Source: Charina bottae (taxonomy: Eukaryota > Chordata > Lepidosauria > Squamata > Charinaidae). Taken from it: a DNA stretch of 64,000 nt. The notes under the pieces were generated by a model. It was not told where the DNA came from and did no database searches. It was given only the letters and a program-made list of their open reading frames with translations. Made by a program: the position numbers and the translations under genes. Location: the NCBI GenBank assembly GCA_023362775.1, contig JALMGJ010000001.1:91452501-91516500 (forward strand), given 5' to 3'. Shown here piece by piece: positions 1-64,000 of the stretch. Position 1 is the stretch's first letter. Each line of letters opens with the position of its first letter.

Positions 1-1
1 G

Positions 2-916
2 CAGGTGGCGCCCCTGGCGGCGGTCTACCCGCTGCCAGACGCTTTCCTCCGCCGGGTGACTCCTGGGTGGTTCGCCTTCCTGTGGGGCACAGCGTTCTTC
101 CCCCTGGCGCGGGCCGTTGCATACCTGCTGGTGTGTGAGGGTGGCCTTGGACTGCCGGCACTGGATCTGGCGCTGTGGGGGCGCTTCCTGGCGCAGAACC
201 TGGGCAGCGTGTCCCAGCTACTCCCTCCGCCAGGCGCGGGGCGGGTGGTGCCGCCGCCGGCTGGGCGTGCACCGGCGCTCTGGGCGGCGCTGTTCCTGGC
301 CCACTGGTGTGGCAGCAACTTGGGTGAGATGCGCTGGTGGCGCGGCGGGACCTGCGCCTTCCGTGTCTCGGGCCCGGACTGTGGCTGCCTGCCCGCATTC
401 CTGGCGGAGCTGCCCACCGTCCTGCGCCGGTACTGCATCCTGGCGGCCCACTTCCACCCCTTTTGGCGGGAGGCGGCGGCGGCAGGCACGCCGGGCCGGG
501 AGTTGGCCATCCGGCGCTGCACGATGCGGGTGGAGGTGACGGCAGAGGCGCTGGAGCGTGCCATCACGGGGCCGTGGCGGGCGGCGGCGTGGCGGCGGGC
601 GGCGGCGGGCCGCCTGCCAGGCTACCAGGCGCCGCCGGCAGGCCCGCTGGAGCCCTTCACTGACCAGCGGCTCCCGTACCTTTACTGGGAGACGCGCTGG
701 CGGGCGTACCACCAGGTGCTGCGGGAGCCGGCGGCGCAGCCGTGGGCACGCGGGGCGGCGCGCCTGTGCCCGCGCGTGGTCTGCACCGCCAGATTATGGG
801 CCTCAGGCATAATCATTCCCCCATCTTCTTCCCTGCTTTGTCTTCTGTGCCTAGGAAGATTAAGACCATTTCACAAGCTCAACAGCAGCATGGTGATCTT
901 AACGATCCTCCTTTAG
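2..916 (+). mobile_element. GC-rich partial ORF, probably the C-terminal part of a Tx1/L1-like LINE ORF2
   Basis: The frame is open from the left window edge to a stop at 914-916. The GC-rich coding-like part ends near 793, where composition drops sharply to AT-rich; the last 40 codons are probably read-through. The translation has 'FLWG' followed about 30 residues later by 'EGGLGLPALDL', then 'ALFLAHWCG' and a late 'FTDQRLPYLYW' segment. The F-W-G...GGLGLP-D/L spacing is typical of the region after the reverse transcriptase in Tx1- and L1-clade LINE ORF2 proteins, and the later segment sits where those proteins carry a 'NR.RDL.W' motif. The fragment has no stop codon, so it is either young or under constraint. 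The 5' part, including any RT and endonuclease domains, lies outside the window. It could instead be an exon of an unrecognised GC-rich host gene; I see no convincing splice donor near 793. Confidence 0.42.
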
Positions 917-1014
917 ATGATAAAAGGACTTAAAATAACATCTCAATATAACCATGACCTAGCCCCAGGTGTAAGGTCACACAGCTACCTAGAAACATAT
1001 TTAGGATTCCCTTA

Positions 1015-1095
1015 CTAACTTTGCTCAGACTGAAGAAGCTCCTTGGATAAGGAGCGAAACGTTTCCACTGAGAAAATAGAAATCCAGTTGACATG
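1015..1095 (+). mobile_element. Penelope-like element 3' fragment with hammerhead-like core
   Basis: The segment contains CTGAAGA (1030-1036), a perfect 7-bp hairpin (1038-1044 with 1049-1055, loop 1045-1048), then GAAAC (1056-1060) and GTT (1061-1063). This is the order of the hammerhead ribozyme core (CUGANGA, stem II, GAAA, UH). Penelope-like elements are known to carry hammerheads in their terminal repeats, and this type of sequence recurs in fish and reptile genomes followed by a conserved 'ATCCAGTTG'-like stretch, which is present here. No RT ORF is attached. Confidence 0.5.
1030..1072 (+). ncRNA. Putative hammerhead ribozyme (type I-like) motif
   Basis: The core elements are in the correct order: CTGAAGA, 7-bp stem II with a GGAT loop, GAAAC, GTT. 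Stem I can form from GA (1028-1029) with TC (1064-1065), and TCA (1025-1027) with TGA (1069-1071) across an internal loop. Stem III is minimal (C-G), as reported for Penelope-type hammerheads, which may work as dimers. Activity is inferred. Confidence 0.45.
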
Positions 1096-1368
1096 ATTCA
1101 AGCTACATGAGTTGTATTGGTTATTGGTACATCTTTAGGTCTGACCCAAAGTGCTGTTTTGGACTATTAAAGTTCTACACAATTCTGGACCAGGTTATCT
1201 GATGGACCTCCTGAACCATTTTGATTGTTTCCAAGCTCTTAGATCACTGCCTTTCCGTTAAGACTGGGCTTTAAACTGAACAAGCCAGCATTTAAAGACA
1301 ACCTGTTCCCACTGGCTTTGAACTGAGATAATTATATGGAATGACGTGTTTAAATTTGGTGCAATCAG

Positions 1369-2455
1369 GCTTCCGGTGTGAAAAGGGCAGACTGAGCAGC
1401 TTTGCCCGCGAGCTCCGCGGGCAGATCTGGCATCGTGGCAGTTTTCCGGGCACAGGCTGGTTTCTCCTGTAGCCCAGAGCGCTTTTCCGGATTAAGGGAA
1501 ACGCTTGGAATTGCCCCATTTGTCCTCCAGACGGTGAGGTGCAGCCAGGAGATCGTGGGCAGCATGCGCAATCGATCGGTAAGTCTTCGCTGGGAGGCTG
1601 GTATGTTCGCTGCCTTGAGTTATTTGTAAAAATAATAAAGGTGGGATAGAAAATAAATATATAAATATAAATATAAATATAAATATAAATATAAATATAA
1701 ATATAAATATAAATATAAATATAAATATAAATATAAATATAAATATAAATAATATAAATATAAATATAAATATAAATATAAATATAAATATAAATATAAA
1801 TATAAATATAAATGCATTGGCATACTTTGAGGTGGGGTAAAATTAAGAATGTTATTGGATGGATAATGAAGTTATGATGATTTCATTTCTCTTTAATGAT
1901 TTGGATTAAGATTTATTTGATTTTTCTTAAAGTGTGTTTGATTTTCATAAGGTTTAATAATAGTTGCTTGGTTTTTTAGGTTAATTAGGATTAAGATTGT
2001 TGTAGTATTATCAATTATAAAAGCAAAAAATTTATATGTTCTTACAATTTGATTTCTATTATAGTGGACAGAAATATATAGAATAGTGGTGGGAAGGAAA
2101 TAATTAAATTAATTTTGTTTTATGGGGGAGGGAAGTTGATTTAGAAATTTATATAAATATATATACTCTTTATATAAGGGGAAAGAGCAACTGCATTAGG
2201 GATTTTTATGTGTTAATGGAAGGATTTATAGAAATAATGTGATCTTGGTTTGATACAGAGTAAGGGATTGATTAGGGAAATTGCTGTATATTCTTCCTGT
2301 TGAAAGTTGGAAGTCACCTTTCTATGTAATTTCTAAAATTCTTTTTTCCTGTGTTTTTCACTTTTTAGATTTTTTTTCTTTCTGTAGTTTTTTTGTTTTT
2401 GATTTTGTAGTTTTTATTCTCGCTTTAAAATCAATAAAATTCTATTAAAAAAAAG
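1369..2455 (+). mobile_element. Internally deleted non-LTR retroelement (L1-like, nonautonomous)
   Basis: The element is bounded by a 14-bp duplication (TTTGGTGCAATCAG at 1355-1368 and 2456-2469). It starts with GCTTCCGGTG and ends in AATAAAATTC plus an A-run. The first ~230 bp match, in opposite orientation, the 5' end of the longer element at 61697-63791. The last ~640 bp match that element's 3' part ('TTGTTGTAGTATT', 'AAAGTTGGAAGTCAC'). The ORF-bearing middle is missing and replaced by a SINE-type tail (about 1600-1655) and a hexanucleotide array. No coding capacity remains. Confidence 0.7.
1660..1813 (+). repeat. (TATAAA)n microsatellite
   Basis: About 25 units of a 6-bp repeat with one 3-bp slip near 1750. 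It grew from the A/T-rich tail of a SINE piece (GTTCGCTGCCTTGAG... at 1603-1655) inside the non-LTR element. The open frames here are low-complexity artefacts. Confidence 0.95.
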
Positions 2456-2469
2456 TTTGGTGCAATCAG

Positions 2470-3100
2470 ATTTCATGCTGTTAACATTTTTGGAAATGCT
2501 GATATTTGCGAATTGGGTTTTAACTTGTAGGTAAACTTGTGAGAACTGTGTGTTGTGATTTTTATGCTGTAAATTGCTTTGAGACAACCAATGTCCTAAA
2601 AAGGTGGCCTCAAAGCAGTGTGTGTGTATATGCAAGCTTCAAATGAAAGATCCTCCGGAGCACACAGGAGAAAAAAAACTGTGAACAGTAGATGACTTTG
2701 GGAATACCTTTTATGCTGGTAGCTTGTGACTTCTCAGGTGCATTTCTTTGTATTATTTATAGCTCAAAGGTGATACTGGCACAATCTCAAATCAATCAGG
2801 AGAAGTTTGGGAGTATGTTTCCAAGTCAGGGTGGCAGGAAAACACTGCAAGATCTGGCTGTATGTTCAATGACAAATGGGAAGAAGTTATCCTTTCTCAA
2901 CAGCAGAAGGAAAAGTAGGATGGTGGGGGGACTTATAGTGGTTTTCTTTCATAGGCCTTGCCCCATTTGCCTGTGCTTTCAAAGAAACAGTTGTTCAGTA
3001 ACAATTTAGCAGTCCACTATTCTCGTTTGTAGCAGGAATATTTGGCTGGGTCCTCACATGCTTAACCATGCCAGATAAAGATCTAGTGGCTGCATTCAAA
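2470..3100. other. No gene seen
   Basis: Unique-looking sequence without a coding signature. The 105-codon frame at 2692-3009 has no recognisable domain or splice context. Confidence 0.5.
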
Positions 3101-3103
3101 TAA

Positions 3104-3664
3104 GAGCCAGTTTGTTCTAGTGGTTAAAGTGCTGGGCTAGAAACCAGGATACTGAGAGTTCTAGTCCCGCCTTAGGCATGAAAGCCGGCTTGGTGACCTT
3201 GGGCCAATCCCTGTCTCTCAGCCCTAGGAAGGAGACAATGGCAAACCAGGATACTGAGAGTTCTAGTCCCGCCTTAGGCATGAAAGCCGGCTTGGTGACC
3301 TTGGGCCAATCCCTGTCTCTCAGCCCTAGGAAGGAGACAATGGCAAACCAGGATACTGAGAGTTCTAGTCCCGCCTTAGGCATGAAAGCCGGATGGGTGA
3401 CCTTGGGCCAGTCCCCCTCTCTCAGCCCAACTCACCTCACATGGTTGTTGTTGTGGGGAAAATAGGAGGAGGAAGGAGTACTAGGTATGTTCGCCCCCTT
3501 GAGTTATTTATAAAAATAATAAAGGCGGGATATAAAAAAATAAAATAAATAAATAAAATAAAATAAAATAAAATAAAATAAAATAATAAAACAACAAAAC
3601 AAAACAAAACAAAACAAAACAAAACAAAACAAAACAAAACAACAAAACAAAACAAAACAAAACA
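3104..3664 (+). mobile_element. tRNA-derived SINE (family with 'GAGCCAGTTTG' head), internally triplicated
   Basis: It starts with GAGCCAGTTTGTTCTAGTGG (A-box-like) and contains the B-box-like GTTCTAGTCCCGCC. It then has a central 'GACCTTGGGCCA' domain and a tail 'GTTATTTATAAAAATAATAAAGGCGGG' type sequence (here 3503-3531). An (AAATA)n then (AAAAC)n array follows at 3536-3664. The central part occurs three times in tandem with a 102-bp period (starts at 3141, 3243, 3345). Confidence 0.8.
3141..3446 (+). repeat. 102-bp tandem triplication inside a SINE
   Basis: AAACCAGG recurs at 3141, 3243 and 3345; the first two units are almost identical. The junction motif is AAACCA, which occurs in the SINE both in 'GAAACCAGG' (head side) and in 'GCAAACCACTT' (distal side, visible in the single-unit copy at 6150-6388). 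Microhomology-driven duplication is therefore likely. Because 102 is divisible by 3, long spurious ORFs result. Confidence 0.85.
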
Positions 3665-3799
3665 TGCTAAACTTATTTAATTGCAGCAGCACAGCAAAGT
3701 TTAGGTATTCATCAAGCTGTATGTTTCAATGAATACCTCTTCATAGCACAAATTAAACACAACATCTTTCTGCAAATTTGAGGGCATATTTACTATTTA

Positions 3800-4700
3800 T
3801 ATGCAATTATTTATAGATTCAAAATAAGAAAACAGTGAATATAGCAGGGGCAGATGTTCAGACATCCTTTCAGTTGGTACTTGGTAGCACCTCCTTTGGC
3901 AAAAATTATGTTTCCTGTAGCCAGCTAAGGATCTTTCTGTTCTTGGTTTTGGAATTTTTCCCCACTTTTTCTTGCAGAACTTTTCTGGCTCAGAAATATT
4001 CTTAAGTTTCCTTGCATGAACTGGTTTGAGATCTCCCCGTAGATTTTCAGTAATACTCAAGACTGGAAACTATGAATGTCATTCGAAAACCTATATTTTT
4101 CTTTCTTATAAGTACTTAGTAATTGATTTGGAGACATTTTGCGGATCATTGTCCTGCCAACCTTTTTTTCAGCTTCACTGTGGGACATTAGCGTATAGGA
4201 TATGTTGATATTTATTAAATCCAGTCTCCCTTCCATTTGCACAATGTTGCCTGTGCCACTGGCTGCTACACAGCCCCAGGGTATAATAGTCACCTCCATG
4301 CTTAATGGGTAGCAAGGTGTTCTTTTTTTTCCTCAAATGCTTCACCCATTTTTCTCCAAATGTGTCCTGCTTGGCTGAAATAGAAAGCACTTTGTTCCAA
4401 AAAGTTTCAGTCTTACCAAGATTTTCTTTTGCATACTTTGGATGATGACTTTTATGATGAGGTTGGAGAAAAGTGTCCCTTCCGACATCTCTCCCATGCA
4501 GATAATTGTAGTTTATTTATTTGTTTCGTGTCCAGATCAAACTTTACTCTGCAAAAATGTAGCCACCGCCACAGCTTTGTCATTAGCTTGCTGTAGGTCA
4601 TCAACAGTACAAAGCTCCAACAGTAATTGTAGTATAAGTAATGCTGTACTGTCACTGCAGTGAACTGTGGGTTCTGTTTTGGAGATCTGACTAATTTTCA
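3800..4700 (-). pseudogene. Decayed Tc1-like transposase
   Basis: Minus-strand frames give ordered Tc1-family pieces. 'FWNKVL'-like sequence lies near 4390-4420. 'KHGGDYYTLG..' and 'WGCVAASGTGNIVQMEG' lie at about 4230-4320 in two different frames. The C-terminal 'NISEPEKFCKKKWGKIP' and 'LAGYRKH' lie at 3860-4010. Several frameshifts and stops break the frame, and parts of the catalytic DDE region are eroded. Terminal inverted repeats were not located. This is a dead cut-and-paste transposon copy, clearly older than the BovB or hAT elements here. Confidence 0.75.
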
Positions 4701-5388
4701 GGTAGTTCTAGCAGAGATTTTTCTTGTTCTGGCAGGTTTTGCTTTGACTTCAAAAGTTCCTTCTAACTTCCATTTCTTAACAATGTTTCTCTTGCTAGCT
4801 GGAAGCACTTAGATATTTCTTTTTAATTGCTTCCCCTGCTTTGTAAGAATGAATTATGTTCATTTTCAAATGCTTTAAAAAGCTCATGGTGTTGAAGCTA
4901 AACAGAACAATAATCACAATCTGAGAGGTTAGAAGGGTCAGAGTATTTATTCACATACGGAATTGTCTACTCCTGGCTAATTGTAGGCCTAACAAGCTAA
5001 TCTCCTTGAGAATCTAACTTGATGTAAGATTTACTTGGGTAATAATCATAACACTGTCATGAGATCTGTGTCCCATCATCTCTATAATTTGAGAATCTAT
5101 TTTTTCAAATACTGTTGATAACTCATAATGTTCAGGTGATGTGTCTCAGTGGAAGCCAAGATGTTTCAAGAAGATATAGGTGGTCATTGGAGATGATTTT
5201 AATTAGTTATTCATTTGTTAGTTTCAGCTTTTACTTCAAAAGCTTAAGCAACCTACTATATATGAAGATCTCCATTCATTTTACCCTCATAACAAAAACT
5301 CTGTAAAGTAAGTTGAGCTGAGAAGTATGTGATTGAAAATCAGTAAGTTTTAGATGGCTGAGATTACATTTGAATATACTGTAGGTCT
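4701..5388. other. No gene seen
   Basis: AT-rich sequence; may include the degraded flank of the Tc1 copy. No coding or structured RNA signal was found. Confidence 0.5.
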
Positions 5389-5405
5389 ACCCAGTAATAG
5401 TACTC

Positions 5406-5696
5406 CGGGAAATCAAGCCAGACTGCTCACTTGAGGGAATGATATTAAAGGCAAAACTGAAGTACTTTGGCCACATAATGAGAAGACAGGATACCCTGGA
5501 GAAGAAGCTGATGCTAGGAAAAGTGGAAGGCAAAAGGAAGAGGGGCCGACCAAGGGCAAGATGGATGGATGGTATTCTGGAGGTGACGGACTCAACCATT
5601 GGGGAGCTGGGGATGGTGACGGCCGACAGAAAGCTCTGGAGTGCACTGGTCCATGAAGTCACGAAGAGTCGGAAACGACTGAACGAATAAACAACA
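5406..5696 (+). mobile_element. 5'-truncated RTE-clade LINE 3' end
   Basis: It is flanked by a perfect 17-bp target-site duplication (5389-5405 and 5697-5713). The frame 5439-5690 encodes an RTE C-terminus ('LKYFGHIMRR', 'KLMLGKVEGKRKRGRPRARW', 'VHEVTKSRKRLNE') and ends in an ACAAC tail. It resembles BovB but the residues differ (RPRARWMDGI), so it belongs to a sister RTE family. The short fragment is free of stops. Confidence 0.85.
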
Positions 5697-5713
5697 ACCC
5701 AGTAATAGTACTC

Positions 5714-6149
5714 TAACTTAGCTCCCCTTGACTTCAGTAAGAAAACTAAATGTGTGATGTGTCTACCATAAAGGAGAACAATGGGCTGCTACTAAGTTGT
5801 CACTCAGCTGTCACTTTAGTGGGGGGGGGGGGATTCTTTCTGAGTCCTGAAACAGATGGGGCATTCCGAGAAGAAACATCTACCTTTCTAAGTTGAAAGT
5901 ATGACCAACTACAAAAATTATGGCATTGTGATTCTTCCCCCATCTACCCACTCACATATATATTCCTAGTCATATGTGGAGACACAAGAAGAATGACTGT
6001 AAAGTATTATTACCTTCCCCTTTGTAACAGTCTGCAAATCCCCATTATCTCCTATTTTTCTCTCTATTCTTAAGAAAAGGTGGATACACCTCCCCCTCCA
6101 CTATTTCCCACTGAAAACTACATTTGACTTAAATTATGTAAAGTTAATA
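5714..6149. other. No gene seen
   Basis: Contains a 13-nt G-run near 5820 and otherwise unremarkable AT-rich sequence. Confidence 0.5.
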
Positions 6150-6388
6150 TAATTTTTTTTAATCCGTTTGATCACGTCCGATTCTGGGAGACTGGCTGGA
6201 CAAACCCCTGCAGTGTTCTTGGCAAGGTTTTTCAGAAGTGGTTTGCCATTGCCTCCTTCCTAGGGCTGAGAGAGAGGGACTGGCCCAAGGTCACCCAGCT
6301 GGCTTTGTGCCTAAGGTGGGACTCACCAGGAACCCACCTGGTTTCTAGCCTGATGCCTTAACCACTACACCAAACTGGCTCTCACTGT
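6150..6388 (-). mobile_element. tRNA-derived SINE, BovB-type tail version
   Basis: Read on the minus strand it has the same head and central domain as the SINE at 3104 (GAGCCAGTTTGG, CTAGAAACCAGG, GACCTTGGGCCAGTC). It continues with 'GGCAATGGCAAACCACTTC' and ends with 'GAATCGGACGTGATCAAACGG', similar to the RTE/BovB 3' end. Only one central unit is present. This shows the ancestral arrangement from which the 102-bp arrays arose. Confidence 0.8.
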
Positions 6389-7339
6389 AATTATACCCCC
6401 TGTATTTAACTATTTTTTTTCCTCCTGTCACATTAAACATATTTTGCAGCACCCACTTTTGGAGCTTCTCTAGGGGACACATCCCAGGTTTGGGGAAAGT
6501 CCTGCTGCTCTAGAAAGTCCCGATTGATTACCCCAGTGGTAGATCAAGGGGAGATTATAACAGACATCATTGATTTCAGCAGGCCAAAGGTTTGTCTGAC
6601 ATTTCGAGCTGACATTGCACACAAGGAAACCTTAAAGTTCAGCCCTTTTCAACTTTCTGCAGAACTCTTTTGCTCTCTGTTTTTCAAGTGAGCAGAATAA
6701 AGAAGATGTGTTTTTGTCAGCGATGATCTTACATATTTCTGGGAACAGCTTCAGGGACCTCTTTGTTTAAGTACACAGATGGTGACCTCAAGAGGGCAGG
6801 CTGGATCCGCCTTAGAGCTTATAATGGGACACCGGAGAGGAAGTGGACTCTAAGGCAGCTGGGAGATGTACAGAAGCATCTGAAATTTTACCCCAAAGAT
6901 AAGGGGACCCAAGGTCTGCTCAGTCTCTGCTGTGACTAAATGGCGAGGTCCTTGTTGAAAAACAAAGCCAGCCAGTGCAAATGATTTCTAACCTACCTGG
7001 AAAAAGCAATTGCTTTCTGCAGGTAGAATATTGTGATCTGGTGTATATTTTATAATTCTCTGGGGGACTGGGCTGTGGCTGACTTTGCTGCCTGCTGGGG
7101 GTATGGTGAATTCACCCAACTAGGGAAAGGTTCACACATATCACTAAACCTTGGGGTTGGTTTGGTTTGGGCTTACCGCATGATTGTGCAACTGACAGTC
7201 TAAAGGCTGCATGTGGCTCATCGGGGGGGGGGGGGCAGGTGTAGGACTCTGCACCCTCCACATTTTGTTGCTCATCCCATTTTCAATAGCCTTCATGTCA
7301 CTGCTTCTGTTTGACCAATCCTATTACCCGATGTGTGTC
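6389..7339. other. No gene seen
   Basis: Unique-looking sequence with a G-run near 7220. No exon-like signal was recognised. Confidence 0.45.
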
Positions 7340-8385
7340 CTGTTCAGAGTAGGAGGCGACCAGAGATTGAATAGAATTAATATTTATTTACAAATTCAAC
7401 TATTTACATCTAATAAGTCTTTTGAAAGAATGAACGCGTTGCGGAATTAATCCCATCCCAGCAAGGCCAGAGCACTGGATGACACAGGCAAACAAGATTC
7501 CGTAGGTGATTGCAATACGGCAGCAAGACGGAACGCGGCTTGAGATCGAGGCAAGGAGACTGGAACAGGCTCGGCTGGAATTCACGGCAAGACAAGGCTG
7601 GACTCGGCTGGAGTGCGCGGCTTGACAAGGCAGGACTCGACTGGAAAACACGACGTGGCAAGGCAGGATTTGACTGGAAGGTGTGGCATGGCAAGGCAGG
7701 ACTCGGCTAGAAGACGCGGCATGGCAAGGCAGGACTCGACTGAAGGGCTCAGCATCTCAGGACGGGACTCGGCTGACGAGTGTTGCATGGCAGGACAGGA
7801 TTCAGCTGAAAGGTGCGGCGCGACTACGCAGGAGTCCGTGTAAGGGAGCGGCTCGGCAAGGCAGGACTCGGATGAAGGTGAAGGCACCCGGAGGAATTCC
7901 GAAATGGTGAAAGGCGCTGACTCTGATTCCATGGAGGCTACAGAGCAGGCTTTTGAAGGCAATTCCGGCTCTACTTTTGCTGAAGAAGTTGTTAGCTCAG
8001 TGGAACGGTTGTCTCCGGCGGTTTGCTCCTTGCGCTGGCGTCTTTTTATCCTGTTTCCTTCATGCTGTTTATCCTCGGGGTCCAATTGGGCTTCTTTCTG
8101 TTTGGCGCGCTTTTCGGCTTGCCTTTCCCTTGCACTGATTGGTGGCTTAGAGCATGCTCCCTGGTTCTGGCTAATCAGCTGCTCAGGATTTTCCCGCTCT
8201 GCTGAGTCATTCTGAGTTTCGGTTTCCCAAGTTTTGTCAGGATAGGTTTCAATTTCCCTTTTTTGCTTAACATAGGTTTTGGTTTCGTTTAGCTCAGCAT
8301 CAGATTCAGACTCAACTCTTACAACGTGTATAAAAAGTGTGTCTGTGTCTGTATATATGGAAGAGTATGAGGTGGGAGTTCTCAT
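7340..8385 (-). mobile_element. LTR-like or unclassified element with internal minisatellite and 267-codon ORF
   Basis: On the minus strand a 267-codon frame (8385 to 7582) has a charged N-terminal part (many E, K, Q) and a C-terminal part of about nine 11-residue repeats around 'ESCLAMP'. A TATA-like AGGATAAAAAG lies near 8055. An AAATAAATATT polyadenylation-like signal lies near 7380, after the repeats. This order is compatible with an LTR whose transcribed part grew a minisatellite. I do not recognise the protein, and coding function is doubtful because GC bias and repeats alone can keep the frame open. A lineage-specific gene exon is the alternative. Confidence 0.35.
7560..7870 (-). repeat. 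33-bp minisatellite (11-residue period)
   Basis: Units such as GGCAAGGCAGGACTCGGCTG recur with a 33-bp period, about nine diverged copies. On the minus strand each unit reads as an 11-residue block with a conserved E-S-C core. The period, a multiple of three, keeps all frames open. Confidence 0.85.
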
Positions 8386-8800
8386 GTATTTTATTTATTT
8401 AAAACATGGGAATCCATTGGGATATGAGAGAAGGGGGATAATGATGATGGTTATTTTAATACTACATTTTCACAACATATGTCAGCCCTTCAAGGTAGGC
8501 AAGGTCAAGAAATAGAAGCATCAGGGATTCCAAGAATGCTTTTTTATTGCTGTAGGGCAAATACCAGAATCTTGAAGGCATGTTAGAGATTCTTTCTGCC
8601 CCATCTTATAGAAATACAAAATCAAGGCAGGGATATTCTGAGTTTCTTTCTCACAGTTTCCTCTTTCTTGGGACTGAATCATCTTTTCTCCTCAGTTAAT
8701 GATTCCTTGCTCCCTTCCCAAGGTCAGGTCTATATTCTTTCACAACACGCTAAGTTGGTTTCAGCGCTGAGCTTCAATGCTCCTCACCTGTCCTTGACTG
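8386..8800. other. No gene seen
   Basis: AT-rich and unremarkable. Confidence 0.45.
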
Positions 8801-8805
8801 GGGGA

Positions 8806-9275
8806 AAAGTATACCAGCATAATCAGAAGGTCGGCAGTTCGAACCCCGCATGACGAGGTGAGCTCTCGTCGCTAAGTCCTAGCTCCTGTCAACCCAGCAG
8901 TTCGAAAGCCTAGCAAGTAGATAAATGGGTACCACCTTAAGTGGGAGAATTTGCTGGCGTCCTGTCGGGAGCCGGTTCCACCGGAGGAAAGATCGGAGGA
9001 AAGATTGAATGGCAATGGTGCGGACAGACCCGGAAGTGACATCAACAGGACGTCAGCAGCCGGCTCAAGGCATCCTGGGAATTGTAGTCCAGAGCCTTAG
9101 AAGAGCCGGTTCCCTTACCCCCTCTCCTGGTGCGCGGGTTAAATTACACTCTATAGTTGGTGACATTGTATAATGGTAAAAATGTATATATATATGTATG
9201 TAAGCCGCCTAGAGTCCTCCATTAGGGAGGGGATAGGCGGGGTATAAATAGCACTATAAATAAATAAATAAATGT
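8806..9275 (+). mobile_element. Sauria-like SINE head with L2/CR1-type tail
   Basis: The head carries the Sauria-type signatures GGTCGGCAGTTCGAACCCC, 'CAGTTCGAAAGC' and 'AAGTAGATAAATGGGTACC'. The middle (GGAAGTGACATCAACAGGAC...) and the end 'GTAAGCCGCCTAGAGTCC'...'AGGCGGGGTATAAATA' are unlike the RTE-type tail of the Sauria SINEs at 37.9 and 40.4 kb and resemble an L2/CR1 LINE 3' end. It ends in a (AAAT)n tail. Confidence 0.6.
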
Positions 9276-10471
9276 GGACATGGCAGAAAAAAAGATGATG
9301 CCAAGCCATGTTTGTGCAAAAGTTAAATGCGGGTGGGGAAAGGCCTTCAGTACTTGATTTAATCTGTTTTCTGAGTTCAACACAATGTCTTGAAACATAA
9401 TCTAACGAAATGGGCTGGATTCATACAAAAACATGAGGGCACAAAAGTCTAACCAAGGTGAATGCTAACCAAGTAAAATGAAATTTGCGAAATGAATTAA
9501 AAGTAATGAAATCTTCAATCAATTTTGTTTGGTTTTCATTGCCACTGTCTGGACTTTTGAAGTCTTTTTAGGTGGCCCCAGTGTTATTTTGCAGTGCTTC
9601 CCACCCTATGCTGTTCAAAGGTTTGTGCAGAATTTGGTCCATGGAAAGCTAAGCATACCTGGCTTAGCTGTTCTCGCAGACCTCATAAAATATTGAATGA
9701 AGCCCATATTTTCTGGAAAGCAGATGGCATAATTTACTAGACAACCCAGCGGTTTTTAATTAAGCTTCTACTTCCTTGAGCTTCAGATGCTAAACCAGCC
9801 CCCCCCCCCCCGCTCTTTTGCATTACAGTAAATAACATGTTGGGTGTTGGGTTTTTTTTCCTTGATGCAGTCGATTCATGGACTGAATGTGGGCGAGACA
9901 TTGGGAAGTCATTAAAAAGGAAAGGCTCAACAATGATTTTAGTGGCAGCACTCAATTCCAGACTGTATGAATTAATAATAAAGAGGATATGGTCTTTCTG
10001 TGCATGTACAGAAGAGAATTAATGAATATTTAAGGGGGGGAAACACAAAATCTGGAGTCTGGCTTTAACATCAGATTTCAAATATAGTTAATCTCTTGCC
10101 CTTTGCCATAAACAATTTAGGAATTGAAGAATTAACAGACTTGTGTATTGAGATTGGTGGAGAAGGTCTTGCCTGGGATCCCCTTGCCCACAAGAGGCAA
10201 ACATTTTCCCCCTCTCCACCCTAGACAGCTCCTCTTATGGCCAAGATGCTGCTGGTATGGGGCAGTCAATTTGAAACAGGTCTTCTCAGTAGTGATACTC
10301 CAATTTTGGAATTCCTTTCTTGTGCAAATGTGATTTCCCCCAGATTTTAGATACAATTAAAACGTATCTGCCCACACAGACATTTGTGAATATGTCAAAA
10401 TAAACCAATAATAATAGTAAAATTATTAAATGCCCCTAAAGAGTCAATAACAACAACAATCTCTTTGCACT
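9276..10471. other. No gene seen; old repeat debris
   Basis: Contains a C-run near 9800. The part 10185-10275 is similar to 10940-11020 ('TCTCCACCCTAG.CAGCT.CTCTT.TGGCCA'), a pair of an old dispersed repeat or a local duplication. Confidence 0.4.
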
Positions 10472-10550
10472 CCTTTGCACTCCGCCCAGAGTTCCCCGTT
10501 GGGGGAGGTGGGCAGTTATATAAATTTAAATAAATAAATAAATAAATAAA
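10472..10550 (+). mobile_element. L2-type LINE 3' tail fragment
   Basis: 'CCGCCCAGAGTTCCCCGTTGG' and 'GGTGGGCAGTTATATAAAT' followed by (AAAT)n match the 3' end of the L2 element at 33460-33540. Confidence 0.75.
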
Positions 10551-11717
10551 AATTATTTTATTTGTAGGCCATTCTCAGAATGAGAGGTGGTTGATTTATT
10601 CATAGATCATACTTATCACTAGATTTATATATACATTGAAATCTAGATAAATCTAGAAGGTGGTGGTTGGGTTAAGCTTCTTCACTGGCCGGCACTGAAA
10701 TATCTCACGCTGGCCTTGACATCCAGGAGTGGTGCTATTTGCAAACCAGAGTCCAATAACTCACAGCCCCCTGGCCTCCAAGCACAACCCTTGGCAACAG
10801 CCACGGGAACAAAAGTGCTTATTCCTGTGACAGGTGCTCTTCTCCAGCTTCCATTCGTGCCTGGAGGCAGCCTAGGCTTGTTTCACTGATCTTTTGGGAG
10901 AGAGCCAAGGTGCAGAAAGCCCCAAGTTAGAGTGGCAGATATTTTTGCTCTCTCCACCCTAGCCAGCTGCTCCTCTTGTGGCCAGGAAGCTGCTGGCAAG
11001 GGATTGACAATTCTCAGCCTGTTTGCCTCCCCATTTTCCAGAGGAAATCTGAGCTGGGCAGGTCACAGCCTGCCAATAAAAAGCAATAATTGCCAGCCGG
11101 GGCCTATATTTAGACATTTCACAGGTGGCAAACGCAGGAACAACACAAAGGCTGTTTGGGGAGGCACAAATCTACCCCCTAAGGGGGACCAGTAGCCATA
11201 TTGCCTCTGCCATGCAGTGTTGGGGAGGGGGAAGGGAAAGACTCTTATGCTGGAAAAAGATGGTTTGCATTCAGGTTGGTGCAAAGATCCAGTAATGACC
11301 CCAAGATGGATTAATTGCAAACCTCAGTCTGTGCCAAGACGATGGACAATTGCTGTCTTCTGAATATATTTTACATTTATTCAGAGAGTGAAAGAGTAAG
11401 GCTATGCTGAGAGTTTCTTTCAATGTTATTAGAATAAGAGAAATAGATACAGTATTTGGATTGATTAATACACTCCAGCTTTTGGTTTTCTGACAGAAGT
11501 CTTCAGGATGAGGCAGACTTACTTCAATCCTTTTTATGAGATTGTTTAGTAGAAGCCCTTTTAAATTATTACTTCTGGCTCGGAAATAGCAAGAAGGACA
11601 AACAAGATCGAAGGGCTATGGAAAAGAGTCTCATTAGCCTTTGGCTGACGGGGATCAATAATGTCATGTAATGTAGCTGTTGGAAGCCTCATGTAAGGAA
11701 GGTGGCATATAGTGAGA
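10551..11717. other. No gene seen
   Basis: Mixed-composition sequence holding the second member (10940-11020) of the local repeat pair. No exon was recognised. Confidence 0.4.
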
Positions 11718-12125
11718 GGAACCAGTGTGGAGTAATGATTAAGGACCGGGAAGACTCAGGTTCAAATCAACCTTCAGGCACGGAAGCTTCTTAGGCGTCC
11801 AGGGGCCAGTCATTCTATCTCAGGACAACATACAGAGAAGCTGTTGTGGGGATACAGAATCATACAGTACAAGTGTTGGAAGGAACACTTCCAATGAAGG
11901 AGAGTCCATCATCTCAAGATAGTCTCTTCCATGTTTCCAGGCCAAACAGTTCCTGACCATTAGGAAACTTTTTCCGATGCCCAACTGAAATCTACTTCCT
12001 GGTAATTTACATCCATTGCTTCTTTTCCTGTCTTCTGAAACAACACTAAATAGTTTTGCTTTCTTCTTCATGAGAGTTCTGCATATCTCCCTGCAGTCTT
12101 CTGTTCTCCAATTAAACATACCCAA
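11718..12125 (-). mobile_element. Old SINE remnant followed by CR1/L3-type LINE 3' UTR
   Basis: 11718-11850 is a diverged tRNA-SINE-like piece on the + strand (AACCAGTGTGGAGTAATGG-type head, 'GGGCCAGTCATTCT'). 11860-12125 read on the minus strand follows the CR1 3'-end pattern (fragments like 'TTAGGAAACTTTTTCC', 'TCTACTTCCTGGTAATTTAC', 'CTGCAGTCTTCTGTTCTCC'). Both are heavily diverged. Confidence 0.6.
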
Positions 12126-12133
12126 CTCCTATG

Positions 12134-12673
12134 TGAAGATCATTCAGTGGCCTGTTAGAACCAGTGAATGTAGCAGAGCTTAATGTTGTGTAAACTCGTG
12201 CATAGAAAAAGGAATATTGTTTAAAAACACAGCCTGTGAGCATGTTAGAGAGATTCAGGTTCTTATTCTTAAACTTTTAGCCCACCCAAGCATAAAGAAA
12301 CACACGCTTAGACATTGCAGGTACAAAAAGTAAGTACAAAAGAGTTCTTACATTTATTTGGTCCAGGTACAGCCATTTCAGTAGGAAATTGGTTTCAGTT
12401 TTTCTTTCTGTTCCCTAAACTGCATACCTCTGGCCGTTTTCTGCCAGAGGCTGCATGGAGAAAGGGGGAAAAGCCTCCTGAGTTGAGGCCTAGAACATGG
12501 CCTCTCCATGGAGGAGCTCAGGCATGTGTGTCCTTCCACAATGGAGAATCAGAGAGAGAGAGAAGAGGAAGTGGGAGGGGCAACAAGCAGATTCCTCTGG
12601 AAGCACAGAGTTTGCCTCCTAGAGCAATCACCCATATGCTAATGAGGCATACTTGATTTGCCGGATTCAAACA
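12134..12673 (+). mobile_element. Solo LTR, 540 bp (copy 1)
   Basis: It begins TGAAGATCATT and ends ...TTCAAACA, flanked by an imperfect 5-bp duplication (CTATG/TTATG). It is a close match along its whole length to 55542-56081, which has exactly the same length and a perfect 5-bp duplication. TG...CA ends, 5-bp duplication and no coding content identify a solo LTR of an endogenous retrovirus-like or other LTR element. Orientation is arbitrary. Confidence 0.75.
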
Positions 12674-12779
12674 TTATGACCATTGTAATAATGTAAGGAG
12701 ATTCCTTTCTAAGCTGCCTTGAGATTCTGCCTTGAGATCCTAAAGAAAGGGGGGAATGTAAATCTAAATCTGGTTTGGT

Positions 12780-13200
12780 TCTATTTGAAGAAATCTAGTG
12801 AAGGAGAACTCTCCATTTCATGTGGCAAACTTTTCCACTGGCTGACAGCTCATACAGTCAGGAAGTTCCTCCAGATGGTTAGGACGAACTTCCTTCCTTG
12901 CAGTTTCTGTTCTGGTTTTGCTCTCTGGGGCAATGAGAAAAACTTCACTCTGTCTTCTGTCTGACAATCATAGAATCATGGGGTTGGATAGGATCTTCTG
13001 ATCCCTAGAGGTATTATTTAGCCATCATGGCTCGTAATCACTAATAGGGTTGATCCATTGGTCTGGCATGGCCTGAGACAGATTCCTATGTTTCTAAAAA
13101 GCCTTGGCCTAATTGTGTTCTTCTCTGATTTCAGTTTACTTTTGCTTTACACCATCATACAGAAGTGTCTCACCCTTTGAAGACCTGAAGAGAGTCTGCC
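12780..13200 (-). mobile_element. CR1/L3-type LINE 3' end, minus strand
   Basis: 12965 begins AATCATAGAATCATGGGGTTGG, the mirror of the CR1 octamer tail. Preceding and following parts carry diverged CR1 3'UTR phrases ('GACGAACTTCCTTCC', 'TCTGGGGCAATGAGAA'). Confidence 0.55.
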
Positions 13201-13731
13201 TATAGAATCAAGGCAATGCTGCAAAGAAATTTGCTTCCTTGGAGTGAGAAGCTGAACAATCCTAGGGCTTCCAAGCTGTGGGATTTTGTTGACCTGAAAG
13301 AACTATGTTCTTTTAAGGCCATGAGAGTCAATCTTGTCAGTCCATGCATTCTAGTGGAGCAAAACAAGCAACTGGCTGGAAGTTCTAGTAAATGTTGACA
13401 GCATTATTCTGAGTTGGTCATGCAACTGGATAATCCACTGGCTCTTTCAAAGCAATCTGTGAAATTCTGCTACTCCTTGCTTCCTCAGCACCTTCTCCTA
13501 TTTACCTTTGCAGGAGGTACCACATTTCACTTGTACAGAAGCATTTGCCTTACCTGCTGAATTTTGCAGTTTGTATTTCCAATTAAACAAGGCAAAATTG
13601 ATTGGAAAAACCTATTTCTTCCTGAGATAGAGAATTGCTTCTCGTCCACAGGCCTCCAAGTGCAAGTTCTTAAGGTCTGATTAAATGTAGCTGAGCAGAG
13701 AGTTTCGGAAGATGTGAACTAAAATCTCTTC
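13201..13731. other. No gene seen
   Basis: Unique-looking flank of the satellite-bearing element. Confidence 0.45.
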
Positions 13732-13739
13732 CTCTACAA

Positions 13740-15115
13740 CAGGGCTTTGCAAAGTTTTCCCGCGGCAACACACCAACCGCCGTTGGTGTGTCGCCGCGGG
13801 AAAACCCGGAAGTGCCGCCGTTGCAGCAGCGCGCAAAACCCCAGAAGCGCTGCTGCCGCTTTCAATTTTTGCACGCCGCCATTGGTGTGTTGCCACGGGA
13901 AAACCCGGAAGTGCCGCCATTGCGGCAGCGCGCAAAAACCCGGAGGCGCTGCTGCCGCTTTCGGTTTTTGCGCGCCGCCGTTGGTGTGTCGCCGCGGGAA
14001 AACCCGGAACTGCCGCCATTGCAGCAGCGCGCAAAACCCCAGAAGCGCTGCTGCCGCTTTCAATTTTTGCACGCCGCCATTGGTGTGTTGCCACGGGAAA
14101 ACCCGGAAGTGCCGCCATTGCGGCAGCGCGCAAAAACCCGGAGGCGCTGCTGCCGCTTTCGGTTTTTGCGCGCCGCCGTTGGTGTGTCGCCGCGGGAAAA
14201 CCCGGAAGTGCCGCCATTGCAGCAGCGCGCAAAACCCCAGAAGCGCTGCTGCCGCTTTCAATTTTTGCACGCCGCCATTGGTGTGTTGCCACGGGAAAAC
14301 CCGGAAGTGCCGCCATTGCGGCAGCGCGCAAAAACCCGGAAGCGCTGCTGCCACTTTCAGTTTTTGCGCGCCGCCATGGCTGCGGTGCTTTCGGATTTTC
14401 GCACGCTGCCGTTGGTGTGTCGCCACGGGAAAACCCGGAAGTGCCGCCGTTGAAGCAGCGCGCAAAACCCCAGAAGCGCTGCTGCCGCTTTCAATTTTTG
14501 CACGCCGCCATTGGTGTGTTGCCACGGGAAAACCCGGAAGTGCCGCCATTGCGGCAGCGCGCAAAAACCCGGAGGCGCTGCTGCCGCTTTCGGTTTTTGC
14601 GCGCCGCTGTTGGTGTGTCGCCGCGGGAAAACCCGGAAGTGCCGCCATTGCAGCAGCGCGCAAAACCCCAGAAGCGCTGCTGCCGCTTTCAATTTTTGCA
14701 CGCCGCCATTGGTGTGTTGCCACGGGAAAACCCGGAAGTGCCGCCATTGCGGCAGCGCGCAAAAACCCGGAAGCGCTGCTGCCACTTTCAGTTTTTGCGC
14801 GCCGCCATGGCTGCGGTGCTTTCGGATTTTCGCACGCTGCCGTTGGTGTGTCGCCACGGGAAAACCCGGAAGTGCCGCCGTTGAAGCAGCGCGCAAAACC
14901 CCAGAAGCGCTGCTGCCGCTTTCAATTTTTGCACGCCGCCATTGGTGTGTTGCCACGGGAAAACCCGGAAGTGCCGCCATTGCGGCAGCGCGCAAAAACC
15001 CGGAAGCGCTGCTGCCACTTTCAGTTTTTGCGCGCCGCCATGGCTGCGGTGCTTTCGGATTTTCGCACGCTGCCGTTGGTGTGTCGCCACGGGAAAACCC
15101 GGAAGCGCTTGCCAT
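13740..15115 (-). mobile_element. hAT-type element expanded into a 99-bp GC-rich satellite (one end lost)
   Basis: The left end CAGGGCTTTGCAAAGTTTTC is the same terminus as the right ends of the elements at 55204-55530 and 61965-62235. It is followed by a strong hairpin (CCGCGGCAACACACCAAC with GTTGGTGTGTCGCCGCGG). The rest is a tandem array of 99-bp monomers in two alternating types (A and B, 198-bp dimer) plus a 35-bp insert variant containing CCGCCATGGCTGCGG. That variant recurs at 14371, 14802 and 15035 (spacings 431 = 4x99+35 and 233 = 2x99+35). The opposite terminus is absent; a Penelope-type fragment abuts at about 15116. The abundant intact CpGs suggest recent expansion. The ORFs of up to 507 codons here result from the period being a multiple of 3. 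Confidence 0.8.
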
Positions 15116-15251
15116 TCTACCTGAGCACAGAAAGAGCACTTCTGTCTGTGCTCCTGCCCTCTGAAGATGCTGGCCACAGATGCTGGCGAAACGTTAGGAA
15201 CCACAACTTCCAGAACACGGCCACACAGCCCAGAAGACCCACAACAGCCAT
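15116..15251 (+). mobile_element. Penelope-like element terminal fragment with hammerhead-like core
   Basis: It contains CTGAAGA (15161-15167), a stem II formed by two GCTGGC blocks (15169-15174 and 15182-15187, with two G-T wobbles), GAAAC (15188-15192) and GTT. A tail follows: 'AACCACAACTTCCAGAACACG', ending 'ACCCACAACAGCC'. The tail is shared with the small insertion at 29249-29334. No ORF is present. Confidence 0.6.
15158..15198 (+). ncRNA. Putative hammerhead ribozyme motif
   Basis: CCT (15158-15160) can pair with AGG (15196-15198) as stem I. The core CTGAAGA / stem II / GAAAC / GTT is complete. The stem II sequence is entirely different from the motif at 1030, so the conserved core is not explained by simple copying. 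Activity is inferred from knowledge of Penelope elements. Confidence 0.45.
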
Positions 15252-16946
15252 CTATTATTGTTTCAATTGATATTTTAAAGACACTTTATACTTCTTTAAG
15301 ACTTGTGATTTTACAAAGCATGCAGAAGCCGATCTATTGAGCTATTGTTTTAGCTACATATGCAACAACACTCATGCCACAACATTGGAAACAGAAGGAT
15401 GTGTCACCCTTACTTTGGTTGCCGTTCTACAACCAGCTCATGGGACTTTTCCCCCCCAGAATGCTAAGAGGATTATGCAACAGGTGACATTTTTCATGGC
15501 TGTCTGTAAATTGGAGATCCAAGCCGTAGGCAATGAAACTTAAGTAAGCGTCTTTGAATCACAGGGGATGCTTGTCCAAGTTCTTCACACCATAGAGGCA
15601 AAGGGGCATGGAGCAAAGAGCGAAGCACTACAAGAATCTGGCTTCTCAGTATTTTTAGGCAGAGATTACTAGTTTTGCCTAAGAAAGGGCATGTAAGCTT
15701 AGCATTGGGACAGAGAAGAACCTGCTGTACAAGTTGACTTTAGCACAGGGTAATAGACTAGATAGCAGCTGCCATGATCAACTGGTTCTATGTTCTCCTG
15801 GCCAGCCAATAGACTTTATATGGCAAATAAATGAGGCAAAGTGGCAAAGACAAAATGTGGATCCCTATGCCAAATGAAATAAATTATTCCTGCACTGGTT
15901 ACATCTTGCTCCGATTACTATAATGCACTTATGGTGCAGCTGTCTGATAACTTGGCTGCTTATGGACTGCATAATAACAATCCATTGGTAGCCAGTGCAT
16001 TTCCAGGTCCATTTTAAAGGGCTGCCCTTAAGTAATTTGGGTCCAGTTCTTAGAAGATCTACCCAAATTCTTATGCATCTACCTTTGGTTGAGATAATTG
16101 TCAGGAGCTTTATTCACTGGCGTGCTGGTAAGATATGGAGGTTTGGTGGTCATTTGAAGTGGGGACTTCTCAGTGGTGGCCTTTGCTATCATGGGTTTTC
16201 CTCTGAAGGAGTACGCAGTTGACTGTATTATTCTTTCCTTTGGATTTGAACTATAGATTTTGGTATTAAGTAACTTTATTTGTATGGCATATGCTGCTTT
16301 TAATATTTTAGTTCTGGGCTAGAATTGTTTTCACTAGTTTACTCTTAAATCTGCTTCACGCAGTTTTATGTTGTAATGAATTTATTATATTCATTTTGAC
16401 AGGCAACTAAGAATTTTATTAAATAAATAAATTGCATCTCTAAATAAAAGTTTATGAGCACTGAGGGTCATGTATTATTGTTGTCATTATTGTTCATTAT
16501 ATTAAATACTATTACATGGGGAAATGCAGTGAAATTATTTTACTGTGGAATGTGATTGCCAAACTGAAATTCGTTGCTTTCAAATTCAGCTTTTATGTTT
16601 CATTTTAAAGTTTTTTTAAAAAAAAAACACAGACCCATTCTGAGATAAACCTCATATCTGATTAAGTCTTACAATATTCCCAATTGCAGATAACATTTAG
16701 TTTGGATTCAGAGTATTTTAAAAATTAATGTTGACAACAACAACAAAGTATGACTAGTACCTGCATTCCACTTCCAATGGGTGAGAAATTTCAGGCATTT
16801 TACCATTTATTTGGTTTCTTTAGAAAGAGGTCAATGGAAATGAATGTTTCTATGTTAGGAAGTTTATTCATGCACATTTACAGATGGAATACAAAATGAG
16901 GGTTTGCAGTATTAGCCCTTCAACAGAGTCCCATTATCCATCAAAT
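15252..16946. other. No gene seen
   Basis: AT-rich unique-looking sequence without recognised repeats or exons. Confidence 0.45.
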
Positions 16947-16954
16947 GTCTAGAG

Positions 16955-17031
16955 AAGTGTTTCTTGCTGGCTGGAGAATTCTGGGAGTTGAAGTCTGCAC
17001 ATCTTCAAATTGCCAAGGTTGGGAAACACTG
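16955..17031 (+). mobile_element. Small hAT-type MITE
   Basis: Ends AAGTGTTTCTT and GGGAAACACTG are inverted. The flanks are 8-bp near-duplications (GTCTAGAG/CTCTAGAG). The core 'GAATTCTGGGAGTTGAAGTC' is the well-known dispersed reptile repeat; its complement appears at 57655-57725. Confidence 0.7.
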
Positions 17032-17249
17032 CTCTAGAGGAACCTACAATGTTAGAGAGTTTTTGCAGAGAACAAAGTTGTTCCTCTCCTCTGGATCCTT
17101 TTTAGACCCATATCCTTGCTTCCCAGCCAGATCTCATTCACCCTGACTAGTGGGGGAGGAATCATCTCCACCCCACACATACCCTTTTTTGGGTAACACT
17201 GACCACCAGGGCCAATTTTGTCCTATTGAGACTCAGTAGACCTGGGTTT

Positions 17250-17360
17250 TTGTTGTTGTTGTTCAGTCGTTTAGTCGTGTCCGACTCTTTGTGACCTCAT
17301 GGACCATAGCACGCCAGGCCTTCCTGTCCTCCACTGTCTCCCGGAGTTTACTCAAAGCCA
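17250..17360 (-). mobile_element. BovB 3' end fragment
   Basis: The minus strand reads the same 3' end as 44700-44770 (GTCCATGAGGTCAC, GTCGGACACGAC, CAACAACAAC). Confidence 0.85.
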
Positions 17361-18700
17361 GATGCCATTCCATGAGCTTCCAGCCCTCTACCAGGAATTG
17401 AACTCATGAACCTTTACCCTTTAACTGATTATATACAGCATATTAGCTTTAGAAGCCATCTGGGTCCTACTGTTCAAGCAGTTGCAGGAAAGGATATACA
17501 GATTCTATCAGAACGGTGTATACAATCCACCTTCCCTTAATTTCTCAGAGCATGGAGTTACACGGATCCTTCAATTTCCATTTGTCAGATATTAAGAAAC
17601 ATTGCTGATAGTTCTCAAGAAAATCTGAGAGGTCTTGCAGAAGACCCATTTATCAAAATGGCAGAAGACCCTGCTTAAATACTAATTAATGGTTATGCTG
17701 AAGATGCCAATATTTTTAGTATTCAGACTAATATATTGTGTAGTTCCCTGGTTTCTTTCCATGATTGGAAAGAAATCTGAATTTCCTTCAGAAACTGCCC
17801 TGTTCCTGGTACCATTGAAATGTCTGATTGTTTCATAACGGTTTTTCCTGCCTAGAGTGAAATCCTTTCATAGTGTTTATGTCCAAGTTATTTAGTTGGA
17901 CATTCACTTGATCACATTTTTCTCTCTCTTTTGGAACTGTTGTGATTAGTCAAGGCTTGTCTTCTAACCCTAACCCTAAGGGGGTCTGGGGATGAGGAAG
18001 GAGGAAACTGCTAGTAAGTCTTTTATTTGCCTTTTTGGAGGGAGAAATTAATTAGTTACAAGACCTTCCAATGCTCAGATGCCATGATGGACAAATTTTT
18101 GGGCAAGGACAAATACTGATTGGCTAGTTTATAGGACAGCAATGACCATCACTGGTTAGTTGGGTCAGCAAACATCCCAACATTCCCCACTCAATGAATT
18201 GTTTAGAACATAGTGTTACTGTTGGAATAGCCACAAAGCTACAACTTTTCAAAGCTAATCCAGTGGTGTTTTATATCACATTAAGAGGGATTAGATAATG
18301 GTATTGGATAATTGTATGAAACATATCAGGGGTTCAGAAAACTCTCAAAAAGTTCATTATCTGCAACCTGAGAAGAGCAGCAGAAATAAGAACAAGGTAA
18401 TCAGAGCAATTTAAAACCTTTTTGTAAGGAGCTGATTCAGACAAATCTCTGAAAATTGATAGAATAGTAAAGACATGAGGTCCTATAGGAAGAAATTCTA
18501 CAAATTTGATGCTGCTGTGGAGAAGGTTTTGCAGCATATAGTCCCTTTTCTTACTTCAGAAAGTGGCATGGGAAGTAAACAAAGCTGAGTCTTCAGGGAA
18601 CAGCTTAGAGCATGGATAAGTCCATGTGAGATTTATTATAATGGCCAGATCCCTTCACACTTTTAAGGTCCAAAATAGGGACGGTCAAACTGAATGCATC
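17361..18700. other. No gene seen
   Basis: Includes a short telomere-like run CTAACCCTAACCCTAA at about 17964-17979, too short to be a meaningful interstitial telomere. Confidence 0.45.
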
Positions 18701-18703
18701 ATC

Positions 18704-18740
<37 letters not shown>

Positions 18741-18800
18741 ATTTTTCCACCGCCCATCTCAAAAACGACTCCACTCCCTGGTTCTGTTCACATAACACAT
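18701..18800 (-). repeat. (ATTG)n and L2-tail remnant
   Basis: About eight ATTG units at 18707-18739 are followed by 'CCACCGCCCATCTC', the mirror of the L2 3' tail. Confidence 0.7.
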
Positions 18801-20698
18801 TCAATCCAGCCAATGTGACGCTATCATCCCATAATTCTTTCCATGAGGGGAGTACTGGCAAGAATTCATTGCATCACTAGCCCCTTCCCCATTGGCCAAG
18901 CAATCAGCAGTAGGAGTGGCTAGGTCACTGCAGCCCCCTGTTTAGGCAGTGTATTCTGTGTGGTTAAGCTTTGGTATGAATACTGTAATGGGGAAGCCAG
19001 GTTATGTAGCTGCTGTATACTACCAACTCTTCCTTGGAGCACTGGCTGGGTGAGGTTTGGAAATTTTACTACTTTTGACTGGATTATGAAGTTTGCACAA
19101 CTCAGCTGATCAGATGAGGTTACTTTAACTTCAAACAAACCTTACATCTAACCCTCTCCTCACCTATCTCACTGTTGCCCAAGTTAGAGCTGTACAAGAT
19201 TATTCCATCATTCCACCATTGTCTCAGCAAAGCATATTGTACGAACAGGGCCACTTACTTACAAAGATAATAAATGTCTGTTATTCCAACAGCTCACAAC
19301 CCCTAATTCTTGTACAAGCATAGTACCAAAGTACACATTATGAACACATAACAAATGACCTAGTTTTGTTTTCAAGTCTGTCAATTTTGGATTCACTATC
19401 ATCACGTATACCGTACAGGGTATAGAAGCAGTGATTCTATGGCTTTGGATTCAAACTTATTGGATTCTTTATTATTCCAATAACATTTTGTGGAGAGTAA
19501 AGAGGATGACTTTGATGGATAGAGGGAAGATCTGTTAGGCAACAAGTAGGTTTAAACCTACATGCAGTCTGTTTGTTGGTCTAGTCTATCCCATAGGGCT
19601 GACACATATAGATTGCAAATGTGAACCTTTGTCATTTCCTTGGGATCTGAGATGAGATGGCAATACAGTTTGGCTGCTTCCTAGTCATGCAAACCACAGA
19701 GGCACGGAAAATATGAATTAAATCATAATCAATCTAAATTTGAATTAAGAAAATATTGACATTCAATGGATTAAAGTCAGAGCTCACTATCCACACAATG
19801 AGCCCAGTAGAGAAAGAACACAACTTCTAACACAGATAAAATACATATCTCTGATCAGGTACCATCCTTCCCAAAATCTGAGATCACATGATATGTTTAA
19901 CTAGGTCGTTTAAAGGCCAACTAATTGCATTTGAACAATATGCTACGCTTGGTTAGTGTTGACCTTGGTTAAAGGTTTTGTGTGTGTTGTGTAAAATGAG
20001 CCATTTGATTAATCTATGGTTTAATGTAGTATACAGTCCCAGAAAATTGGGCTCATCCAATAACCAAGTTAATTTTCAGTTCTGTTTTTTTTAAGTGGGG
20101 GTAATCAGAGCTTCTGACTTTCCCAACCTCATTTTATCCATTGGTTTATTATATTTATGTCCTACCTTTGGGATAGGTGGATATAAATAGCTGTCTGGCA
20201 GCTCAAGCCTGAGTACATATGCTCCCTCCTCCTGTGAGGCAGGTTGAGCTAAGACTTGCAAGATTCTGTTACCATAACCTTAAAACAAAAGTAGCATTGA
20301 CCTGCATGACTTTGGTTTCCTTGTCTCCTCTATCTTGAAGGGCTGACATCAATCTTGCAAGTCTGAATGCGCTTCCCCTGTCCCTCCCTTTGTCTTCATG
20401 AGAACTAGGGAGAGACTTGTCTGAGATGTTTTCTCAGATTACAGGTCTGCCCCAGATTCAGGTTTCTTTTATCTGACTGTTGCCTTGGTGGCGGCTCTTC
20501 CTCCTGTTCCTCAAGGTTATTCCTTCTGTCCATTGCAAGGTCTGGAATTGAAGGCCTTTAAGCTTGAACTCCACCCTCCAAGTCTTTATTTGTCTAGCTT
20601 CAGTGAGTTGTGTGTGAATCTGCTGGATTATTAGATCTAGGTTACAGAAATCTAGATGATCAGTGCCAGCAGAGAATTATAGTTTCTGTGTTTCTTTA
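18801..20698. other. No gene seen; diverged LINE tail near 20140-20270
   Basis: 20140-20270 resembles a reversed LINE/SINE tail ('TTATATTTATGTCCTACCTTT', 'CCTCCTGTGAGGCAGG'). Nothing else was recognised. Confidence 0.4.
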
Positions 20699-20757
20699 CT
20701 GCCATCTACTGGTCATCTGGATTTTTGCAGCCCATATCAGAAAGTCCTAGTCCAACT
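20699..20757 (+). repeat. Dispersed repeat piece carrying a CTCF-like core
   Basis: 'GCCATCTACTGG' (20701-20712) fits the reverse complement of the CTCF core (GCCMYCTRSTGG) at all 12 positions. It is followed by TCATCTGGATTTTTGCAGCC, also present at 36470-36530 and in altered form at 22725-22832. Confidence 0.5.
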
Positions 20758-21756
20758 AGGACACCACCAAGTTGAACACACGTTGACCTGGAAGGACCAA
20801 AAGGACTTTCTACATTTCTACAGCTGAATGCCAATTCCTCTGCCCATAATAGCTATTTAAGTGCTAAGACCCTAAAGAGATATAAAATAATGTTTGGCTC
20901 TTGTTCCTTTTTTGCCCACCACTAGTGTTAATATCTCATGTCCAAAATGTTTTTGCCCCCCACAGACATAAGCAATTGGTGTGATATCCTTGTTGTGATT
21001 ACAGCGTGGGTACCTAAATTTGCAGAGGAAACAGTCAACTATCGACCCTAACTCTAAGACTAACTTGGTGGGGGGGAAAGGATGACACCCAAAATAAGCA
21101 AATGTAATTGATTGGCATGTGAAACTCATTGGTGGGCAAAAAAGGAACAAAAGCTTAATTTTTAAAATAGACATTTGGAACAATGTTTTGAATTTTATTG
21201 GTAGGTTTAAAAAAAATGCTCTGCTCCTCGATAATTATCTTGGCCTGTTAAAATGAGTGTGCTGAGGCATAGTTAGCTAGATTGCAGCTAACTGTCTGGA
21301 AATTGAGTTCCTCTGTTCTGAACAGAGTAACAATTCATCTGAGGGCAATAGCCAAGAACCTTTTGTCCCCATGCCTCAGTGGGATTGGAGCAACAAGCTA
21401 TAAGGTGATAAATGACTCTTGAGCATTTAAGCAAACCAGCACCAGATGTTGCCTTAATAAAATCTCCATCTTGCTGCTTTTAACTATGTTACAAATTAAG
21501 GTCCGGATTCTAGGAGCTGCTGCAGGAGGTAACAACAGATGCCTTGCAGTTGGACAGTCACATGTGACTTCTCAGTTTGAAAACTTCTATCCTTCCAGGA
21601 TACATAATTCTCTCATGCTATCCTCTGTGAAAGGAGAAAAAACTGTGCAAGGACAGAATAGTGCCCATCCTGTGAATTTCAGTAAGGTTTCCATAAGCAA
21701 ACTTTTGTGAGGATTATGTCTCAAATACAAGAAGATGAACTTCCAGGATACTGTTA
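20758..21756. other. No gene seen
   Basis: Unique-looking AT-rich DNA. Confidence 0.4.
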
Positions 21757-21985
21757 CAGATAGTTCTCATTTAGTGACTGACTTGTTTAGTGACTGTTCA
21801 CAGTTATGACGGTAATGAAAAAGTAACTTTGTGACTGGTCCTCACATTTATGACCTTCACAGGTCTGTAAAGCAAAAGAAAGCTGAAGTAAGATCGTAAG
21901 CACAGTCACAGTTTCACTTAGCAACCACTTCACTTAATAACCGACTTGCCAGTCCCAATTGTGGTTGTTAAACAAGGACTACTTG
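21757..21985 (+). mobile_element. Tc1/mariner-type MITE with TA target site
   Basis: It is flanked by TA (21755-21756 and 21986-21987). The ends are inverted (CAGATAGTTCTCATTTAGTGAC against CAAGTAGTCCTTGTTTAACAAC). The interior has repeated 'ACTTAGCAACCACTTCAC' phrases typical of a squamate mariner-derived element. Noncoding. Confidence 0.7.
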
Positions 21986-21987
21986 TA

Positions 21988-22724
21988 TTATTATTTCAAG
22001 ACAAACTGAAGATCTGCCATTAGATTCCTTACAGACAGAAGTTACCCATATGGCCATTAAAGGAAGCATTCCTTTTGCTGTATATTAGCTGTCAATGACA
22101 TCGCTCCTTGTAAAATTGGATTGCCGACAGAAATATTGTACATGAACTCTCATTGGCTGAGAACATAGTGTGAAAAAAGCAAATTCAGTGCCAAATAATG
22201 ATTCAGGAGTCAGAGATAAAAAGAATAATGGGCAAAGAACATAATAATCAATCATCATCACTATCACCATCTCCTCTGTCATCTCTTTGATAGGTTTTCC
22301 AGGAAATGTTTCAGAATCACTGAAAACATGACTTTTGCTTTCCAAAGCCAAAGTAAGTGAACTTCTATGCAGTTAGTGATTGTTGGTAAGAGCTGATGGT
22401 TCTTGAGATTTATCAGCAAATAACATGGAAGTATATAACACAGTTTGATTTTGACATTTTCTAGCTTATCATGATAACTATTAAAAACTATTATGACATT
22501 TTATCAATACTTACAGACTCTGTGTTTTTATTTCTCAGGAATAGGGCAAATTAAAATATACCCAACTGCAGTAGTCCAGTAATTCACTTGAAAATCAATT
22601 TTTGTTCTGCTTTGGCTTCTGTTACTCTTAAACCTGAAGCCAGACCAGAAAAAGGAGAGCTGGATTTTTCAGAAGCAGCAGGCTTACCCAAGTAAGTCTA
22701 CCATGCATGGGCAGCAGCAAAACT
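21988..22724. other. No gene seen
   Basis: AT-rich without recognised features. Confidence 0.4.
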
Positions 22725-22832
22725 ATGGACAGCCATCAGATGGCAGCAAAGATATACAAGGATTCTGTTTGTTGTCATCTAATGTTGTCTGGATCTTTGC
22801 AGCCCAGATAATGGTAGCCCTACCCAAGACAA
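22725..22832. repeat. Diverged copy of the 'CATCTGGATTTTTGCAGCCC' repeat
   Basis: A reverse part (CCATCAGATGGCAGCAAAG, 22725-22743) faces a forward part (GTTGTCATCTAATGTTGTC and GATCTTTGCAGCCCAGATAATG, 22777-22815), the same inverted layout as at 36428-36495. Confidence 0.5.
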
Positions 22833-23249
22833 TGTTTGCCAGACATGTACCCACATCCCAGGCAATCTGAAACTGTTACATCTGATTAGAACATGAATCT
22901 GTTCTGTCATCAGCAGCTATATTTTAGACCTTGCCTATCTTCAGGACTAAAACATTTGGCCAACAGATGCAGCTGACTAGAGATCAAATAGCAAACAAAT
23001 GGACCCTTTCAGTTAAGGGCCAGTTAGGAACACTGGCAGTAGCTAACAATATCAGAGCAAATAACAATATTTAATCAACAGTGCTGCTTGTCAACTGGAC
23101 TGCTAGCAATATGTACTAACTTGGCCAGTTAGAATGAACTCTGGACCAGACCCAAATTATCACCATCCAGGGGTGGTAATTTGGGAGCATCAGCTATTTC
23201 CGTTTGTGTCTGTATATTGTGCCCAGACCCATCTTGTTTAGGTTTGCAT
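22833..23249. other. No gene seen
   Basis: No recognised feature. Confidence 0.4.
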
Positions 23250-23335
23250 TGGCTTTTATGGTATTATGTTGTGAGCTGCCCAGAGTCAGCTGGCATTGGG
23301 CAGTGCCTCAATGGAATGAAATACTTAAATAAAAA
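23250..23335 (+). mobile_element. L2/CR1-type LINE 3' tail
   Basis: 'GTGAGCTGCCCAGAGTCAGC', then 'GAATGAAATACTTAAATAAA' and an A-rich tail. Confidence 0.65.
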
Positions 23336-23689
23336 ATAAAAAGCCATGTGAATATGAAAGACCAGAAGTGGATGGCGTGCCTTATGTAGAAATTACAATG
23401 CATCCTCATGGGCTTTGACATCCAAGAGCAACCTTCTGGTTTTGGTACATAGATAATCGGCAGTGAGTTTTCTTACTAATTCATTAATTAATATTATTAA
23501 TGGGATTTGCTAATCAGCAAGCTTTCCCAACAAGAGCCCTCCAGTCTTGATGGGTTTCATATCTCATAGTCCTCAGCCAGTAGAGCAATTTTTATAGGAT
23601 AGGGGAGACCTAGCTTGGCAGTAATTCATGTGAACTTGGCTGCTGTAGTAAATCACATGCTGAGCATGAGCCAACAGTGTGATGCAGGG

Positions 23690-24445
23690 GCTAAAAGGCA
23701 AATGCTATTTTGGGCTGTATGAACCGGAACATAGAACCCAGATCATGGGAAGTGATTGTCCCATTCTACTCTGCCTAGGTCAGGCCCCCCTTTCGATACT
23801 GTATCCAGTTTTGGATTCTAAATCTAGAAAGGGCATTGACAAACTGGAGCAAGTTTAGAGGAAGACTACTAAGAATGATGAGGTGACTGGAAACCAAGTC
23901 CTATGAGAAACAACTAAATGAACTGGGTATGCTTAGTTTGCAGAAGGGAATACTGAGGGGAAATTCGATAGAAGTCCTTCAAGATTGGGTGGCATAAAAT
24001 ATAAAATAAAATAAAATAAAATAAAATAAAATAAAATAAAATAAAATAAAATAAAATAAAATAAAATAAATAAAATAAAATAAAATAAAATAAAATAAAA
24101 TAAAATAAAATAAAATAAAATAAAATAAAATAATAAAATAAAATAAAATAAAATAAAATGCTTGCCATATAATAGAGGGATAACATGTCCAATGTTGCCC
24201 CAGAGGGCAGACCAGAACCAAAGCAAATAGATTGAGGTTGAACTTTAGGAAGAATTTCCTGAGGGTAAAAGCTGTCAATCAGATAAACAGTTTCTCTGGC
24301 AAAGTGGTAAGTTCCCCTTCACTGGAGATCCTCAAACAGAAGCTGGATAACTATCCATCAAAAATGCTTTAGCAAACCTGGCACTGAGCAGGAGGTTGGA
24401 GTAGATGACTTCTGGGGCAATTTCCAAATATGATTCTGTGATTCT
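23690..24445 (+). mobile_element. CR1/L3-type LINE 3' UTR, interrupted by (AAATA)n
   Basis: The CR1 3' order is present: 'CCAGATCATGGGAAGTGATTG', 'TACTGTATCCAGTTTTGG', 'ATTGACAAACTGGAGCAAG', 'GGAGTAGATGACTTCTGGGG', and the terminal GATTCTGTGATTCTGTG. An (AAATA)n array of about 165 bp sits at 23996-24160. Confidence 0.8.
23996..24160 (+). repeat. (AAATA)n microsatellite
   Basis: About 32 pentanucleotide units with two slips (near 24067 and 24130). The long minus-strand F/Y/L frames here are artefacts. Confidence 0.95.
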
Positions 24446-24860
24446 GTGGCTATTCAGTGCTTTCAGTCTGCCTTTGTCTTGTGTGTGAGTGATGAATGCC
24501 AGCCACTGAGGGGTGTAAAGTCCACTACTGTGTGCAGAAGCTCTATCATTGGAGCCTGTATCAAATGAATATTGGATGGTACACATTCCACGCCCGGTGT
24601 GGGTTTTGTTGTAAGACCAGATAGGATCTTTAGTGGGGCAATCACATTTTTCCCTAGGGTGGTTATTTTGAGATGTTTCCCAAGATGCCAGAAATGGAAG
24701 GGCATGTGATGGGACAAAATATGGTCAATGAAGAAAGTTGATATAGTCAGAATAAGAATCACCTACCATGCATAACAACAGCACCTGTAGCAAACCACAA
24801 TGACGCCAAATTGACAACACACGTGTGGTGACATTATTACACAAATGCCATCATTATGTT
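24446..24860. other. No gene seen
   Basis: No recognised feature. Confidence 0.4.
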
Positions 24861-24937
24861 CAGGACAGGAAGGCCTGGCGTGCTATGGTCCATGAGGTCA
24901 CGAAGAGTCGGACACGACTAAACGACTGAACAACAAA
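24861..24937 (+). mobile_element. BovB 3' end, strongly 5'-truncated
   Basis: 'CAGGACAGGAAGGCCTGGCG' through 'GTCGGACACGACTAAACGAC' is nearly identical to 44702-44765, so insertion was recent. Confidence 0.9.
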
Positions 24938-26162
24938 ATCCTGATGTCTGATGCAAACATATAAATTTTAGCATTTACATGAACCATTAATGATTTGTAA
25001 TGCTTCCTCTTGCCTCTCCTGCATTGATTTCCAACCCCATTTTAGCTTTAGTTACTTTATTCAGTATGAAAAACACTAAGTGAAATTTTAATTTATCCCA
25101 AATCAGCAGCATCTAAGGAGGGCATTGGGACTAAACAAAACTTGGCTTCAGGACATGTACCTCTGCTGCAACTCTTATTTGATGACACCTTCAGGAGTAT
25201 AGATCAGCTCTCAAGTTCACATGTTTGGAATGTACCAGGTTGATGATAGATAATGCCTCTCCTTTCCAAGTTCTCCAGTGTACTATCTAGGTTTTCAAAT
25301 GTTTCTGATAAATAAGCTCACACAATGTATATATTCAAAATCCAATGTACACATAGTCAATATACACATTGGGTATCCCACTGGATAGCCAGAAGTAGTG
25401 ATTGGAATCAGGATGATTCCACTAAGGGACTGATGTTAGTGGGATCACCCTGATCTCAAGTCTCACCTCTTTGATTGTCTTCTGTGGAACCAGGCTTCCT
25501 GCCTTGCTGTTAAAATGTGGAAGGGCAGGTTCATAAAGCAGACAGAAATGGTTTTATTGTAGAATGTCCATAAGTATATATGTCTAGATCCATCTAGTCC
25601 CATCTGTATGGATGGCATTTTGCTAACCGTGAGCTGACCTTAAGTGCCCCCCCCCCCTCAAAATTGCAACTCTATTGGTAGAAGGAGAAGCAGGCAACAT
25701 TTATGTGATTTCTGGGTGAGAGAACTGACAGTGGTGAGGGTGGGTGGGAAGTTGTGAAACACAGAGGCTTTACTATCAGCACTAATGATTTTCTGGGTGG
25801 CTGGTAGTCCTTGTCTCCCAACCGCTTAAAGACTGGTCATACATGATGAGTTTGCATTATTTCCACTTCCAGGAATAAAGTGATGACTACTTCCCATGCA
25901 ATTAAGACTAATTACAAGTGCTGTCGATAAATTGCAAGTAGTGGGAGGGGAGGAATACCCTGGTATGAAACTTTAAGGCAAATTTCACTTACCCACCTCC
26001 TGTAATTTTAAGGTAGGAATTACAGAATTGGCTTAGTTCTATGGATCAAGGTGGATTGGTGGGTGAGCTTTCTCTCTTAAAGCTAATCCATTCCACTGCT
26101 TCAAAAAGTTTTTCTGGAAAAATAGTTCCTATCATTACCCAAGCATTGCTAATGCAGTAGAA
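24938..26162. other. No gene seen
   Basis: AT-rich with a C-run near 25650. No exon was recognised. Confidence 0.4.
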
Positions 26163-26395
26163 TTATAATTTTAGAATGTAAGGTTCAGAGGGGACTTTGT
26201 AGAACATTTAGTCCACTGCACACTGCAAGAATCTATTTCTAGAGCATACCCAACTAGGGGTCCTCTATCCTCTGTTTAAATACCTTCAGCAAAGGAGGGT
26301 TCACTTTTTATGTATGTATTTATTAAGTATATCTATGAGGCTGCCCAACTCCAGACAACTCTGGGCAGCCTGCAATAACCAAAACAGGGAAGAAA
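26163..26395 (-). mobile_element. CR1-type and L2-tail remnants
   Basis: 26163-26300 has the CR1 phrases 'TTTAGTCCACTGCAC', 'CTAGAGCATACCCAAC', 'CCTCTGTTTAAATACCTTC'. 26305-26380 is a reversed L2 tail ('GCTGCCCAACTCCAGACAAC'). Confidence 0.55.
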
Positions 26396-26832
26396 ACAAA
26401 CCAATCAGCAAAAGACCATAGATAACCTAGAGGGAGAAACCCTACATTCTTATAATTGAATCATATCCTCAAAGAGCTAGCCACCTGTCCACTCATCCTA
26501 GCCCAAGGGTCGGAAATGGCGGCTCGCGAGCCAGATGCAGCTCTTTGGCCCCTTGAGTGTGGCTCTTCCGCAGCTGAACTCACCCACGCCCCTTCCACGC
26601 GGTTGGATCCCGCCCTCAAACTCTGATGGCCGGCGCTGGAGGTGGGCGATTGATTCTTCCTCCTCCCGCCCTCGGGAGCCTTCCAACTTTCGCCAGAGTC
26701 GGGCAGCGCTTCTTCGAGGTCGGCGGGTGGGGAAGTTGGTTGGTCGCCGCCGCCTCTTCCTCCGCCCGCGTTGCAACGGCCGCCGCCGCCGCCCCCCCGA
26801 AGCGCTCGCCAGGCAGGCAGGAGAGCGTCGCC

Positions 26833-27183
26833 ATGCTGGGCGCGCTGCGAGAGGAGACAGCGCAGCTGCTGGGCGACTACCTGCAGCACCGGCTGGGGGA
26901 CGCGGCGCTGCCCCCCAGCCGCACGGCCGAGACGCTGCGGCGGGTGGCCGACGAGCTGGAGAGCCGCAAGCGCATCTTCTTCCGCAACGCCTGCAGCGCA
27001 GCGGCCTTACCGGAGCCGGGCGAGGCGGCCGCCTTGCTGGGCCGGGTGGCGACGCAGATGGAACCCGAGGGCGGCCTCAATTGGGGCCGGGTGGTGGCGC
27101 TGGTCATGTTCGCCGGGTTTTCTTTATTTTCGAAAAGGAACGCGAACACCTCAGGGAAGCATTTGGATCGACGTGTGTTTTAA
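26833..27183 (+). pseudogene. BCL2L10: Captured BCL2L10 (NR-13/Diva-like) exon fragment
   Basis: The ATG at 26833 is in a good context (GTCGCCATGC). The product starts 'MLGALREETAQLLGDYLQHR' (BH4-like helix). It continues with 'ETLRRVADELESRKRIFF' (BH3-like region, about residues 34-51) and 'GGLNWGRVVALVMFAG' (BH1, ending near residue 95). This order and wording match avian NR-13/BCL2L10 better than BOK, BCL2 or MCL1. Similarity stops right after the BH1 'FAG'; the next 21 codons up to TAA are unrelated. BH2 and the C-terminal membrane anchor are missing. No stop or frameshift occurs in the captured part, which implies recent capture or constraint. About 200 bp upstream of the ATG are also GC-rich and may be captured 5'UTR/promoter; the same frame is open from 26626. 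The native gene is not in this window. Function is unknown: a truncated BH4/BH3/BH1 protein or antisense/siRNA source is possible but not shown. Confidence 0.8.
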
Positions 27184-27250
27184 ATTGTTTCCCCCCCCCC
27201 GAGAAATCCCGGTGGTGTCCTCGCGAGCCAATCGCGTGGAAGGCGCGCGG

Positions 27251-27411
27251 GCGGAGCTGCCTGCCTGGCACTCGGGCGCTCCGGCTGGGGTGCAGCGGGA
27301 CGGGAGCTCCACCCGCGCGCCTTCCCTGGCCGGTCCTCGCGGGCCGCCGGCGATGCTCCCGTCCCGCTGCAACCCAGCCGGAGCGCCTGAGTGCCAGGCA
27401 GGCAGCTCCGC
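27251..27411. repeat. 57-bp inverted repeat (hairpin) in the hAT-like element
   Basis: Arms 27251-27307 and 27355-27411 are complementary with two mismatches, around a 47-bp loop. The GC-rich arms (CTGCCTGCCTGGCACTCGGG) would form a very stable stem in RNA. Confidence 0.9.
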
Positions 27412-27488
27412 CTGCACAGTTGTGGCAGCGGGCATGGCGGCGGCGGGCACTGCAGCGGGCATGGCGGCAGCAGGCCCTAAGTGTCCGC

Positions 27489-27640
27489 GATTGGCTCCCA
27501 CCCGCAAACCCCGCCCCCTTCCACGCAATTGGCCCCTGCCTGCAAACCCTGCCCCCTTCCACGCGATTGGCCCCTGCCCGCAAACCCCGCCCCCTTCTAC
27601 ACGATTGGCCCCCGCCCGCAAACCCCGCCCCCTGGCTCTT
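27489..27640 (+). repeat. 38-bp tandem repeat, four copies
   Basis: GATTGGC/AATTGGC starts recur at 27489, 27527, 27565 and 27603. Each unit contains a CCGCAAACCCCGCCCCC-type GC-box-like sequence and an ATTGG (reverse CCAAT) motif. Confidence 0.9.
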
Positions 27641-27829
27641 GAGCATGTCAAAATGCCCTGGAGCATGTCAAAATGGCTCCTGGCATAAAAAAGTTTGCCG
27701 AGCCCTGTCCTAGCCCATAGTCTGGGGAAAGGGCCAGATCTAAAGGCTTGTCTAAAAAGAGTGCTGGTTGGGGACTATGCAGATTTTGAGGAGACGCTAT
27801 TCCAGTGGGCAAGCATCATTATTGAACAG

Positions 27830-28118
27830 CTTGTGACATTAGGAAATTCTTCCTGATGTCCCTCCAAAATCTACTTCCTTGTAATTTAACATACTGTTTC
27901 TTATCCCATTGTCTGGGACACCTCTGAAAAATTCTGCCCCATCTTATATCACAGCCCTTCAGATACTTGAAAACAGCTATCATCTCTACCTGCAGTCTTG
28001 TCTTCTCCAGGTCAAATGTACCTAATGCCTCCAACTGTTCCTGCTACGTTTCCTTCTAGGCTGCTCATAGTCTTGATTGCTCTCCTCTGAAAGTGTTCTA
28101 TTTTGTCAATGTCTCTCC
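27830..28118 (-). mobile_element. CR1/L3-type LINE 3' UTR
   Basis: The minus strand carries CR1 3' phrases; on the + strand 'TTAGGAAATTCTTCCTGATG', 'CCTTCAGATACTTGAAAACA', 'CTGCAGTCTTGTCTTCTCC' are visible. The L2 LINE begins directly after. Confidence 0.7.
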
Positions 28119-28389
28119 TAAGAGGTTACCAGCGCCGAGAGCTTCGGCTGGTTGCGCTGGTGGCCTACGACTGCCCAGGAGGATTGAGAATGAAAGGATG
28201 GATGTATGGAAGAGACCCCTGCCTAGATCCAGGTTTTCGAGGGATTCGGGAGTGGAGGCGACCGGATCAGGAAACTCTGGGGACTATAATGAGGGCAATC
28301 CGATCGAGGTGGTGACGGGCAGGAGATACTGTGTTGGGAACTAGAGGACAGGCCATCTTCAGGGAAGGCGCCCCCGGTGTTTAGTACCG

Positions 28390-31200
28390 GTGGCGCGTTC
28401 CAGTCCTCCGAGTTCAACCCCAGGTTCTGGACAGCGGATCCTTGAGGGCCCCGGCTTTCGACTGCTGCTACTCAACACCAGGTCAGTAAACAACAAAGCC
28501 CCTCTCATAAGTGAATTAATCACGGAGAGAGGGGCTGACCTGGCATGTATTACCAAAACCTGGCTGGGCCCAGAGGGAGGGGTAGCCCTCTCGGAGATGT
28601 GCCCAGCCAGGTTTCAGGTGTGGCACCAGCCGAGAGACCGGGGTAGGGGAGGAGGGGTGGCAGTTATCATCAGAGAGTCTTTGGTGGCTTTCAGGGGCCT
28701 TGCTCCACAAGTATCCGGATGTGAGACCCTGTTTTTCAAGTTGGGTGCCCGAGAACAGTTGGGAGTGTTGCTATTGTACCAGCCTCGGGACCCGACTCGA
28801 GACAGTGGACTCACTCCGGATTTGGTTTCTTGTCAGAGCAATGGCAAAGTGACCTGAGGGGAAAGTTAGAACTATCCCCGTTGTCATGGTCAGATCACGT
28901 CCTGATATCCCTAGGATTCTCTTATGCCGCCCCACTCCGCACGGAGGCAGGACCTATTTGATTGGTCCGCCCCCGGCGACTTATGGGCCCATTGAGGTTT
29001 CAGAGGGAGCTGGGGGTAATACTCGAGGATCTGCTGCATGGTCCACCGGAGGCACTGGCCGCAGCCTGGAATAGGGAGGTGGTCGGTGCCTTGGACAGGA
29101 TTGCGCCAATGCGACCTCTCCAGCCCCATTCGACCTGTCACTCCCCGTTGTTTACGGAGGAGTTGAGGGTCTTGAAGACGGTGAAGAGACGTCTAGAGCG
29201 CCGCTGGAGAAAGATGAGGACCGAATTCGACCGAACACAATCTAGAGCAATGTATTGTCGAAGGCTTTCACGGCCGGAGTTCAAAACCACAACTTCCAGA
29301 ACACGGCCACACAGCCCGGAAGACCCACAACAGCCACAATCTAGAGCGCTATTAAGGCCTACCTTGTGGCAGTAAGAGCGGCAAAACGTGAATATTTCTC
29401 CGCCCTTATGGCGTCCGCAGAATGCCGTCCAACGGCCCTGTTTAAGATTACTCGATCTCTCTTAGGTAGGGTGGTATTGACCACCCACCTGCAGGGCCGT
29501 GCGGAAGAATTTTCTGAGCATCTGCAGGATAAAATCGCTCGGATTCGGTCTAAGTTGGACTCCATGCGTGGAATGCAGCCTGGGGAGATGCCGGGAGAGT
29601 GATCTTGCCCTATTATCTGGGAACGATTTGATCCTGTTGGACCTAAGGAAGTGGACAGGATCCTTCAAATTGTTAATTCCACCACATGTTATTTAGATCC
29701 CTGCCCTTCCTGGCTGGTTAAATCGGCCAGGGAGGTGACAGGTGGATGGGTCCAGGCTATGATTAATCCTTGTTGGAGGGGGTGGTTCCAACTGCCTTCA
29801 AGGAGGCATTGGTGCACCCCCTCCTCAAGAAGCCATCCCTGGACCCTACCATCTTGGACAACTTTCGTCCAGTCTCCCACCTTCCCTTTTTGGGAAAGGT
29901 GGTTGAGAAAGTGGTGGTGTTGCAACTTCAAAGGACCCTGGATGAAGCAGATTATCTAGACCCTTTCCAGTCAGGTTTCAGGCCGGGACATGGGACGGAG
30001 ACTGCATTGGTTGCGCTTACGGATGATCTCTGGCGGGAGTGGGATGGAGGTAGTGCATCCATCCGGGCTCTCTTGGACCTCTCAGCGGCTTTCAATACCA
30101 TCGACCATGGTATCCTTTTGGGGCGACTCAGGGAGTTGGGGGTGGGCGGCGTAGTTTTGCGCTGGTTCACCTCCTTCCTCCGGGGCCGCTCCCAGTCGGT
30201 GGTGATAGGGGAGGAGAGATCCAGCCCACGACAGCTCCTGTGTGGGGTGCCGCAGGGCTTGGTTCTCTCTCCTCTCCTATTCAACATCTACATGAAACCG
30301 CTGGGCGAGGTCATCCGTCACCATGGGATGAGGTATCATCAGTATGCGGATGATACTCAATTGTATATATCCATCCCTGGTGAGGTAAATGATGCAGTGT
30401 CCACCCTGTCCCAGTGCCTGGGGGCTGTGAGGGCCTGGATGGGGAACAATAGGCTTCAATTGAACCCTGGTAAGACCGAGTGGCTGTGGGTTGATGGCTT
30501 AGCGTCTTCTGGGAAATTATCATCTTTGGTTCTCAATGGGGTAGCACTGCCCCGTTCAGAACCGGTGCGTAATCTGGGGGTCCTTCTAGACTCATGACTC
30601 CTGCTTGAAGAGCAGGTGGCAGTCGTAGCTAGGAGGGCTTTTGCACAACTTCGGTTAGTGCGCCAGTTACGCCCATTCCGGGATCGCGACGCCCTCCGTA
30701 CAGTCACTCATGCTCTCATCATCTCCCATGTAGATTACTGCAATGCACTCTACATGGGGCTACCCTTGAAGACTATCTGGAAGCTACAACTGGTGCAGAA
30801 TGCGGCCACGCGGGCAGTTTTGGGTGCGTCAAGATCTGCACATGTAACACCGTTGCTCTGCGAGCTGCATTGGGTGCCGGTTTGCTTCCGGGTACAATTC
30901 AAGGTGTTGGTTATCACCTTTAAAGCCCTACATGGCATGGGGCCAGAATACCTGAGGGACCGTCTTATCCCTATGTTATCGACCCGCCCCACCTGATCAT
31001 TCATAGAGGGCCTGCTACGAACCCCATCAATTAGAGAATGCCATCTGATGGGGTCTAGGAGGCGGACCTTCTCTGTGGTAGCGCCCACTCTATGGAACAT
31101 CTTGCCCCCGGAGCTGAGACAGATCTCCCTCCCGACCTTTAGGAAAGAGCTGAAGACCTGGTTCTGCCACCTGGCATGGGAAGGAGGAAGGGATAGTTCC
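28390..31200 (+). pseudogene. L2 LINE ORF2 (endonuclease-reverse transcriptase), broken
   Basis: The endonuclease segment shows 'LLLLNTRSVNNKAPLI', 'LACITKTWLGPEGG' and 'RGGGVAVIIRE'. It breaks near 28857, before the part that should carry the catalytic GDFN block, so a deletion or frameshift removed it. The RT segment shows 'DNFRPVSHLPFLGKVVEK', 'LLDLSAAFNTIDH', 'GVPQGLVLSPLLFNIYM' and 'YADDTQLYIS', the intact catalytic core. A TGA near 30595 and another near 30996 interrupt the C-terminal domain ('CNALYMGLPLKTIWKLQLVQ', 'LCELHWVPV'). No active protein is expected. Confidence 0.85.
29249..29334 (+). mobile_element. 86-bp Penelope-type composite insertion in L2
   Basis: It is flanked by a 13-bp duplication CACAATCTAGAGC (29236-29248 and 29335-29347). 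It joins two pieces: 'TATTGTCGAAGGCTTTCACGG', and 'AACCACAACTTCCAGAACACG' through 'GACCCACAACAGC'. The second piece is shared with 15199-15250. It lacks the hammerhead part. Confidence 0.7.
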
Positions 31201-31230
31201 TAATGGGGGTGGCTTATCCCCTAATTTTTA

Positions 31231-33344
31231 TTTTTTTTTACCATAAGTTTTATTAATTTTAAAATACACATTAAAAGCTAATACAAAAGAAAAGAAATAG
31301 AAATACAAAGTAAGAAAAGGGAAAAGAAAAAGTGAAGTCAAAAAATAACAAACAAGAAAAAATATAGAAAATAGATGTCCTCCAATTTATCCTTGAACTT
31401 TAAGTACAACAATTAACTTTAAATGTTAGTCCTTAATACAATACACAGAAACTTTTCTTTGTCATATACCGTTTGATTTCTATAATCCAATCTTCTGTTC
31501 TTCATATAGGTTTCACCTTTCTTGATATCTTCCAACAATCCATCTCTGGTTTCTACTCCTTAGAATAGTAATCAAATGTTCGTTGTTGCATCAATTAAAT
31601 GTTTTCCATTTGCTCTTTCCATTTTTACATCTATATTTATATCTTCAATAAAGTCCAATTAGTAAAACAAATAAAGGCCTTATCTACATCTAATAAAATA
31701 CAGTATATTCTGTTCATGTTATGACTATATATTCCATTAATACATAATCTAACATATTACATAACATAATACATAATATAGCAAAAATACAAAACCTAAC
31801 ATAACATATAACCTAATACATACAACATATTCTTGTAATAACCTACATTCTAATTCCATCTCATCATCTCATTGTCTTCTCATAAATGTGTCTCCAGAAA
31901 GAGTAATATATAATATCAACCTATTTATTTATAATCTTGTATCTTACACTTAAAATATCATGTTTTTATGCATCTGTAAATTTCTCATATCTGTGCTTAC
32001 TCTGTGTACAATACCAAATCCGCATTTTCATTCACCTTGCATTCCAAATCAATATCAATAAATCTCCTGTTTAGGTTATGCCAATATCACAATATGCAAC
32101 TTGTTTATTTCTGTAACTCATATGGGATATCAAAATGTTTATTTTGCCATATCTATCAATTTGCATATTAAAATCTTCCTGTCTCAGCTGCCACAATGTA
32201 TTTATGCCCAAACATTTAATAGACCACTTCCTGTAAGATATCATAATCTTCTTCTGTACCAATACATTCAAAGTCCTCTTTCCCTGTTTCTCTACTGGTT
32301 CGAAAAATCTTTCCTCTGTTTCTAAATCTGTCCCTTGTACCTTCTGTTCCTGAGCCACCAAAACTATTAATATACGTTCTATGGATTTCTTAATTTGCAA
32401 AAAATTTTTGCTGGTTTCTTCCTTAAAATCCTGAAGTACTGTGAGAAAGGCCATTATTTATTGTTCAAAGCGTAATCAACTGCCGTAGTCAAAACAAAAA
32501 AAATTCTCAGGGAGCAAGGAACAGCTGTTCTATTATTTATCAATAATGTCTATTTCTTTAAGTGAGAGAAGCTTTTAAAGTAAGAGATGAAAAAATTCCA
32601 CAGAGCAGTATTTCAAACAGTTTGTAAAGGGAGAGATGAAAATATATTCCAAATGAAAAATAGTCCTTTCTAAAAAAAAATAGAAAAAGAAAAAAAAAAA
32701 GGCAGAGAGGCACACATTCTCTATACTTTATTCTTTATTCTTCTTTATTCTTCAGGCTGCAAGCTGCTTAACCCAAACAAACAATTTCTCAAAAGTCAGT
32801 TAGTTTGTGAGTGAGAAATACCAACAAAGTCTCTTAAGTCCCAATTTCTCTGATACAAAAGAAAGGCAGAAAAATACAAAACTTGTTCACTATGTTGCCA
32901 AAATAAAATCTATCAAACTTCCACCAAAATTAATTATAGCAAAGAAAACACAAAATTAGCCAACATTTTGAACGAAGTCCAAAGATAAATTTTAGAATAA
33001 TAAAAATGTACTAATCTGAAAAAGAAAACTAATATAAGGTGATCTAAAAGCTGGCTGTCACTCTTGTGTCTCCCAAGAGACTTACTGTTCTCTGCAGAGC
33101 TAGAATCCTCTTTCGGCCATTTCATTGCATTCACTCCCCGTTCTTCTCCGCGGTGGAAACAACAAAGAAAAACAGGAGTGTGCAATTACAATGGCTCTGT
33201 GAGCAATCTTCTGGTTCCCCCTTCTCCAGGGGGAAACTTCAGTGGTCCGTAGACCCCTGCAAACAAGATAGAAAGTTAGCCAGGTCTCAGAGCTCAGAGC
33301 TCTGAGAAACTCTGACTTGTCGAGCTGCCAGCCAGGCTTGGAGT
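31231..33344 (-). mobile_element. L1-like nonautonomous retroelement, minus strand
   Basis: A 19-bp duplication GCTTATCCCCTAATTTTTA flanks it (31212-31230 and 33345-33363). The T-rich left end is the 3' poly(A) side ('TTAATAAAACTTATGG' on the minus strand) and the right end is the GC-rich 5' end. The internal sequence is A/T-rich. The architecture and length (about 2.1 kb) match the element at 61697-63791, but sequence similarity is limited, so it belongs to a related family. Confidence 0.75.
32071..32454 (-). pseudogene. ORF1-like fragment of the L1-like element
   Basis: 127 codons on the minus strand. The N-terminal part ('LQDFKEETSKNFLQIKKSIERI') is coiled-coil-like and comparable in position with the 152-codon ORF at 62631-63089. 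No RNA-binding domain or RT was recognised. Confidence 0.4.
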
Positions 33345-33589
33345 GCTTATCCCCTAATTTTTATAATGTCCTTCTTTTAATTATTCCATCACCCATCTGG
33401 ATTTCTTAAGTATTTATTGTACTGTATGACTGAGGTTTTATATTTTTTAGACTTTTTAACTTACTATTGTAAACCGCCCAGAGTTCCCCATAGGGGGAGA
33501 TGGGCGGTTATATAAATTAATTAATTAATTAAATAAATAAATAAACAAATAAATAAATAAATAAATGGTCAATGAAACTGATCTCTGTA

Positions 33590-34070
33590 TAAAAAAATGG
33601 CAATCAGGTTGGTCTGGCATGATATATTCTGGATAAACCATGCTGGCTTCTGGCAAGCTATGCATTTATTTCTAAATGCTAACAAACCGACTGAAATAAT
33701 CTGTTCCAGTGTTTTGCCCAGTACTGACATCAAACTAACAGATGTGTAGATATCTCATTCCTTTTTAACCCCTTTTTGAATATTTGTCCTTCTTCAGTCC
33801 TCTGGCATTATGCCCACTCTCCATGGCTTCTCAAAGGCTCTAAGATTACATCTGCAAGCTCTTTCAAGACTTGTGGTCTGTTCCTGAATCATATCAATGA
33901 GAGATGACCTCCTTGTCTCTTTTTCAGTCTTTGGAAAATAAAACTGAGAAACCTCTGCACTGGAGGAGCTATTGTGGAATACTGTACAGAGAGTTTGAAG
34001 CAGCTCTTCTCCCTTAACTTCCTCAAGAAGCAGCTGCCTGAGAAACACTCTTCTGCAAAGGTTTCAACAG
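33590..34070 (-). mobile_element. CR1/L3-type LINE 3' region
   Basis: Minus-strand CR1 3'UTR phrases seen on the + strand include 'AACCATGCTGGCTTCTGGC', 'CTAACAGATGTGTAGATATC', 'TTCTTCAGTCCTCTGGCATT' and 'ATCAATGAGAGATGACCTCC'. Diverged. Confidence 0.6.
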
Positions 34071-35114
34071 ATAAGGGAGGGGCAGCAGTACTTCTATAAC
34101 CAGAATAATTCCTCGCATTCCCTTTGTTATACTCTTCCTAGTTCAAATTCAAATGGCTTCTTCCCAGCTCCTCTGTCTTTGTCCTTCTCAGAAGCAGCAA
34201 CAGAAGGTGTTCAATGAGACTTACAAGGAGACACAAAGAGTTTCATTTTTTAAAAAACAAAAGCAATGCTCTGTGTCTAGAAAGATGAGATATGGGAGAA
34301 GCCTGCACCTTTGTTACTGCCCTGTTTCTCAATCTACATTCGAACCCACTTCTCCAACAAAGCTGTAACTGGCCTCATGAGAAAAGCAAACGGGACCATT
34401 TGTTTCAGCTTGCACAACACAAAAGAGGAAGACTAGGCCAAAATGGAACTGGGTAGTTTGTGGCTCAGCACATTGGGGGAACCAAGCCATCATCTTAAGC
34501 CTAAGTATGGTTTGTTTGGGCATAGCATAATAAGTAGATACAGTAATTGTGATTTGTTCAATAGAATTTAGGGTTTAGTGTATTGTGTGAACCCATCCAG
34601 TGAGTATTTTCTTGTTTTCCCTTTTAGGATGAATAAAGCATAGGAGGCTGCCTTATTCAATATCAGATTATGGTTCCATCTAGCCAATATTATTTACATC
34701 AGTGACTTTCTTATAGCATGGTGGCATTTATTCGTTTGTTGTGGTGGTTTAGCTCATTTGCAACCCAACCCATTTTGTAAATTTATGGTTCAGTGTATTG
34801 TGATACTGGGCTTGCTAAGTAAATGGATTGTATGAACACAGCCAAAGATAGTTCTGCAGATTTAAGATAAGGATCTTGCCCATCCCAACACCTGCATCTG
34901 GGCTCTATGGATTGCAAAGTATGTGGGGGGGGGGGGTTAACGGAGCTTGGGTTCTTTCCTTTAGATCAGAAAAAAAGGCAGGCAAAATATTAACTCTCTC
35001 CACTTGAACTTCAGCCAGGCTCCTTCTCTTGTAAATTTAAAAGATTATGTAGATTGATTGAATGGAGATGGTGGGTCAGGCTCCTGGTTTTCTTGATTTT
35101 CTTGCTTCCCCCTC
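34071..35114. other. No gene seen
   Basis: Unique-looking, with a G-run near 34925. Confidence 0.4.
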
Positions 35115-35307
35115 CCTTGTTGTTGTTTATTCGTTCAGTCGCTTCCGACTCTTCGTGACTTCATGGGCCAGCCCACGCCAGAGCTTCCTGTCGGCCGTCC
35201 CCCTCCCTTGCTTTGGTTTTATTATTGTTGTGAGCTGCCCAGAGGTGTGTTTTACAAGATGAGTGCCCATATAAATCTAATAAATAAATAAATAAATAAA
35301 TAAATAA

Positions 35308-35350
<43 letters not shown>
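35115..35350 (-). mobile_element. RTE fragment (minus) joined to an L2 tail (+)
   Basis: 35115-35205 is the reverse of the 3' end of the RTE family at 5406-5696 ('CGTTCAGTCGCTTCCGACTC', 'GACTTCATGGGCCAG'). 35220-35350 is an L2-like tail ('GTGAGCTGCCCAGAGGTGTG') ending in (AAAT)n. Confidence 0.75.
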
Positions 35351-35351
<1 letters not shown>

Positions 35352-36427
35352 AAAAAAAAATTCATGGAAACTGGATTGTGGATGTCTGATCCTCTAGTCT
35401 AGTTGGCATGTCTCACCAATGCCACAATAAGCAGCTGGACATCACAATCCTGGTGCCAATTTTATTGATTTTTTTGGAAGTGGAAACAATTCCAATATTC
35501 AATACTGCCTTTGTGGCCATTTTCAGATATTTGTGTTGGAGCAAAGCTCAATGCTTAAATAGATAGAAACTTTTATTCATGATCACTGATCAACACAAGG
35601 CTAACCTATTCTGGAGCCCAGCCATTTTATTTGAACTGTCCTTGGTCCTGAACCATTATTTTCTTTTTGGATCCTGCTTAGAACTGCAGTTTATATATAT
35701 ATCTGGACAATATGCTACCTGACAGCAGCCTGTCTTAAACAAAAAAACTTGGACCTCTGCCTTCATTTTATGCAGAATTCAAGATAGTCAAGGTGACTTG
35801 CAGTGACATAGTACTCAAATGACATTAGACAAGAAGATAATACAAATGGGCAGCATTCTTCAAGTGGTATCTTTGATTAAATTGTTCTATTTTTGCAGAT
35901 AAACTTGTCCCATAGAAGCCAACCCTACTAATTTATTACAAATACATTGATCTCATATTGCTCTAAGGGCCCTTTCAGAATAGTGGGTCATTATTGCTCA
36001 TAACAATTGTCACCCTATTTTTTGTTCCTACATTGTGAAAGTTGTAGAGAGTTCTTGGAGGCATCACATATTTCTGTTCTCACTGTGGATGAGGCTGGGT
36101 TGTTGACACTTGACCTTGAGTCCCTGATCAGAAAAGAAGCAATGCTCCATTTGAAGGAGGTAACACTTCCTGGCATGAAATGTTCACAGATTCAAGCAAA
36201 ATACTCAAACTTGGGGATTGTTCCACCTTTTTAAATTTATTTTTAAAATCAGAATAAAAATAAAATTAAAACCTTGTAAAAGAAGTGTGTGAAACGTGAG
36301 AGAAGGAACAGAGGCTTGAAAAGGTTTGTTCTAATAATCTATTGCAACTATCATAAAGGAATCACATCTTTCTCTTATATTTTCTCCCTGATTGAAGAGG
36401 GCCACAATATCTGGGGTGGAAGAATTT
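35351..36427. other. No gene seen
   Basis: AT-rich. The frame at 36007-36234 has no recognisable domain. Confidence 0.4.
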
Positions 36428-36532
36428 AGATGATGACTAGATGACAGCAAAGAGGTAAAGAAGAATCTAACTTTGCTGTCATCTAGTGGTCATCTGGATT
36501 TTTACAGACCAGATATGGTTGTCCTACAATAG
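36428..36532 (+). repeat. 25-bp inverted repeat within the CTCF-like dispersed repeat
   Basis: Arms 36428-36452 and 36471-36495 pair with two mismatches around an 18-nt loop. The right arm contains GTCATCTAGTGG (one mismatch to the reverse CTCF core) and continues with 'TCATCTGGATTTTTACAG'. Confidence 0.8.
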
Positions 36533-37027
36533 ATTAGCATTTTTCTCACATTTATATACAGAAGGGAAGGCAAATCCAGCTTGTAACATTTTTATGCAGA
36601 TCGCAGATGTCTACAATAACCTTCATTAACCTGGTGTCCACCAGAAATGCTAAACAATTAGCATAATCCCCGAGACCACAGTGATCGGAAATTTTAGTCA
36701 CTGTTGCCCATCACGTGTAGAAGCATCAGGCTGAAGGTCTGTAAGATAAGAACTGAGAGATCTATTCACCAAGAGCATAATCTTGTCCTTTCAAATTCCG
36801 CTATCTAATTTTAATGTCTGTGTCATAAGAGCTCTGTAGGTTCACAACTCACAGAACCCAAGATACCTTCTTGTGATTTATTTTTTTCTATGAGAACAAG
36901 AAGCAATATTAAGCACTTGTTTTCAGAAATGGAACATACCTTAGGCACTACAGTAAAATTCTTCTGGAAAAGGCATTAAGCAGGCTTGATTTGTGTGTAT
37001 TTAGCCATGTGTTTAAAAGTTAACTGT

Positions 37028-37079
37028 TTCTCTTCTCTTCTCTTCTCTTCTCTTCTCTTCTCTTCTCTTCTCTTCTCTT

Positions 37080-37172
<93 letters not shown>
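37028..37172 (+). repeat. Compound microsatellite (TCTTC)n-(TC)n-(TA)n
   Basis: About 12 pentamers, about 27 TC units and about 16 TA units in direct succession, implying ongoing slippage and unit switching. Confidence 0.97.
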
Positions 37173-37177
<5 letters not shown>

Positions 37178-37920
37178 CTACAATGTCACCTCAAGTATAT
37201 GTATGGATTTCAATAGCTATTCCTATATACCTACTTCCTACTTTAAGTAAAGGGGAATTATTTTGGCTGCTTTCTCTCTTTCTTGGCTGGTATGATCTCT
37301 CCCCTCTGACTTCTTCAGCTTTCCAGGAATGTCATCTGCAGTGCATAGAATAATCCATCATTGCCCATATTTCTTCTTCACTGAGTCTTTTCCAGAACCC
37401 ACACCCACCTCCACTTCAAGAGTCTTGCTCCAGGCTGTCCTGTAACCAACAAGAAGTCTTCAACAGCCAATGCTTTCTAGAATCCACTTTGTTTTACCAG
37501 CCATTATCACCCTCCTCCTTCCCAAAAGTCTTTCTTTCAGTTGCCAGCTTTCTCGTTCTCCTTTCAAACACAACAGCACCCACCCACCCCACCCCGCTTA
37601 TATGCTGTCTCTTCTACTCTCAGGGTCTGCTATCAGCTAAAAAGAAAAGCCATGTCTCTCTGGGTATATATGTAACAGGATAGCAGAGAGTCACGTGTGA
37701 ATGATGTTGCCACACCCACCCTTTATTAAAGTTTGGGGTTATTTTCCACAACCCTTCTGCTGGTTGTACTGGTATCTGTATGGCAAAACATCAAACCCTC
37801 TACTAAGCTATTGGGGTGTCTTTTCTTTTCTTTTCTTTTTTTCTTTCCCCCCCATAAAGTATTTTGTCTTTTATATAGTAATGGGGGTGTTGTTATTTAG
37901 TTTATGTATCATATTACATG
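37173..37920. other. No gene seen
   Basis: Pyrimidine-rich AT/CT sequence without a recognised feature. Confidence 0.4.
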
Positions 37921-37921
37921 A

Positions 37922-38242
37922 AGGGGCGCGATGGCTCAGTGGTTGAGACACCAGGCTTGTCGATTGGAAGGTCGGCGGTTCGAGACCCAAGCACCACGTG
38001 ACGGAGTGAGCTCCCGCACTCGCCCCAGCTCTTGCCAACCTAGCAATTTGAAAGCATGCAAATACAAGTAGATAAATAGGTATCACTTTGGTGGGATGGT
38101 AACAGCATTCTGTGTGCGTCATGCCGGCCACATGACTGCGGAAGCGTCTTCGGACAGCGCTGGCTCTTCGGCTAAGAAACTGAGAAGAGCACCGGCCCCT
38201 AGAGTCGGACACGACTGTGCAGGGGAAAACCTTTACCTTTTA
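37922..38242 (+). mobile_element. Sauria SINE
   Basis: The tRNA-derived head GGGGCGCGATGGCTCAGTGG (A box) and B box 'GGTTCGAGACC' lead into the central 'GTCATGCCGGCCACATGAC' and 'GCGCTGGCTCTTCGGCTAAG'. The BovB-like tail 'GAGTCGGACACGACTGTGC' ends with CCTTTACCTTTT. This is the squamate Sauria SINE, mobilised by BovB. Confidence 0.93.
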
Positions 38243-39769
38243 CTCTCATATTACATATAAATAACTAATGTTTTTAAAGAAATTTTAACCGTCATGTATT
38301 TTTAAAGCTTAATAAACTTTTAAAAACTCATGCCATAATAAATAAGTTAGGTTTTAAAGTGCTAAAGACTTCTTTTGTGTCTTTCTGGTTTCCCTTTGTG
38401 GAATTGAGATTGTAGATTTCTCAAGGTTCCCCTTGCACCTGGTCACACAGAAGGGTTCACATAGTTTATGGTTAACCAAGTCACTGAAAGAGCTAATGCC
38501 TGAATTTGCATGACACACACAGCTTGATTAACTTTAGCCTTGATTACTTTTTTGTATATCAGTGTATTGTACCAAGTTATTAGCACTAAATCGCAAATTT
38601 TCTATCTAGATATAGAACTATACAAAATAATACAAAACATCAAACATTTTGACCCACAACTAAAATAGCTAAGTGGAATCATATTGTCATAGGCTAGAAT
38701 TCTAGAATTCCATATACACAGGAAGGAGAAAGAAAGGGAGGCAGGGCTGCAACAGGGGAGGAAATAGCAGCTGGGCCATTCGCATATGCCAAGTGAGAGG
38801 TTGAAACCCAGAAGTGCCTGGAGATTAAGGTGATGGGTCAAAGGCTTCGTAGATAATATGGATTTGGAGGAAGAACTTGAGCATACCCATTACACTATTC
38901 CCTTTGAGGATAAGCCACTTATTCACCAAAAAGGAGAAAGAAACAGTAAGCCATAGATGCGAGGTAAGGAAAATAAAACAAAACGCTGTTAAAATTATTT
39001 TACATTGTGAAGGAGTGGTTGTAAAGGGGAAAATGCCATGCTGTTTCCTCTCACTTTTGTTTCTCTGAAAGTTTAAGGGAGTCCTTTAAAAGAATTCAGC
39101 TGTTTAAAACAGGGCAATTCCTTGTTGGCTTGCTGGACTGGAGGAAAGATGCTGGCTTTCGAAGTGTCAGAAGAACAGAAGAAATCAAGTTAAAGAGTTG
39201 AAGAAAAAGAAAATGGGGGGTGGGGGACAGAAAGAGGAAAGCTGGAGGAGTAAGGTTGGGAAAATAAAAGAAAGAGAGAAGTCCAAAGATGCTCTGAGAG
39301 AGAGGAGGCAGCAGCATATAAGTATGTGTGTATTGTACAGAATTGCTGAAGAACTCCTCCGTAGCAAAGAAGGGGAGGAAAGATAGGCCTTGACAGCCAG
39401 AGAGGAGATTCCAGCTGTGGGGGACCCAACCCAAGCTGGGAGAAGAAGAGACAGTGATCCAGGTGGGTGGTGCCAGGGTACGCCCTGCTGGGGGAAGTTC
39501 CCTGGAAGTCACAGGGCAGCAAAAAATGTAGTAGTGACAGGCTGTGACCCTAAAGAGGGCACCAACCTAGAAGAAGAAGGAAGGGAGAGGAAAGTGGTTA
39601 GTCTCCCCTACCTTAGGAGTGCCAAGTGGCCAGTATAAAGAAAAACCTGCACACTTGGCTAAAGAGGTGCAAGAGATGTCCGGATGGTTGGGCTGATAGT
39701 AGTGCAACTACAATTAGCGGGAGTGAACAGCCAGCCATACAAGCAGGAAGCAGCCACACTGGCAGCTTT
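38243..39769. other. No gene seen; purine-rich stretch 39190-39380
   Basis: The strand asymmetry at 39190-39380 (long G/A run) and the following 39380-39640 produce overlapping open frames without recognisable domains. It may be 5' sequence of an unclassified element continuing at 39850-40416. Confidence 0.35.
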
Positions 39770-39850
39770 TTATTTATTTATTTGTCCAACTTCTATCACC
39801 GCCCATCTCCCCCCACAAAGGGGACTCTGGGCGGTTTACAACAAAAGCTT
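39770..39850 (-). mobile_element. L2-type LINE 3' tail
   Basis: Reverse of the L2 tail: (TTTA)n then 'CACCGCCCATCTCCCCCCAC' and 'GGACTCTGGGCGGTTTAC'. Confidence 0.8.
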
Positions 39851-40416
39851 TCCCAGCTAAAAAGAGAAAGAGGCACTAGAGCTCAACAAAGCACAGTGGA
39901 AAAAGAGGGAAGGATGGGAGAGAGGCACAGAGCCAATGGGAGGCAGCTCAAGGGAGCCAGGAAGTGTGGCCATAATAGCAGTCAGTGCTGTTTGCCACAA
40001 CATCAACAGAGGCAAAGAAATCATCAAGCCAGAGAGGCCACAGAGAGCACCATGACAGAGCAGGCTAAAGCAAGAGTCGAGCCAGAGTGGGCCAGATGCA
40101 CTAAGTGGCCGAAAGAGACAAAGTCGAACAGGCAGTGCTAAACGGCTATCACCACAGAGCCAAAGCCAGATGGAACACCATCAGCCAGCACTAGAAGATG
40201 TGGCATTGTGGTGATGTCAGTACCAACACCAGTTCCAACACCATGATGGTCAAGTCCAGCTGAGTCCGCTGACAGCAGAGACTAGCCAACGTTAAGTTAG
40301 CCAAGGGAGAAGTACTTGGTGGTGTGTAGGACCTCAAGACAGAGCTGAATCTAGCATGGAGAATAGAAGTCAGGTTAGGGCTTAGGAAGAATAGTAAAAC
40401 GGAAGTTAGAATAAGG
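39851..40416. other. Purine-rich unclassified sequence
   Basis: A purine-rich stretch with a 171-codon frame overlapping from 39626. No domain was recognised. It may be an element interior split by the SINE pair at 40432-41163. Confidence 0.35.
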
Positions 40417-40431
40417 TTAAAGAAAATAAAA

Positions 40432-40772
40432 AAGGGGGCGTAGTGGCTCAGCGGTTAAGATGCCAGGCTTGTCGATTGGAAGATCACAAGTTCGGAGGTT
40501 CGAATCCCTAGCCCCGCGTGACGGAGTGAGCTCCCGCACTCGCCCCAGCTCTTGCCAACCTAGCAATTTGAAAGCATGCACATGCAAGTAGATGAATAGG
40601 TACCACTTCGGTGGGAAGGTAACAGCGTTCCGTGTGCGTCATGCCGGCCAGATGACCGTGGAAGCGTCTTCGGACAACGCTGGCTCTTCGGCTAACAAAG
40701 GGAGATGAGCACCGGCCCCTGGAGTCGGACACGACTGCACAAATGTACAAGGGGAACCTTTACCTTTTACCA
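40432..40772 (+). mobile_element. Sauria SINE, first of a pair
   Basis: Full-length head, central domain and RTE-like tail (GGAGTCGGACACGACTGCAC, CCTTTACCTTTTACC). It carries a duplicated 'GATCACAAGTTCGGAGGTTC' B-box area. No target-site duplication directly flanks this copy alone. Confidence 0.92.
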
Positions 40773-40831
40773 AAACTTTAAAATACGTTGATTTGTACTC
40801 TTTGGGTTTGTACTCTTGGAAAAGAACATAA

Positions 40832-41163
40832 GGGGCGTGGTGGCTCAGCGGGTAAGACACCAGGCTTGTCGATTGGAAGATCGCAAGTTCAGAGGTTCGA
40901 ATCCCTAGCCCTGCGTGATGGAGTGAGCTCCCGCATTCGCCCCAGCTCTTGCCAACCTAGCAATTCGAAAGCATGCAAATGCAAGTAGATGAATAGGTAC
41001 CACTTCGGTGGGAAGGTAACAGCGTTCCGCGTGCGTCATGCGGCCACATGACTGTGGAAGCGTCTTCGGACAACGCTGGCTCTTCGGCTAACAAACGGGG
41101 ATGAGCACCGGCCCCTAGAGTCGGACACGACTGCACAAATGTGCGGGGGGAACCTTTACCTTT
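40832..41163 (+). mobile_element. Sauria SINE, second of a pair
   Basis: Same subfamily as the copy at 40432 ('GATCGCAAGTTCAGAGGTTC'). It ends CCTTTACCTTT. A perfect 15-bp duplication TTAAAGAAAATAAAA lies at 40417-40431 and 41164-41178, outside the pair. Confidence 0.92.
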
Positions 41164-41178
41164 TTAAAGAAAATAAAA

Positions 41179-41442
41179 CAGAGCTTAGAAGGCTAAAATA
41201 ACCTTTTAAAAATGGTAGAACTAGGATAAAAATAATGATTGCAAATTGGAAGGTGACAGGTAATCCTTTTTTGTAATGAAAAGCATTTTTTAATAATAAA
41301 ACATTTTTGGAAGTGATGTGTATGCACCCGGCTTGAGATCTGTACCATCCTGATCCCACAACATACACCAATTATTTCTCTCCATATTTTTCTATCTTTG
41401 CAAACATCCTGTCACTGCTTTACACTCTCGTTTTCTAAATCT

Positions 41443-41475
<33 letters not shown>

Positions 41476-41619
41476 ATGTGCCATCAAGTCACTGTCAAAT
41501 CTTAGTGACCTCATACATAGATTTTCCCCATGATGATCTCTCCCTAACCTGGTCTTTCAGGTCTTCCAGTGGTGCACTCATAGTCACTGTAAAAATCTAT
41601 TTTTAATGGTCTCATTAAT
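41179..41619. other. (GATT)n and old repeat, interrupted by BovB
   Basis: A GATT array lies at 41445-41475. It is followed by 'GTGCCATCAAGTCACTGTC' and 'CTTAGTGACCTCATAC', an old squamate repeat of unknown class that seems to continue after BovB at 44787. Confidence 0.5.
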
Positions 41620-41627
41620 TGCATCCA

Positions 41628-44600
41628 CCCCTTCATGGATCACTGCCTTGTCGTGGCGAAGGGGCTTGCGTAACTCAATGAAGTCAGGTCAAGACAGACA
41701 GGTCATGATGGAGAGTTCTGACAAAACGTGGTCCACTGGAGGAGGGAATGGCAAACCACTCCAGTATCCTTGCCAAGAAAACCCATGGACAGTATCAAAA
41801 GGCTAAAAGATATGACGCCGGAAGATGAGCCCCTCAGGTCGGAAGGTGTCCAATATGCTACTGGGGAAGAGCGGAGGGCAATTCCGAGTAGCTCCAGAAA
41901 GAGTGAAGCAGCTGGGCCAAACCCGAAAGGACGCTCAGTTGTGGATGTGTCTGGAAGTGGAAGGAAAGTCCGATGCTGTAAAGAACAATACTGCATAGGA
42001 ACCTGGAATGTAAGATCTATGAATCAAGGTAAGCTGGATGTGGTCAAACATGAGATGACAAGATTGAACATCGACATCTTGGGAATCAGCGAACTAAAAT
42101 GGACAGGAATGGGCAAATTTAATTCAGGAGACCATTATATATACTACTGTGGGCAAGAATCCCTTAGAAGAAATGGAGTAGCTCTCATAGTCAATAAAAG
42201 AGTGGGAAAGGCAGTACTGGGGTACAACCTCAAAAATGACAGAATGCTTTCAGTTCGAATCCAAGGCAAACCATTCAACATCACAGTAATCCAAGTCTAT
42301 GCCCCAACCACTGATGCCGAAGAAGCTGAAGTTGACCGGTTCTATGAAGACCTACAACACCTTCTAGAACTAACACCAAAAAAAGATGTGCTTTTCATCA
42401 TAGGGGACTGGAATGCTAAGGTAGGAAGTCAAAAAATAACAGGAATAACAGGCAAGTTTGGCCTCGGAATACAAAATGAAGCAGGGCAAAGGCTAATAGA
42501 GTTTTGTCAAGAGAACACGCTGGTCATAGCAAACACTCTTTTCCAACAACACAAGAGACAACTCTACACATGGACATCACCAGATGGTCAATACCGAAAT
42601 CAGATTGATTATATACTTTGCAGCCAAAGATGGAGAAGCTCTATACAATCAGCAAAAACAAGACCTGGAGCTGACTGTGGCTCAGATCATGAGCTTCTTA
42701 TCGCAAAATTTAGGCTTAAATTGAAGAACGTAGGGAAAACCACTAGACCACTCAGGTATGACCTAAATCATATCCCTTATGAATATACAGTGGAGGTGAG
42801 GAATAGATTTAAAGGATTAGATCTGGTAGACAGAGTGCCTGAAGAACTATGGATGGAGGTTCGTAACATTGTACAGGAGGCAGCAACTAAAACCATCCCA
42901 AAGAAAAAGAAATGCAAGAAAGCAAAGTGGCTGACTGATGAAGCTTTACAAATAGCTGAGGAAAGAAGGGAAGCAAAAGGCAAGGGCGAAAGGGAAAGAT
43001 ATAACCAACTGAATGCAGATTTCCAGAGAATAGCACGGAGAGATAAGAAGGCCTTCTTAAATGAACAATGCAAAGAAATCCAGGAAAACAATAGAATAGG
43101 GAAGACTAGAGATCTCTTCAAGAAAATCGGAGATATCAAGGGAACGTTTTGTGCAAAGATGGGCATAATAAAGGACAAAAAAGGCAGGGACCTAACAGAA
43201 GCAGAAGAGATTAAGAAGAGGTGGCAAGAATACACAGAAGAACTATACAAGAAAGATCTTAATATCCCTGAGAAATACAATGGCGTGGTCACTGACCTTG
43301 AGCCGGACATCCTAGAGAGTGAAGTCAAGTGGGCCCAGCTGAGCTATTTAAAATCCTAAAAGATGATGCTGTTAAAGTGCTGCACTCAATATGCCAACAA
43401 ATTTGGAAAACTCAACAATGGCCACAGGATTGGAAAGGGTCAGTTTACGTTCCAATTCCAAAGAAGGGCAATGCCAAAGAATGTTCAAACTACCGTACAA
43501 TTGTGCTCATTTCACATGCTAGCAAGGTTATGCTCAAAATCCTACAAGCTAGGCTTCAGCAGCATGTGAACTGAGAACTACCAGAAGTGCAAGCTGGGTT
43601 TCGAAGAGGCAGAGGAACTAGAGATCAGATTGCCAACATTCACTGGATCATGGGAAAAGCAAGAGAGTTCCAGAAAAACATCTACTTCTGCTTCATTGAC
43701 TACGCTAAAGCCTTTGGTTGTGTGGATCACAACAAACTGTGGCAAATTCTTAAAGAGATGGGAGTACCAGACCACCTTACCTGTCTCCTGAGAAACCTGT
43801 ATGCGGGTCAAGAAGCAACAGTTAGAACCGGTCATGGAACAACCGACTGGTTCAAAATTGGGAAAGGAGTACGACAAGGCTGTATATTATCACCCTGCTT
43901 ATTTAACTTATATGCAGAGTACATCATGAGAAATGCCGGGCTGAATGAATCACAAGCCGGAGTTAAGATTGCTGGGAGAAATATCAACAACCTCAGATAT
44001 GCAGACGATACCACCCTAATGGCAGAAAGTGAAGAGGAACTAAGGAGCCTCTTGATGAGGGTGAAAGAGGAGAGTGCAAAAGCTGGCTTGAAACTCAACA
44101 TTAAAAAAACTCAGATCATGGCATCTGGTCCCATCACTTCCTGGCAAATAGAAGGGGAAGAAATGGAAGCAGTGACAGATTTTATTTTCTTGGGCTCCAA
44201 GATCACCGCAGACGGTGACTGCAGCCATGAAATTAAAAGACGCTTGCTCCTTGGGAGGAAAGCTATGGCAAACCTAGACAGCATATTAAAAAGCAGAGAC
44301 ATCACCTTGCTGACAAAGGTCCATATAGTTAAAGCTATGGTTTTTCCAGTAGTAATGTATGGCTGTGAGAGTTGGACCATAAGGAAGGCTGAGCGCCGAA
44401 GAATTGATGCTTTCGAGCTGTGGTGCTGGAGAAGACTCTTAAGAGTCCCTTGGACTGCAAAGAGGTCAAATCAGTCAATCCTAAAGGAAATCAACCCTGA
44501 CTGCTCATTGGAAGGACAGATACTGAAGCTGAAGCTTAAATACTTTGGCCACCTAATGCAAAGAGAGGACTCACTGGAAAAGACCCTGATGCTGGGAAAG

Positions 44601-44786
44601 ACTGAAGGCAAAAGGAGAAGGGGACGGCAGAGGATGAGATGGTTAGATAACATCACCGATGTAACAAACATGAATTTGAGTAAACTCCGGGAGACAGTGG
44701 AGGACAGGAAGGCCTGGCGTGCTATGGTCCATGAGGTCACGAAGAGTCGGACACGACTAAATGACTGAACAACAACAACAACAAAC
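41628..44786 (+). mobile_element. BovB (RTE-clade) LINE, nearly full length
   Basis: A TGCATCCA duplication flanks it (41620-41627 and 44787-44794). The element starts CCCCTTCATGGATCACTGCC and ends in (ACA)n. It encodes an apurinic-type endonuclease and RT in one reading region with few lesions. Both halves and the 3' end match the recalled BovB family closely. BovB is known to have moved horizontally among squamates, ruminants and others, probably via ectoparasites. This copy is the likely type of driver for the Sauria SINEs. Confidence 0.95.
41728..44768 (+). pseudogene. BovB ORF (endonuclease + reverse transcriptase), two lesions
   Basis: The first open part (to 43359) has 'CIGTWNVRSMNQGKLDVVKH', 'VIQVYAPTTDAEEAEV', 'FIIGDWNAKVG' (catalytic) and 'DCGSDHELLIAKF', so the endonuclease looks intact. 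Around 43329 a small deletion shifts the frame: the residues normally linking 'EVKWA' to 'PAELFKILKDD' are missing. RT continues in the new frame until an in-frame TGA at 43572-43574 (context AACTGAGAACTACC; CGA to TGA by CpG decay is likely). It then runs open to 44768, including 'FIDYAKAFGCVDH', 'GVRQGCILSPCLFNLYAEY' and 'NLRYADDTTLMA' (catalytic). Only these two defects prevent a full protein. Confidence 0.9.
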
Positions 44787-45414
44787 TGCATCCAACAACT
44801 TTTCCAGTTTTCCCTTTCCTTTCAACCCATGTATTCATTCTTCACTTGTTTTGCAATTCAGTTTTCATCCATTCTATCTATATGTCCAAACTACCTCGAT
44901 ATAATTTTATTTTATTTTAATAAAATGTATTCAGGCAGCACCAAATAGAATAAAAAAGATAAATAAACGAACATACTTCTGTCATTCTGGTCACTTAGGG
45001 TTTTATTCAATTCGTCCATCACATATCCAATCTCTTATTTTAACACAGACACATTTTGAGTAGTCTAATCCCACTTTATTTAAGTTATTTTTCTGTTTCT
45101 CCTGACATATCCAACTCTTAGTTCTATATAACAAAGTAAACAGAAACACTTCCTTATATACATTTTCATTTCTTTCCACATACATTCATTCCTCACAACA
45201 GACCCCTATCTGCCAACATTTACACGTTAAAATTTCTTAATCCATTTTCCCATTTTTAGTAAATATCTACCAAAGTAACAAATACATCTGCTTGTTGTAG
45301 GTTTTTTTTAATCGTTTTTTTTTTATAATTTGCAATCATCCACTCTATTTTCTTTTTCAAACACACCTACCTTGGTCTTACTCCCAATCACTTGCTAAGC
45401 TTTCTATTTATTTT
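44787..45414. other. AT-rich old repeat continuation
   Basis: The sequence probably continues the element split by BovB. No coding signal remains. Confidence 0.35.
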
Positions 45415-45510
45415 CATGGTTTATTTATTTGCATATTTATTTTAAAGCTGCCCAACTCACAATTTATAACTCTGGGTGGCATACATCAATACAAACAAAC
45501 AACAATTAAG
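45415..45510 (-). mobile_element. LINE (L2-like) 3' tail
   Basis: 'TTTATTTATTTGCATATTTA', 'GCTGCCCAACTCACAATTTA', 'CTCTGGGTGGCATAC' is a reversed tail. Confidence 0.6.
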
Positions 45511-45699
45511 ATCATATGCAAACAATATAAAATCAGTATAACAAGAAGACTCACATGCATAGTCATCATATTTTCCTCTTAGTGCATTCAGCAACTAAAC
45601 TTTAACTCCATATTCATACCAACCATTCCATAACTGAAGCCTTTTAACTTTATCATAAGCTTTGCCTAAATTAACAATTGTACAATAAACTTTCTCATA

Positions 45700-46205
45700 T
45701 TCATACATTTCTCAGTGACCTGCTGAAGACCAAAAATCTAGTCTACACATTCCTACCCAGCATAAAGCCACAGTGTAGTTCCCAAATCTTGCTTATTGTC
45801 ACCTCTTGTCACCTTTTGTACCCGTTTGATCAGAATACTGCCAAACTATTTCTAGGTACACTAATTAAATTAAAGCCTGACATTAGGCTTGCTCCTTCCC
45901 TGCTATCGTTTAGGAAGTCCCTTAAGACCTGGTTATGTTGTTAGGCCTGGGGGTCTTTGGGAACGGGAAACATTCTTAGATGGCTCTATTATGATTGACA
46001 TTCTCGCTCTCTACGCAAGGTTGGCATGTCTTAAATCTTTTTGATAATATCCTACTTTTAATAATTATCTTTTATAATTTCATCTTTTTATAATGATTGT
46101 TTTTTTTACTTATTCACTGTTTTTATTTAATTGTTGTATGCTGCCCAGAGTCGCCTTGTGTGAGATGTGCGGCCGTATAAATGCGAGCAATAAATAAATA
46201 AATAA
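45700..46205 (+). mobile_element. L2/CR1-clade LINE 3' end
   Basis: The end of ORF2 is readable ('LAPSLLSFRKSLKTWLC', about 45890-45945). A 3'UTR follows with 'TATGCTGCCCAGAGTCGCC' and 'GGCCGTATAAATGCGAGC' plus (AAAT)n. A different subfamily from the element at 28119. Confidence 0.75.
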
Positions 46206-46928
46206 ATTTAAACTACCCCCCCTGAATGTTTTCCATTCACTCCTGCTACTTTCCCTTGTGTACAGGGGAATAATGATGATATTCTTCCTATCGTCAGGCA
46301 CAGATGCAACCTTCATATGCGTGCTTTCTGTAAGTAAACCGCATTTTAACGTTCATATTTCTCCAGTTAAACCATCTACAGATGCAACCTTACAATGCTT
46401 CAACATTTTCACAGCATACATTACTTCCTTTCCATCAGTTTTCTTGGATAGTAACATTTACGGCATTCATTTCAGTTCCACTCATCAACATATAACTGTC
46501 TTCCTCATATAAATGTCTGAAATCTCCTTCCATCATTTTCTTGCTTCAGTTTCTGCCCAAATAATTTCATCGCTGTTATTTTTAATTCCATTCGCTCTGC
46601 TGGAGGCTCTTCGTTTTGCCCACTTCCACATAAATGTTTCTTTTCATCAAAATAACTGTGCATTTTTTGGGTTCTTGTAATCTTAAACATTCCTTGATAC
46701 ATTTTTTTTTGTTAATGGGTTTTTCCCCTCTCTACACATTATATAAAATCTTTCTCTCATCCTCATTTTTTGGCTGCAATCATCCTGTTATATGTATTTT
46801 TTCTTTCGGCCACAGCCCGTTTCACTTTATCATTCCACAAAATATTCTTTTTCATATTTCCCATACTTCACACACTTCTGTGGCACTCTGTAACAGAATT
46901 CATTTCGTTCAGTTCCAAGTAGTTTTCA
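46206..46928. other. AT-rich, no gene seen
   Basis: Possibly old LINE sequence; short open frames only. Confidence 0.35.
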
Positions 46929-47057
46929 CATATGAAAAAGTATTAGATGATAAATTAATCTCCCAACAGAACGAATGAAAAGTAGACATAAGAAAAGTCT
47001 ACTTTTCCTTCATTCTGTTGGGAGATTAATCTATCATCTAATACTTTTTCATATATG
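46929..47057. repeat. Large inverted repeat (about 60-bp arms, 9-nt loop)
   Basis: Arms 46929-46987 and 46997-47057 ('GAAAAAGTATTAGATGATA' against 'TATCATCTAATACTTTTTC') pair almost completely, with a few mismatches and one 2-bp bulge. No TIR/TSD typing is possible; it looks like a fold-back duplication. Confidence 0.9.
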
Positions 47058-47357
47058 ACTCATGCTTTCTCTTTTTGCTGCTGCTTTTCCACTCTTGACA
47101 CTACCAAAGAATGGTCTGTCCCATATTCAAAATCTTTCTTCACTAATTCTCTCAACCTTTCATTAAAAAAAATCACAGAATGTTTTTAGATTTATATTCA
47201 TTCCTTTGTCACATGTACACATGATTAGATTTATGTTTAAGTTATGTATTTAATTTGTACACTCATCAATCGTCATTCTCATTGATTTTGTTTTTTTAAT
47301 AGCCCAATTACTTTATTCTGTATTTTCTTCAGTTGTTTCCACCCATCCATTCACGTT
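47058..47357. other. AT-rich, no gene seen
   Basis: No recognised feature. Confidence 0.4.
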
Positions 47358-47365
47358 ACCTAGTT

Positions 47366-47781
47366 CAGTGGTCCCCAACCTTTTTGGCACCAGGGACCGG
47401 TTTTGTGGAAGACAATTTTTCCACGGACCGGGGTGGTGGTGATGGTTTTGGGATGAAACCATCGGAAATGGTAAATAAAATAATGGGCGGGCCACGTGCT
47501 GACTAAAATAAGTGTCAGATTCTGACTTCTCATAAGGAGCAGGCAACCTAGATCCCTCGCATGCGCAGTTTACAGTAGGGTTCACGCTCCTATGAGAATC
47601 TAATGCTGCCGCTGATCTGACAGGAGGCGGAGCTCAGGCAGTAATGCGAGCGATGGGGAGCGGCTGTAAATACAGGTGAAGCTTCGCTTGCTCGCCCACC
47701 GCTCACCTCCTGCTGTGCGGCCCAGTTCCTAACAGGCCACGGACCGGTACTGGTCTGTGGCCCGGGGGTTGGGGACCCCTG
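47366..47781 (+). mobile_element. hAT (Charlie-like) nonautonomous element
   Basis: The termini are inverted: CAGTGGTCCCCAACC at left and GGTTGGGGACCCCTG at right. The flanks are 8-bp near-duplications (ACCTAGTT/ACCTAGCT). Interior phrases 'TTGTGGAAGACAATTTTTCC', 'GATCCCTCGCATGCGCAG' and 'CTGACAGGAGGCGGAGCTC' are ones I recall from a mammalian Charlie-group repeat. The element is well preserved. No transposase is encoded. Confidence 0.88.
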
Positions 47782-47789
47782 ACCTAGCT

Positions 47790-48338
47790 GACCACCCCTG
47801 ATTGCATTCATTCAGAATGTTGCAGTTTTTCTCCCAGCTCATCTCTGATTTTTCCAGTATCACCATTCACTGGCGTCCAACTTGTAACATGTAACTGTAA
47901 CCAATCTATAGATTCGTACTTTAATACATACCCTGAAGAACCTAGATGACAGCACTTTATATTTTCTTACATACAGTTTAGTCCTTTATTTATAATTAAA
48001 ACCATCTCTTTATTTTCATGCTTGTATTAATTCCATTTCACAAAATCAGACCACCTTCATTTAGAACTATTATATCCTTCCTCTTTTTCTTAGGTTCACA
48101 GACATAGAACATATATTTTTCTTTCATTCATCAATACATGATATTTTGCATTTCATTTCATTTCTTAGATTTTGAGGACACTTGACTCCAAAATGACTTT
48201 GGGTGGTTAGAATCTTCTTATGTCCCAAGTTGCACTCTTCCATATGATATAGTTGTTACCAGATGGGCCCACAGATATTGGATTTGATCATGGCTTTGAT
48301 CAATCAAGATCTTCACATAATAATGAAGAATAATAAAG
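47790..48338. other. AT-rich, no gene seen
   Basis: No recognised feature. Confidence 0.4.
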
Positions 48339-48480
48339 CCGGCTGGGTGACCTTGGGCCAGTCACTCTCTCTCAGCCCAACTCACCTCACAGGGTGGTTG
48401 TTGTGGGGAAAATAGGAGGAGGAAGGAGTATTAGGTATGTTCGCTGCCTTGAGTTATTTATAAAAATAATAAAGGCGGGA

Positions 48481-48525
<45 letters not shown>

Positions 48526-48530
48526 ACAAA
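48339..48530 (+). mobile_element. tRNA-derived SINE, 5'-truncated
   Basis: It starts in the central domain ('GCCGGCTGGGTGACCTTGGG') and ends with the 'GCCTTGAGTTATTTATAAA' tail and (AAAT)n. Same family and tail version as 3104 and 54224, single unit. Confidence 0.9.
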
Positions 48531-48849
48531 CTGATGCAAACTCAAGTACTCTCATAGTCTAGAGAGAAGCAAAGGAAGTAATCTTCCACAGGATTTTTTG
48601 GAACCCAGTTCTAATCATAGAGTAGCAAGTGAGAATAAGAGTCTTTTATGGAATTAGAGGTTGATCAGGGAGGGGCAGTCACTCTACAGAAGCTGGAATA
48701 CAAGACAGGTGTGGTGGGTGGGTGAGGGCGGGCAAGTGGTAGTAGCAGCTGCCTGCAGCCATGGGCAGACGGTAGCAGTAAGGAAGAAAAAGAAAAGGGC
48801 AGCGGTGGCAGAGTAGGAGGCAGAGTAAAGGGCGAAAGGGAGTTAGAAG

Positions 48850-49913
<1,064 letters not shown>

Positions 49914-50565
49914 TGATCCAGAATAGGGACTGGACGCCCCTGTTCTCAGATAGGTCACTACTTTTGGGGGGGGCGGCAGAGGGGTTATACCCGGCTGTCT
50001 TCTAGCTTTCTCCCAGCTGGCTTACTACCGTCCCATCCACCCAGCACAGCGCAGCACAGCCGCTCTTTTGCTGCCTGGGTGGGATGGGCGTTGTAGTCCT
50101 AGAGTCCGCCGCCTGTGAATAGTTTTCTCTAGGTCGCTCTGAAGCGCCTGACTATATCTCCTCCCGCGCTCTACCCCGGTTTCCTCCCGTCGCTTTGAGG
50201 CTTTTCCCTCGGGGAGGAACACTCGGGGAGGCGTCCCGGTCCCCAGCGGTGCCTGGGCATCTCGGGGGCTGCCCTTGTCCCCTTCAAGTCCAGCCGCTGC
50301 CGCGAATGGCCTTGGGGCTCTTTTCCTCTCCTGGAGGCTCCCCAGCCTGGCTGTGGAAGAGCGTGTGCTTGTGTGAAGCCCGCAGTGCATGCTAAAGCAG
50401 GAGGAACAATGGAGACAAAAGGTTTTCCTCTGAAAGCAGAGCCTTTCTCTCTTCTTTCCCCCCACCCCGAATTTGTTTAACCCGAGAGCTGCGCGCTGTA
50501 TCTGAAGGCGTGATGTGGGTTCCCAATCGTGCTGTCTGTATAATCTCTTGTAGCAGCTGCCAATT

Positions 50566-50597
50566 TTGGGGGTGGGGGGTGGGGGTGGGGGGAGGAA
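50566..50597 (+). promoter_or_regulatory. G-quadruplex-prone G-run in 5' intron
   Basis: Five G-tracts of 4-6 separated by single T bases (GGGGGTGGGGGGTGGGGGTG pattern) on the coding strand, about 0.9 kb after the donor. It fits the intramolecular G4 rule with very short loops. Confidence 0.7.
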
Positions 50598-53500
50598 GAG
50601 AGCACTTGTGGGAGAAATTATCTAGAGGGTTTCAAATAAGAGGCAAAACACTCCTCCACCAAAACCTTTTCGGGCTGGGTAACTCTTCCCGCGAAAGGGA
50701 TGAGAAGAACAACTGCATTTCAGCCGCAATCCTAAACATGCTTAACTAAGAGGTGAGCTCTACTAGGCCCAGTGTAACTCTTCTGCATAAATACGCACAG
50801 AAGTGAGCTGTTGAAATATCTGTTATAGAACGTGTGCTTGGGAAATTAGAACATCCTTTGCCTGTTTCAGTAGACAGACTTACTTGAAGAAAACCCCACT
50901 GTATTAAATAGGGTTTCTTACTATGTGATGTGAGTGTGTGCAGGACTACAGCCCTAAAGAGTTGTAAAACAGTTTTATTCTCTCTCTGCCCAACAAGTTT
51001 CTCCCCTCCCCTCCAACCCACCAACCCTCTCCCTCCCTCCCTCTCACACAGGTCCCTTGGTATTATTTAGATGTCCAAATATTCTCTTTCTCTCCCTCTC
51101 CCCCCACCCCCCAAGGGAGAAGACATTGCTTCCTGGTTCTCTGCTGTCCTAAAAGAGCCTGTATTACATAGGGGTGGTTTCTGGAGGAAACCCATCTTGC
51201 CTTTTGAACAATGTTTGAACATATGAATAAATGCAGGTGTGTCTTCTGCCTTGGTCTGCAATGCATATATTCCCAGTCTTCTGAGTACCAACAAGATGGG
51301 AATGGAGGGGGATTCCCTTGATGAGAAGAGAATCAGTAATCATGTTTGCACTCTGCTGCACAGCAAGCCCAAAGATTCTTAGGACTTAGAAGAATATCTT
51401 ACATTAAGACAACAATCCTCAACCCCTTTATGGGAGAGCAAGTTTCAGTGTGTGGAATGGGACTTACTGCTGATTTCACTCATAAACCTTATCAGGCAGG
51501 GAATTATTTTTGGTGCAATAAAGGGGCTGGTTATAGCAGGGTTGTTTCTCTTTTATAGGTGAGAATTGAGAAAGGGAAGGAGCTTGCCCAGTGCCCATTG
51601 GTGGAGAACTTAGAAAACCCAGTCCCTTTAGTGAAAAATTATGCCATATTTGGATACCGGCAAAGTTTTTCTTTATTTGCTGCTAACTTATCTCATGTAC
51701 AAATCCATGCAGTCTCAGCTTGGGGTGAGGGGTTAGGAAAAAATCAAAAACATTAGTTTGCTCCACAGCTCATTAGTAAAACAGACTATTTGTGGGGAAA
51801 AGGATGAGGGGCAGTACTGACTGTAACAGATGAATTTGCAAACTGCATCACAAGATTTCATTTTTCCACTCTATTCGCAAGTCAGTGCAATTTCACAGTA
51901 AATGTTATTGTTGTATCTAAACAATTGTATTCATATTTACTTTAAAGTGAGTTATGTTGAACTCAGTAGAATTTACTGTTAAGTAAACATATACTCATAT
52001 CATCTGTTGAGTGAACTCTATGTTCTCCTTATTTTTGTTCCAACATTTCTGTTCTTAACAGGCCAAAAGGCTTTCCTTTGATGCTTTTAAAACTAAACAT
52101 TATACATTTTACAACATATTAAGCCTGCTGCAAATAGAGCATTTTTAAGGACAAACAAATGCAACTGGGTACAGTGTGACATGCAGAGGAAGAGATCAGT
52201 TTAAGCTCCTAATTCTTGCTTGCAATCAGATTAATTCCTGATTTATGCTGCTGCTATATAACAGAGTGGAATTCTGGCCAAAAACTCAGAGACCGGACAG
52301 CCTTGAAACAGCTTTCAATGAGTCCAAATTATTTTTTTAATCTCTGGCTCCTGAAGCATTTCTCTGCACCATGTCCTTCTAAGACAGCTCTTCCTGCTAT
52401 CAATCACTGTGCCTTATTTTTAGAAAATTCCATTTGCTTTGGATCATTTCTTTTAAAAATGCAAATCTTCATGTATTGTCTTTCTCTTCATGTTCACAAA
52501 ACTCTTTTAAGAGGGACCATCACTTGTCCTATCTAATATAAGCAAAGCCCACCCTTCACTCAAAAGAATGAGATACCACTAAGACCACAGAAACAGCCAT
52601 AAAATAATTAAACCCCACTAACTGATAAATGCAGTAATGGTCACCAATAACCAAGAGCTGAAATACCCTTTGAGCAACCTTCTCAAAACAGATTCGTTTT
52701 ACATCTTATCTAAAAAAGTACAGCAGCTGCAAGCCATACAGGTGAGCATCATTCTGCCACCCTGAGGCAATCAGAGGAAGGCCTTGTGGCTTACTCCATA
52801 GACCCTTATATAGTAGAGGCATAACAAGCGGCACCCAGTTTCAGGAACAAAAACAATAATTGGATTAATGTAGGGCAAAGGTATCTGAAGTTAGGAGATG
52901 CCAGACTAGGAAGGTTTGGAGGGTAATAACAAAGCCTCTGAAAACTGCGTACTTGCTTGTGGTAGAAAAAAATGATGTTCTGATTTTGGGTTTTAATGAT
53001 TAATTGGTTTATTTTAATAGAAATAATGTTACTATGGTTTAATCATTGGTAAGAGATTAGTTTTGTAAATTTATCTATATCTGTATTGGAGAAAGTTGGA
53101 AGTCACTTTTCCGTCTTTGTTTTCTGTCTATTTGCACTTTATAGAATGCTCCCAGATTTAGCCAAATGGATCCCTGGAATCCAGTCTTCACCAAGAGATG
53201 GTCATTGTACTGCCACAAGTTTCCATGGGGCGGGGAGGGACATCACGTGTCTCATGATTTCACTGTGCCCTTGCCGTCATAGGGGCTTATATTAGATGCT
53301 TATGCCTACTGACTGAAGGGTCCAAGTCACTTTTAAGGACAATTTAATAAAGCAGTCCCTCTTCAAAGATGCAAAAGTATGGATCAATTGATGCCTAACT
53401 GAGCCCCAAATCCACGTTCTCAGTGTCCTTTCAGCATATGTCCTTAGCCCTTGCTGGAATTCCATATACTTTGATCTTGCAAATGTGCCTTCTGCTAAAA

Positions 53501-54223
53501 ACATAGGGAATAGTTACCTCTTTGTAGGCATGTGCTTGAATTTGATAAAACTGAATTTGTCAACAAACTGTGGCTGGGTTCATGTGTAATGCAAGCAAGG
53601 ATTGGTATGATTTACTAATTACAGTAGTTAAGTTTGGTACTGTTGCCCTTGAAAGAAACAAAACACCTTTTGATTTAGCACAATGTATGTACCCAGCCAA
53701 TGACTTTGTGGAGCTTGTAGCTGAGACAGCATAGGCATCTGGTACAAGTGACGATGATGTCACATGCATCATGAGAACAACACAATTAAATTGTGTAATT
53801 TGCAAGATGATGTCATGATGCACATGACCACATTTGCCTTTCCCCCCCCTTCCTCCATGCCCATATATCTGTCATTGCCTTGTTCTTGTTACAGCCACCT
53901 TGCTAGCCAACTCTCATGGAAAGTAAGGAAGAAATATGAGCAGAAAAGTCATAACAGTTGAATTCATGCAATATACTTCACCCAATCCAGTCAGGGAGAA
54001 AATGAGGCAGACTATGTTTAGGGCACCTTTTCTAGCCCCCTCCCCATATGGGGTGAGCAGAGTGGATCCTAAATAGGGCTGCTCAGTCGTGGATACAGCT
54101 GCCGAACTACCCGTTAAAATTTTGCCTTTGGAAGACAATCTTACTCGGCTACGAGTGATCACCAATGAATGAAATGAATGAATGAATGACTTCACCCAAA
54201 ACTTGACCTAACAAAAGTAGAGA

Positions 54224-54412
54224 AAGAGAGCCAGTTTGATCTAATGGTTAAGGTACTGGGCTAGAAACCAGGAGTCTGTGAATTCTAGTCCCGCCTTAGG
54301 CATGAAAGCCAGCTGGGTGACCTTGGGCCAGTCTCTCTCTCAGCCCAACTCACCTCATTATTTATAAAAATAATAAAGGTGGGATAAAAATTAATTAAAT
54401 AAATAAATAAAT
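54224..54412 (+). mobile_element. tRNA-derived SINE, full head
   Basis: 'GAGCCAGTTTGATCTAATGG' head, 'GTGAATTCTAGTCCCGCC' B-box area, 'GACCTTGGGCCAGTC', a short tail 'TTATTTATAAAAATAATAAA' and (AAAT)n. The 'CACAGGG...GGAGGAAGGAG' section present in other copies is deleted. Confidence 0.88.
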
Positions 54413-55195
54413 TACAGTGTTTACATAAGATGCTATGCTCAAACAAACAAACAAACAAACCATATTAGAACTTAATATGGTGGCTTGGTTCATATTTTAT
54501 GTTGACCCACCAGCAACATCCTCCCATTTTAACTAGTTTATCATTCTGTGAACTTCCAAGGCAGTTTTCAAAGCCAATACTAGCTGAAGGGCTGTCAGTG
54601 AAACAAAATGAATCTAGGATCTTTTGCCAGACCAATGAGAATACAGAGGAGCACTACTAGAGTTATGTGAAGTTATATTGGGGTGGTGGTAGAAATGGGT
54701 GGCAGTCTTTATTTAAAGTAATTTTAGCCACTTTTTTAAAAAAAACAATTGTGGACTATCAAGAAAACTAGTAATTAACTATAAATTCTCTCTCTCTCCA
54801 CCCCACTTTTTTAGCTTCATTAAAGATAAAGACTGAGTCAAGAAAAATCAATAAAAACAGGAACCCTGCTTAGCTGGCTGGCTAAAGCAACAGAGTTACT
54901 AGCCAAGCCAAAAATACCCTGCCATAAGAGGAATCACTTGGCATCTGAAAGTAGGAAGGATGCCAAATGAATATTCTGAATCAGGGAATCCCACAATCTC
55001 AGGGGCATTGCTGGAAAGGTCCTGTCCCATTTACCTACCCAACAGAAACAGGATACAGAACAAGGGACTTCTTCCATGCAAGTGGATGAGTAAGAAGAAG
55101 GGGTGGTTCTTAGGTAGCAAACTTAGGTACCCTCCATTAGGGGGTGGAGAAGGAGGCATGCAGAGGAACAGTTGAAACAGTTCTGATTAGTTACT
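54413..55195. other. No gene seen
   Basis: Intronic unique-looking sequence with a short (CAAA)n near 54440. Confidence 0.4.
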
Positions 55196-55203
55196 CATTA
55201 GCT

Positions 55204-55530
55204 CAGAGCTTTCCAAACTGTGTGTCGCGACACAAAAGTGTGTCGCCACACACAGCGTGGTGTGTCGCCACACCACACGGAAGCGGCGGCGCGCGCGCGC
55301 CGCCGCACGCCCCTCCCGCGCCGCCGCACGCCCCTCCCGCGCCGCCGCACGCCCCTCCCGCGCCGCCACTGTGCGCACGCGCGCCGCCGCACGCCCCCCC
55401 CGCGCCGCCGCCGTGCGAGCGCACCACCACACGCCCCCCCCGCGCCCCCCCCGCGCCGTCTCCGTGCGCGCGCGTGTCGCCGCCGCCGCCGCTGGGTGTG
55501 TCGCCAGCGGCGGCACTTTGGAAAGCCCTG
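55204..55530 (+). mobile_element. hAT-type element with 21-bp GC-rich tandem repeats
   Basis: Ends CAGAGCTTTCCAAACTG and CTTTGGAAAGCCCTG are inverted. The 8-bp flanks CATTAGCT/CATTAGGT match at 7 of 8. The left subterminal part forms a hairpin (TGTGTCGCGACAC..., GTGTGTCGCC...). The interior has 21-bp units CGCCGCACGCCCCTCCCGCG and C/G-rich derivatives. Same family as 13740-15115 and 61965-62235 but with different internal repeats. The long P/A/R-rich frames are artefacts. Confidence 0.88.
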
Positions 55531-55541
55531 CATTAGGTATT

Positions 55542-56081
55542 TGAAGATCATTCAGTGGCCTGTTAGAAACAGTGAATGGAGCAGAGCTTAATGTTGTATA
55601 AACTCGTGTACAGAAAAAGGAATATTGTTAAAAACACAGCCTGTGAGCACATTAGAGAGATTCAGGTTCTTATTCTTACACTTTTAGCCCACCCAAGCAT
55701 AAAGAAACACACGCTTAGACATTGCAGGTACAAAAAGTAAGTACAAAAGAGTTCTTACATTTATTCATACATTTATTCGGTCCAGGTACAGCCATTTCAG
55801 TAGAAAATTGGTTTCAGTTCTTCTTTCTGTTCCCTAAACTGCATACCTCTGGCCCTGTTTGCTGCCAGAGGCTGCATGGAGAAAGGGGCTTGAGGCCTAG
55901 GCATGGCCTCTCGATGGAGAGGAGCAGCCACATGCTGCTTCCTCCTTGATGGTGGAAGAATCAGAGAGGGAGAAGAGGAAGTGGGAGGGGCAACAAGCAG
56001 CTTCCTCTAGAAGCAGAGTTTACCTCCTTGAGCAATCACCCATATGCTAATGAGGCATGCTTGATTTGCTGAATTCCAACA
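55542..56081 (+). mobile_element. Solo LTR, 540 bp (copy 2)
   Basis: TGAAGATCATT...TTCCAACA with a perfect 5-bp duplication GTATT (55537-55541 and 56082-56086). Near-full-length match to 12134-12673, including 'AACACACGCTTAGACATTGC' and 'CATATGCTAATGAGGCAT'. It is inserted only 11 bp after the end of the hAT element. Confidence 0.85.
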
Positions 56082-57178
56082 GTATTTCCTTTCCCAAATA
56101 GCAAAACATTGTGGAGAGGCTAATGGTAGATTGAAGTGAGATTACTATGAACAGGGTAGGAGAGTTTGTGGTTCAGCATTTTGTGGGAACCCAACTACTC
56201 TCTTAGTATATTGCATGAACCAGGTCCTTCAACCATACTATGGTTTCTTCAGCATAGCACCTTATCCTTGCTTACCAGATTTAAGATTTAGTATATTATG
56301 TGAACCTAGCAACTGTCCTATTTTTGCAAATCCTTTGTGCTGCCCGCTTAACCCCAGTGAAGGATGTGACTATATGCAGATAATTCAGGCTCTCAACCTG
56401 AGACAGAAATCAGTTTTGATTTGGCTCAGGTTACAACGACATTCGTGCAACCTAAAGAGAAAGTCCCAGATGGGAAGGGACAGTGCTGGCTCAATGGCAC
56501 AGCTTCTGCTTCAAAGTGCCAGGATCATTCCTCTCCTAACCTGATCTCTTTGAGATAAGTTGGGATCACAGCTGTCAACTGGAATGATAGGAGTCATCCA
56601 GCACATCTGGAGGGGCCCTCAACTGGGGGAGGCTGTTTCTAAAAAAATTTTGAGACTCTTCAGTAAGGTTCTTTAATTGTTGTTGATGATGATGGTGATG
56701 CATTAATGATAGATTGTATGGTGTTACCCCAATTGCTCTTGGATACTTTATAGAGAATCAGGATCTAAATCTAATGATAGTGATCACAGCAACAGTATTA
56801 CTGCTTCTACCACTACTACTAACTTTCAGCACTTCCAAAAGATCTGCCTCTGATGGCAGAGCAAGGATTAATTCTGGAAAAATTCTCAAGTTGCTGTGAC
56901 TGTGTTGAGCTTGGCTCCTGATGGAATAGGCTTCTGTTTAAAGTATGCCTTTTATAAGAAAGTGAGCTCCACTGAGAGATGCTTTTAGAGTAAACATGTT
57001 CAGGTTCAAGCTAACTATACATTATGCAAAAATTCACTTTTTAAAAGGAAAGGGGATGTTAAAGGGACTTGAGAAGCAACGTGATGTGGGATGGCCACTG
57101 GTGCAAATGGCCTCTGAAAAGATAGATTAATCTGTATCTTGTGTAGAGAGAATTCAGGGTGATCTGAGCAGAGTAGCA

Positions 57179-57182
57179 GCAA

Positions 57183-57253
<71 letters not shown>

Positions 57254-57328
57254 GGGAAGGGAAGGGAAGGGAAGGGAAGGGAAGGGAAGGGAAGGGAAGG
57301 GAAGGGAAGGGAAGGGAAGGGAAGGGAG
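57179..57328 (+). repeat. Compound microsatellite (AAAG)n-(GGGAA)n
   Basis: About 18 AAAG units followed by about 15 GGGAA units; a pure purine strand of 150 bases, prone to triplex formation. Confidence 0.95.
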
Positions 57329-57654
57329 CAAGGAAGCTAATGCTTCCCCACAGATTCTCTATTCTTTACTTTTTTAAAATGGTGTATGGGCTTCCTTACA
57401 TGACTTTGTGCACATACATTGTTTCTTTCCCCACTGTACATTGCAAACACATTTCCTTAAAACTGCTATGTACCAGGACTTTTCAGTATAAAAACTGACA
57501 AAGAATCAAGTATCAGGAAAAATTCAGGATTAGTGAAATAAATGAAAAGCAAATTAGAGATTTCCTGCTCCAAGTTCATCTTGGGTGCACAGGCCACCCA
57601 CTCCATCTCATCTCCACCTTCCTTTTACAGCTGCCTTCTATATCAAAGGTTAGA

Positions 57655-57725
57655 GCAGTGTTTCTCAAACTTGGCAACTTTAAGGTGTGTGGACTTCAAC
57701 ACCCAGAATTCCCCAGCCAGCCATG
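57655..57725 (-). mobile_element. hAT-type MITE fragment
   Basis: 'CAGTGTTTCTCAAACTTGGC' and 'GGACTTCAACACCCAGAATTC' are the complement of the element at 16955-17031. The distal end is missing. Confidence 0.65.
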
Positions 57726-57839
57726 TTAGATGTTAGCTCCTAAAAATGGGGACCATATAGAACCTTTGCAAGATCAACAGATCAACAGGACTTCTATTCA
57801 GACCAACTACAAAAGGGTGTTGCTATGCATATTCCATAT

Positions 57840-58310
57840 CTCTGAACAATAATAAGTTCTAGGGGGTGCAGATTTCATTCCCTCTACAAGGAGGTCAGTG
57901 GCATTCTGTAATTTTTTTGCATATCTTTGCCCAGTTGTCTCTACCTGTCCAATCCGGTCCAGCAGGAAGGGCATGCTCCGGGTCCCGTTAGCCAAGGAAT
58001 GTTGGTGGGCGGGGACCAGGAGATGCGCCTTTTCTGCCGTAGTGCCTGCCCTCTGGAACATCCTCCCTCCTGAGATTAGGATGGCCCTGAACCTGCTGGC
58101 TTTTCAGAGGACCTGGCTATGTGTCCAGGCCTGGGGTCCTGAGTGTGTGAAGGGCCCCGTTTCCTGGTTGTGCTGACACCGACAGATTGTAATATCTCTT
58201 GGCTGCTATTTGTATTTCATTTCTTTTTGTACTGTTTTAATTGTTTAATTGTTTTTATGACTGATAGCTGCCCAGAGTCACTGGTTTCAACAAAGAGCCT
58301 CATTTGGGCA
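57840..58310 (+). mobile_element. L2-clade LINE 3' end
   Basis: The ORF2 end is readable: 'MLRVPLAKECWWAGTRRCAF' and 'VVPALWNILPPEIRMALN' (about 57970-58100). A 3'UTR follows with 'TAGCTGCCCAGAGTCACTGG'. It differs from the subfamily at 28119. Confidence 0.78.
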
Positions 58311-58684
58311 TTTATTTGTTGAACTGATTTCAATACTGCTTCCTATGTCAAAAGACATTTCATATTTTCAAGTCATGATAGCTCCAGTCATTAAGATTCA
58401 TTTGCTTATACTTTCCTTAGCAAAGTGGAGGCTTGCCTGGGCCATCCAGGTATTCTGCCCGTATCCTAGCTTTGCAGTCGTAGGAGTGTCAATGTAATGA
58501 AGAGAACTGGAGTAGAAGGAATTGTAAACTGAAGGTTTAATCACTAAATCTTTTAGCAGCCAACCATTTTGTGCCAGGCTACTGGATCTGCTTTTGTGGC
58601 AACTTGTCTTTCCTTTCTCCTTTACTGGGTTCCAGCCAAGGCTTCAAAAAGCTTGTCGGTAATTTACCCAAGTCTAAATTCTCA

Positions 58685-58712
58685 ACACACACACACACAC
58701 ACACACACACAC
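58685..58712 (+). repeat. (AC)n microsatellite
   Basis: About 14 AC units. Confidence 0.95.
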
Positions 58713-58770
58713 GGGGATCATTAGCAAAGAGGAGGTTGAAGACTAGCAACCAAGTGGTAGAGAGAGAGAG

Positions 58771-59333
58771 ATGTTTTTATTATTTATTTATTTATTTTCT
58801 ATCCCGCATTTATTATTTTTATAAATAACTCAAGGTGGGGAACATACCTATTACTCCTTCCTCCTCCTCTTTTCCCCACAGCAACCCTGTGAGGTGAGTT
58901 GGGCTGAGAGAGAGTGACTGGCCCAAGGTCACCCGGCTGGCTTTCATATTTCATCTGGGCATAGGCTTTGGTGTTCCATCTTGTCACTGAGTTCACTGCT
59001 GCCTTGCAAGTCAATGGCTCTGTGCTGTTGCAAAAGGCTAATAGCAAAGAAATGCTATTTCATGCCCAAGGTGGGACTAGAACTGTCAGTCTCCTGGTTT
59101 GCCATTGGCTCCTTCCTAGGGCTGAGAGACAGGGACTGGCCCAAGGTCACCCAGCCGGCTTTCATGCCTAAGGCGGGACTAGAACTCTCAGTCTCCTGGT
59201 TTCCTATTGGTTCCTTCCCAGGGCTGAGAGTGAGTGACTGGCCCAAGGTCACCCAGCCGGCTTTCATGCCTAAGGCGGGACTAGAACTCTCAGTCTCCTG
59301 GTTTCTAGTCCATTGCCTTAACCATTAGACTAA
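58771..59333 (-). mobile_element. tRNA-derived SINE with 102-bp tandem units, minus strand
   Basis: Reversed tail at 58771-58850 ('TATTATTTTTATAAATAACTC'), then reversed central parts. CATGCC marks recur at 59061, 59163 and 59265, exactly 102 bp apart, as in the copy at 3141-3446. The head ends near 59333. A non-SINE stretch at about 58945-59050 sits between tail and repeats. Confidence 0.82.
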
Positions 59334-59714
59334 AGCAAAATTCTCCCTTTTACTTTCAAAGGGAGAACCTGAAACTGATTTCCAAGAGTCCAGAATCCAG
59401 AGCTGATATGCTTGTACAGTCCATGAATTAGGAATGGCATTCTTATATTGGGGCAGATTAGTCTTTCTGACGTTAAGGGACATCCTTGACCTTTGAGAGA
59501 TAGGCTGGCAGAAAGATATGGGGGTTAAAGAAAATATCTTATACATGTAATTAAGGTTTAAATGAATACAGTTGATGCAGTTGGACTCTGTGCATTTAAT
59601 AATTTATCCCCTCAGTAAGAATAAACATTACAATTCATTAGTACCATCAGGCCAATCCTCATTAGGCTGCACTCCGAACAAAACCCTTTCATTTGGTCTC
59701 AAGGAACTTCCCCT

Positions 59715-59790
59715 GATTTATTATTGATGTCATCTGTATCCCACCTTTCCACCTGAAATTGTGCTCAAGGTGGCTATCAATAAATTATGA
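59715..59790 (-). mobile_element. LINE/SINE tail remnant
   Basis: 'GTATCCCACCTTTCCACC' and 'GTGCTCAAGGTGGC' resemble a reversed non-LTR tail. Confidence 0.45.
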
Positions 59791-61235
59791 TAAAATAACA
59801 TTTAGAAAACATCATTTGGAATCAAGAAGAGCGCCCACCACCAGCCAAATGCCTACCTTGGATCAACAGAGTTGCTCAAACAGACAAACTGTCTGGATAA
59901 ACATGTGTTTGTCTGCTTGGGAGGGTGGCAGAAATGAAGTTAGCCTGATCTCCCTTTTCAGGGAGCTCCAGAAATATGTGCTAAATCCAGGAACTCTTTG
60001 GACTGCTTGTGCCCATCGACTAGTGCCCCTACCTTGCGTGCAAATGCTGGCAGAAGGAACCTCAAATAGTAAGAATGGCAGGGAAACCACCTCCTCTGCC
60101 AGATGACTCTGCCATGGCCCATGACAGCTCTGAAGAGTGACATGGTGGAAGAGCCCCTGGGATCAGGGCAGCCCGTCCAACTCTCCTGGTTCCCCACCCC
60201 ACCCCCAGGACAGAATGTACGCTATCTCCGGCATTTCTGCCCCGGCCTTGACTGAGCAGCACCGCTCTACTGCCTGTTCAAAATTACCCTTGGCTTCTCT
60301 CGTGTGGCCATGCTTATCTCCCCAGTCATTTCCTGAATTGATTTTCTGATGGTCAAGGAAATCTTCAGGGGAAGAATGAATCTCTAGCATAGTCTCCATG
60401 GCTATTGTTTGGCCCCAGACTATAATTCAGCTTGTCAAGGACTTTGGCACCCATAAGAGATGCTCACACAGATCCCCACTGTGCTTGCTCTGGTGAAACC
60501 TGATTGGCTGAGGGGTAGTTGTTTTCATGTTAAGCCTGCACAGATTTTGGAAGGGGGTTTTCTCTTAAAAGCTTTCTTGGTGTTGCAAAGCATTATGTGA
60601 GCAAAAATCTACAACTCCTGGATGGGAAACATCTATTCTGTAGCCAGCAGGCCCTTCTCTCATTTGGGGATATTATTCATGTTCCAGTGCCCCTAACAAC
60701 CCACTGCTTTTCACCTGTAGATGCTGTCTCAAATGCACTGACTGTAAACTAGACCTAAACTAAAATGTAAATAATTAAATCTGCAACTGTATATATTGTT
60801 CCATCAGACAAGACATAGAATATTGATTGCTAGACAGGGAAGAGATCCAAGGAAATAGGAACAGCTAGAAGCAGAACTTTTTGTAAGTCCAAATTTCAGT
60901 TCGGTGAATCATCATTATTAAAGTACAAGCTGCCTTGGGGAAGGCCCAGATTCAGTAGCAAAATACATGCTTTGCATCTAAGAGACCCCAGGTCAGATGC
61001 GTCAGCTTCCCCAGAGTCTGAAGTAGAAATTTGCTGGTGACTAGATGATCATTTGACTCCATCTAAGGCAGCTTCGTGTGTAAGATGTTTACCTGATGTA
61101 TTAAGTGTGTTGTGTAAAAATTAAGGAAGGGACTAAGAGACTTTTGAACTTGCTGCTCACTTGAGACCAGCTTTCTTCCTATGGCATTTACCATCATTGA
61201 GAAACAGCTGATCAGGCTCTCTGAGGCACTCTTCC

Positions 61236-61410
61236 AATGTCCTGCATAATCCACCATTCTGATGTCCTGCATAATCCACCATTCTGATGTCCTGCATAAT
61301 CCACCATTCTGATGTCCTGCATAATCCACCATTCTGATGTCCTGCATAATCCACCATTCTGATGTCCTGCATAATCCACCATTCTGATGTCCTGCATAAT
61401 CCACCATTCC
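61236..61410 (+). repeat. 25-bp minisatellite, seven copies
   Basis: GATGTCCTGCATAATCCACC plus ATTCT repeats seven times with almost no variation, implying recent expansion. Minus-strand open frames (YAGHQNGG... repeats) are artefacts. Confidence 0.95.
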
Positions 61411-61964
61411 TTTCATTCTGCTGTCTGAGGCATGAATATCATCCTGCTTCATCGGAGGGCCTGTCTTACCAGAGACGAGAACATTGCTTCCCACTTGTTC
61501 TGTGATGGTGCTTCCATTCTGACACAAGCCTCAATGGAAGTAGGTCATTGTCTAGGCAGGTTAGTATGAGAGAAAGCAGACCTTAAAGTACTTGGATTCT
61601 CAGCTATGGAGTGCTTTAAAGGTCAAAAACAGTAGCTTGAGTTAGGTTTTGAAGCAAAACAGGATGGATCTCTCTGAACCCACAAGTCATATTCTTTTTT
61701 TCTCCATTTTTTAAAAAAGAATTTTATTGAGTTTAAAGCAAAGATAAAACTACAGAAAAGTAGAAAACTACAAAAAAGAAGAAAAAAAGTAAAAAAGTGA
61801 GAAACACAAGAAAAAAGAATTTTTTGAAGATTACATAGAAAGGTGACTCCCGCGAAAGGAAGAATATACAGGAAGACTATACAGCAATTTCCATAATAAA
61901 TCCCTTACTCTATATCAAACCAAAATCACATTATTTCTATAAATCCTTCCATTAACACATATAC

Positions 61965-62235
61965 CAGAGCTTTCCAAACTGTGTGTGGCGACACAAAAGT
62001 GTGTCGCCACACACAGTCTGGTGTGTCACCACACAACCCGGAAGCGCTGATCATCATCAGCGCTTCCGGGTTTTCCTGCGGTGACACACCAACGGCGGTG
62101 TGCAAAAACCCGAAAGCGGCAGCAGTGCTTCCGGGTTTTTGCGCGCTGCCGCAACGGCGGCACTTCCGGGTTTTCCCGCGGCGACACACCAACAGCAGTT
62201 GGTGTGTCGCCGCGGGAAAACTTTGGAAAGCCCTA
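61965..62235 (+). mobile_element. hAT-type element, short form, nested
   Basis: A perfect 8-bp duplication ACATATAC flanks it (61957-61964 and 62236-62243). Ends CAGAGCTTTCCAAACTG and CTTTGGAAAGCCCTA are inverted. Both subterminal regions fold: GTGTGTGGCGACAC... at left and CCGCGGCGACACACCAAC with GTTGGTGTGTCGCCGCGG at right. Only one to two monomers of the type amplified at 13740-15115 are present, so it shows the pre-expansion form. Confidence 0.92.
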
Positions 62236-62630
62236 ACATATACAAATCACTAATGCAATTGCTCCTTCCCCTTATATAAAATATATACTGTATATATTTA
62301 TATAAATTTCTAAGTCAACTTCCCTCCCCCATAAAACATTTTTTTAATTGTTTCCTTCCCACTGCTATTCTATATATTTATGTCCACTATAATAAAAGTC
62401 AAATTGTAAAAACATATAAATTGTCTACTTTTATAATTAATAACACTACAGCAATCTTAATCCTATTAAACCTAAAAAACCATGCAATTATTATTATACC
62501 TTATTAATACCTTATAAGTCTTACAAATCAAACAAACCTTTAAAAAAATCCAATAAATCTAAATCCAAATCATTAAAGAAAAATGAAATCATAATAACCT
62601 CATTATCAATTCAATTACACATTCTTAATT

Positions 62631-63089
62631 TTACCCTACCTCGAAGTATACCAAAGCATTTACATATCTCCCTATTACACCCAATGCATCTTTCTTGCAA
62701 AAATCAAACAGCCCAACTGCCCCCCTTAGAAACTCAAACTTCTCAGCAAAAAAACCCCCACAAAGCAAATTCTCTTCTCTCCCATAACAATCCCTCAGAA
62801 AAACAGCTCTCCTTGTAAACTGCAGCTCAGACTGTCGCCTTAACCCCTTCACCACCAAATTGTAATCTTCGTCTGGTATTACTGCAGTCTTGCTATCAGT
62901 TCCATCCTTATCAAAATCTTCATCTTCCTCCATAACATCTTCAGCCAGATGACACAGCTTAGAAGTAATTTCTTCCCCAATGTCTCTAATAGTCTGCAAA
63001 ATGGGTTGACAACACTCTAAAAGGATCTCTTTGAAGGTCTGTTCAGGCTCATAACAGGACTCTGAAAAAGCCTCCTTGAAACCTTCCAT
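62631..63089 (-). CDS. 152-codon ORF1-like protein of the L1-like element
   Basis: The ATG at 63087-63089 leads 'MEGFKEAFSESCYEPEQTFKE', then an acidic stretch ('EDVMEEDEDFDKDGTDS') and a hydrophobic C-terminal part ('FEFLRGAVGLFDFCKKDALG'). No zinc knuckle, RRM or other known domain was recognised. It lies where an ORF1 would be in L1-like elements. An intact frame in a nested, moderately young copy may be chance. It might be a short ORF1 relic of a HAL1-like element. Confidence 0.4.
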   Translation of the reverse strand: MEGFKEAFSESCYEPEQTFKEILLECCQPILQTIRDIGEEITSKLCHLAEDVMEEDEDFDKDGTDSKTAVIPDEDYNLVVKGLRRQSELQFTRRAVFLRDCYGREENLLCGGFFAEKFEFLRGAVGLFDFCKKDALGVIGRYVNALVYFEVG

Positions 63090-63800
63090 GTATCAGGCAG
63101 TAAATTATGGCACCCTCTAGATACTTGACTCATGCAGATAGGAGTTAATGGGTTAATAGAAAAGTTCCAAATGAAATTGGCACAAGGGAAAGTACGTTAA
63201 CATGCAGATCCCAAAGAAAGTGAAAAGAAAGCTGAAGATTCAAAACAACAAATTCAACGTGTAGGGAAATATCAATCCTTCAAATTCAATACAAAAATAG
63301 TAACAGGAAGGCAATTCTTTATTCTCAGTCCTTCTTAATCTTTAGATGGGAATACAAGCTTAAACTTAAAAATTTAAAAAATAAATCCAGAAATAACAAT
63401 AAGCACCAAGAGAGTCTGTTTCTTCTTTCTGTAGAAAGCCTCTCTTAGGGTACAAAAGCTTTAAAAAAACAATAAATTGGGTGTTTAAGAAATGGGTGGC
63501 TGGACTTACTGTCCCTTTAAGGGCTGCAGCGCGGCTCGGAAATGGTGAAATCCCAGCCTCCCGGCAAAGTCTTACCTGTCAACCGTGCACGCTGTCCACG
63601 ATCTCCTGGCTACAACTCACCGTCTGGAGGATGAATGGGTCGATTCCAAGCGTTTTCCTTGATCCGGAAAAACGCTCTGGGCTACAGGAGAAACCAGCCT
63701 GTGCCCGGAAAAACTGCCACAATGCCAGTTCTGCCTGCAGAGCTCACAGGCAAAGCTGCTCAGTCCGCCATATTCCCACCGGAAGCCAAGCCATATTCTT

Positions 63801-64000
63801 AATGAAGTGTTCAAGCCTACAGTAAATCCCGCCTGCCATATTTGGAAACAGTTGACTACAAGGGCAGACTCATGCATAATGTAATTCAATAGACTAAAAA
63901 TTTATCAAAACATATATCTGCACATGAATGATCTTTGTTGCCATACCCACTGGTAGAAAGCTATTACACTACTATGGTCATTTGTACCTTATATCACAAA
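63801..64000. other. No gene seen
   Basis: Unique-looking intronic flank. Confidence 0.4.

Follow-up and report, generated by a model that had tools for sequence, protein, structure and literature searches.

In plants, cut-and-paste transposons routinely capture genes, and in bats gene fragments have been captured and moved within a vertebrate by Helitrons, which are rolling-circle elements. The Pack-TYPE transposons, described as a plant group by Gisby and Catoni (2022, PMC8903248), include hAT elements, and their largest clusters in maize, with over one hundred elements, belong to hAT and PIF. In animals, a survey of 100 genomes reported 370 Pack-TIRs, of which 208 were hAT elements; nearly all were single-copy and were argued to have arisen mostly without transposition (Tan et al. 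2021, PMC8277862). As far as the consulted part of that survey goes, four of them were multicopy in reference genomes, three in frogs and one in alligator, with three insertions in the worked example and five copies in another frog case, and one was multicopy in fly populations. In the fungus Pseudocercospora fijiensis, a hAT element captured histone H3 and raised its copy number into the hundreds (Dhillon et al. 2019, PMC6710886). Among the open-licence papers listed in our literature searches, no title or start of an abstract describes a BCL2L10-carrying hAT family.

The window analysed here is a 64 kb stretch of the genome of the snake Charina bottae (G000:C1:91452501-91516500), and it contains a short element with part of the apoptosis gene BCL2L10 between hAT-like ends (Table 1). 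We conclude, with a probability of roughly 0.93, that a non-autonomous hAT element took in a piece of the host BCL2L10 gene and was amplified to well over a hundred places, its interior being remade on the way. This reading builds on directly observed ends, target-site duplications (TSDs), empty sites in repeats, a native source gene, nested cargo types and neutral decay of the copies.

Table 1. Layout of the BCL2L10-carrying hAT element and its target-site duplications, in window positions.
Feature	Position	Strand	Details
Target-site duplication, left	26496..26503	.	TCCTAGCC, nnnTAnnn type
Left end block of hAT element	26504..26621	+	Terminal CAAGGGTCGG, subterminal repeat; present in 41 tiled copies
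Block X, GC-rich, non-BCL2L10	26622..26734	+	113 bp; without significant similarity to the native gene +-1500 bp
Captured BCL2L10 piece	26735..27116	+	About 100 bp upstream of ATG plus codons 1-95; 96.1% to native over 384 bp
Open frame, 116 codons	26833..27183	+	First 95 codons BCL2L10, last 21 filler Y
Filler block Y	27117..27248	+	In place of remaining exon 1 in type-B copies
Fold-back	27247..27415	.	Arms 27247-27317 and 27345-27415, 90% complementary
Subterminal tandem repeat, 38-bp unit, 3.9 copies	27486..27633	+	
Right end of hAT element	27634..27707	+	..GTTTGCCGAGCCCTG
Target-site duplication, right	27708..27715	.	TCCTAGCC

The element covers 1204 bp (26504-27707), begins with CAAGGGTCGG and finishes with CCGAGCCCTG, directly inside both copies of TCCTAGCC. 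These two copies are the sole plus-strand occurrences of TCCTAGCC in the 64 kb window and none is found on its minus strand, which bears out the perfect 8-bp duplication that an earlier, sequence-only reading had placed around the element. The end bases, CAAGGGTCGG and, reversed, CAGGGCTCGG, are inverted-complementary at 8 of 10 positions. Among 13105 exact 8-mer pairs spaced 200-5000 bp apart in the window, 10 had inner ends that match at 8 or more of 10 positions, the element's own pair included; taken alone, the duplication and the ends in the window are weak evidence and not beyond chance. The status of the element as a transposon, likewise proposed from the window, is instead established by the family, since both ends were recovered in 41 of the 45 copies of a first set and a perfect 8-bp TSD in 33 of these 41 (one mismatch in 5; none at the boundaries set in L006, L012 and L025). 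The termini CAAGGGTCGG and CAGGGGTCGG were present in most of 28 family copies compared.

The hAT superfamily has short terminal inverted repeats (TIRs) of 5-27 bp, and the TSD consensus of its Buster group is nnnTAnnn (PMC3517528). Both an 8-bp TSD and short TIRs were found here, and nnnTAnnn was present in 34 of the 38 TSDs with at most one mismatch. From these features the element is best classed as a probable non-autonomous hAT, Buster-like by target site only. Helitrons have neither TSDs nor TIRs and are ruled out by the presence of both in this family, which separates the snake element, with its TIRs and 8-bp TSDs, from the rolling-circle elements of bats. No transposase was recognised inside the element; filler Y was considered as a remnant of a hAT transposase and rejected, with no solved-structure match up to E 10 and a single protein candidate that failed to score. 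The left-end sequence was found neither in viral contigs nor as literal text in papers, and the window contained no Rfam families. Other features of the window are a GC-rich tandem array with periods of 99, 134 and 233 bp (13777-15105), a 102-bp tandem unit at 3141-3428 and 59058-59305, apparently the same in opposite orientation as judged by consensus units, and a CpG-rich exon (49131-49916) with a Pfam Ion_trans_2 match just below the cut-off, the frame of which we take to resemble the start of a TASK-type K2P potassium channel.

The frame that starts at the ATG at 26833 was assigned to the Bcl-2 family (PF00452, E 7.2e-11), and the closest solved structure is a BCL2-like 10 chain (6fbx, E 7.8e-11). 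Proteins matching at E<=0.001 numbered 28 among 326 candidates, and all 28 align with the cargo as BCL2L10-type; 26 are named BCL2L10, NR13-like or Bcl-2 by at least one source, and P0015 and P0020 are without such a name. Squamate BCL2L10 proteins ranked at the top with identities of up to 92% over query residues 1-95, and in a tree of the 95 cargo residues the cargo was placed within a snake branch of 13 rows (support 93/89). These 95 codons presumably encode BH4, BH3 and BH1, and the final 21 codons of the open frame, to the TAA at 27181-27183, are filler without relation to BCL2L10. In the gecko Heteronotia binoei, the "NR13-like" proteins P0025 and P0028 are full-length and divergent, with 56-57% identity to the cargo; P0025 represents 8 sequences on 5 contigs, and these proteins are perhaps a separate BCL2L10 expansion.

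The native BCL2L10 gene is intact and located on another contig, C2, with exon 1 at G000:C2:16698232-16698639 and exon 2 at C2:16690429-16690557, both on the minus strand and without stop codons. The frame of exon 1 runs to ...EAHGGW, followed by GTAAGC, at about codon 135, and the exon extends to native bp 507 (counted from the first captured base); this boundary agrees with the snake database proteins P0003 and P0011, both of which apparently read on into the intron. The BCL2L10 proteins of this genome and of Candoia aspera share 97% identity over residues 1-136. A comparison of the window element with the native gene +-1500 bp on the plus strand yielded one match, element 232-613 to native 1401-1784 with 96.1% identity, which extends from 100 bp before the ATG to native bp 384 (codon 95), inside exon 1; no BCL2L10 sequence was found by this comparison in block X or after 27116. 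A longer cargo is present in copy L030 (native bp 1-483, to codon 128). BH2, the membrane tail and the full two-exon gene are absent from the element, which holds part of exon 1 only. The sequence-only reading was thus right in the gene, and not in taking the cargo for an entire exon: the cargo stops inside exon 1, and its homology covers 26735-27116 rather than the proposed 26630-27183. A captured promoter, also suggested, is unsupported, the homology appearing to reach no further than about 100 bp before the ATG.

As in a Pack-TIR, host sequence is located between TIR ends and a parental copy exists elsewhere in the genome, here the BCL2L10 gene on C2. The parental copy is apparently not flanked by the same transposon: the native gene +-1500 bp matched the element on the plus strand in the cargo only (E<=0.001), and the best match of the left 240 bp of the element to the same region, on both strands, had an E-value of 0.15.

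To the 1.80-Gb assembly of 278 contigs, the whole element gave at least 107 matching stretches from the 40 first-look candidates that were scored out of 5044. The Candoia protein matched all 150 scored of 787 candidates; two of these are the native exons and at least 148 are located elsewhere, with identities of 62-92%, on 28 contigs by hand count, none of them C2. These matches need not correspond to 148 elements because two of them adjoin in opposite orientation on C212. We read 57 distinct copies, the remainder of the 148 being counted as copies from the match alone: a first set of 45 (L001-L040, L052 and L071-L074, the other loci of L042-L070 repeating earlier places) and a second set of 12 (L075-L086) from the lower part of the protein match list. 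All 57 contained the same BCL2L10 piece, and neither a cargo-free copy nor an autonomous partner was seen among them. From these matches, the genome seems to carry BCL2L10 pieces at well over a hundred loci. The amplification considered from the window alone is thereby borne out, and two findings that were to have counted against the capture, a lack of other copies and a native gene at this very position, did not materialise.

For the 33 copies with a perfect TSD, we joined the flanks with one TSD and searched for empty sites, which are here other copies of the same repeat and not the orthologous site. Matches across the joined flanks were obtained for 9 of the 33 copies. The empty site of L023 was found with 97.5% identity over 240 bp in the BovB-type LINE of the window and with 97.9% in L002 (240/240 bp), that of L027 with 97.5%, that of L030 with 96.4% over 197 bp in L018, and that of L039 in many copies of one repeat with up to 93.8%; the matches for L018, L020, L029, L032 and L038 were weaker or shorter. 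In the second set, both ends were within the fetched stretch in 4 of 12 copies, and a perfect TSD was present in 3 of these 4 and lacking at the boundaries set in L078. The LINE of the window (41722-44768) has two long frames of 545 and 397 codons with endonuclease and reverse transcriptase, and is presumably a BovB (RTE) element; two hAT family members have an empty version of their target site in it. Close to the hAT element lies another type of LINE, in which a reverse transcriptase domain was found (28345-30996).

The 45 copies were sorted by the last native base of the cargo into types A (about bp 483, n=6), B (384, n=28), C (356, n=3), D (283, n=4) and E (231, n=4), the window copy being one of type B; in the second set the cargo ended at native bp 231 in 12 of 12 copies. 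Since the five nested 3' breakpoints are followed by differing fillers, the interior was rebuilt after what was apparently a single capture. The 3' joints were identical to the base in the compared copies of types B (4), D (4) and E (3), two of four compared type-A copies had a joint that could not be placed to the base, and the type-C copies L028 and L029 shared the breakpoint and had different fillers. As estimated by BLAST, the first native base was 1 in 35 of 45 and 10 of 12 copies (45/57); in the remaining 12 it was 11-17, 63 or 90, and we ascribe these later starts to local gaps, divergence or deletion. At the 5' joint, for which two copies (L001, L030) were compared with the native sequence upstream of base 1, element and native gene share GTTGG/TTGG, which is compatible with microhomology.

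Tiling of the copies into blocks identified the left end, block X, the cargo and the right end as common parts, with variable material in between. The 41 tiled copies have block X ahead of the cargo, interrupted by other blocks in L036. The cargo is followed by block Wa in type A and by Y and the fold-back in type B. Larger inserts are K, about 750 bp and GC-rich, in the type-B copies L013 (2463-3217), L019 and L052 and, in a distant version (about 80-87%), in the type-E copy L074; M, in L026 (2219-3273) and in part in L036, both type B; N, in the L029/L032 pair; and P, in all four type-D copies (L040:1790-3034). In L040, insert P has within it an open frame of 227 codons (P0029), for which neither a Pfam family nor a protein at E<=0.001 was found among 1230 candidates, a set without proteins of very different length; an attempt to name the host gene of P from this frame therefore failed. 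Inserts K, M, N and P may be further host captures. It is conceivable, at somewhat less than even odds, that each of the blocks X, Wa, Y, K, M, N and P, with lengths from 116 bp to 1.2 kb, derives from a different place in the host genome, in many cases a CpG-rich gene start, and that the lineage has repeatedly rebuilt itself from host DNA, spreading multi-gene mosaics around a BCL2L10 core by the hundred.

A C>G change from the native gene at base 81 is the commonest base in every type (A 6/6, B 27/28, C 3/3, D 4/4, E 4/4), 337A>G and 349C>T are common to types A, B and C, 168G>A is commonest in B, C, D and E, and 105C>T and 127G>A are common to B and E. The pattern fits one capture, with type A likely nearest to the native gene; part of what the types have in common may instead stem from changes in the native gene. 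In a tree of the 231 shared bases, the type-D copies grouped together (94/85), and a core of 30 rows (99/95) contained 25 B, three E, one C and one A copy; three more B, one E and other A and C copies were placed outside it. Because types A, B, C and E did not form single clades, the origin or exchange of certain 3' breakpoints may have happened more than once. The mean non-CpG divergence from the type consensus, which is biased low in small sets, was 2.2% in type A (n=5), 1.0% in B (26), 0.5% in D (4) and 0.9% in E (3), and the divergence at CpG sites was 4-8%. The window copy had low CpG decay (2.0% of CpG sites compared with a type-B mean of 7.9%) and an ordinary non-CpG divergence (1.3% compared with 1.0%). 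If about 1e-9 changes per site are assumed to accumulate each year, the spread of type B would date back around ten million years; a literature search for a neutral substitution rate in snakes found no paper.

Could the copies be segmental duplicates, or ordinary BCL2L10 pseudogenes that lie near repeats by chance? The pairs L029/L032 and L031/L033, which have TSD and flanks in common, do look like segmental duplicates, but the 34 different TSD sequences among 38 copies and the empty sites refute this for the family, and with both hAT ends in 41 of 45 copies we consider the explanation scarcely credible. The only other flank matches >250 bp are that of L023/L027 and one of L002/L021 in a stretch distant from the insertion; the flanks of L023 and L027 are 97-98% similar because both copies were inserted into the same kind of LINE, and their TSDs differ. 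Shared TSDs in L003/L005 and L014/L023 were discarded as signs of segmental duplication since the flanks do not match. That related elements took up this BCL2L10 region several times independently is suggested by the five different 3' ends and by the types that are not monophyletic on the 231 bases, yet block X and the 5' joint are the same in one copy each of types A, C, D and E, and in B with a listing offset of 4 bases, and the changes shared between types, above all that at base 81, argue further for a common origin, which makes repeated capture very unlikely. Entry from mRNA or cDNA rather than genomic DNA is a less improbable, though still unlikely, variant: the cargo, clearly to bp 483, remains within exon 1, and since what was retained lies inside this exon no intron could reveal a DNA origin. 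Exon 2 was covered by one of the 150 scored protein matches, the native one, and the consulted part of the animal survey attributes Pack-TIRs to gap filling or template switching (PMC8277862); both point weakly to genomic DNA.

It might also be supposed that the captured frame is under selection and provides BH3/BH4 peptides or a decoy RNA, as 34 of 45 copies retain the ATG and a frame open to the breakpoint. However, codon positions 1 and 2 were not spared at non-CpG sites, where the frequencies of changes from the type consensus were 0.0148, 0.0118 and 0.0117 at positions 1, 2 and 3 (0.061, 0.080 and 0.080 at CpG sites), and stops caused by substitutions were found in 8 of 45 copies against 6.9 expected from 500 runs of a neutral simulation (P(<=8)=0.79). 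There is hence no sign that the fragment was kept for a function, and we regard selection on the frame as very unlikely. CpG transitions account for 231 of the 359 coding changes, and the number of CpGs in the first 231 bp is 37 in the native gene, 28.6 on average in the 45 copies and 33 in the window copy. These data are read most simply as methylated DNA decaying neutrally, with DNA methylation as the probable cause of the CpG losses.

In the history that we favour, capture of a BCL2L10 piece followed by amplification of the chimera, a hAT element would, probably once, have taken up about 483 bp of BCL2L10 between its terminal blocks; this piece begins 100 bp before the ATG and ends at codon 128, within exon 1. 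Template switching may have been the step, or else gap repair, either within the element or beside it. The chimera would have kept both ends and been mobilised, presumably in trans by a hAT transposase, and during the spread the 3' part of the cargo would have been trimmed to native bp 384, 356, 283 or 231, with mostly GC-rich filler substituted for it.

The closest likeness is to animal Pack-TIRs such as Pack-hAT-N8_XT of the western clawed frog, which share hAT ends, the 5' part of a host gene, a parental copy elsewhere and distinct TSDs for each copy, whereas at least 148 matches, five nested cargo lengths and a changing filler set the snake family apart (PMC8277862). The view that such captures are rarely shown in vertebrates holds for multicopy cases, with only the four mentioned above in the consulted part of that survey, and not for the class as a whole, given the share of hAT among its animal Pack-TIRs (PMC8277862). 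As with the hAT of P. fijiensis, one host gene was amplified, the copies decay and the original is intact; the fungal H3 copies were inactivated by RIP, whereas the snake copies reside in a vertebrate, show CpG-type decay and have a rebuilt interior (PMC6710886). The plant Pack-TYPE elements are likewise non-autonomous TIR elements that shuffle coding DNA, the host being different (PMC8903248). The capture read from the window stands, corrected in extent and strengthened to a high-copy Pack-hAT family in a snake.

The number of copies is far above the few copies per family in the consulted part of the animal Pack-TIR survey (PMC8277862). With an intact parent gene, sub-types and nested breakpoints, the family is a natural experiment in which the order of events can be followed and the capture joints compared. 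The presence of many CpG-decayed copies with the sequence of an apoptosis gene makes it a testable question whether BCL2L10 may be silenced in trans.
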